From Parcubacteria group bacterium CG1_02_44_31 (GTDB taxonomy: Bacteria; Patescibacteriota; Minisyncoccia; UBA6257; Brennerbacteraceae), in contig MNWK01000016.1 of assembly GCA_001872485.1 (NCBI GenBank), forward strand, positions 1 to 32,889: DNA of 32,889 bases, given 5' to 3'. The translations under genes were made by a program, and so were the position numbers. Below are positions 1 through 32,889 of this stretch, in pieces. The first letter of the stretch is position 1; the number at the start of each line of letters is the position of its first letter. The notes below the pieces were generated by a model, which had not been told where the DNA came from, did no database searches, and saw nothing but the letters and a program-made list of their open reading frames with translations.

Positions 1-12
1 GATTTCGCTTGT

Positions 13-99
13 ATGGATATTAGAAATATAGCTATCATTGCTCATCTTGGTACTATCTTGCTAAGCAAGAACTACAGGGCAGGTGTTGATTATACATAA
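13..99 (+). pseudogene. truncated duplicate of the typA 5' end (28-codon ORF)
   Basis: An ATG at 13 opens a 28-codon frame whose first 11 residues, [11 protein letters not shown], are identical to the TypA N-terminus starting at 102. The codons differ at many third positions (AGA/CGC, ATA/ATT, GCT/GCC, ATC/ATT, GCT/GCA, CAT/CAC), so this is not a recent copy. Identity stops after His11, and the frame runs to TAA at 97-99, just before the real typA start. A small hairpin (TCTTGC, loop TAA, GCAAGA; 56-70) and the string CTACAGGGC, which matches the end of the window's MITE family, lie in the divergent part. It could be a remnant of an older typA displaced by an incoming one, an insertion scar, a leader peptide, or an assembly join at the window edge. 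Confidence 0.55.
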
Positions 100-101
100 A
101 T

Positions 102-1883
102 ATGGATATTCGCAATATTGCCATTATCGCACACGTGGACCACGGCAAGACAACTTTGACCGACGCGCTTATGCGCCAAACCGGCGCGGTTGCCGAAGGC
201 ATTTCCATGGATTCCAACGCGCTTGAACAAGAGCGCGGCATTACCATTTATTCCAAAAACGCTTCCATTACATACAAAGGAACGAAGATTAATATTGTTG
301 ATACGCCCGGGCATGTTGATTTTGGTTCTGAAGTGGAGCGCGTATTGCGGTCTATTGATTCGGTGCTTTTGGTGGTTGACAGCCAAGAAGGCCCAATGCC
401 GCAAACGCGGTTTGTGCTGAAAAAATCTTTGGAACTCGAGCTCAAACCAATTGTGGTAATCAACAAAATTGATAAGAAAACCGCAGACCCTAATCGATGC
501 GTAGAGCAGGTGCTGGAATTGTTTTTTGAGCTTGGCGCAAATGAACAGCAGGCGAATTTTCCTATTGTATACGCATCAGGACGCGAAGGAATTGCAAAGA
601 AAAATCTTTCAGACGAGTCGCACGATTTAACCCCGCTTTTGGATACGATTCTTGAATATGTGCCGATTGCGTCGCATGCGTCATCGGAATTGCCGCTCAA
701 ACTCCAGCCGTTTAATTTGGGATATGATAATTTTTTGGGTCGGCTTGCGATTAGTCGCGTATATCAGGGAACGGTTCGCCCAGGGCAAAGCGTGTTTGTG
801 AAAAAACCAAATGGCGATACGCGAACAGGAAAACTCACCAAGATTTTCACATTTTCAGGTTTGCAAAAGCAGGAAACAAATGCGGCGATGCCCGGAGATA
901 TTGTGATGGTCGCGGGGCTGCCTGATATTGATATAGGAGAGACCGTCACAACAGACATGAACGAACAGCCGCTTCCCGCAATTGCGGTTGACGCGCCAAC
1001 GCTCACATTGAATGTGTTTGTAAATAATTCGCCGTTTGCCGGACGCGAAGGCGTATATGTAACGTCGCGCCAGATTCGCGAACGTTTGAAGCGCGAGCGT
1101 GAAGTAAATGTGGGTCTGCATATTGATTTTTCCCAAAGCGACGCGTGTGTGGTGTCCGGACGAGGAGAATTGCACATTGCGATTTTGCTTGAAATCATGC
1201 GCCGCGAAGGATATGAAATGCAAGTATCCCAGCCGCACGTGATTATGCGCGAGATTGACGGCGTTGTATGCGAACCATTTGAACAAGTGGTTGTAGATGC
1301 GCCGGTTGAGTATCAGGGTGTTGTGATTGAAAAATTAAGCATGCGCGGATTTATTTTGCAAAATATGCATCCGACTGACCGAACTGTGCGTCTCACATTT
1401 GAAGGTCCGACACGTGGGCTTTTGGGATACCGTACTATGTTTATAATTGATACCAAGGGTGAAGGAATTTTGTCTCAACGGTTTGTTGGATTTCGCCCAT
1501 ATATTGGTGAAATCAAAAAACGCGCTGTCGGCTCCATGGTTTCCATGGCAACAGGCAAAACACTAGGGTATGCGCTTGCGAATCTCCAATTGCGCGGAAT
1601 GCTGTATGTTGGCGCGGGCGTTGAGGTGTATAAAGGTATGGTGATTGGCAATACATTAAAAAGTACTAGGGAAATGCGCGTGAATCCGATGAAAGGCAAG
1701 GAAATGAGCAATGTGCGAACGCCATTAGGCGATGAGGCGATTGTTTTGACTCCGGCGTACGAGTTGACAATTGAACGAGGGCTTGAGGTGATGGCAGAAG
1801 ATGAATACCTTGAAATTACGCCTAAAAGCGTGAGGTTGCGCAAGCCTCATACAATTCCGCTGCAACAGGGATATGCCTGGTAA
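102..1883 (+). CDS. typA: ribosome-binding GTPase TypA/BipA
   Basis: A translational GTPase of the EF-G/LepA group that binds the ribosome and is linked to stress adaptation and 50S assembly. The 593-residue protein is near the family's usual length (about 605). The N-terminal G domain shows G1 AHVDHGKTT (residues 10-18), the switch motif RGITI, G3 DTPGH and G4 NKID. Domain II, the EF-G-like domain III/V region and the BipA C-terminal domain ([13 protein letters not shown], then the conserved [10 protein letters not shown] segment) follow. The start is fixed by the conserved [18 protein letters not shown] beginning. A TATACA box at 91-96 ends only 5 nt before the ATG, and there is no Shine-Dalgarno site. 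The next gene has its own promoter after a 150-bp gap. Confidence 0.97.
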
Positions 1884-1991
1884 GCGCTGTTTGACTGAAT
1901 AAGAACCGCAGCAGCGCGCGCAGAAAGGGAAAGAAAGATTGTCACATGCTAGTCCAGTCTTGAGGGGTAGTCCATGGGGCTTTACATTCCG

Positions 1992-2020
1992 TTGACCTAA
2001 AACACAAAACGTGGTATCTT
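1992..2020 (+). promoter_or_regulatory. sigma-70-type promoter for the sigma4/HARE gene
   Basis: TTGACC (1992-1997) and TATCTT (2015-2020) are spaced by 17 bp, with a TG extended -10 element. The predicted start near 2027 leaves a leader of only about 7 nt before the ATG at 2034. Confidence 0.7.
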
Positions 2021-2033
2021 AGTATTTGAAAAT

Positions 2034-3113
2034 ATGGTTGAACAGCTTATACAAGAAACATTGCATATTGTGCCGCAGCGGACTCGCGAAGTGGTTTCGC
2101 GCCGCTATGGAATTGTAACCGGAAAGATTGAAACCTTGGATAAAATCGGAAAGAGTTTAAAAATTACCCGAGAACGCGTGCGTCAGATTGAATCTGCGGG
2201 ACTTGTCATGATACGTAAGGCATTACCAAAGTCATTTGAAAAGTTTTCCGCAGTTGTACATGACCATTTGAAACATTTTGACGGTGTGCGCGAAGAAAGC
2301 AGATTGCTGCGCGAACTTATGTATGTGATGAATGAAGAAAACACGAACCCGATGTGCATCAGGTTTTTGTTAATGTTTGACTCGTCAATGACATACATGC
2401 CGGAAACGGATTCGTGCGCGGCGTTTTGGACCGACGCGTTGAAAACTGCTGAAAAAGTTTTTGCATTCGTGAAACTCGTTGATAAAACATTTGCCAAACG
2501 GACCACACCTATTTCAGTTGAAGATGCAGAATCGTTTTTTGTGGACTGTGCGAAGAAAGTCGGCATCAAGACATTGCGTCCGGGTATTGCATTGTCATAT
2601 GCATGCTTGAGCAAAATGCTTACCTTCAGCCCATTCGGATACATTGGCGCGGCTCACATGAAACAGATTGTTCCGGGGAATGTCGGAGATAAAGCACTGA
2701 TGGTTTTGCGTCAAGCTGAACATCCACTTCATTTCCGCGACTTGGCACAGGCAATCAATACGCATGCGAGCGTTGCGTCGAATTTCCATCCTGTATGGCA
2801 AAGAACGGTGCGCGCGCAAACCGTACATAACGAATTGATTCGAAATCGTAATTTTGTGCTAGTTGGCAGAGGATTATATGCGTTAAAGGAATGGGGGTAT
2901 CAAGGCGGGACCGTGCGCGAAGTTATCGCAGATATTTTGCAAAAAGCTGCAAAACCATTGGCTATAAGCGACATTGTCAAACGCGTTCAAAAACGCAAAA
3001 TCGTCAAGGAATCAACCATTTTTATCAATTTGCAGAACAAAAAGTTTTTCTCCAGGGACGCAAACGGCAAGTACGCGTTGCGCCGCATCGGACGTCAGAT
3101 GGAAGAGGCATAA
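2034..3113 (+). CDS. sigma-70 region 4-like / HARE-HTH DNA-binding protein
   Basis: A 359-residue putative transcription factor. Residues 1-65 look like sigma-70 region 4: RTREVVSRRYG, then the helix-turn-helix [19 protein letters not shown], almost the same as the -35 recognition helix of RpoD in this window. No region 2 is visible, so it is not a complete sigma factor. A helical middle (about 70-210) is unassigned. Residues about 213-290 (VGDKALMVLRQAEHPLHFRDLAQAI ... FVLVGRGLYALKEWG, seen as two pieces) fit the HARE-HTH fold known from the RpoE delta subunit, and a second winged-helix-like unit follows (about 295-355, ending NGKYALR). By inference it adjusts RNA polymerase at some promoters. 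It lies just upstream of the VirD4-like pair, but that pair has its own promoter. Confidence 0.75.
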   Translation: MVEQLIQETLHIVPQRTREVVSRRYGIVTGKIETLDKIGKSLKITRERVRQIESAGLVMIRKALPKSFEKFSAVVHDHLKHFDGVREESRLLRELMYVMNEENTNPMCIRFLLMFDSSMTYMPETDSCAAFWTDALKTAEKVFAFVKLVDKTFAKRTTPISVEDAESFFVDCAKKVGIKTLRPGIALSYACLSKMLTFSPFGYIGAAHMKQIVPGNVGDKALMVLRQAEHPLHFRDLAQAINTHASVASNFHPVWQRTVRAQTVHNELIRNRNFVLVGRGLYALKEWGYQGGTVREVIADILQKAAKPLAISDIVKRVQKRKIVKESTIFINLQNKKFFSRDANGKYALRRIGRQMEEA

Positions 3114-3120
3114 GTGCATA

Positions 3121-3150
3121 TTGCGCATCGTATGGGAAGCGTTATACAAT
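3121..3150 (+). promoter_or_regulatory. promoter for the VirD4-like pair
   Basis: TTGCGC (3121-3126) and TACAAT (3145-3150) are 18 bp apart. The -10 ends 6 nt before the ATG at 3157, so transcription would begin at or next to the start codon, giving a leaderless message. Confidence 0.5.
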
Positions 3151-3156
3151 AAAGGC

Positions 3157-4578
3157 ATGGATGTCTATCGTTTTTTGTTTCCCGACGCGTTTACCCAGAA
3201 AATTTTCAGCGATATATTCAGCGTCATATGGCGCGCGTTCGCGGCGTATTGGTGGGTCATTTTGCCGCCAACATTGTTTTACATTTTCTTGGAACAATGG
3301 ATTTTGTATTGGCGGAAACTTTTTTTGAAAAACGTTGTATGGGAATTTCTTGAGCTGAAAGTTCCGCGCGATGTCTTGTTGACGCCCAAAGCCATGGAGC
3401 AGATTTTTGCCGGACTGCAAGCGATTTCAACCACGCCAGATACATGGCAAGAAGAATTGCGCGACAAAAAGATTCCATTCAAAGCCGGGAAGTTGCCCTT
3501 GTGGGTTTCGTTTGAATTACTCGGTACGCATAGCGGCATTTCTTTTTTCGTGCGCACGCCCAAGGAATTCAGGCCCTTGGTTGAGACACAATTCCGTTCG
3601 CAATATCCGCAAATACAAATTCTTGACGCGAAAGATTATACAGAAAAATTTCAAACATTGCCCAGTGCGTATACTAATATGTGGGGAACGGAGTATAAGC
3701 TTGGCGAAGACCCTGTGTATCCCATCAAAACATATCAATTTTTTGAAGAACGGGTTGAAGAGCAACGTCTTGACCCTATGGCCCCACTGTTGGAGCTTTT
3801 GAGCCATTTGCAAGAAGGCGAGGAAATATGGGTGCAAATGAATCTCCGCGGGCTTACGGGTCCGCAAACAAAAGCATGGAAAAAAGCTGCGCAAGCGGTT
3901 ATTGACAAGTTGATGGGTAAAAAAACAGCGCCCGAACCAAAAAACGAAAACCTGATTATTGAATTTCTTACGGGAATAGCGCAAACAATTAATGATTTTT
4001 TGACTTCATTCGGAGGCATCATGGAGCAAGCATCTCCTGCAAAAAAGGAAGAAAAAAAAGAAGAGAAAACACCCCAAAGCTTGATGCAATTTATGTCTCC
4101 GGGGCAAAGAGACCGCGTGGAACAAATGGAAAAGAAACTTGCGAAACCGGTTTTTGAAACTATGATTCGGGTTTTATATCACGCCCCAAAGACCGTGTTT
4201 GATAATAAAGCTCGCAGAGCGGCAATGAATGCGTTTTTTCGAAGTTTTAATACTTCGAACCTCAATGAATTCAAAGGCAAGAAAAAAGATTATAACTTTT
4301 TTGCGCAAGTGTTGTGGGGAGATAATTTGAAACGGCGCGACGCCACGGCATTATTCACATGCTATCGAAACAGAATCGTAGAACCTGCGCCGCAATTCCG
4401 CAAATGGGGAGAATTCAAACCTTTATCAACAGACGATATTATGAAACGCACGCTTTTAAATATTGAGGAGTGTGCAACCTTGTATCATTTTCCAATTAGC
4501 CAAGTCGAGGCGTCAAAGCTGTATCGTGTGCAGACAAAAACGCAGGCGCCGCCGTCAGATTTGCCCATTATCCAATAA
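3157..4578 (+). CDS. membrane protein paired with the VirD4-like ATPase
   Basis: A 473-residue protein of unknown function. The open frame extends upstream into the preceding gene, but ATG 3157 is chosen because it starts after the previous stop (3113), follows a -10 box, and puts a hydrophobic N-terminus at the front. Residues about 17-55 are rich in aromatic and aliphatic residues and form one or two membrane helices; the rest is soluble and probably cytoplasmic. A Lys/Glu-rich, low-complexity stretch (KKEEKKEEK, around residue 295) separates two globular parts. It ends 8 bp before the ATPase gene at 4587, so the two are almost certainly co-transcribed. This arrangement resembles CPR gene pairs in which the first protein anchors the ATPase. 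I see no catalytic motif. A role in DNA or protein transport across the membrane is inferred only from the partner. Confidence 0.7.
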   Translation: MDVYRFLFPDAFTQKIFSDIFSVIWRAFAAYWWVILPPTLFYIFLEQWILYWRKLFLKNVVWEFLELKVPRDVLLTPKAMEQIFAGLQAISTTPDTWQEELRDKKIPFKAGKLPLWVSFELLGTHSGISFFVRTPKEFRPLVETQFRSQYPQIQILDAKDYTEKFQTLPSAYTNMWGTEYKLGEDPVYPIKTYQFFEERVEEQRLDPMAPLLELLSHLQEGEEIWVQMNLRGLTGPQTKAWKKAAQAVIDKLMGKKTAPEPKNENLIIEFLTGIAQTINDFLTSFGGIMEQASPAKKEEKKEEKTPQSLMQFMSPGQRDRVEQMEKKLAKPVFETMIRVLYHAPKTVFDNKARRAAMNAFFRSFNTSNLNEFKGKKKDYNFFAQVLWGDNLKRRDATALFTCYRNRIVEPAPQFRKWGEFKPLSTDDIMKRTLLNIEECATLYHFPISQVEASKLYRVQTKTQAPPSDLPIIQ

Positions 4579-4586
4579 TTCAAAAT

Positions 4587-6173
4587 ATGGTAAAACAAAC
4601 AGAAGACATTGCATTAATCGGAACAACGTTTTTCCGCGATAAGCAGACTAAGTTTGGCATCAAAACCGATGACCGCCGCAGACATATGTATGTGATTGGC
4701 AGAACAGGTGTTGGTAAAACAACCATTTTGGATACATTGGCGGTTCACGACATTATGTGTGGGAATGGCGTCGGCGTGATTGACCCGCATGGAGAGTTTT
4801 CCGAGCGATTGCTCAAAATGGTTCCGAAAAACCGCCTTGACGATGTGGTGTATTTGAATCCTGCAGACATCGAATTTCCTCTTGCGTTCAACGCCATGGA
4901 ATACGTATCGTCCGAAGCGCGTAATACGGTTGCCGCGGGTCTTATGAGCGTGTTCAAGAAAATATGGCCTGATGTATGGTCTCCGAGAATGGAATATATT
5001 TTGAATAACTGTATTTTGGCGCTGCTGGAATATCCTGACGCGACGCTCTTAGGCATCAGCCATTTGCTTGCAAATAAAGATTTCAGAGAAGATGTTGTTG
5101 GCCATCTGACTGACCCGGTTATCAAGGCGTTTTGGACTGACGAATTCGCGAGGTATCATGACCGGTTCCAAATTGAGGCAATCGCGCCTATTCAAAACAA
5201 AGTAGGACAATTCGTATCAAACCCGCTCATCAGGAATATCATCGGACAGTCAAAGTCCAAAATTAATTTGCGCGAAATAATTGACCAAAAGAAAATTTTG
5301 ATTGTGCGTTTGCCAACGGGATTGATTGGCGAAAGCAACGCGTCGCTTTTGGGAGGGCTTATCGTGACCAAACTTCAGCAAGCTGCCATGTCACGCATTG
5401 ATGTGCCGGAGTCAAAACGCGAAGACTTCTTTTTGCTTATTGACGAATTTCAAAACTTCGCAACCGAGGCGTTTATCAATATTTTGGCAGAAGCGCGCAA
5501 ATATCGCTTGAATTTGGTTCTTGCGCATCAATACATTGAGCAAGTCCCGGAAGAGATACAGGCGGCAATTTTAGGCACAATCGGGACATTGATTACGTTT
5601 CGCATCGGAGCGCGCGACGCGAAGTTTTTGGAAAAGGAATTTGAACCAATGTTAACAGCACAAGATTTGGTTAATCTTCCCAAATATCAGTTTTACGCCA
5701 AACTGATGGTTGATGGAGTTGTATCCCAGCCGTTTTTGGCATCAACGCTCCCGCCGACTCCAGTCCCAGAGCAAATGTTTGAAGATGAAATCATTGCGTT
5801 GTCCCGTTTGAAATATTGTTCTCCCAAGAAGGGCGTTGAGCAAATGATTGCCTCACAGTTTGAAAAGCGAGGCGGAGAAGAAAACAGGAATGCGCAAAAA
5901 GAAAACGCGGTTTTATACGATGCGGTATGCGCATCGTGCAAAAAAGACATCAAGGTTCCATTTCAGCCGGACCCTAAACGCCCGGTGTATTGCAAAAATT
6001 GTTTGAAAAAAGCGCAGCGTGAACGCGCGTTGAAAGAAATGTATGAAAAAGAAAAAAAGCAGAAAAAACAAGAAACGTCTCACGGAGAATTGACGTCGTT
6101 GCTCAAAGAAATTGTTCACAAGCCCGAAGATTCCGGCTGGCAAGATGCATCTCAAAATTCCGGGCAATTGTAA
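4587..6173 (+). CDS. VirD4/TraG-like (DUF87-type) ATPase with C-terminal zinc ribbon
   Basis: A 528-residue P-loop ATPase related to conjugation coupling proteins and HerA/FtsK-type pumps. The Walker A motif is GRTGVGKTT (about residues 38-46), DPHGEFSERLL follows, and the Walker B is FLLIDEFQNF. The later LAEARKYRLNLVLAHQY segment matches the TraG/TraM-recognition part of VirD4 proteins. There is no membrane helix, unlike classical VirD4; the upstream neighbour may supply it. The C-terminus has CASC and CKNC separated by about 18 residues, a zinc-ribbon pattern, followed by a long Lys/Glu-rich helical tail. In CPR bacteria such ATPases occur without a full type IV secretion set, and no relaxase or VirB genes are seen here. 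Substrate unknown; DNA is the most likely by homology. Confidence 0.85.
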   Translation: MVKQTEDIALIGTTFFRDKQTKFGIKTDDRRRHMYVIGRTGVGKTTILDTLAVHDIMCGNGVGVIDPHGEFSERLLKMVPKNRLDDVVYLNPADIEFPLAFNAMEYVSSEARNTVAAGLMSVFKKIWPDVWSPRMEYILNNCILALLEYPDATLLGISHLLANKDFREDVVGHLTDPVIKAFWTDEFARYHDRFQIEAIAPIQNKVGQFVSNPLIRNIIGQSKSKINLREIIDQKKILIVRLPTGLIGESNASLLGGLIVTKLQQAAMSRIDVPESKREDFFLLIDEFQNFATEAFINILAEARKYRLNLVLAHQYIEQVPEEIQAAILGTIGTLITFRIGARDAKFLEKEFEPMLTAQDLVNLPKYQFYAKLMVDGVVSQPFLASTLPPTPVPEQMFEDEIIALSRLKYCSPKKGVEQMIASQFEKRGGEENRNAQKENAVLYDAVCASCKKDIKVPFQPDPKRPVYCKNCLKKAQRERALKEMYEKEKKQKKQETSHGELTSLLKEIVHKPEDSGWQDASQNSGQL

Positions 6174-6220
6174 AAATCATCTGTTGCCGCGTTATAAAAT
6201 CTAAAGCAATACCCAAACTC

Positions 6221-6252
6221 ATAACAGAATTAACGATCGTTCATTCTGTTAT
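6221..6252 (+). repeat. 10-bp inverted repeat upstream of mnmA
   Basis: ATAACAGAAT (6221-6230) and ATTCTGTTAT (6243-6252) are perfect inverted arms around 12 bp that themselves contain the palindrome ACGATCGT (6233-6240). No T-run follows, so it is a poor terminator. It could be an operator, an RNA hairpin in the mnmA leader, or another palindromic element. Confidence 0.55.
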
Positions 6253-6328
6253 ATGTCAAGCTTGTATTTTGAAACGGAGGATTTTAAGCATCATAACTGC
6301 CCTTGCTTTATTTTAGGTAATAGTGATA

Positions 6329-7504
6329 ATGGGAAAAAACAATAAAAAAATTGTTTTCGTTGCTATGAGCGGAGGCGTTGACAGCTCGGTCGCTGCTCTG
6401 TTGTTGAAAAAACAGGGATACAATGTGGTTGGTGTATATATGAAAAACTGGTCTGAAAGCAAGCCCGGGGTTGTGTGGTGCACATGGGAGCAAGACCAGC
6501 GGTTCGCGCGCGAAGCGGCAAGTCAAATCAACATTCCGTTTTATACATGGGATTTTGAAAAAGAATATCGTGGTAAAGTGTTTGATTATTTCGTGCGCGG
6601 ATACCGTAAGGGCGAAACGCCCAATCCGGATGTGATGTGCAACAAGGAAATCAAGTTCGGTTTGTTTTTGAAAAAAGCATTGTCCTTGGGCGCGAATTAC
6701 ATTGCCACAGGACATTATGTTCGGTTAAAATCAACAAATAGCGAATCCTTACGAATATACGAATTTGCGAAAAAATTCTTGCCCCCTCATTCGTTTATTC
6801 GTAAATTAGCACCAATTCGTTATTCGTTGATTGTTGCTAAAGACAACAACAAAGACCAATCGTATTTTTTATGGACATTGACGCAAAAGCAATTGCGATA
6901 TTGTTTGTTTCCCATTGGCGATTATATAAAGCCCGAAGTCCGCGCACTGGCAAAACGGCATGGATTGATAAACGCTGAGCGCAAAGATTCGCAAGGATTA
7001 TGTTTTGTTGGCAAGGTTAAGTTCAATGAATTTTTACAAGCGTATGTTTCACCAAAACAAGGCGATATCATACAAGTGATTTTTGACGCACAAGGTAAAA
7101 GGTATGAAAGTGTTGTCGGAATGCATCAAGGCGTACAGTTTTACACCATTGGCCAGCGCCACGGCATCCGTATTGCGGCTGGCGAACCGTATTACATAGT
7201 TGCAAAATGCGCAAAAACAAATACCCTGTATGTTTCATTTCACAAATACGTGAACCGCTTTTTTGACCATGTTATTCGCGTACACAATATACATTGGATA
7301 TCTTCACATATGCCCCATATGCCGTTTTCGTGCATGGCGCGGTATCGGTATCGTCAGCCCTTGCAAGAAGTTACGGTTATGCGTATAAAAGGAAAAACAG
7401 CAGTTGTAAAATGCGCCAAAGTTCCTGTTGGAATCGCATCAGGACAGTCAATTGTGTTTTATCAAGGGCAAAAAATGCTCGGTGGGGGAGTAATCGCGAC
7501 CTGA
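6329..7504 (+). CDS. mnmA: tRNA-specific 2-thiouridylase MnmA
   Basis: Thiolates U34 of Lys, Glu and Gln tRNAs, using ATP and a sulfur carrier. The PP-loop is AMSGGVDSS (residues 12-20). The two catalytic cysteines are C104 (NPDVMCNKEIKFG) and C225 (SQGLCFVG); NKDQSYFL is the conserved tRNA-binding segment. ATG 6329 is preferred to GTG 6323 because AMSGGVDSS then lies at the usual distance from the N-terminus. The 391-residue length is slightly above normal because about 30 residues (about 135-165) between GHYVRL and VAKDNNKDQSYF have no place in the family. They are encoded by a palindromic, AT-rich stretch with repeated CGAAT/ATTCG words, which looks like an in-frame element insertion. The alaS promoter overlaps its stop codon. 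Confidence 0.95.
   Translation: MGKNNKKIVFVAMSGGVDSSVAALLLKKQGYNVVGVYMKNWSESKPGVVWCTWEQDQRFAREAASQINIPFYTWDFEKEYRGKVFDYFVRGYRKGETPNPDVMCNKEIKFGLFLKKALSLGANYIATGHYVRLKSTNSESLRIYEFAKKFLPPHSFIRKLAPIRYSLIVAKDNNKDQSYFLWTLTQKQLRYCLFPIGDYIKPEVRALAKRHGLINAERKDSQGLCFVGKVKFNEFLQAYVSPKQGDIIQVIFDAQGKRYESVVGMHQGVQFYTIGQRHGIRIAAGEPYYIVAKCAKTNTLYVSFHKYVNRFFDHVIRVHNIHWISSHMPHMPFSCMARYRYRQPLQEVTVMRIKGKTAVVKCAKVPVGIASGQSIVFYQGQKMLGGGVIAT
6749..6804 (+). repeat. palindromic element in frame inside mnmA
   Basis: Arms TTACGAATATACGAAT (6749-6764) and ATTCGTTTATTCGTAA (6789-6804) pair with one mismatch around a 24-bp centre. More CGAAT/ATTCG words extend the symmetry outward to about 6741 and 6825. The stretch codes for the extra MnmA residues. 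Confidence 0.65.
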
Positions 7505-7529
7505 AATATGAGATAAATTTTGTTATAAT
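7501..7529 (+). promoter_or_regulatory. alaS promoter overlapping the mnmA stop
   Basis: CTGAAA (7501-7506), a 17-bp spacer and TATAAT (7524-7529) with an extended TGT just before it. The -35 includes the TGA stop of mnmA. The -10 ends 10 nt before the alaS ATG at 7540, so the leader is only a few nucleotides. Confidence 0.7.
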
Positions 7530-7539
7530 ACGCTTTATT

Positions 7540-9354
7540 ATGACAGCAGACGAGCTTCGCAAAAAATATATATCATTTTTTCAAGAACGCGGACACGCGG
7601 TTATTCCCAGCGCGCCGCTTATTCCCGAGCACGACCCGTCGGTTTTGTTCACGACCGCCGGCATGCATCCGCTCGTGCCGTTTTTGTTGGGTGAAAAACA
7701 TCCTGCTGGTAATCGGCTTGTTGATGTGCAAAAATGCCTGCGCACGGATGATATTGATGAAGTCGGCGATTTTTGTCATCATACGTTTTTTGAAATGCTT
7801 GGTAATTGGTCTTTGGGCGACCCTGCCGCGCCAGATGGTATCGGGACAGGTTATTTCAAAAAAGAAGCAATTGCATGGAGTTGGGAGTTTTTGACTTCGG
7901 ACAAGTGGCTGGGGCTTAAACCGGACATGCTGGCAGTATCGGTATTTGCAGGCGATCAAGATGCAGCATTTGACCAGGAAGCATACGATGTGTGGAAATC
8001 GCTTGGAATATCTGACTCCAGAATCGCGCGTTTGCCAAAGAAAAACAACTGGTGGGGGCCTGCGGGGCAAACCGGTCCGTGCGGGCCCGATACGGAAATG
8101 TTTTACTGGACAGGCGATGTTCATCATGTGCCCGAGCAATTTGACCCGGATAATTCGCAATGGGTTGAGATTTGGAATGATGTGTTTATGCAATTTCATA
8201 AGCAATCGGACGGAACATACAAACCGCTTATGCAAAAAAATGTTGATACCGGTATGGGGTTGGAACGGACGCTTGCTGTGCTCAACGGCCAAGACGACGA
8301 TTATCAAACCGAGTTGTTTATTCCGATTATTAAAAAAATTGAGGAATTAAGCAACAAACGGTACGGAGATTTTGTTGATAGCGATTGCGCCATGCGCATT
8401 ATTGCCGACCATGTCAGGGCAGCTTCGTTTTTAATGGCAGAAAAACTTGAGCCGTCTAATGTTGAGCAAGGATATATTTTGCGCCGTCTTATTCGGCGCG
8501 CAGTAAGGTATGGCAAGCAAATCGGAATACAAGGTTTTTTCACTGTGCAAATTGCGCAAACTGTTATGGATATATACCAGGATACGTACCCCGAACTTAA
8601 CCAGCATAAGGGTTTCATACAAGAACAATTGTTGCGAGAAGAGGAAAAGTTTGTAAAGACCCTTGAACGCGGCGTAAAAATTGTAAAACAATACGCGAGG
8701 AAATTGCATGAAGAACCGCAGGATTTGGGGAAGATAGTTTTTGATTTATATCAAACGTACGGATTTCCTTTGGAATTGACACTTGAAGAATTAAAGCGCA
8801 ATGGCGTATTGTTTTCGTCTCCAGAACTCCATTCGTTGTTCGAAGAAAAATTGAAGCACCATCAGGAGCTTTCTCGCGCCGGCGCGGAGCAGAAATTCAA
8901 AGGAGGGTTAGCCGACCATTCTGAGCAAACCACCAAATATCACACGGCAACTCATTTGCTTCAAGCCGCGCTTCGCACGATTTTAGGCGAGCATATTGAA
9001 CAGCGCGGTTCCAATATCACCGCAGAACGCATGAGATTTGATTTTCCGTATCCGGACAAGATAACGCCGGAACAAATCAAACAGATTGAAGATTTGGTTA
9101 ATAGGGTCATCAACCGCGCGATTCCGGTTACGATGCAGGAAATGAGTTTTGATGAAGCAAAACAAAGCGGAGCCTTAGGCTTGTTTGCGTCCCGGTACGG
9201 CAAACGCGTCAAAGTGTATACAATTGGCGATTTTTCAAAAGAAATCTGCGGTGGTCCGCATGTGGCAAACACGAAAGATATCGGACACTTTATCATTATG
9301 AAAGTTGAATCAATCGGGCAAGGATTAAAACGCATTCGCGCCATTGTTGAATAG
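7540..9354 (+). CDS. alaS: alanine--tRNA ligase, short form
   Basis: Charges tRNA-Ala. ATG 7540 is chosen over the longer upstream frame because it follows a promoter and starts the canonical N-terminus (MTADELRKKYISFFQERGH). Class II motifs are visible: FTTAGMHPLVPFLLG, QKCLRTDDIDEVG, HHTFFEMLGNWS and the motif 3 region GYILRRLIRRAVRYG. The editing domain has HTATH (His468 and His472) and CGGPH (C570, H574), the metal-binding set that clears mischarged Ser/Gly. At 604 residues it ends just after the editing domain, whereas the common bacterial enzyme is about 875 residues with a C-Ala (DHHA1) domain. Short forms like this occur in CPR bacteria, so it is probably intact rather than truncated. 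Confidence 0.96.
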   Translation: MTADELRKKYISFFQERGHAVIPSAPLIPEHDPSVLFTTAGMHPLVPFLLGEKHPAGNRLVDVQKCLRTDDIDEVGDFCHHTFFEMLGNWSLGDPAAPDGIGTGYFKKEAIAWSWEFLTSDKWLGLKPDMLAVSVFAGDQDAAFDQEAYDVWKSLGISDSRIARLPKKNNWWGPAGQTGPCGPDTEMFYWTGDVHHVPEQFDPDNSQWVEIWNDVFMQFHKQSDGTYKPLMQKNVDTGMGLERTLAVLNGQDDDYQTELFIPIIKKIEELSNKRYGDFVDSDCAMRIIADHVRAASFLMAEKLEPSNVEQGYILRRLIRRAVRYGKQIGIQGFFTVQIAQTVMDIYQDTYPELNQHKGFIQEQLLREEEKFVKTLERGVKIVKQYARKLHEEPQDLGKIVFDLYQTYGFPLELTLEELKRNGVLFSSPELHSLFEEKLKHHQELSRAGAEQKFKGGLADHSEQTTKYHTATHLLQAALRTILGEHIEQRGSNITAERMRFDFPYPDKITPEQIKQIEDLVNRVINRAIPVTMQEMSFDEAKQSGALGLFASRYGKRVKVYTIGDFSKEICGGPHVANTKDIGHFIIMKVESIGQGLKRIRAIVE

Positions 9355-9372
9355 GCGTTGAGGCGGTATAAT
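9344..9372 (+). promoter_or_regulatory. promoter for the baseplate-J-like protein gene
   Basis: TTGTTG (9344-9349) and a consensus TATAAT (9367-9372) are 17 bp apart and overlap the end of alaS. The inferred start is near 9379, leaving a leader of about 22 nt to the ATG at 9401, longer than for most promoters in the window. Confidence 0.65.
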
Positions 9373-9400
9373 AGGAACGAGAAATTATATATAGTAATAT

Positions 9401-10783
9401 ATGCCAAAAAAATTTACCGATATCGCGCGACCGAACGGCAGTGATTCAAAAAAGAACGCTCGGAATTCCGAACCTGAAAAAACAGAAAAACCGCGCCTAC
9501 AGCAAGCCGCGCGCGCAACAAGCGCAGCATCCTTATCATCACGGATCAAAGATAATGTGAGGCGTAAAGCGAATATTTGGAAAAAGCTTGTGCAGGGAAA
9601 AAAGACGCTTGATCACGAAACGGAAAAACATGCTGCACGCAAACATCGTGTGCCAATGAAAGCACTCATGTGGTCCGGTATATTTCTTTTCATTTCAGCA
9701 TGCGTATATGGGTTTGGCCTTATGGCAACGAGCGTGCATATTGTCATCACCACCCAAAAGCAAAAGCAAGACCAATCGTTTTCAATTCAGTTTTCCAAAA
9801 AACTTGCAACCGCGACTGCAGATATTTTGCCGCTGCGGTTGTATGAAAAATCTTTTCAATACACAAAAACATATCAAGCAACCGGACAGAGCCAAGAGCC
9901 ATCATATGTGGAAGGAACAGTGACGATATACAACAAGGCCCAACGAACGCCGCAAGTGCTTGTCGCCACAACGCGGTTTTTATCTTCGGACGGAAAATTA
10001 TTCCGTTTGATTGAGCGAACCATTGTACCCGGCTATACCATACAGAATGGTACGACGACTCCGGGTTCAATCCAGGCGCGCATCAGGGCTGACCAGCCGG
10101 GCCCGTCGTTTGCGGTTCAACCTACACAGTTTCGTTTGCCGGGACTTGCAGGATTAGCAAAATATCAAACAATATACGGCGTTTCAATTGTTCCGTTTGC
10201 GTATGCGGCAACTGGAACAATACCAGTGGTGACCGAGGACGACATACAGAACGCAAAACAATCAATTGCGCAATATGCCATTGACCAGACCAAACAAGAT
10301 ATCGTCAGCAGTTTACCCGATTCAATAAAATTGCTGGACCAAGCGCTGCGCATTAAAGTTTCAAGCGTCGCCGTACCTGCAAAGGCAGGGACAAAAACAT
10401 CTTCGTTTTCTGCGACTATTCAAGGCACAGTTGCTTTGATGGTGTTTGATGAAAAAGACATTACGCAGTATGTGCAAACCAAGATGTCCGTGAACCAATC
10501 CGCGAGCACGCTTGTGAAAGATGTTGTGACGTTTTCGTATGAAACGCCAATTGTTTCCTTTGAACAAGGAACGATGACCATGTCGGTGCATGCCAAACGT
10601 GAATTAATACCGATTGTTGATACCATGATGCTTCAACAAAAAACCGCCGCAAGGACCCTGGACGACTTGCGGAGAGAACTCCTGGCAGTTTCCGGTGTGA
10701 GGCGCGTTGATATTGTCGTGTGGCCGTTTTGGATTACACGCGTTCCGAGCAATGTGGATAAAATTGACATTGAAGTACGATAA
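9401..10783 (+). CDS. membrane-anchored baseplate J-like domain protein
   Basis: A 460-residue protein with a basic, disordered cytoplasmic N-terminus (residues 1-85), one membrane helix (about 88-110, LMWSGIFLFISACVYGFGLM) and a large extracytoplasmic part. Residues about 165-260 contain GTVTIYNKAQRTPQVLVATTRFLSSDGKLF in shorter blocks, then PGSIQARIRADQPG and FRLPGLAG. This is the pattern of gp47/baseplate-J-like proteins common in CPR genomes: a beta-sandwich in which ATRF..dGklF and the PG...A.V.A..PG loops recur. No other phage or contractile-injection genes are nearby, so it is probably a cell-envelope protein rather than a tail part. Function unknown. It is followed by two inverted repeats and then the infA promoter. 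Confidence 0.7.
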   Translation: MPKKFTDIARPNGSDSKKNARNSEPEKTEKPRLQQAARATSAASLSSRIKDNVRRKANIWKKLVQGKKTLDHETEKHAARKHRVPMKALMWSGIFLFISACVYGFGLMATSVHIVITTQKQKQDQSFSIQFSKKLATATADILPLRLYEKSFQYTKTYQATGQSQEPSYVEGTVTIYNKAQRTPQVLVATTRFLSSDGKLFRLIERTIVPGYTIQNGTTTPGSIQARIRADQPGPSFAVQPTQFRLPGLAGLAKYQTIYGVSIVPFAYAATGTIPVVTEDDIQNAKQSIAQYAIDQTKQDIVSSLPDSIKLLDQALRIKVSSVAVPAKAGTKTSSFSATIQGTVALMVFDEKDITQYVQTKMSVNQSASTLVKDVVTFSYETPIVSFEQGTMTMSVHAKRELIPIVDTMMLQQKTAARTLDDLRRELLAVSGVRRVDIVVWPFWITRVPSNVDKIDIEVR

Positions 10784-10829
10784 AAAGCTTTGATATTGTA
10801 ATCGATTTGACCAATGCAGAGCTTGTCGA

Positions 10830-10871
10830 AGCATTGTCATATTGTCATTCGGCGCTGCTCATGACAATGCT
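10830..10871 (+). repeat. inverted repeat, 11-bp arms
   Basis: AGCATTGTCAT (10830-10840) and ATGACAATGCT (10861-10871) are perfect inverted arms 20 bp apart. The flanks hold CTTGTCGAAG and GTAGTCGAAGG. It may be a terminator for the upstream gene or another dispersed palindrome. Confidence 0.6.
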
Positions 10872-10890
10872 GAGCGTAGTCGAAGGATTG

Positions 10891-10930
10891 ACCCAGCACC
10901 ACTTCTGCCGTAGCAGAAGTGGTGCTGGGT
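10891..10930 (+). repeat. perfect 18-bp hairpin just upstream of infA
   Basis: Arms ACCCAGCACCACTTCTGC (10891-10908) and GCAGAAGTGGTGCTGGGT (10913-10930) enclose a 4-nt loop, CGTA. The last base is also the first base of the infA -35 hexamer, so it lies outside the infA transcript. Only TTGACTTTT follows, a weak U-tract. It could end transcription from the upstream gene or act as a cruciform or protein site next to the ribosomal operon promoter. Confidence 0.75.
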
Positions 10931-10958
10931 TGACTTTTCCCCTTATCGTGAGTAGAAT
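10930..10958 (+). promoter_or_regulatory. alpha operon promoter (infA)
   Basis: TTGACT (10930-10935) and TAGAAT (10953-10958) with an exact 17-bp spacer. The infA ATG is at 10970, only 11 nt after the -10, so the leader is about 5 nt. It should drive infA through at least rpsD. Confidence 0.8.
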
Positions 10959-10969
10959 AGGACACGTGT

Positions 10970-11188
10970 ATGGCGAATAAGGGTTCAGAGCAGTGTTTTG
11001 AAGGTGAAGTTCTGGAAGCGTTGCCAAGTACTACGTTTCGAGTCCGGCTTGATAGCGGCCGAGAAGTTCTTGCGTATTTGGCTGGTAAAATGCGAATGCA
11101 CTTTATTAAAGTCACTGTAGGGGACCGCGTGACGGTCCAGTTTTCTTCGTATAACCCGGACCATGGGCGAATTATTTATCGAAAATGA
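10970..11188 (+). CDS. infA: translation initiation factor IF-1
   Basis: A 72-residue OB-fold protein that binds the 30S A site during initiation. [20 protein letters not shown] and the downstream [22 protein letters not shown] are the hallmark beta-strands, and the length equals the family's usual 72. It opens the alpha operon, directly after a strong promoter with almost no leader. rpmJ starts one base after its TGA stop, the classic infA-rpmJ order. Confidence 0.96.
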
Positions 11189-11189
11189 T

Positions 11190-11303
11190 ATGAAAGTGCG
11201 AACGTCAGTTAAAAAACGATGTGCAAAGTGCAAAGTGGTTCGGAGAAAGGGGCGCGTGTATATCATTTGCTCCACGAAACGTCATAAGCAGCGGCAGGGA
11301 TAA
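11190..11303 (+). CDS. rpmJ: 50S ribosomal protein bL36
   Basis: A 37-residue zinc-binding protein of the large subunit, too short for many ORF finders. The sequence [20 protein letters not shown], followed by [17 protein letters not shown], has the C11-X2-C14...C27...H32 zinc ligands of the C+ type. It starts one nucleotide after the infA stop and is followed by rpsM after 23 bp. The sequence is closely conserved with other bL36 proteins, so the call is secure despite its size. Confidence 0.96.
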
Positions 11304-11326
11304 AAAACCGTTGTTATCGTATTTGT

Positions 11327-11713
11327 ATGAGAATTGCAGGAGTCGTTATTCCAGATGAAAAGCAGATTGATATCTCGTTGAGATATATTTTTGGCGTCGG
11401 TCCTACGCGCGCGCGAAAAATTGTCATAGAAGCGGGAATTTCTCCAAATACGCGGACGAAAAATTTGACCACCGCGGAAATTGCAAAAATCCGCGATGCG
11501 ATTGAAAAACAATATCGCATTGAAGGTGATTTGCGCCGTGAAATTCAAACCAACATCAAGCGGTTGAAAGATATCAAATGCTATCGGGGCATCAGACATA
11601 TGAAGCGATTGCCCGTGCGAGGACAAAGCACAAAGCGTAATGCGCGAACGGTTCGCGGGAATGTAAAAAAGTTGGTTGGGTCGGGAAGAAAACGTTCCGC
11701 GTCAAAAACATAA
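11327..11713 (+). CDS. rpsM: 30S ribosomal protein uS13
   Basis: A head protein of the small subunit that contacts the P-site tRNA and the B1 bridge to the 50S. MRIAGVVIPDEKQIDISLRYIFGVG opens the protein (shown by its first residues), with TRARKI, the helix-two-turns-helix region and the conserved C-terminal RGIRHMKRLPVRGQST and TNARTVRG-like segment NARTVRGN. Its 128 residues are slightly more than the E. coli length (118); the extra Lys/Arg-rich tail is typical. No Shine-Dalgarno site is seen. It lies between rpmJ and rpsK as in the alpha operon of most bacteria. Confidence 0.96.
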   Translation: MRIAGVVIPDEKQIDISLRYIFGVGPTRARKIVIEAGISPNTRTKNLTTAEIAKIRDAIEKQYRIEGDLRREIQTNIKRLKDIKCYRGIRHMKRLPVRGQSTKRNARTVRGNVKKLVGSGRKRSASKT

Positions 11714-11733
11714 TATGCATATTTTTCTTTTCT

Positions 11734-12195
11734 ATGGGTAAAAAAACAGTCATGCGAGAAACGGGCGAACATGCTTTACAAGAGCAGGAGGCCGTTACAT
11801 CCAATATTCAAAAAGCAGGAGTAGCCGCAAGCCATGGTCCTTCAAAACACCTTGAAAAGGCCCGTGTATATGTCAATGCGTCATATAACAACACGTTGAT
11901 TTGTGTGACGAACGAAAAAGGAGATATGGTCGCGTGGTCATCCTCTGGAAGTTTGGGGTTCAAGGGTCCCAAAAAAGCAACTCCGTATGCGGCAACGAGC
12001 GTAGTTGACACATTGCTCCAAAAATTAAAAAAAGTAACACTGGGCAAAGTAGTTGTGTTTGTTCGCGGCATTGGCGGAGGACGAGAAGCTGCGGTGCGAG
12101 CATTGATTAACCAAGGCGTTGATATCGCCGCTATTCAGGACGTGACGTCTATTCCCCACAACGGTCCTCGCCCGGTAAAGCCCCGCAGAGTATAA
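11734..12195 (+). CDS. rpsK: 30S ribosomal protein uS11
   Basis: A platform protein of the small subunit near the mRNA exit. The core from about residue 38 is canonical: ARVYVNASYNNTLICVT, AWSSSGSLGFKGPKKATPYAA, VRGIGGGREAAVRAL and the C-terminal DVTSIPHNGPRPVKPRRV. The protein is 153 residues against about 129 usually, because of a variable N-terminal extension of about 30. A downstream ATG (11752) would shorten that extension, so the exact start is uncertain. The TATAAT at 12191-12196, over its stop codon, could give rpsD an extra promoter. Confidence 0.95.
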   Translation: MGKKTVMRETGEHALQEQEAVTSNIQKAGVAASHGPSKHLEKARVYVNASYNNTLICVTNEKGDMVAWSSSGSLGFKGPKKATPYAATSVVDTLLQKLKKVTLGKVVVFVRGIGGGREAAVRALINQGVDIAAIQDVTSIPHNGPRPVKPRRV

Positions 12196-12211
12196 TGATA
12201 TTTTGTATGGT

Positions 12212-12841
12212 ATGGCGTTTATTTTAGGTCCAAAGGAAAAAAAGAACAGAGCTGTTGGAGAGTATTTGCAACTCAAAGCTGAACGGTCGCTCTCGCAAAA
12301 ATCAGCAATGATTCGCAAACCATATCGTCCGGGCATGCACGGCAAACGACGCCGCATGATGTCTGAATACGCGTTGCAGCTTGCGGAAAAACAAAAAATC
12401 CGTTTGACATACGGATTGAGCGAGCGTCGCATGAAACGGTATGCGTCTGATGCAACGCGTAATAAAATTATTTCAAAGACCGATTGTTTGGTTCGCGGGC
12501 TTGAATCGCGGTTGGATAATACGGTATTTCGCGCCGGGTTTGCTCCTTCGCGGAGTATTGCGCGCCAATTGGTTTCGCACGGCCACATTTTGGTCAATAA
12601 CAAACGCGTAACCATTTCTTCTTACGCAATGCGGCGAGGAGATATCATAACCGTAAGCGGTCAAGCAAGAAAGACCAAAGCATTTTCAGAATCTTTGGAA
12701 ACGATTAAAAAGCACATACCGCCAGCGTGGATTAAAACCGACCCGGATGCTTTGAGAGCAGAAGTTGTAGGGGTTCCAACACTTGAGCAAAGCGGCATTA
12801 ATTTCAATATTCCCCTTATTCTTGAGTTTTACTCCCGTTAG
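12212..12841 (+). CDS. rpsD: 30S ribosomal protein uS4
   Basis: A primary 16S rRNA-binding protein that starts 30S assembly. ATG 12212 (MAFILGPKEKKNRAVGEYLQ) is preferred to the TTG at 12203. The S4 domain (LESRLDNTVFRAGFAPSR, then ARQLVSHGHILVNNKRV) and the RPGMHGKRRR region are clear, and the protein ends in the conserved EFYSR. At 209 residues the length is normal. The N-terminal zinc-type CxxCRR cluster is absent (C- type). It is the last gene before a 322-bp array of palindromic elements that separates it from rpoA. Confidence 0.96.
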   Translation: MAFILGPKEKKNRAVGEYLQLKAERSLSQKSAMIRKPYRPGMHGKRRRMMSEYALQLAEKQKIRLTYGLSERRMKRYASDATRNKIISKTDCLVRGLESRLDNTVFRAGFAPSRSIARQLVSHGHILVNNKRVTISSYAMRRGDIITVSGQARKTKAFSESLETIKKHIPPAWIKTDPDALRAEVVGVPTLEQSGINFNIPLILEFYSR

Positions 12842-12847
12842 TGTAAA

Positions 12848-12885
12848 CCCCGCACCATCCTTGTTAGACAAGATTGGTGCGTGGG
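12848..12885 (+). repeat. short CCCCGCACC palindrome, TAAA-flanked
   Basis: A 38-bp unit starts CCCCGCACCATCC and ends GGTGCGTGGG, so its ends pair. It is preceded by TAAA (12844-12847) and followed by TAAA (12886-12889). The same family occurs inside rpoD at 30650-30686. It is the first of three palindromic units placed head to tail between rpsD and rpoA. Confidence 0.7.
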
Positions 12886-12889
12886 TAAA

Positions 12890-13025
12890 CCCCGTAGTGA
12901 GAATGCGACTGCCTTAACAAAAGAATTCCATGCATGTTACGTATACAACCTAGTAAATTGATATCTGTGTATTAAAATAAAATCAGAAATACGGCATAAA
13001 ATTCTGTCGCATTTCTACTACGGGG
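12890..13025 (+). mobile_element. MITE-like element, copy A
   Basis: A 136-bp element with terminal inverted repeats CCCCGTAGTGAGAATGCGAC (12890-12909) and GTCGCATTTCTACTACGGGG (13006-13025; 17 of 20 positions match after reverse complement). It is flanked by TAAA direct repeats (12886-12889 and 13026-13029). Its subterminal blocks CTGCCTTAACAAAAGAATT and AGAAATACGGCATAAAATTC also occur in copies B (19126-19263, inverted) and C (20671-20839). No coding capacity. Confidence 0.75.
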
Positions 13026-13029
13026 TAAA

Positions 13030-13132
13030 CCCCGTATGAAATTCAACAAAATAATGCACGAGCAAAAATAAAAGATTTTCTAAAACATACTATCCTCTTC
13101 AGATTCTTTGTACTTATGAATTTCTGACGGGG
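13030..13132 (+). mobile_element. second TIR element, TAAA-flanked
   Basis: A 103-bp unit with ends CCCCGTATGAAATTCA and TGAATTTCTGACGGGG (inverted match except two positions), bounded by TAAA at 13026-13029 and 13133-13136. The interior is AT-rich without an ORF. It shares the CCCC/GGGG termini but not the subterminal sequence of copy A, so it is a distinct family or a diverged member. It ends about 30 bp before rpoA. Confidence 0.6.
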
Positions 13133-13163
13133 TAAACATAATTAACAAACGGAAAATGAACAT

Positions 13164-14075
13164 ATGATTACATTACCGAAACAACCAATAATCGTCGAGT
13201 CAGATGCCCGCAAGGCGGTTATTGAAATTGAAGGATTATTCCCGGGATACGGAGTAACATTGGGAAACGCGTTGCGGCGCGTGCTTCTTTCTTCGTGCGA
13301 AGGAGCTGCGGTCACATCGTTTCGCGTGGAAGGCGTTCACCACGAGTTTTCAACTATTCCGAACATTCTGGAAGATGTAATTGACATATCGCTTAATTTG
13401 AAAAAACTGCGTTTCCGCGTTTTTTCCAATGAACCGCAAACGCTATCGCTTGTAAAAAAAGGCGAGGGAATTGTGACTGCTTCAGATATCGCAAAGAATC
13501 CCTTGGTTGAAATCGTCAATCCAGAAGCGCATATTGCGACATTGACTGACAAGCGTGCCGCTCTGGATATGAAAATGGTTGTTGAAAAAGGTATGGGATA
13601 TTCCGAGGTAGACCAGCGTAGAAAAGAAAAGCTTCCTATCGGAACCGTTGCGCTTGACGCGAATTTTTCTCCCGTGACCTTGGTCAATGTTGAAGTTGAA
13701 AATATGATGGTTGAAGGACGAGCGGATTATAACCGTTTGCGTTTACACATTGAAACCGACGGTTCGCTTTTTCCACTGGACGCATATGACCAAGCAATCG
13801 GGATTTTAGTTGACCATTTCGGAAATTTGAGGATTGAAAAGGAGAAAACAGCCCAGGATGCTTCTGGCAAAGAACGCGAAAAACAGGTAAACGAATTGGT
13901 TCTCTCGGGCATTTCGACCCGGTTTTTGGCGATATTGGCAAAACATCGCGTCAAAACATTTGACGACATAGGGAAACTAAATCTTGATAAAATAAGCAGA
14001 TTCAAGGGTTTGGGCGATAAAGCAATTCAAGAAATTCGAAAAGTTGCCGAACAGCACGGTATTGATTTGAAATAA
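13164..14075 (+). CDS. rpoA: DNA-directed RNA polymerase subunit alpha
   Basis: The alpha dimer starts RNA polymerase assembly. The N-terminal domain (about 1-225) has EGLFPGYGVTLGNALRRVLLS (seen in shorter pieces) with the conserved GNALRR dimer motif, and MVEGRADYNRLRLHIETDGS in the second part. The C-terminal domain (about 245-303) contains LAKHRVKTFDDI and LGDKAIQEIRK, the UP-element and activator-binding surface. The 303-residue length is typical of CPR alpha subunits (E. coli 329). It lies 322 bp after rpsD across the palindromic array; GGAAAATGAAC before the ATG is a weak ribosome site. rplQ follows after 4 bp. Confidence 0.97.
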   Translation: MITLPKQPIIVESDARKAVIEIEGLFPGYGVTLGNALRRVLLSSCEGAAVTSFRVEGVHHEFSTIPNILEDVIDISLNLKKLRFRVFSNEPQTLSLVKKGEGIVTASDIAKNPLVEIVNPEAHIATLTDKRAALDMKMVVEKGMGYSEVDQRRKEKLPIGTVALDANFSPVTLVNVEVENMMVEGRADYNRLRLHIETDGSLFPLDAYDQAIGILVDHFGNLRIEKEKTAQDASGKEREKQVNELVLSGISTRFLAILAKHRVKTFDDIGKLNLDKISRFKGLGDKAIQEIRKVAEQHGIDLK

Positions 14076-14079
14076 ATAT

Positions 14080-14436
14080 ATGCGGCACCGTAAAGTCGGG
14101 AAAAAATTCGGACGCAAAAAAGGCGATCGAAATGCATTCACTAAGTCGTTGGTGCATAATTTGATTATGAAGGAAAAGATAACAACGACGCGCGCCCGCG
14201 CCAAAGAAACAGCCCGTCTTTTTGGTCCGTTGATGACTCTTGCAAAGAAACAAACGCTTGCTGCGTATCGTCTTTTGTTAGCTCGCCTCCCAAAAAAATC
14301 AGCGGAGAAGTTATATAAAATTCTTGTCCCGCGGTTTGCGAATAGAACTTCGGGATGCACGAGAATTATTGCGCTACCGCGCAGGACTCACGACGCGTCA
14401 CCGATGTGCATCATTAGTCTTGTGGAGCAAAAATAG
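14080..14436 (+). CDS. rplQ: 50S ribosomal protein bL17
   Basis: A 118-residue large-subunit protein near the exit tunnel. MRHRKVGKKFGRKKGDRNA, the LVHNLIMKEKITTTRARAKE segment (in shorter form) and the closing cluster of basic residues match bL17. Length is normal. It starts 4 bp after rpoA, the standard rpoA-rplQ pair, and is followed by rplM after 19 bp. Confidence 0.95.
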   Translation: MRHRKVGKKFGRKKGDRNAFTKSLVHNLIMKEKITTTRARAKETARLFGPLMTLAKKQTLAAYRLLLARLPKKSAEKLYKILVPRFANRTSGCTRIIALPRRTHDASPMCIISLVEQK

Positions 14437-14455
14437 CGCCATTTATTTTTACGTT

Positions 14456-14806
14456 ATGGAACCAGCTCATATAACAATTGACGCAACGGGGAAATCTATG
14501 GGGCGTTTGGCTACGCAGGTAGCGCGAGTTTTATTGGGAAAACATACCCCTGAGTACAAAAGAAATCTTCAACAGGTATGCCCTCTTGTTTCAATTGAAC
14601 ATATTGATGCGGTTCGATTTACCGGGAAAAAACTAAGTCAAAAAGTGTATCGGTATCATACGGGATATATGGGCCATTTGAAAGAAATCAAAGTGAAAGC
14701 ATTATTTGCAGCAAAGCCGTCTGCGGTATTTATGCATACGATTCGCGGCATGCTTCCCAAAAATAATCAGCGCGATAAACTGTTGAAAAATATCATATTC
14801 ACATAA
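14456..14806 (+). CDS. rplM: 50S ribosomal protein uL13
   Basis: An early-assembling large-subunit protein. ATG 14456 is selected from a longer open frame because it starts the canonical region ITIDATGKSMGRLATQVARVL. HTGYMGHLKEIK and the downstream IRGMLPKNNQRDKLLKN are the family signature. The 116-residue length is somewhat short (E. coli 142), as C-terminal extensions are missing. It pairs with rpsI, which begins 3 bp after its stop; the two are co-transcribed in most bacteria. Confidence 0.95.
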   Translation: MEPAHITIDATGKSMGRLATQVARVLLGKHTPEYKRNLQQVCPLVSIEHIDAVRFTGKKLSQKVYRYHTGYMGHLKEIKVKALFAAKPSAVFMHTIRGMLPKNNQRDKLLKNIIFT

Positions 14807-14809
14807 TGT

Positions 14810-15226
14810 ATGGCAACCAAAAAAATAAAATCCGAATCAAAAAAATATATCCGCGCAAAAGGAACGCGCAAGCGCGCTGTTGCTGTTGTGCGGCTTATGG
14901 AACACGGCGCTGACATCACGATTAATAAAAAATCCGTGAACGCGTATTTCCCGGTTTTTGAATTACAAAAAATCGTATTCGAACCTTTGCGAGTGTTAGG
15001 CCTTGAAGGGAAGGTAGGCGTGAATATTACAACCAAAGGCGGCGGCATGCGCGGACAAGCTGAAGCGATTCGCCATGCGCTTTCCCGCGCGCTTGTCAAA
15101 ATGAAACAAGAACACCGGACAATATTGAAAAAAGCGAAATTACTTACGCGCGATGCACGCGAAAAAGAACGCAAGAAATTCGGGCTCAAGCGTGCGCGAA
15201 AAGCACCGCAATGGGGAAAGCGCTAG
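14810..15226 (+). CDS. rpsI: 30S ribosomal protein uS9
   Basis: A small-subunit protein whose C-terminal tail reaches the P-site tRNA. The motifs are YIRAKGTRKRAVAVVRL, VGVNITTKGGGMRGQAEAIRHALSRAL in pieces, LTRDAREKERKKFGLKRARKAPQW and the invariant final KR. At 138 residues it is slightly longer than usual (about 130) owing to a basic N-terminus. It is the last gene of the ribosomal block. Confidence 0.96.
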   Translation: MATKKIKSESKKYIRAKGTRKRAVAVVRLMEHGADITINKKSVNAYFPVFELQKIVFEPLRVLGLEGKVGVNITTKGGGMRGQAEAIRHALSRALVKMKQEHRTILKKAKLLTRDAREKERKKFGLKRARKAPQWGKR

Positions 15227-15261
15227 ACAATAATATCGTCTTGCGATGTTGATAGAAAGTT

Positions 15262-15756
15262 ATGATGGGGAAATTATTTGGAATTCTCATTATTGTTTTA
15301 GCCCTTGTTTTAGGGGGCGTTTTTATCAAGGCATTTCAAAAATCGAATAAGTATCAAAATAGCAGAACGCCTCAACCCCTTACTTCGCAAACCGCATATA
15401 CAACTACAACGCCATCTTTATCTCCTAACATTTCTTCATCACCGTCAGTTTTGCCACCTCAAGAACCAATAGTGAAAACGCGGCTCGTGTCAATTGATGT
15501 TGATAATGATGCAGCTGGGATGACGATTGTTCACGTTCCCAAAGGATGGCGCATCAAAATTGAGCTTCATGCGATGAATGCGAATGTTGATGCACAAGGG
15601 CTTCGTTTTCGAAGCGGGACGATTGACAGTGGCGCAATTTTGCCCGGAATGTCAAAAAGCATTGATTTCATTGCTGACCAATCGTTTACCTTAACGCCGT
15701 ATGAGATGAGTACAGGAACAGTTCGTCCGTATGTGATTCAGATTGTTGTGGAATAA
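15262..15756 (+). CDS. membrane-anchored protein with a cupredoxin-like domain
   Basis: A 164-residue protein, not firmly recognised. Residues about 4-24 are a hydrophobic anchor or uncleaved signal (LFGILIIVLALVLGGVFI). A Ser/Thr/Pro-rich linker follows (about 30-70), then a beta-rich domain (about 72-164). That domain, with VPKGWRIKIELHAMN, ILPGMSKSIDFIAD and a closing strand, has the rhythm of cupredoxin-like folds. The copper ligands of true cupredoxins (Cys/Met plus two His) are not evident, so metal binding is doubtful. ATG 15265 is an equally possible start. It follows rpsI by 35 bp. Likely extracytoplasmic; function unknown. Confidence 0.6.
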   Translation: MMGKLFGILIIVLALVLGGVFIKAFQKSNKYQNSRTPQPLTSQTAYTTTTPSLSPNISSSPSVLPPQEPIVKTRLVSIDVDNDAAGMTIVHVPKGWRIKIELHAMNANVDAQGLRFRSGTIDSGAILPGMSKSIDFIADQSFTLTPYEMSTGTVRPYVIQIVVE

Positions 15757-15771
15757 TTTGGTATGTCACGT

Positions 15772-15827
15772 TAGAGACCACCCTGCCACAGACACGGCTA
15801 CGGCCGCCTTGGGGCGGTTTGTCTCTA
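15772..15827 (+). repeat. imperfect inverted repeat upstream of nth
   Basis: TAGAGAC (15772-15778) pairs with GTCTCTA (15821-15827). The interior is GC-rich (CACCCTGCC and GGGGCGG, with CGGCTACGGCCG in the middle), so the whole can fold as a long hairpin with bulges. It may terminate the upstream gene or be another member of the palindromic population. A TATACT that could be a -10 box follows at 15834-15839. Confidence 0.5.
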
Positions 15828-15871
15828 GCGGGGTATACTAAATAGAATTATTAACAGGATCACTACTCGGT

Positions 15872-16501
15872 ATGTCAGTTTCTCATCGGCAAAAAGTCCG
15901 GAATATCATCAGGACTTTGAAACGATTGTATCCGCGCATCCGTATTTCGCTTTGTTTTTCATCTCAATGGGAACTTATGGTTGCCGTGATTTTGTCTGCG
16001 CAAACTACGGACGTGAAAGTAAACCACATTACAAAAAAGCTTTTTAAAAAACACAAGACAATTCGAGCATACGCACAAGCGTCGCCTCGGGAGTTTATGT
16101 CTGATATTCGCGGCGTTAATTATTATAAAACCAAAGCGCGGCATATTATCGCAGCTGCGCAAAAAATCGTACATCAATACGGTGGAAAGATTCCTATAAC
16201 TATGGGCGCTCTTACGGGGCTTCCGGGCATTGGCCGTAAAAGCGCGAATGTGATTATCAACGAATGCACGAAAAAACCGGTTGGTATCGTGGTTGATACT
16301 CACATGATTCGGTTAAGCAGATTAATGGGATTGACCAGTTACAAGAACCCGAAAAATATAGAATTGGATTTAATGCGCATTGTTCCCCAAAGTGAATGGA
16401 GAACATTTGCTTTGCGCCTTGTGCAGTATGGACGCGATTATTGTCCTGCGCGAAAACATCGTCACGATTTATGCCCGCTTGAACCGTACGACGCCAATTA
16501 A
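15872..16501 (+). CDS. nth: endonuclease III, iron-sulfur ligands partly lost
   Basis: A DNA glycosylase/AP lyase of base-excision repair for oxidised pyrimidines. The helix-hairpin-helix motif is LTGLPGIGRKSANVII with catalytic K123, and the catalytic Asp is D142 in VDTHMIRLSRLMGL. The early LSAQTTDVKVN segment is also canonical. The 209-residue length is normal. The C-terminal [4Fe-4S] motif should be C-X6-C-X2-C-X5-C; here the positions read C191, H198, C201, D207. Only two of four cysteines remain, and the stop follows two residues later, so a normal cluster is unlikely. Both catalytic residues are kept, so the enzyme is probably active. The next gene is convergent; a 5-bp hairpin (GGACG/CGTCC, 16503-16517) lies between them. 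Confidence 0.93.
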   Translation: MSVSHRQKVRNIIRTLKRLYPRIRISLCFSSQWELMVAVILSAQTTDVKVNHITKKLFKKHKTIRAYAQASPREFMSDIRGVNYYKTKARHIIAAAQKIVHQYGGKIPITMGALTGLPGIGRKSANVIINECTKKPVGIVVDTHMIRLSRLMGLTSYKNPKNIELDLMRIVPQSEWRTFALRLVQYGRDYCPARKHRHDLCPLEPYDAN

Positions 16502-16516
16502 GGGACGCTAAACGTC

Positions 16517-17926
16517 CTAAGGAAACAATGCGGCGCGCACCAATCTTCCTGTTTGGACCCAGGAGCACGACGAATTACCGCATGTAAGCGGAAAACTAAT
16601 GTCTGTGGGAATTGTCCAATGATTCGCTGGTTGGCGCGAATCTATTTCCGCAAGCACGATAGTTTTTGCAAAAAGCGCGATGACTGACCAGTCGTCGTTT
16701 GCAAAAAAGATTTTATACGCCTGTTGTGTCAAGGGAGCAATGTAAAATGATTGTCCTTGTTCGTATTTTACATCGTCATACATTTGTTCCAGGAAATAGA
16801 CATATAGGTTGTTGCCAGTCGCATACGCCATTTTTGTTTCGTTTGCCGTGATAGCGACATCAAGGGCTGAATTTGTAATTCGCAAAGATGAACCATTGAT
16901 GGTATCCAGCACGGATAATGGACCGTTTTTTGCAAAAGCAACGAGCCGATTATTATCCAGTTCGTACAGCGACCATGCATATTGGCCCGGATGCGCAATG
17001 GGGAGTATGGCGATGCGTTTTTCAGACAGTTGCTTTGACGGGTCAAAAGAATATATGATGCCGTTCTCATCAAGAAAATAATTTCCTGTTTTTGTTTCAG
17101 ATATTTCAATAATCGGTTTTTCGGTAAAGTGCGTGTAGCGCTGTGTTTGGAAGTCAAACGCGTATCCGCCTTGGCTGGTCATCAGAATGAGGATATTGTT
17201 TTGGTTTGCGTGCCATCGGAAACGGATTGAAGAAAGCGTGAGCCCTGTTTGCCGCAGAAAATCAGCAAAATAAGATTTGCCGTTTATGATTTCTGTTTTT
17301 GTCTTTATCAAGACGGTTTCATTGGTGCGAACTAATAGAGTATCTTTGTCCTTTGAAAAAAGCGCTGAACGAATTTTATCCGATATAGAGGACGATGCCA
17401 TTTCTGAAAGGTCTATGGCGCGCTGGCTTGTTGCGTTTGTTTGGTCGTATATGAAAAGCGTTTTTAAATCAGAACTCCATGCAAACGATTGCGCATCGCG
17501 CGGCTGCACAAAATTGATTGTTGTGGTGGAAAGCTGTACGGCATCCGTGCGCGGTTGCGAATAAGGGATGGCGATACGCGTTGCTTTTGTGACCGTAAGA
17601 GGTTGCACGGGTAGTGTCTTTTGCCAAAGAAATGTTGTGGTATTAGGCGCAGCGACTTCAACAAAATATGGTGTTGGGATAAGTGACTGGAATAATGTTC
17701 CGGTGTAGAGTATTTCCGCTGCGGGTTTGACGCGCTGAACTATGTTCCCAATGCGTATAACGGTTGCCGAAGGCCGAGATTTTAAAAATATGGCGCCTGT
17801 TTGAACCCATTGGTAATGTTTCCAATCAAACGCGTACCCTTGCGACATAAGAACAACAATCGGCGTTCCGATGCAAAAAAGCGCGGCCAGAATCCAAAAA
17901 AGCAGTGTTCGATGCGATTTTTTCAT
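16517..17926 (-). CDS. membrane-anchored PEGA-like / beta-propeller-like protein
   Basis: A 469-residue protein and the only complete minus-strand gene. Residues about 9-30 are a hydrophobic anchor (FWILAALFCIGTPIVVLM). Residues 45-95 (GAIFLKSRPSATVIRIGN ... PTPYFVEVAAP) resemble a PEGA domain, a small surface beta-domain. The rest is beta-rich, with repeated patterns such as FAWSSDLKTLFIYD, IRFRWHANQNNILIL and AYATGNNLYVYF, as in WD40/TolB-like propellers, though the repeats are irregular. It is probably on the outer side of the membrane; function unknown. An extended -10 (TGCTATAAT read on this strand) ends 10 nt before the ATG. It converges with nth and diverges from the repeat-rich region upstream of the DedA gene. 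Confidence 0.7.
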   Translation of the reverse strand: MKKSHRTLLFWILAALFCIGTPIVVLMSQGYAFDWKHYQWVQTGAIFLKSRPSATVIRIGNIVQRVKPAAEILYTGTLFQSLIPTPYFVEVAAPNTTTFLWQKTLPVQPLTVTKATRIAIPYSQPRTDAVQLSTTTINFVQPRDAQSFAWSSDLKTLFIYDQTNATSQRAIDLSEMASSSISDKIRSALFSKDKDTLLVRTNETVLIKTKTEIINGKSYFADFLRQTGLTLSSIRFRWHANQNNILILMTSQGGYAFDFQTQRYTHFTEKPIIEISETKTGNYFLDENGIIYSFDPSKQLSEKRIAILPIAHPGQYAWSLYELDNNRLVAFAKNGPLSVLDTINGSSLRITNSALDVAITANETKMAYATGNNLYVYFLEQMYDDVKYEQGQSFYIAPLTQQAYKIFFANDDWSVIALFAKTIVLAEIDSRQPANHWTIPTDISFPLTCGNSSCSWVQTGRLVRAALFP

Positions 17927-17936
17927 ACGTATATGT

Positions 17937-17945
17937 ATTATAGCA
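17937..17945 (-). promoter_or_regulatory. extended -10 promoter for the minus-strand gene
   Basis: On the minus strand this reads TGCTATAAT, a TG-n extended -10 with consensus TATAAT. The -35 region is poor, as is allowed for extended -10 promoters. It lies 10 nt upstream of the ATG (17926), giving a leader of about 4 nt. Confidence 0.6.
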
Positions 17946-17976
17946 TTCAGTTTGCGTATATCGATGCTGTAATAGC

Positions 17977-18082
17977 AATGGAGTCCTCAGGGCGAAGCCC
18001 ATAATGTACGCTTTCTCATTAATGTAAAAAGTCCTTCGGCCAGAGGCTGATCCGCCTATGGCGGAAAATTCTAAGCACTAAT
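17977..18082 (+). repeat. F repeat, copy 1
   Basis: About 106 bp, nearly identical to 20318-20425 in the same orientation. It starts AATGGAGTCCTCAGGGCGAA and ends with GATCCGCCTATGGCGGAAAA and TTCTAAGCACTAAT. The TCCGCC...GGCGGA palindrome inside is also found in MITE copy C and in ppsA. No ORF. Confidence 0.8.
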
Positions 18083-18088
18083 GTTCTC

Positions 18089-18119
18089 GTCTTCGCAAGA
18101 ACAAAGTTCTTGCGAAGAC
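18089..18119 (+). repeat. D palindrome, copy 1
   Basis: GTCTTCGCAAGAAC, loop AAA, GTTCTTGCGAAGAC: perfect 14-bp arms. The identical unit is at 19004-19034, and a nested version is at 30421-30474. Confidence 0.85.
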
Positions 18120-18235
18120 TTTAATTGCTTAGAGTTTAAAATGGAACCTCGTAGTAGATTTTTAACAATCCCGCAAAGCGGGAAAAAGAAAATATGGTGT
18201 ATTATATAAAAAGGGTATACATATTGTAATTATAT

Positions 18236-18862
18236 ATGATAACACAGTGGATTTCAGGTTTTTACATCGTGTTCCAGCATTGGGGGCTTGTGGGTATTTT
18301 TATTTCCATGTTTTTGGAAAATATTGCGTTTCCGCTTCCGATTGAAATAGGATATTTATCTGGCGCGTATATGATTGAGAAAGGCATCCATTCGTATTGG
18401 CTTGTGATGGTTGTTTTAACCGCTGGCCATATGTTCGGCGCTGCAACAGCGTACGCAGCGGGCAAGTACGGTAGACATTGGCTTGAATACAGGTTGAGGA
18501 ATAATGTTTCGTTTGCGGCAATTGAGCAAAAAATCCATTATTGGTATGAAAAATACGGGGATTATACCGCATTCGGCGTGAGGTTTTTCGGATATGTGCG
18601 GTTGTTTTCTTCGTATATTGCGGGTTTGGCTGAATACAATTTTTGGCGGTTTATTATATTCACAACCGCGGGTTCTTTGTTATTTAATATGCTTGGCATT
18701 TCTGCGTCAAAGGTTTTGATGGATGTATGGAGCGTGTACGCGTCGCTTCATATCTATATCGTGCTTGGTTTGAGTATTTCATTTTTCGTATGTATCGGAT
18801 GGGGAATCATACAAAAAAGAAAGCGCGCACCTTCGCACAATCAGCATCCTGTTTCCGAATGA
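18236..18862 (+). CDS. DedA family membrane protein
   Basis: A 208-residue integral membrane protein of the DedA/SNARE-associated family; characterised relatives act as undecaprenyl-phosphate or phospholipid flippases and affect membrane homeostasis. FLENIAFPLPIEIGYLSGAYM is the DedA signature (E and P of the re-entrant loop, in shorter pieces). YGDYTAFGVRFFGYVRLFSSYIAGLAEYN contains the conserved R and the downstream G/A-rich loop. Four to five hydrophobic segments are visible, with a basic C-terminal tail. The ATG at 18236 follows an AT-rich region with possible -10 boxes but no clear ribosome site. It stands alone, between repeat-rich stretches. Confidence 0.88.
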   Translation: MITQWISGFYIVFQHWGLVGIFISMFLENIAFPLPIEIGYLSGAYMIEKGIHSYWLVMVVLTAGHMFGAATAYAAGKYGRHWLEYRLRNNVSFAAIEQKIHYWYEKYGDYTAFGVRFFGYVRLFSSYIAGLAEYNFWRFIIFTTAGSLLFNMLGISASKVLMDVWSVYASLHIYIVLGLSISFFVCIGWGIIQKRKRAPSHNQHPVSE

Positions 18863-18894
18863 GTAAAACCGATATTTTTTGTTTGGTTGTCTTT

Positions 18895-19003
18895 ATCCCT
18901 TCAGCCAGAAGACCGTGGGCTTCTTTTCAAATCTTGGATCACGGATCTTGGATCATGAATCTTGGATCTTGAACAAATCCCAATTTCCAAACCCCAAAAC
19001 AGT
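18895..19003 (-). repeat. R repeat, copy 1 (inverted)
   Basis: Reverse-orientation copy of the unit at 20462-20569 and 30475-30571. It contains three 14-bp tandem units (18930-18943, 18944-18957, 18958-18971, consensus CAAGATCCAAGATT on the minus strand). These are flanked by GAAGCCCACGGTCTTCTGGC-type sequence and by the block CAATTTCCAAACCCCAAAAC. It joins a D palindrome directly, as copy 3 does. Confidence 0.75.
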
Positions 19004-19034
19004 GTCTTCGCAAGAACAAAGTTCTTGCGAAGAC
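19004..19034 (+). repeat. D palindrome, copy 2
   Basis: Identical to 18089-18119: 14-bp perfect arms with an AAA loop. It abuts the R repeat through the short linker AGT/ACT. Confidence 0.85.
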
Positions 19035-19125
19035 GAGGACATTAAGTAATTTGGCGCTTGTTACGCGGATTGACTGTTTTTTGCGCAATGCGGTTCAGTT
19101 GAAAGGGAAAATCGTATTGGGCAAG

Positions 19126-19263
19126 CCCTGTAGTAGAAATGCGACAGAATTTTATGCCGTATTTCTGATTTTATTTTATCAACAATGTAATCAATTCTTT
19201 ACAGTTTATACGTGTTTATTTATTAAATTCTCTTGTTAAGGCAGTCGCATTCTCACTACGGGG
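19126..19263 (-). mobile_element. MITE-like element, copy B (inverted)
   Basis: A 138-bp element with ends CCCTGTAGTAGAAATGCGAC (19126-19145) and GTCGCATTCTCACTACGGGG (19244-19263). It is flanked by CAAG direct repeats (19122-19125 and 19264-19267). Read on the minus strand it aligns along its length with copy A, including CTGCCTTAACAAGAGAATT and AATCAGAAATACGGCATAAA. No coding capacity. Confidence 0.8.
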
Positions 19264-19404
19264 CAAGCGTTTTTTCAAAAGGAGAAAGCATAGGTTATGT
19301 TTTTTCAGTTATCGTATGGTACAATGAGGTGTGGGAATTATCAGCGTTGTTTACTTTTTCAAAAAGGAAAATACCTGGATTTCTTACATGTTACAATAGC
19401 ATGC

Positions 19405-19530
19405 ATGAAGAAATTTGATTTGTCTGTATTTGGGACGATCGTTCAAAATAGGGATAAATCAAATATTATTAATAAACCATCCGAATATAACAAAAATGCA
19501 AAAAAGGGTGAACAGATAATAAAGTATTGA
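19405..19530 (+). CDS. possible 41-residue small protein
   Basis: Weakly supported. The ORF starts MKKFDLSVFGTIVQNRDKSN and is rich in Lys, Asn and Ile. A TACAAT box with an upstream TG (19392-19397) ends 7 nt before the ATG, the spacing seen at other leaderless genes in the window. There is no recognisable domain, and the AT-rich composition could produce it by chance. A 77-codon version from 19297 in the same frame is also open. Confidence 0.2.
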   Translation: MKKFDLSVFGTIVQNRDKSNIINKPSEYNKNAKKGEQIIKY

Positions 19531-19631
19531 AATAGTTCGCTGGTTCAAAACCGTGCCCGTTCGCTACCCGAAGCGTTTCCGAAACCAACTTCCTCATTTT
19601 AAAGTGTAAACAACGATAAGAAATCTTACAA

Positions 19632-20306
19632 ATGAAGCATATGCATATGCAAAAAAACCTGATGAAAAAAATCGCTTTATGGGGAGGAGGAATACTTGCC
19701 ATAGGCGCCATATTTGGGTTTTTATGGTGGTCATATACCCAATCAAATCCCGAATCTGAAAACATTACCCCGATTTCCCAATCTGATTGGATACGCGGAA
19801 ATCAGAACGCGCCGGTGCGCATTATTGTATACAGCGATTTCCAGTGTCCAGCGTGCAAATATTACGCATCGTTTATGGATAGAATCGTATCGGATGAAGG
19901 AACAAATGTGGCATTGGTGTATCGGAATTTTCCGTTATATCAAAATCATCCGTATACGTTGGCTGCAAGTTTCGCGGCAGAAGCAGCTGGTAAGCAAGGA
20001 AAGTTTTGGGATATGCACGCGATGTTATTTACAAAGCAAGATGAATGGCTGCAAAGCAAAAACATCGATGAAGCGCAGGGATTTTTCAAATCGTATGCGA
20101 AAACGTTGAAACTGGACGTAAATCAATTCTCCCAAGATATGGCATCCAGAGATATTATGGATAAAGTGTTTGCGCAATATCAAATGGGGATACATGACCA
20201 TGTCCAGTGGACGCCAACGATTTTTATTAATAGCACGCGCATTCAAAATCCGCAGTCGTATGACGCGTTTAAGGCATTAGTTGACCAAGCATTGCATGCT
20301 AGGTAG
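19632..20306 (+). CDS. DsbA-like thiol oxidoreductase, membrane-anchored
   Basis: A 224-residue thioredoxin-fold protein that introduces disulfides into exported proteins. Residues about 12-33 are a membrane anchor (KKIALWGGGILAIGAIFGFLWW in pieces). The active site is C72-P-A-C75 within VYSDFQCPACKYY, and the cis-proline loop is QWTPTIFIN. RNFPLYQNHPYTLAASFAAEAAGKQGKFWDMH, seen in blocks, is the DsbA helical insertion typical of the DsbA_4/BdbD-like group. The first ATG of three near ones is used. VKOR, its likely re-oxidising partner, lies 534 bp downstream, separated by repeats. Together they suggest disulfide formation in the extracytoplasmic space. Confidence 0.9.
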   Translation: MKHMHMQKNLMKKIALWGGGILAIGAIFGFLWWSYTQSNPESENITPISQSDWIRGNQNAPVRIIVYSDFQCPACKYYASFMDRIVSDEGTNVALVYRNFPLYQNHPYTLAASFAAEAAGKQGKFWDMHAMLFTKQDEWLQSKNIDEAQGFFKSYAKTLKLDVNQFSQDMASRDIMDKVFAQYQMGIHDHVQWTPTIFINSTRIQNPQSYDAFKALVDQALHAR

Positions 20307-20317
20307 TGATCCCGTAA

Positions 20318-20425
20318 AATGGAGTCCTCAGGGCGAAGCCCATTAATGTACGCTTTTCTTATTAATATAAAAAATCCTTCGGCCAGAGCCTGGTCCGCCT
20401 ATGGCGGAAAATTCTAAGCACTAAT
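20318..20425 (+). repeat. F repeat, copy 2
   Basis: About 108 bp matching 17977-18082 in the same orientation, with small differences (for example TCTTATTAATATAAA against CTCATTAATGTAAA). It ends in the same TCTAAGCACTAAT. Confidence 0.8.
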
Positions 20426-20461
20426 TTCTAAATAATTTCAAAATTCAAATGTTCCGAATTC

Positions 20462-20569
20462 AAAACTGTTTTGTATTTTGGGTTTTGGAAATTGGAATTT
20501 GTTCAAGATCCATGATTCAAGATCCATGATTTGAAAAGAAGCCCACGGTCTTCTGGCTGAAGGGATAAA
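20462..20569 (+). repeat. R repeat, copy 2
   Basis: AAAACTGTTTTG, then GGAAATTGGAATTTGTT, two tandem 14-bp units CAAGATCCATGATT (20504-20517, 20518-20531), then TTGAAAAGAAGCCCACGGTC and TTCTGGCTGAAGGG. It is inverted relative to copy 1. The neighbouring D palindrome found with copies 1 and 3 is missing here. Confidence 0.75.
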
Positions 20570-20670
20570 ATATATGGAACACGAAAGGCAACCGACGACC
20601 ATAGAGATAAATAAACTTCAGCACCCTTGTTTATATTCAAAGATAATTAACGGGACTACTACGGGGCATG

Positions 20671-20839
20671 CCCTGTAGTGTCATGCCAGAGGCAGATCCG
20701 CCTTTGGCGGAAAAATGCGACTGCCTTAACAAAAGAATTTCATAAATAAATATATACAAACCAATGGGCATGAATTATATTGTTGATAAAATAAAACAAG
20801 AAATACGGCATTAAATTCTGTCGTATTTCTACTACAGGG
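20671..20839 (+). mobile_element. MITE-like element, copy C, with nested insertion
   Basis: A 169-bp copy flanked by CATG (20667-20670 and 20840-20843). The left terminal repeat CCCTGTAGTG is interrupted after 10 bp by about 31 bp containing GCCAGAGGCAGATCCGCC and TTTGGCGGA (a palindrome shared with the F repeats and ppsA). It then resumes as AAAAATGCGACTGCCTTAAC. Without this insert the length is 138 bp, as in copy B. The right end is GTCGTATTTCTACTACAGGG (20820-20839). Confidence 0.8.
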
Positions 20840-20840
20840 C

Positions 20841-21281
20841 ATGCGGCGAAATAATCTTTTTCCTTTTGTTGTTTTGGCTGCAAGTATAATCGGCATTGTT
20901 GATACTGCATATTTGTTTATGGGGGAATATGTATTTCATCGCGGGCCTGCGTGCGATTTTTGGGGATTTTCTTGCGATACGGTTATGAAAAGTTCATATA
21001 GCATGGTATGGGGCGTGCCGCTTGCTGTATGGGGATTGCTGTATTACGGTATTTTGTTTTTCGCGTGCATTGCATATTTTGACATGCGCAAATCTGTTTT
21101 CGTGCATTTCATTATGCTTGCTGTTGCATGGGGAATCGTATTTTCAGGTTGGCTTGTATATATTCAAGCAATGCGCCTCCATGCATGGTGTTTGTATTGT
21201 CTTATTTCAGAGGTATTAGCCGCGGTGATGGGTTTTGCGCTGTTGATTTCAATATACCCCGTGCGTATAAAGAAAAAATAA
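20841..21281 (+). CDS. vitamin K epoxide reductase (VKOR) family protein
   Basis: A 146-residue membrane protein that re-oxidises DsbA-type partners and passes electrons to quinone. Four hydrophobic segments are visible. The loop cysteines are C38 and C45 (ACDFWGFSCDTVMKSSYS), and the active-site CXXC is C117-L-Y-C120. WGVPLAVWGLLYYG matches the VKOR helix 2 region with its conserved Ser/Pro. The ATG overlaps the right-hand CATG duplication of MITE copy C, so the element sits directly against the start codon and must provide, or have replaced, the 5' region. The family is clear; a slightly different start cannot be excluded. Confidence 0.9.
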   Translation: MRRNNLFPFVVLAASIIGIVDTAYLFMGEYVFHRGPACDFWGFSCDTVMKSSYSMVWGVPLAVWGLLYYGILFFACIAYFDMRKSVFVHFIMLAVAWGIVFSGWLVYIQAMRLHAWCLYCLISEVLAAVMGFALLISIYPVRIKKK

Positions 21282-21296
21282 GTATAAATTATATAT

Positions 21297-22139
21297 ATGT
21301 TCGTCATCAAGGCAGACGGAAAACGGGAAATATTCCGGCCTCAGAAAATCATATCATCTCTCGCGCGCATCGGCGTTGACGAATCTACGGCTCGTTCTTT
21401 TGCAGAAGATATCAAAGGCGTTCATATCAGAGAGTTGCGCTCTGATGATATTTTTCGCAGAATTACCGAATTGTTGTACCAGTACAATCCGGTGTTTGCA
21501 GGAAAATACAATCTCCGCCGCGCCATTATGCAAATGGGGCCAACGGGATATCCGTTTGAAAAATATATTGCCGCGCTCTTAGGGTCGTACGGATATCAAA
21601 CTAAAACCAATCAAATGGTATGGGGCGCGTGCGTGCAATATGAAATTGATGTTGTTGTTGAACGCGATGGTGAAACATATGTGGTAGAATGCAAATACCA
21701 CAATACGCCCGGCGCGCGCTGCGATTTGAAAGTGGCGTTATACGTGTGGGCCCGTTTTTTGGACATCAAAGAAAAATGGGAACGCGGCCCCGGTAATCGC
21801 CAGGAATTTTATAATGGCTGGCTCGTGACCAACACGCGTTGCACCTCGGAAGCGATCAGATTCGCAGAATGCAAGGGCATGAAACTAACAAGTTGGGGGT
21901 ATCCGCAACACGAGAGTTTGGAAAAATTGATTGAACAAAAAGCGCTGTATCCGATGAATGTTTTTCCGTTTTTGAATAACGGTTGGCTGTATGCGCGTTT
22001 GGCTGAACATGGGTTGTATCTGCTGCGGGATATTGTGTCGTATACGACCATTGACCTTGCAAAAAAAACCGGCGCGCAGCAAAAAGACATATCATTGCTT
22101 CAAAAATACGCGCGAGGTTTGTGCGGGAACAACGAATAA
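21297..22139 (+). CDS. ATP-cone / restriction endonuclease-like protein
   Basis: A 280-residue fusion. Residues 1-85 form an ATP-cone: FVIKADGKREIFRPQKIISS, then DIFRRITELLY and the YNLRRAI segment. This is the nucleotide-sensing domain known from ribonucleotide reductases and NrdR. Residues about 90-200 have a PD-(D/E)XK nuclease core: FEKYIAALLGSYGYQT, then EIDVVVERDGETYVVECKYHN, giving D, E and K of the catalytic motif as in Mrr-type enzymes. The C-terminal part (about 225-280) ends in a helical region with LAKKTGAQQKDISLLQKYA, which may be a helix-hairpin-helix. By inference it is a nuclease gated by ATP/dATP. No methylase or partner subunit is adjacent. It starts 15 bp after VKOR. Confidence 0.85.
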   Translation: MFVIKADGKREIFRPQKIISSLARIGVDESTARSFAEDIKGVHIRELRSDDIFRRITELLYQYNPVFAGKYNLRRAIMQMGPTGYPFEKYIAALLGSYGYQTKTNQMVWGACVQYEIDVVVERDGETYVVECKYHNTPGARCDLKVALYVWARFLDIKEKWERGPGNRQEFYNGWLVTNTRCTSEAIRFAECKGMKLTSWGYPQHESLEKLIEQKALYPMNVFPFLNNGWLYARLAEHGLYLLRDIVSYTTIDLAKKTGAQQKDISLLQKYARGLCGNNE

Positions 22140-22155
22140 ATTGTGTAAATTATTT

Positions 22156-23040
22156 ATGAACAGTTATACGCTTACATGCATGGGGGGCGGGGAGATGGGG
22201 GCGTGTTTGGCAAATGTGTTCAAGCATAGCGGACATTCCGTGTATGTATGGGACATTGACCCTGCAAAACGCAGTACTGAAAAAAATGTAAAGAAAATCG
22301 TTTCCGAAAGCGCTGCTGTTTTTATCACTACGCCATCGTGGACGGTTGCAACTGTCTTGCGCGATATCCGCGACCATATGCGTCCAAACGGGTATGTCAT
22401 TTGCCTGTCAAAAGGAATGACTGATGACGGAAAGACGATGTATCATATGATGAATGAAATGCTTCGTAATCCGCATGGGATTTTGGCTGGTCCTATGATT
22501 GCAGAGGAAATTAATGCTGGAAAAAGCGCGTACGGCGTTATCGCGGGCAATGACGACGTGTGCCGTTTTGCATTTGATGTTTTTGAAAAAAGCGCAATCC
22601 GTATGGAATCAGAACACGATATGGAAAGCGTGGCATATGCAAGCGTGTTGAAAAATATCTATGCCATTATAGCCGGGATGATTGAAGGTTGGGAATTGGG
22701 CGATAACGCGCGAGGATATGTTATGGCAAAAATTTTAAACGAGTGGGATGCGTTGTCAGATGCCATCGGCATAAATAAAAAAGTATTGTGTGGAACCGCA
22801 GGAGAAGGAGATTTTATCGCTACAAGCATCAGCAACTATTCCCGCAATCGCATGATGGGTGAATTATTTGCGAAAAATAGCGTCGTAACTCAACAAAGCG
22901 AAGGCATACGGTCCTTGACGGGCATGGTTCGGTTGCTGAAAGAACGAAATATTCCGACGCCGCGGATTCTTGCAGCTTTATATAATGTGTTTGTGCACCA
23001 ACAGTCGCCAAGCGAATTGCGCGGCGCTTTAAATGTATAA
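22156..23040 (+). CDS. gpsA: glycerol-3-phosphate dehydrogenase [NAD(P)+]
   Basis: Reduces dihydroxyacetone phosphate to sn-glycerol 3-phosphate for lipid synthesis. ATG 22156 is chosen because the Rossmann motif GGGEMGACLA (residues 10-19) then lies at the N-terminus; the longer upstream frame overlaps the previous gene. The catalytic Lys is in ASVLKNIYAIIAG. GTAGEGDFIATSISNYSRNR corresponds to the GxGDxxxTxxSxxSRN signature. At 294 residues it is shorter than most GpsA (about 330) and fairly divergent, so a related dehydrogenase is possible but less likely. The glycerate kinase gene follows after 6 bp. Confidence 0.85.
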   Translation: MNSYTLTCMGGGEMGACLANVFKHSGHSVYVWDIDPAKRSTEKNVKKIVSESAAVFITTPSWTVATVLRDIRDHMRPNGYVICLSKGMTDDGKTMYHMMNEMLRNPHGILAGPMIAEEINAGKSAYGVIAGNDDVCRFAFDVFEKSAIRMESEHDMESVAYASVLKNIYAIIAGMIEGWELGDNARGYVMAKILNEWDALSDAIGINKKVLCGTAGEGDFIATSISNYSRNRMMGELFAKNSVVTQQSEGIRSLTGMVRLLKERNIPTPRILAALYNVFVHQQSPSELRGALNV

Positions 23041-23046
23041 AAAGCA

Positions 23047-24381
23047 ATGATTATTCAAAACACAAGGCAGCTGGGGCAAACGCCTGAGCGCAGGATTGCT
23101 CTGCGGATTTTGGAATCCGGATACCGGGCAATTGATACGCAAACGGTTTTGCAAAAATCTATCTTTTTAAAAGGCGCCATTTTGCATGTGCAGAATGAAC
23201 GAATTGATTGTTCCGCATACCGCCGCATTGGCATTATTGGCATTGGGAAATGCGCGTATGAAGCCGGAGCATATATGGAAAAAATTCTGGGTAAAAGGAT
23301 ATACGGCGGTTTGATTCTTGATATGGTGCAAGGAAAGTTAAAATTCTTGAAAAGTAAAAAAGGAACGCATCCGTTGCCTTCAGCGCGCAATATCGGATTT
23401 GCAAAACAAATTGTCGCATTTACAAAAAGCCTTGACCCTCAAAAAGATTTGCTTATAGCGTTCGTATCAGGGGGTGGTTCAAGTTTGTTTTTTATTCCTG
23501 AAAACATTGACAAGAGAGATTTTATTCAATTGACTCGTAATTTGCAAAAAGGCGGGGCAGATATTTATGAATTAAACTGCGTGCGAAAACACTTGTCCGC
23601 AGTGCAGGGAGGAAAATTCGCGCGCATGCTGTATCCGCTCCCTATATGCGTTTTGTATTTTTCCGATGTTGTCGGAAATGACCCGAACGTTATTGCGTCC
23701 GGTCCTTTGTATCAAGATAATACGTCAAATGCAGATGCGCGGCGTATTTTGAGAAAATACGGATTATGGAATGCATATAAAAATAAAGTGAGATATTTTG
23801 GCGAAACGCCTAAGCAGAAAAAATATTTTACGCATGTATCACAGCATGTTGTGTTGACGAATACGACAGCCTTACGCGCAATGGCGCAAGAAGCGAAAAA
23901 AGTAAGATTGCGTCCGCGCATCGTTGATGCACGGTTTCACGGAGACGCAAATAGGGCATATGCGACGATGAAACGTATGTCTCAAAAAGATACAAAGGCG
24001 GATGTATATATTGCGGGTGGAGAAACAATTGTCCATGTTATAGGAAATGGGAAAGGGGGGAGAAATCAGCAAGCCGTCCTTGCCGCGCTTGATAAAATAA
24101 AAAAGAACGAATTGTTTATTTCCGCAGCTTCGGATGGTATTGATAATACGCCATATGCCGGCGCCATTGCAGACCTGTTGACAAGGGAACACGCGCGAAA
24201 ACTTGGGTTGGACTCGCATGTGTATGTGCGTAACAATAACTCGTATGCTTTTTTTTCAAAAACAAAAGATTATATCAAAACGGGTAAAACCGGAAGCAAC
24301 GTCGCTGATTTGATGATATTGTATAAAACTCCACGCGCTTACGCCACGGTATCTTCTCCGGCGGATAAAACAAAAAAATAA
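23047..24381 (+). CDS. glycerate 2-kinase (MOFRL family)
   Basis: Phosphorylates D-glycerate to 2-phosphoglycerate with ATP. The 444-residue protein has the GCKA/DUF4147 N-terminal domain (RRIGIIGIGKCAYEAGAYME, THPLPSARN, LIAFVSGGGSSL, LNCVRKHLSAVQGGKFA, FSDVVGNDPNVIASGPL). It also has the MOFRL C-terminal domain (YIAGGETIVHVIGNGKGGRNQQ, AASDGIDNTPYAGA, TGSNVADLMIL). The order and spacing match the family. It is followed by PEP synthase after 14 bp and by enolase 3 kb downstream. The product, 2-phosphoglycerate, is the enolase substrate, so glycerate could enter lower glycolysis here. Confidence 0.9.
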   Translation: MIIQNTRQLGQTPERRIALRILESGYRAIDTQTVLQKSIFLKGAILHVQNERIDCSAYRRIGIIGIGKCAYEAGAYMEKILGKRIYGGLILDMVQGKLKFLKSKKGTHPLPSARNIGFAKQIVAFTKSLDPQKDLLIAFVSGGGSSLFFIPENIDKRDFIQLTRNLQKGGADIYELNCVRKHLSAVQGGKFARMLYPLPICVLYFSDVVGNDPNVIASGPLYQDNTSNADARRILRKYGLWNAYKNKVRYFGETPKQKKYFTHVSQHVVLTNTTALRAMAQEAKKVRLRPRIVDARFHGDANRAYATMKRMSQKDTKADVYIAGGETIVHVIGNGKGGRNQQAVLAALDKIKKNELFISAASDGIDNTPYAGAIADLLTREHARKLGLDSHVYVRNNNSYAFFSKTKDYIKTGKTGSNVADLMILYKTPRAYATVSSPADKTKK

Positions 24382-24395
24382 AAGTATATACGCAT

Positions 24396-26855
24396 ATGAC
24401 AAAAACAAAATTGATTTATTGGTTTCAGGAAGTATCCATTAAAGATGTGCCGCTTGTTGGAGGGAAGAATGCCGCGTTGGGCGAAATGTATTCTGAACTA
24501 ACGCCGCTGGGTGTTCGAATTCCCAATGGGTTTGCCATTAGTGCTGACGCATATCGGTATTTTTTAGAAACAAACGGGTTTGACCGTAAAATCAAACAGA
24601 TTTTACAAGGCATCAATACGCACAATATTGCCGATTTGGCGCGCCGGGGTAAACTCATTCGTGATTTGATTGTATCCGGAAAATTTCCGCTTGATTTGGG
24701 AAAACAGATTATCGCGTCGTACAACGAGCTTTCAAAGTTTTATAAAACGCAAAACGTGGATGTTGCGGTGCGTTCGTCAGCAACTGCAGAGGATTTGCCC
24801 GGGGCAAGTTTTGCCGGACAGCAAGAGACATTTTTGAATATTCGCGGGGCAAAACAACTGATGATAGCAGTGCGAAAATGTTTTGCATCGTTGTTTACTG
24901 ATAGAGCCATTTCGTATCGCGTTGATAAGGGATTTTCCGTCAAAGGCGGATCCGCCTCTGGCGGAAATCCGTCCAAAATTGCGCTTTCGGTTGGCATCCA
25001 AAAAATGGTTCGTTCGGATAAGTCATGTTCTGGCGTTGCGTTTACGATTGATACCGAAACTGGTTTTGATAAAGTTATCAGTATTACGGGCATATACGGA
25101 TTGGGCGAATTGATTGTGCAGGGCGCGGTGATTCCTGACGAATTCATCGTGTTTAAACCGTCGCTTGAAAAGGGGTTTTATCCCATTATTTCTCATGCAT
25201 TGGGAAAGAAAAATATAAAGCTTGTATACAGCTCCGGGCAAAAATCAACCAAGACCGTTCCGGTTTCAAAAAAAGACAAAAATGTATTCGTACTTCTGGA
25301 CAAAGAAATCCGTGAACTTGCCGTGCAGTGTCTCAAAATTGAACAGCATTTTTCCAAAAAGCACAAAAAATATACGCCCATGGATATTGAATGGGCAAAA
25401 GACGGCGTCACCAATCAGCTCTTTATCGTGCAGGCGCGGCCCGAAACAATTCACGCGGGTAAAAAAGAAATTGTGTATGAAGAATATGCCTTGCGCGTAA
25501 AACCTGGCAGCCCGATTCTTGTCGGGATTGCGGTCGGAACGAAAATTGCGAACGGTACGGTTCGGGTGATTAAAAATGTCAAGGACATTGCCACATTTAA
25601 AAAAGGCGAAATTCTCGTTACTGAAATTACCGACCCTGATTGGGAACCCGTGATGAAAATCGCTTCTGCGATTGTGACGGATAAGGGCGGGCGGACAAGC
25701 CACGCCGCGATTGTGAGCCGCGAACTTGGCGTTCCGTGTATGGTCGGAACGGGCAATGCGACTCGTTTGCTTAAAACAGGAGACGACATCACAATTGATT
25801 GTTCTTCAGGAGAAATTGGAAAAATTTACCGCACGCTTTTGCCTTTTCGCGTGATGCGTCATTCATTGAAGCATTTGCCTAATCCGGGAGTCAAAATTGC
25901 GTTAAACATCGGGTCGCCCGATGAAGCATTCCGATACCACGCGTTGCCTGTGTCAGGCGTCGGATTAGGGCGTCTTGAATTTATCATTGCGTCGCATATT
26001 CGCATTCATCCAAAAGCCTTATTGGATTATGCAAAATTGAAAAAGGGGTTGGTAAAAATTCCATACCACCCTCAATCGGAAATCGCTTCTTTTGTGCGTA
26101 AAATTGATGCGTTAACCAAAGGATACGAGGATAAAACTCAATATTATGTGGATAAATTGAGCGAAGGCATTGCAAAAATCGCGGCAACATTTTATCCGTA
26201 TGATGCTATTATCAGGTTTTCTGATTTCAAAACCAATGAATATGAAACATTAATCGCTGGAGTATTATACGAGCCGCATGAGGAAAATCCTATGATAGGG
26301 TGGCGCGGAGCGTCGCGATATTATGACCCGAAGTTCGCTGATGCGTTTGCGCTTGAATGCAAGGCAATTGCCCGTGTCAGAAACGAGATGGGGTTTTCAA
26401 ACGTGATCCCCATGGTTCCGGTATGCCGTACGCCCGAAGAAGGGAAAAAAGTGCTTGCCCTTATTCGCAAAAGCGGCATTAAAAATTGCAAAGTGTATGT
26501 GATGGCGGAAATTCCATCAAATATTTTGCTTGCTGACGAGTTTTTGAAAATATTCGACGGCATGTCTATTGGGTCAAATGATTTGACTCAAATGATTATG
26601 GGGCTTGACCGAGATTCGGGCATTGTGTCGCATATCGCAAATGAAAAAAACAAAGCAGTCAAAATCATGATTGCTCAAGTTATCAAGGTGTGCAATGACC
26701 GAAAGAAATATGTGGGAATTTGCGGTCAGGCGCCGAGCGATTATCCGGAATTCGCGCTGTTTTTGAAAAAAGCCGGCATTCAGGCAATCAGTTTGAACCC
26801 TGACTCGGTAATCAAAACAATTATGACGCTGGGCAAAAAAAGCGTCGAAACGTAA
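24396..26855 (+). CDS. ppsA: phosphoenolpyruvate synthase
   Basis: Interconverts pyruvate and PEP, coupled to ATP/AMP+Pi. The 819-residue length is normal (about 800). The N-terminal ATP-grasp domain has VGGKNAALGEM and VAVRSSATAEDLPGASFAGQQ, with DIEWAKDG and FIVQARPET at its end. The phosphohistidine domain is TDKGGRTSHAAIVSRELGVP with catalytic H436. The C-terminal TIM barrel has FSDFKTNEYETL, MAEIPSNILLADEF, SIGSNDLTQMIMGLDRD and the CGQAPSDYPE region with its active-site Cys. About 10 residues (KGGSASGGN region, about 183-192) before IALSVGIQKMV are unusual and encoded by a GGCGGATCCGCC palindrome also found in intergenic repeats, so they look inserted. It starts 14 bp after the glycerate kinase. 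Confidence 0.96.
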   Translation: MTKTKLIYWFQEVSIKDVPLVGGKNAALGEMYSELTPLGVRIPNGFAISADAYRYFLETNGFDRKIKQILQGINTHNIADLARRGKLIRDLIVSGKFPLDLGKQIIASYNELSKFYKTQNVDVAVRSSATAEDLPGASFAGQQETFLNIRGAKQLMIAVRKCFASLFTDRAISYRVDKGFSVKGGSASGGNPSKIALSVGIQKMVRSDKSCSGVAFTIDTETGFDKVISITGIYGLGELIVQGAVIPDEFIVFKPSLEKGFYPIISHALGKKNIKLVYSSGQKSTKTVPVSKKDKNVFVLLDKEIRELAVQCLKIEQHFSKKHKKYTPMDIEWAKDGVTNQLFIVQARPETIHAGKKEIVYEEYALRVKPGSPILVGIAVGTKIANGTVRVIKNVKDIATFKKGEILVTEITDPDWEPVMKIASAIVTDKGGRTSHAAIVSRELGVPCMVGTGNATRLLKTGDDITIDCSSGEIGKIYRTLLPFRVMRHSLKHLPNPGVKIALNIGSPDEAFRYHALPVSGVGLGRLEFIIASHIRIHPKALLDYAKLKKGLVKIPYHPQSEIASFVRKIDALTKGYEDKTQYYVDKLSEGIAKIAATFYPYDAIIRFSDFKTNEYETLIAGVLYEPHEENPMIGWRGASRYYDPKFADAFALECKAIARVRNEMGFSNVIPMVPVCRTPEEGKKVLALIRKSGIKNCKVYVMAEIPSNILLADEFLKIFDGMSIGSNDLTQMIMGLDRDSGIVSHIANEKNKAVKIMIAQVIKVCNDRKKYVGICGQAPSDYPEFALFLKKAGIQAISLNPDSVIKTIMTLGKKSVET
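24936..24972 (+). repeat. GATCCGCC palindrome in frame inside ppsA
   Basis: GGCGGATCCGCC (24945-24956), followed by TCTGGCGGAAATCC. The core GATCCGCCTNTGGCGGAAA is shared with both F repeats and with the insertion in MITE copy C. In this frame it codes for the Gly/Ser-rich residues that interrupt PEP synthase before IALSVG. Confidence 0.6.
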
Positions 26856-26859
26856 AGCT

Positions 26860-27348
26860 ATGAAGTATTTGGAAGGACAACAAGAACAAGAGGCGATTAA
26901 GTTAATCGAAAAGGCGGCCGATGTCGCCAAGAAGGGTTTATGCCTGCGGGCAAAATGCGGAGCTGTAATTGTAAAATATGGTGAAATAATTGGAGAAGGA
27001 TATAATGCACCACCACTTAACAGCGAGGAACATAGAACTTGTTTAAATGAATATCAACTTCCTCAGAAATTTAAGTACGACCGCACATGCTGCATGCATG
27101 CTGAATGGCGGGCAATTATTGACGCTTTAAAACATAAACCAGAAAAGCTGGATGGTTCAAGGCTTTATTTTACGAGAATTAATGAAGAGGTGGTGAAATG
27201 GGGGAAACCATTTTGTACTGTATGTAGCCGTATAATTCTGGATGTCGGTATTGCAGAAGTAATTCTCACGCAACAAAAAGGATTATGTCTGTATTCTGCT
27301 GATGAATATAATAAATTATCTCATCAGTATAAGGATGAAGAAAAATAG
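26860..27348 (+). CDS. dCMP/cytidine deaminase-family protein
   Basis: A 162-residue zinc deaminase. The zinc and proton-shuttle motif is H80-A-E82 (CCMHAEWRAI), and the second half is PFCTVCSRIIL with C119 and C122. LRAKCGAVIVK and GEGYNAPP match the dCMP-deaminase side of the superfamily, which makes dUMP for thymidylate synthesis. Other deaminases (tRNA adenosine, riboflavin RibD-type) share the same core, so the substrate is not proven. It starts 4 bp after ppsA and ends 23 bp before enolase, so it shares their transcript. Confidence 0.8.
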   Translation: MKYLEGQQEQEAIKLIEKAADVAKKGLCLRAKCGAVIVKYGEIIGEGYNAPPLNSEEHRTCLNEYQLPQKFKYDRTCCMHAEWRAIIDALKHKPEKLDGSRLYFTRINEEVVKWGKPFCTVCSRIILDVGIAEVILTQQKGLCLYSADEYNKLSHQYKDEEK

Positions 27349-27371
27349 TTTATAGAGATCAAGGAAATAAT

Positions 27372-28568
27372 ATGCCGCAGATTCAAACCATTGCAGCTGA
27401 AAAAGTTTTGGGGTTTCGCGGACAGGAAACCATAGAAGTAACCGTAACGGATGAATGCGGCCTCGCGGGCGAGTTTCGCGTGCCGTTTGGAAAATCAGAA
27501 GGAATGTTTGAAGCAATGTATGTTGCGCCGGACCAAGCGGTCAAAATCTGCAATGAAACATTGAATCAATTACTACACGGATTTGACCCGGAAAACCAAC
27601 GCGTTTTGGATAATACAATGATACAAGCTGACGCTACGCCGCAAAAAAAGAATTTCGGCGGAAATGCAATACTTGGTATAAGTATCGCATGCAGCAGGCT
27701 GGCTGCGCGTGAACAAGGAATTGCTTTGTATCAACACTTAGGAAATATAATCAATAAGCGCGTGAGCACCCATGGGCCGTTTCCACGAATGCTGTATAAT
27801 CTTGTTGAGGGCGGGGTGCATGCGCAAAATAATTTGGCATTTCAGGAGCATTTGATTATCCCAAAAGTTAACTCCTTAAACCAACAAATTGAAATACTCA
27901 AATCGTTTTCCCAGGCATTTATGCAATACGCAAAAACACTCGGATGGAATAAAGCATACGGCTATGAAGGCGGTTGGGCAGGGAACATAACGAAAGACGG
28001 CGTTATTCTTTTTGGGCAAGACGCTGAATACGCAGTTTTTGAAGCTCTTGACGCGGTGCGTACACAAAACGATTTTCCAGTTGATTTTGGCCTTGATGTT
28101 GCGGCAAATAACATTGCTAAGTTTGAACCGTCTTCATATTGCGATTTTTATGTAAAATGCGCAAAAGATTTTCCTATTACATATCTTGAAGACGGTTTTG
28201 CCGAACAGGAGCAAGATGAATGGTGGAAAATGCTATATGGGAAAATTCATCATACAACGCTTATGGTCGGAGATGATTTGACCGTGACGAATCCGCGCAA
28301 AATGGACGCGTATATTGGGAAAAATATGATTAACGCAATAATTATCAAACCAGACCAGGTCGGAACCTTGAGTGAAACATTTGACGCGATTGAAAAAGCA
28401 AAGCAAAATAACTGGCGCGTTATTATATCGCATCGTTCACAGGAAACAACCGATGACTACTTGGCTGATTTGGCTGTTGCGGTTAAGGCTGATTTTGTGA
28501 AATTCGGCGCGTTTGCGCAGGGCGAACGTCTTGCAAAATATAATCGGCTGCTGGAAATTGAGCAATAA
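27372..28568 (+). CDS. eno: enolase, divergent
   Basis: Converts 2-phosphoglycerate to PEP. The 398-residue protein is shorter than usual (about 430), but the catalytic set is visible in order. The first metal-loop region has NFGGNAILGIS. The catalytic His/Glu region is VEGGVHAQNNLAFQEHLI. The acid Glu is in YEGGWAGN. The metal ligands are in FGLDVAANN, YLEDGFAEQEQDEW and VGDDLTVTN. The base Lys is in NAIIIKPDQVGTLSET, followed by ISHRSQETTDD and VKFGAFAQGERLAKYNRLLEIE. AAGGAAATAAT before the ATG is one of the few good ribosome-binding sites in the window. Its neighbours supply its substrate (glycerate kinase) and use its product (PEP synthase). Confidence 0.9.
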   Translation: MPQIQTIAAEKVLGFRGQETIEVTVTDECGLAGEFRVPFGKSEGMFEAMYVAPDQAVKICNETLNQLLHGFDPENQRVLDNTMIQADATPQKKNFGGNAILGISIACSRLAAREQGIALYQHLGNIINKRVSTHGPFPRMLYNLVEGGVHAQNNLAFQEHLIIPKVNSLNQQIEILKSFSQAFMQYAKTLGWNKAYGYEGGWAGNITKDGVILFGQDAEYAVFEALDAVRTQNDFPVDFGLDVAANNIAKFEPSSYCDFYVKCAKDFPITYLEDGFAEQEQDEWWKMLYGKIHHTTLMVGDDLTVTNPRKMDAYIGKNMINAIIIKPDQVGTLSETFDAIEKAKQNNWRVIISHRSQETTDDYLADLAVAVKADFVKFGAFAQGERLAKYNRLLEIEQ

Positions 28569-28574
28569 AGTAAA

Positions 28575-28609
28575 CCCTGTTAAATAGTGCTAAAGGCAAT
28601 TTAACAGGA
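28575..28609 (+). repeat. TAAA-flanked palindrome between eno and dnaG
   Basis: CCTGTTAAAT and ATTTAACAGG are perfect 10-bp arms around a 13-bp loop. The unit starts CCC and is bounded by TAAA at 28571-28574 and 28610-28613, the same layout as the rpsD-rpoA and rpoD units. The right arm supplies AGGA, 9 nt before the dnaG ATG, so a hairpin could cover the ribosome site. Confidence 0.6.
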
Positions 28610-28618
28610 TAAACGAAT

Positions 28619-30412
28619 ATGTTAACTCCGTTGGAAGAAATCAAATCAAAAATTGATGTTGTTGACTACATCAAACAAACGGTGAAATTGGCGCCGTCAG
28701 GAAAAAGCATGAAAGGATTATGCCCGTTTCACAAGGAAAAAACTCCTTCGTTTTTCGTGTCGCCGGAGCGGCAAGTGTGGTATTGCTTCGGCTGCCAAAA
28801 AGGAGGCGATATATTCAAATTTATTGAAGAATCCGAACATGTTGACTTTCCTGAAGCATTAAAAATTTTGGCTGACAAAGCAGGAATCCAATTACGCTAT
28901 GAAGACCCGCGAATTCAAACCATGCGCAATCGCGCGTTTGAAATTTTGAAGCACGCGCAGATATTTTATCAGCAAAACCTTTCCGCCAACGCGCGCGTTA
29001 TGGATTATATGGTATCGCGCGGCATGAAACAGGAAACCATTGAAACATTCGGTATTGGTTTTGCGCCTGCGGGATGGAAAAACATTTTTATTCACTTGAA
29101 AACAAAAGGATTCACACCCCAAGATATAGAACAAGCAGGGCTTATCACCAGGTCGCAAAGGCAAGAACAGAGGACCGAGTATTACGACAGATTTCGCAGT
29201 CGCGTGATGTTTCCGATTTTTGACCAAATCGACCGCGTGGTTGGATTTTCCGGGAGAATTTTGCCGCAAGAATTCGGCGGGCCGCAAGACCAGTCGCAGG
29301 AAGCAAAGTACATCAACACTCCCGAGACCCTTGTGTATCAAAAAGGAAAAATTTTGTACGGATTTCATAAAACAAAGCAAGCTATCAAGGACGCCAATGC
29401 CGCGGTGTTGGTTGAAGGAAATATGGATATGCTCATGGGTTGGCAAGACGGCATTGAAAATATTGTCGCGGTTTCCGGAACAGGGCTGACGGAATATCAA
29501 TTAAGCATTTTGAAACGTTTGTGCGCAACCGTGGTGTTTGATTTTGACATGGATAGGGCAGGCGAAATGGCGACCGACCGGTCCATCGGTCTTGCAACAA
29601 AAAAGGGATTTATTGTTAAGATTTTATCTCTGCCCAGTGAGAAGGATTTGGCTGATTTTGTGCGCGACCATCCCGGACAGGCGCAAAAGCTTATTCCTGA
29701 TGCGCAGGATATTATGGCGTACTATGTTGATACTGCATTCCGGCAGGGAGATGCGACAACTGAAGATAAAAAACGCATTGTTGCGTATCTTTTGCCGCGT
29801 TTGAAACTGTTAGATAATCCCATTGACCAACAAAAATGGACGCAAACCATCAGTCAAAAACTTAGGGTGCGCGAAGAACTGTTGATTGAAGAACTTCGCA
29901 AAACTCCCTCGCTTCTTTCGGAAGAGGCCGAAACAAACGAACCAAATGATAAAAAGTCGTCAGTGCTGTTCATGAAGTCACGTTTGGATTTGCTTGCTGA
30001 GCGCGCGCTCGGATTGATGATTAAGATTCCTTACGCGAACAAAACCGTGTTTGAGGCGTGTTCGTTTTTCCCGTATCGGTTTCAGGAATTTGTCCGGCTT
30101 TTGGGAAGCATACCGGAAGGGGATTTACAACAAGGTGTATTTCCTCAATCGCTTGACCAGGAATCGTTGAATTATTTGGCATTGCGCGCGGATTATGAAT
30201 TGGCAATGCTTCCGGACAACACCACACCCGAGAAAGAATTGGAATTGACGCTTTTCGAACTGAAACGCGAAAAAGTACACTCAAGTTTGCGTGAAATAAC
30301 GCTTGCGCTCAAAGAAGCCGAAGCGGCGAAAAATGTGGAACGCGTGAATGAACTAATGAAACAAGCACATACGCTTACCTCAACGCTTGCGGAGATAGAA
30401 AACAGTGTATAG
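28619..30412 (+). CDS. dnaG: DNA primase
   Basis: Makes RNA primers for replication. The zinc-binding domain has C35, H38, C56 and C59 (LCPFHKEKTPSF ... WYCFGCQKGGDIFKF). The primase core follows with the RIMFPI-like SRVMFPIFDQIDRVVGFSGR. The TOPRIM motifs are VLVEGNMDML, with the catalytic Glu, and FDFDMDRAGEMATDRS. The C-terminal helicase-interacting region is present but diverged. The 597-residue length is normal. AGGA 9 nt before the ATG lies in the arm of the preceding palindrome. rpoD follows after a 204-bp repeat-filled gap, the conserved dnaG-rpoD order. Confidence 0.97.
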   Translation: MLTPLEEIKSKIDVVDYIKQTVKLAPSGKSMKGLCPFHKEKTPSFFVSPERQVWYCFGCQKGGDIFKFIEESEHVDFPEALKILADKAGIQLRYEDPRIQTMRNRAFEILKHAQIFYQQNLSANARVMDYMVSRGMKQETIETFGIGFAPAGWKNIFIHLKTKGFTPQDIEQAGLITRSQRQEQRTEYYDRFRSRVMFPIFDQIDRVVGFSGRILPQEFGGPQDQSQEAKYINTPETLVYQKGKILYGFHKTKQAIKDANAAVLVEGNMDMLMGWQDGIENIVAVSGTGLTEYQLSILKRLCATVVFDFDMDRAGEMATDRSIGLATKKGFIVKILSLPSEKDLADFVRDHPGQAQKLIPDAQDIMAYYVDTAFRQGDATTEDKKRIVAYLLPRLKLLDNPIDQQKWTQTISQKLRVREELLIEELRKTPSLLSEEAETNEPNDKKSSVLFMKSRLDLLAERALGLMIKIPYANKTVFEACSFFPYRFQEFVRLLGSIPEGDLQQGVFPQSLDQESLNYLALRADYELAMLPDNTTPEKELELTLFELKREKVHSSLREITLALKEAEAAKNVERVNELMKQAHTLTSTLAEIENSV

Positions 30413-30420
30413 CGCTCGAT

Positions 30421-30474
30421 GTCTTCGCAAGAACTTTGTTCTCGTCTTCGCAAGAACTTTGTTCTTGCGAAGAC
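30421..30474 (+). repeat. D palindrome, copy 3 (nested)
   Basis: GTCTTCGCAAGAAC occurs at 30421-30434 and again at 30444-30457, followed by TTT and GTTCTTGCGAAGAC (30461-30474). The result is one partial unit plus one full palindrome. It starts just after the dnaG stop and could act as a strong RNA hairpin between dnaG and rpoD. Confidence 0.8.
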
Positions 30475-30571
30475 ACTGTTTTGGATTTTGGAAATTGGAA
30501 TTTGTTCATGATCCATGATTCATGATCCATGATTCATGATTTGAAATGAAGCCCGTTGTCTTCTTGCTGAA
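30475..30571 (+). repeat. R repeat, copy 3
   Basis: ACTGTTTTGG, then GGAAATTGGAATTTGTT and 14-bp tandem units CATGATCCATGATT (30507-30520, 30521-30534) plus a partial third. TTGAAATGAAGCCCGTTGTC and TTCTTGCTGAA follow. It is joined to a D palindrome by ACT, exactly as in copy 1. Confidence 0.75.
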
Positions 30572-30581
30572 ATATATAGGG

Positions 30582-30610
30582 TTTACACTTCATATTTTTT
30601 CGTTTATGAT
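30582..30610 (+). promoter_or_regulatory. rpoD promoter
   Basis: TTTACA (30582-30587), a 17-bp spacer and TATGAT (30605-30610). The -10 ends 6 nt before the ATG at 30617, so transcription should start on the A of the start codon: a leaderless rpoD message. Confidence 0.7.
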
Positions 30611-30616
30611 TACATA

Positions 30617-32104
30617 ATGGCTTACAAAACAATGCGTAAAAAAGTAAAACCCCGCACCGTCCATCTAAGTGGGACCGGTGCGGGGGTAAAACCTCGTACC
30701 GCTTCGTCAGGCGGGCCTCTCCGCGTAGACGGAGCTGGCATGAGGGTGAATACGAAAAAAAAGCGAAAAACGGCAAGGGCTGTTAAACATTTCGCAAAAT
30801 CCCGTTTTGTAAGACGGGATACTGCGAAAACGTCAAAAACAAAAAAGGTTCGTATGTCCCCGACGCTTCGGTACGCGAGAAAAACATTGGGGCTTCGGGG
30901 ATTGCTAAAAAAGAGAAAAAAAACAAGCAAAAAAACAACCGCAAAGCGCACCTTAGCGATACAAAAACGGAAAAGAATTGTCACGAAACAATTCGCCAAA
31001 GGCGCATCCAGCGTTGGCAGAAAAATGAAGAAAGCGGAAATGTTAAACGCGATTGAAGAATTGTTGAAAAAAGGACGGCAGCGCGGTTTCATTACCGAGC
31101 GGGAAATTTTGCAAGCAATTCCCGATACGGAACAAAATATTATGATTATCGAGCAGTTGTATGAACGCTTGCAGGCGGCAAATATCAAACTGACAGGCGT
31201 CAAAGAATTTTTGGGTACGCCACTGGACACGCGCGTGGGAGAAAACGGATTATTCCAAGACGAAACGGACGAAATGCCTGACCCAGTTCAGATTTATTTG
31301 CGTGAAATCGGACAAGTGCCTCTGCTTACAAAAGAAGAAGAGCGAGAACTTGGCAAACGTCTTGAAAAAAGTGACCCCGAAGCACGACAAAGTTTGATTC
31401 GGGCAAATCTTCGGTTAGTGGTTTCCATTGCTAAAAAGCATATCGGGCGGTCCGCAAGCCTTACGTTGCTTGATTTAATCCAGGAAGGAAACATTGGGTT
31501 ATCGCGCGCGGTGGACAAATTTGATTACCGTTTGGGATACAAGTTTTCAACCTATGCGACATGGTGGATCAGACAAGCGATTACGCGCGCCATTGCGGAT
31601 TACGGCAGAACAGTTCGTATTCCGGTGCATATGGTAGAAACTATTGCTAAATATAAAAAAGTGAAACGCAAACTTGAAATGGACCTCGGCCGTCCGCCGC
31701 TTCCTATGGAAATTGCGTTTGAAATGGGCGAGGAAACCGACAAGATTCATCAACTGATGAAAATCGACCAGGACATCGTGTCGCTTGATAAGCCCGTGAC
31801 CGAAGACGAGGAAGATACTGTTTTCGGCGATTTTGTCAAAGATGACACGTCGCCCACGCCGGATAACGCAACCGAGATGAAAATGATGCAGGAAAATTTG
31901 CGAGACATTATCGGCAGTTTGACCGACCGTGAGCAAAAAATTATCAGAATGCGGTTTGGCCTTGACGACGGCGTGACGCGTACACTCGAAGATGTCGGAA
32001 GAGACTTTGGCATTACGCGCGAACGTGTGCGCCAAATTGAAGCAAAAGCGTTGGAACGTATGCGCCAGCACGAGTCAGTTAAGAAAATCGGCGAAAGGGA
32101 ATAA
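30617..32104 (+). CDS. rpoD: RNA polymerase primary sigma factor RpoD
   Basis: The housekeeping sigma-70 factor, 495 residues. Region 1.1 is near 135-195 ([12 protein letters not shown] ... [12 protein letters not shown]). Region 1.2 is [21 protein letters not shown] in pieces. Region 2 has [38 protein letters not shown] and [17 protein letters not shown] (-10 recognition). Region 3 starts near [10 protein letters not shown]. Region 4.2 is [20 protein letters not shown] (-35 recognition). The N-terminus (1-130) is Lys/Arg-rich and disordered. Within it, residues 11-24 and 25-44 both begin KPRT and are encoded by two palindromic elements, so they appear inserted. A perfect hairpin terminator follows the stop. 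Confidence 0.97.
30650..30686 (+). repeat. CCCCGCACC palindrome in frame in rpoD
   Basis: A 37-bp unit starting CCCCGCACCGTCC and ending GGACCGGTGCGGGGG, bounded by TAAAA (30645-30649 and 30687-30691). It is the same family as 12848-12885. Unit plus flank is 42 bp, 14 codons, so the frame is kept. Confidence 0.7.
30692..30746 (+). repeat. second palindromic unit in frame in rpoD
   Basis: A 55-bp unit with ends CCTCGTACC and GGCATGAGGG that pair imperfectly, and an inner GGCGGGCC/TCCGCG region. It is bounded by TAAAA and TGAAT. Unit plus flank is 60 bp, 20 codons. It codes for the residues from the second KPRT to GAGMRV. Confidence 0.6.
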
Positions 32105-32120
32105 AAGAATATTATGTATG

Positions 32121-32148
32121 AAAAACTCCGAATCGCATCGGAGTTTTT
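32121..32148 (+). terminator. rho-independent terminator after rpoD
   Basis: AAAAACTCCGA (32121-32131), loop ATCGCA, TCGGAGTTTTT (32138-32148): an 11-bp perfect stem ending in a T-run, 17 bp after the rpoD stop. The A/T tracts make it usable from both sides. Confidence 0.9.
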
Positions 32149-32165
32149 ATATTGACAATTCCGTA

Positions 32166-32193
32166 TTGAAAAATCTCATGTGTCTGGTACACT
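32166..32193 (+). promoter_or_regulatory. tRNA-Asn promoter
   Basis: TTGAAA (32166-32171) and TACACT (32188-32193) are 16 bp apart, with a TG extended -10 (TGGTACACT). The predicted start is near 32200, about 5 nt before the mature tRNA. Confidence 0.65.
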
Positions 32194-32889
32194 ATTCGTA
32201 TTATTCCGGCGTAGCTCAGTGGTAGAGCGACTCCCTGTTAAGGAGATGGTCGCAGGTCCGAATCCTGCCGCCGGAGCCAAAGAATATGATACGAACTCGC
32301 TATTTTTAGGGGAAATCGTATTTTCCCGCGCCCGCCTTTGGCGGGACGGCTCAGCCGCGCCTGACCCGACAGGGCTATTTTCAGCCGCCGGATTTCCCCA
32401 ATTTTCCCTATAAAATAGGGAAAATTTTACACATTCTTTGGAATAAATTATCTTCTCAATGAATTTTTTGGCCCAAAGATTTTTCTCAATTCCTTTCTTT
32501 TTTGCGAGAGTAGAAAGGAAAAATTTTAGAGCATTGGAGATGGTTTCCGGCGAAAATTTAGAGCATGGTTGCGTTAGTTCGTATCCAGTTTGGCGGGGGA
32601 TTGCTGAATTTTTTAATTCGGGATTCGAACTATGGTTGAACTTGAAAGCAAGATTTTCTAAATAGTTTTTATCAAGGGAAATCCGCTCTAAATTTTCCAA
32701 AGCATAATTTTCTAACCTTTCGGCGGAAACTTGTTTTACCGAACAAGCTTGCCAGTCCTGTCTTAAAGTGGAAGTACAGCGATAGTAATAGTATCTTTTC
32801 AGTTTTCCATTTGCTTTTTTGTTGGTAAAGCAAGATGTCATTTTGGAGTCGCATTCCTCGCAATTTACCAATCCGCCGAAAAGAAAATT
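32176..32889 (-). CDS. large serine recombinase, C-terminal part (runs off the window)
   Basis: The frame is open at the right edge, so the N-terminal catalytic domain lies outside. The first visible residues are LFGGLVNCEECDSKMTSC, the start of the recombinase zinc-ribbon domain; the second cysteine group is RCTSTLRQDWQACSVKQVS. A helical, probably coiled-coil region follows (ERLENYALENLERISL ... EKIIYSKECVKFSLFYRENWG). The last 80 or so codons, from NPAAENSPVG on, pass through a CCCGCC/GGCGGG palindrome (32331-32345) and then antisense through the whole tRNA-Asn gene to a stop at 32176. That tail is unlikely to be original. The layout suggests an integrase next to its attachment site in the tRNA, with the element extending to the right. 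Confidence 0.8.
   Translation of the reverse strand, partial: NFLFGGLVNCEECDSKMTSCFTNKKANGKLKRYYYYRCTSTLRQDWQACSVKQVSAERLENYALENLERISLDKNYLENLAFKFNHSSNPELKNSAIPRQTGYELTQPCSKFSPETISNALKFFLSTLAKKKGIEKNLWAKKFIEKIIYSKECVKFSLFYRENWGNPAAENSPVGSGAAEPSRQRRARENTISPKNSEFVSYSLAPAAGFGPATISLTGSRSTTELRRNNTNSVPDT
32205..32279 (+). tRNA. tRNA-Asn (anticodon GTT)
   Basis: A 75-nt cloverleaf with encoded CCA. The acceptor stem TCCGGCG/CGCCGGA is perfect and the discriminator is G, as for Asn. The D arm is GCTC/GAGC with the GG pair in the loop. The anticodon loop is CTGTTAA (anticodon GTT) and the T stem is GCAGG/CCTGC. Two oddities are visible. The T loop reads TCCGAAT instead of TTCGAAT, so position 55, nearly always pseudouridine, is C. 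The outer anticodon-stem pair is A-A. It has its own promoter and is followed by a hairpin with a T-run. The serine recombinase frame reads antisense through the gene. Confidence 0.93.
32401..32428 (+). terminator. perfect hairpin downstream of tRNA-Asn
   Basis: ATTTTCCCTAT (32401-32411), loop AAA, ATAGGGAAAAT (32415-32425), then more T. This 11-bp stem with a T-tract could end the tRNA transcript. It lies inside the recombinase frame on the other strand, near where the real recombinase domain appears to end. Confidence 0.5.

What the first reader, a model, noticed from the sequence alone, without database searches (positions are those of the whole stretch)
12886..20843. Three-copy MITE-like family with different 4-bp target duplications
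Copies at 12890-13025, 19126-19263 (inverted) and 20671-20839 share 20-bp terminal inverted repeats (CCCCGTAGT...TGCGAC type), subterminal blocks and a length of 136-138 bp (169 with a nested insert). Each is bounded by its own direct repeat: TAAA, CAAG and CATG. Family-specific ends with copy-specific flanks are what transposition leaves behind. No transposase with these ends is in the window, so the element is non-autonomous. The GTAG in the terminus also recalls REP sequences moved by Y1 (RAYT) transposases, but those do not normally make target duplications.
Basis: partly seen in the sequence, partly recalled or inferred. Interest (0 to 1): 0.82.

Follow-up and report, generated by a model that had tools for sequence, protein, structure and literature searches.

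The report
Tiny transposons with a GIY-YIG nuclease
The three repeats are short, gene-less jumping DNA pieces in a tiny uncultured bacterium, and their gene-carrying relatives, only about 280 to 325 base pairs long, hold nothing but a GIY-YIG DNA-cutting enzyme, which points to a kind of transposon run by an enzyme not known to move transposons.

Summary
The three copies have 16-17/20-bp inverted ends (interrupted in copy 3) and exact 4-bp flanking repeats (TAAA, CAAG, CATG). The host genome (527 kb, Patescibacteria/CPR) has 82 such end motifs against 7 for a reversed control. Of 32 paired elements, 24 have identical 4-bp flanks at the exact ends, against 0-1 at 16 shifted offsets. Empty sites exist in related genera. 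It is a MITE-like family.

The further result is the likely mobiliser. Relatives with the same ends and 4-bp duplications carry one ~85-105 aa GIY-YIG nuclease gene and nothing else (275-325 bp). In CPR genomes, 13 of 117 GIY-YIG genes sit exactly inside CCC/TCC-type inverted repeats with 4-bp duplications, against 0 of 1140 control windows. The end type follows the nuclease tree (4 changes; shuffled mean 19.5). A prediction on fresh genomes held: 9 of the 10 closest new type-A nucleases have type-A ends.

No IS4/IS5-type or IS1380 transposase was found in the host family; the Y1/RAYT genes there have other palindromes. That GIY-YIG catalyses the movement is inferred, not shown. No paper found describes such elements.

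The parts
12890..13025 (+). Type-A MITE copy 1 (136 bp), ends CCCCGTAGTGAGAATGCGAC / CCCCGTAGTAGAAATGCGAC (17/20)
12886..12889 (.). Left TAAA target duplication of copy 1, shared with the hairpin to its left
13026..13029 (.). Right TAAA target duplication of copy 1, shared with the element to its right
12848..12885 (+). Type-B hairpin (38 bp, CCCCGCACCATCC..GGTGCGTGGG), flanked TAAA/TAAA, abutting copy 1
   Evidence: same end type as GIY-YIG elements L167, L178, L206
13030..13132 (+). Third array member (103 bp, CCCCGTATGAAATTC / CCCCGTCAGAAATTC, 15/20), flanked TAAA/TAAA
   Evidence: ends resemble GIY-YIG element L131 of G049
19126..19263 (-). Type-A MITE copy 2 (138 bp), duplication CAAG at 19122-19125 and 19264-19267
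20671..20839 (+). Type-A MITE copy 3 (169 bp, with a 33-bp palindromic block in the left arm), duplication CATG at 20667-20670 and 20840-20843
20643..20666 (-). Remnant end of another type-A element (ATAATTAACGGGACTACTACGGGG) abutting copy 3 and sharing its CATG
   Evidence: matches the element at C32:9319
10892..10929 (+). Type-B hairpin CCCAGCACCACTTCTGC-CGTA-GCAGAAGTGGTGCTGGG with duplication TTGA on both sides
   Evidence: same hairpin with TAAA, TCAA or TTTA at other sites in the genome
18147..18208 (+). Truncated type-A element (CCTCGTAGTAGATTTTTAACAATCCC..), right end missing; the end coordinate is approximate
20841..21281 (+). Host gene (146 aa) whose ATG start lies in the right CATG copy of element 3: the duplication keeps the start codon

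Best explanation
The three repeats are non-autonomous members (MITEs) of a class of very small mobile elements in Patescibacteria whose autonomous form is ~275-325 bp long and carries one gene, a single-domain GIY-YIG nuclease, between imperfect terminal inverted repeats. Shown: the inverted ends, 4-bp target duplications at many different sites, arrays that share one tetramer, empty sites in relatives, GIY-YIG genes precisely inside the same kind of ends, and end type following nuclease clade. Inferred: the nuclease binds its cognate ends (possibly as a hairpin or cruciform, given that nearly all members are foldback palindromes), cuts the element ends and a 4-bp staggered target (mostly YNNR, such as TATA, TATG, TAAA or TGAA), and joining plus gap filling leaves the 4-bp duplication. 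The MITEs keep the ends, have lost the gene and are moved in trans. Whether the nuclease also joins strands or leaves that to host repair is unknown.
For: Copies, ends and exact 4-bp duplications. A 316-bp element in another CPR genome (L108) with ends CCCCGTAGTAGATTTTTGAC (16/20 identical to the window end CCCCGTAGTAGAAATGCGAC) and AGAA on both sides contains only an 88-aa GIY-YIG ORF. The host genome has a 312-bp GIY-YIG element flanked by TATG (G000:C33 5119-5430, L122). Across the family and order, 13 of 117 GIY-YIG genes lie in CCC/TCC-type ends with identical 4-bp flanks versus 0/1140 controls; duplication lengths 3, 5 and 6 give 4, 0 and 2. End types A, B, C and D, assigned from the DNA before the tree was made, need 4 changes on the nuclease tree (minimum 3; shuffled mean 19.5, 0/200 as low; B 99/97, D 99/84 support). 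Fresh test across the phylum: 7 of 69 with CCC/TCC ends and exact duplication versus 0/713 controls, and 9 of the 10 nearest type-A proteins have type-A ends. Both window hairpin types (A and B) have GIY-YIG partners. Empty sites: G029:C19 element versus own C20 (gap-free alignment across the junction); G066 GIY-YIG element absent between the same two genes in G029. Catalytic motif residues (Y..Y, YxG, R, E) are largely kept. No DDE_Tnp_1 or IS1380 transposase above cut-off in the family.
Against: No biochemical or live transposition evidence. GIY-YIG enzymes are known to me as hydrolytic nucleases, not strand-transfer enzymes. The host genome's own GIY-YIG element has ends (CCCAGTAATACAACTTCCAGC) that differ clearly from the window MITE ends, so the exact cognate nuclease was not found in this genome (94% complete). 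Most GIY-YIG genes examined lack recognisable ends; many belong to other clades or are decayed. Only three transposase families were tested.
Confidence: 0.7

Rival explanations
1. Ordinary MITEs of a DDE-type insertion sequence whose autonomous copy is missing from the assembly; the GIY-YIG genes are passengers caught between the ends.
For: Inverted ends starting CCC and a fixed 4-bp duplication are typical of DDE elements. The assembly is 94% complete and breaks at elements (C11 and C30 begin with the same 99 bp inside an element).
Against: No DDE_Tnp_1 or IS1380-type gene above cut-off in six genomes of the family. The end type follows the GIY-YIG clade across many CPR families, which a passenger would not do unless each clade were locked to its own unseen transposase. 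The elements are filled by the nuclease gene. Other DDE families were not tested.
Confidence: 0.2
2. REP/RAYT system: hairpins with a GTAG motif moved by a Y1 transposase.
For: GTAG near the ends; hairpin form; two Y1_Tnp genes in the genome.
Against: Exact 4-bp duplications at nearly all complete copies, which Y1 enzymes are not known to make. The Y1 genes have other palindromes around them (for example AAGGACATCGCAAGTCC) and no GTAGT hairpin. Four of the six family genomes have no Y1 gene, yet three of those four (G049, G066, G029) have the elements.
Confidence: 0.04
3. Homing: the GIY-YIG gene spreads by cutting the empty allele and being copied in by recombination, as in intron homing, and the hairpins are incidental.
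For: GIY-YIG is a homing endonuclease family; the weak NCBIfam match is to group I intron endonuclease.
Against: Insertion sites are unrelated in sequence and carry 4-bp duplications; homing needs homologous sites and leaves no duplication. Hairpin-only copies outnumber gene copies in the host genome. [quoted passage not shown]
Confidence: 0.03
4. The hairpins are functional regulatory or RNA structures (terminators or processing sites) kept by selection, not mobile DNA.
For: Strong hairpins, mostly between genes.
Against: Copy-specific 4-bp duplications, empty sites, nuclease-coding versions with the same ends, no Rfam match other than the tRNA.
Confidence: 0.02

Closest known systems
MITEs of bacterial insertion sequences (general; resemblance from my own knowledge)
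   Same: Short, no ORF, terminal inverted repeats, fixed-length target duplication, many copies per genome
   Different: The related autonomous elements carry a GIY-YIG nuclease of ~90 aa, not a DDE transposase, and are themselves only 275-325 bp
REP sequences and RAYT (Y1) transposases
   Same: Palindromic, intergenic, GTAG motif near the end
   Different: Exact 4-bp target duplications; no Y1 gene with these ends; different palindromes around the Y1 genes
Free-standing and intron GIY-YIG homing endonucleases (my own knowledge)
   Same: Same nuclease domain, selfish spread
   Different: Defined inverted ends, target duplication, non-homologous insertion sites, no intron
Penelope-like retroelements (eukaryotic, GIY-YIG domain plus reverse transcriptase; my own knowledge)
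   Same: A GIY-YIG nuclease linked to mobility and target duplication
   Different: No reverse transcriptase here; DNA element with inverted ends and a fixed 4-bp duplication
Casposons (Cas1 as integrase, PMC4046053)
   Same: Precedent for a transposon run by an enzyme of a nuclease family outside the usual transposases, with inverted ends and target duplication
   Different: Much larger, different enzyme and duplication length
GIY-YIG-coding and short ORF-less insertions in CPR rRNA genes (PMC11270868)
   Same: Same clade of bacteria; GIY-YIG ORFs in insertions that are not introns, plus many ORF-less insertions under 200 bp
   Different: The passages of that paper I read do not describe ends, duplications or mobility; my link to these elements is an inference, not tested on those loci

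Membership tests
MITE (non-autonomous TIR element) | Terminal inverted repeats | tested here: met
   17/20 and 16/20 matching ends; 82 end motifs versus 7 control
MITE (non-autonomous TIR element) | Fixed-length target duplication at different sites | tested here: met
   24/32 exact 4-bp matches at offset 0, 0-1 at other offsets; eight different tetramers
MITE (non-autonomous TIR element) | No own transposase gene; related autonomous element with the same ends | tested here: met
   No ORF fills the 136-bp copies; 310-325-bp GIY-YIG elements with type-A ends exist (L108, L122, L179, L259, L264). The exact cognate in the same genome was not found
MITE (non-autonomous TIR element) | Empty sites in relatives | tested here: met
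   G029:C19 MITE versus own C20. Only at genus distance; not tested on the three window copies themselves
REP/RAYT (Y1 transposase) | No target duplication | tested here: not met
   Exact 4-bp duplications
REP/RAYT (Y1 transposase) | Y1 gene flanked by the same palindromes | tested here: not met
   Y1 loci L095-L098 have other palindromes
DDE insertion sequence (IS4/IS5-type, IS1380) | DDE transposase gene in the genome or family | tested here: not met
   PF01609 and PF13701: nothing above cut-off in six genomes; other DDE families not tested
GIY-YIG-coded transposon (proposed) | GIY-YIG gene precisely inside inverted ends with a 4-bp duplication | tested here: met
   13/117 versus 0/1140, and 7/69 versus 0/713
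GIY-YIG-coded transposon (proposed) | End type follows nuclease phylogeny | tested here: met
   4 changes versus shuffled mean 19.5; 9 of 10 out-of-sample type-A proteins with type-A ends
GIY-YIG-coded transposon (proposed) | The nuclease cuts and moves the element | not testable with these tools
   Needs biochemistry or a mobility assay

The most novel reading that the evidence does not exclude
A distinct class of DNA transposon, widespread in Patescibacteria, in which a ~90-aa GIY-YIG nuclease is the only element-coded protein. At ~275-325 bp they would be among the smallest autonomous transposons known, with a mechanism (possibly acting on hairpin or cruciform ends) different from DDE, HUH, tyrosine, serine and Cas1 transposases.
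Probability: 0.65. Interest if true: 0.93.

Novelty: categorically new. Interest (0 to 1): 0.87.

Why it matters
Transposons are classed by the chemistry of their enzyme. A GIY-YIG nuclease moving DNA with a 4-bp target duplication would add a class, lower the size limit of an autonomous element to about 300 bp, and explain why small GIY-YIG genes are so numerous in reduced CPR genomes (up to 11 per genome). It may also explain the non-intron insertions in CPR rRNA genes (PMC11270868). The idea is directly testable with very small constructs.

Tried and rejected
(1) RAYT/Y1: found in the genome but with other palindromes. (2) IS1380/piggyBac-like, suggested by CCC ends and a 4-bp duplication: no PF13701 match. 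(3) IS4/IS5-type DDE: no PF01609 match above cut-off. (4) An Rfam RNA: only a tRNA in the window. (5) Carriage on phages or plasmids: no match of the type-A protein in phages, weak matches of the type-C protein (40-42% identity) in three plasmids, no relative in viral contigs; the viral-contig pattern hits were stretches without a partner end. (6) Empty sites for G066 MITEs at C1:37506 and C6:6362: no clean junction in G029. (7) AlphaFold of the L108 nuclease from a single sequence: pLDDT 53, uninformative; by sequence the nearest solved structures are UPF0213 proteins 1zg2 and 1ywl and SLX1 nucleases. (9) Literature: seven searches that named GIY-YIG together with repeats, mobility or Parcubacteria found no description of such elements; subscription journals and preprints are not covered.
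Full report
CHECK OF THE OBSERVATION. They share 82-85% of aligned bases. Copy 3 carries a 33-bp palindromic block right after GTAGTG in its left arm; the same block sits in the same place in other genome copies (C25:3855, C32:1098, C32:23312), so it marks a sub-lineage rather than a fresh nested insertion. The window is contig C34 of a 527-kb genome in 37 contigs. The 136-bp sequence has 14 matches at E < 1e-10 in that genome. The ten-base end CCCYGTAGTR occurs 82 times against 7 for the reversed pattern. For 32 elements with both ends, the four bases before the left end equal the four after the right end in 24 cases; at 16 shifted offsets the count is 0 or 1 (three right or left ends were adjusted by eye by one to a few bases). 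Duplications are TATA (11), CATA, TAAA and TTTA (3 each), TTGA, CAAG, CATG and TATG; all have a pyrimidine first and a purine last.

MORE THAN ONE FAMILY. A scan of 120 kb of the host genome (a set enriched for elements) for inverted repeats with identical flanks gives an excess only for flank length 4 and only for repeats starting CCC: 18 of 51, next commonest start 3. This exposes a second hairpin family (CCCAGCACCAC..GTGGTGCTGGG; in the window 10892-10929 with TTGA on both sides, elsewhere with TAAA, TCAA or TTTA) and smaller ones. Elements often abut and share one tetramer. Copy 1 is the middle of TAAA-38 bp-TAAA-136 bp-TAAA-103 bp-TAAA, and C31 has TTTA-hairpin-TTTA-hairpin-TTTA. Repeated insertion at the border of an existing element explains this.

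SEARCH FOR THE MOBILISER. Related genomes of the same family carry elements with similar ends and exact duplications. Y1 transposases exist, but with other palindromes around them. IS1380-type and IS4/IS5-type transposases are absent or below cut-off in the six genomes of the family. A scan of 85,462 species for the end motif gave 16 stretches, mostly Parcubacteria. One of them, L108, is a 316-bp element with matching ends and AGAA on both sides whose only ORF is an 88-aa GIY-YIG protein.

TEST OF THE GIY-YIG LINK. GIY-YIG genes were collected from the family and order. Of 117, 29 lie within inverted ends with identical 4-bp flanks, 13 of them of CCC/TCC type; control windows in the same loci give 60 of 1140 and 0 of 1140. 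The host genome itself has one, 312 bp at C33 5119-5430 flanked by TATG (L122). Four end types appear: A (GTAGT..TTYRRC, the type of the window MITEs), B (GCACC.., the type of the second window hairpin), C (GTTAGAGA) and D (CTTCGACAAGCTCAG-like). I assigned the types from the DNA, then built a tree of 118 nucleases. The four labels need 4 changes (minimum 3; shuffled mean 19.5; 0 of 200 as low), B with 99/97 and D with 99/84 support; A, B and C lie in one 45-row clade with 99/84. The tree rests on only 90 columns, so many deep forks are unresolved. Fresh test: a profile of six type-A proteins was run over 287 genomes of the phylum (57 with a match at E <= 1e-25); of the ten nearest loci outside the host genome nine have type-A ends, and over 69 loci 7 have CCC/TCC ends with an exact duplication versus 0 of 713 controls. 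The proteins largely keep the GIY-YIG signature residues.

EMPTY SITES. The 168-bp type-A MITE of G029 (C19:25482, TGGA) lies at the start of a gene; its joined flanks align without a gap across the junction with the host genome's own gene (C20, 75% over 119 nt). The 277-bp GIY-YIG element of G066 (C1:10460, TTCA) lies between two genes that are neighbours without it in G029. Both comparisons are between genera or species, not strains, and none is at the three window sites.

LANDING SITES. Several duplications hold a start or stop codon of the neighbouring gene: copy 3 (CATG) supplies the ATG of the 146-aa gene at 20841; C20:3369 that of an ORF beginning MPTVHQLVKKGR (ribosomal protein S12 by my reading); C32:9179 and C36:11191 those of two long ORFs; C18:7900 (TAAA) the stop of a gene that reads as a ribosomal-protein gene. 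In type C the nuclease reads into its own end and is stopped by TGA from the TGAA duplication. Such sites spare the neighbouring gene. This is an observation on few cases, without a null model.

MECHANISM. Shown: ends, duplications, empty sites, and the cis link and co-variation of end type with nuclease. Inferred: the nuclease recognises its ends, cuts a 4-bp stagger, and repair makes the duplication; MITEs use a nuclease in trans. Unknown: who joins the strands, whether a hairpin or cruciform is the substrate (the nearest solved relatives after UPF0213 proteins are SLX1 structure-specific nucleases), and which nuclease moved the window copies, since the host's L122 has diverged ends. The main rival, a missing DDE enzyme with GIY-YIG passengers, is weakened by the co-variation but not excluded; only three transposase families were searched.

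WHAT IS KNOWN. Seven literature searches that named GIY-YIG with repeats, mobility or Parcubacteria found no account of such elements (subscription journals and preprints not covered). [quoted passage not shown] That fits, though I did not test those loci.

Noticed in passing
window 24933-24967: A palindromic repeat (CCGTCAAAGGCGGATCCGCCTCTGGCGGAAA) lies in frame inside a long ORF at 24396-26855 (PEP synthase by my reading), adding residues to the protein; the same repeat is the 33-bp block in MITE copy 3.
   Followed up: no
window 18089-18119, 19004-19034, 30421-30474: Perfect 31-bp palindrome GTCTTCGCAAGAACAAAGTTCTTGCGAAGAC in several copies; it resembles in form the palindromes around Y1/RAYT genes in L096 and L098, so it may be a REP of such an enzyme.
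   Followed up: partly
window 18938-19041, 20465-20569, 30437-30571: A ~100-bp dispersed repeat (ACTGTTTTGTATTTTGGGTTTTGGAAATTGGAATTTGTTCA..) in direct and inverted copies next to the palindromes.
   Followed up: no
window 10818-10890: A type-D-like repeat (AGAGCTTGTCGAAGCATTGTCAT..ATGACAATGCTGAGCGTAGTCGAAGG) directly left of the type-B hairpin; CTTCGACAAGCTCAG-like ends flank a fourth clade of GIY-YIG genes (L126, L143, L163, L180, L236).
   Followed up: partly
window 32176-32889: The C-terminal part of what reads like a large serine recombinase overlaps a tRNA gene (32205-32276) at the contig end: possibly the edge of an integrated element.
   Followed up: no
G000 C11:1-99 and C30:1-99 (L020, L058): Two contigs begin with the same 99 bp starting inside a type-A element: the assembly breaks at these repeats, so more copies may be missing.
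   Followed up: partly
L096, L098 (G003:C2, G000:C19): Y1/RAYT-like genes are accompanied by their own palindromes (AAGGACATCGCAAGTCC type): a separate REP/RAYT system in these CPR genomes.
   Followed up: partly
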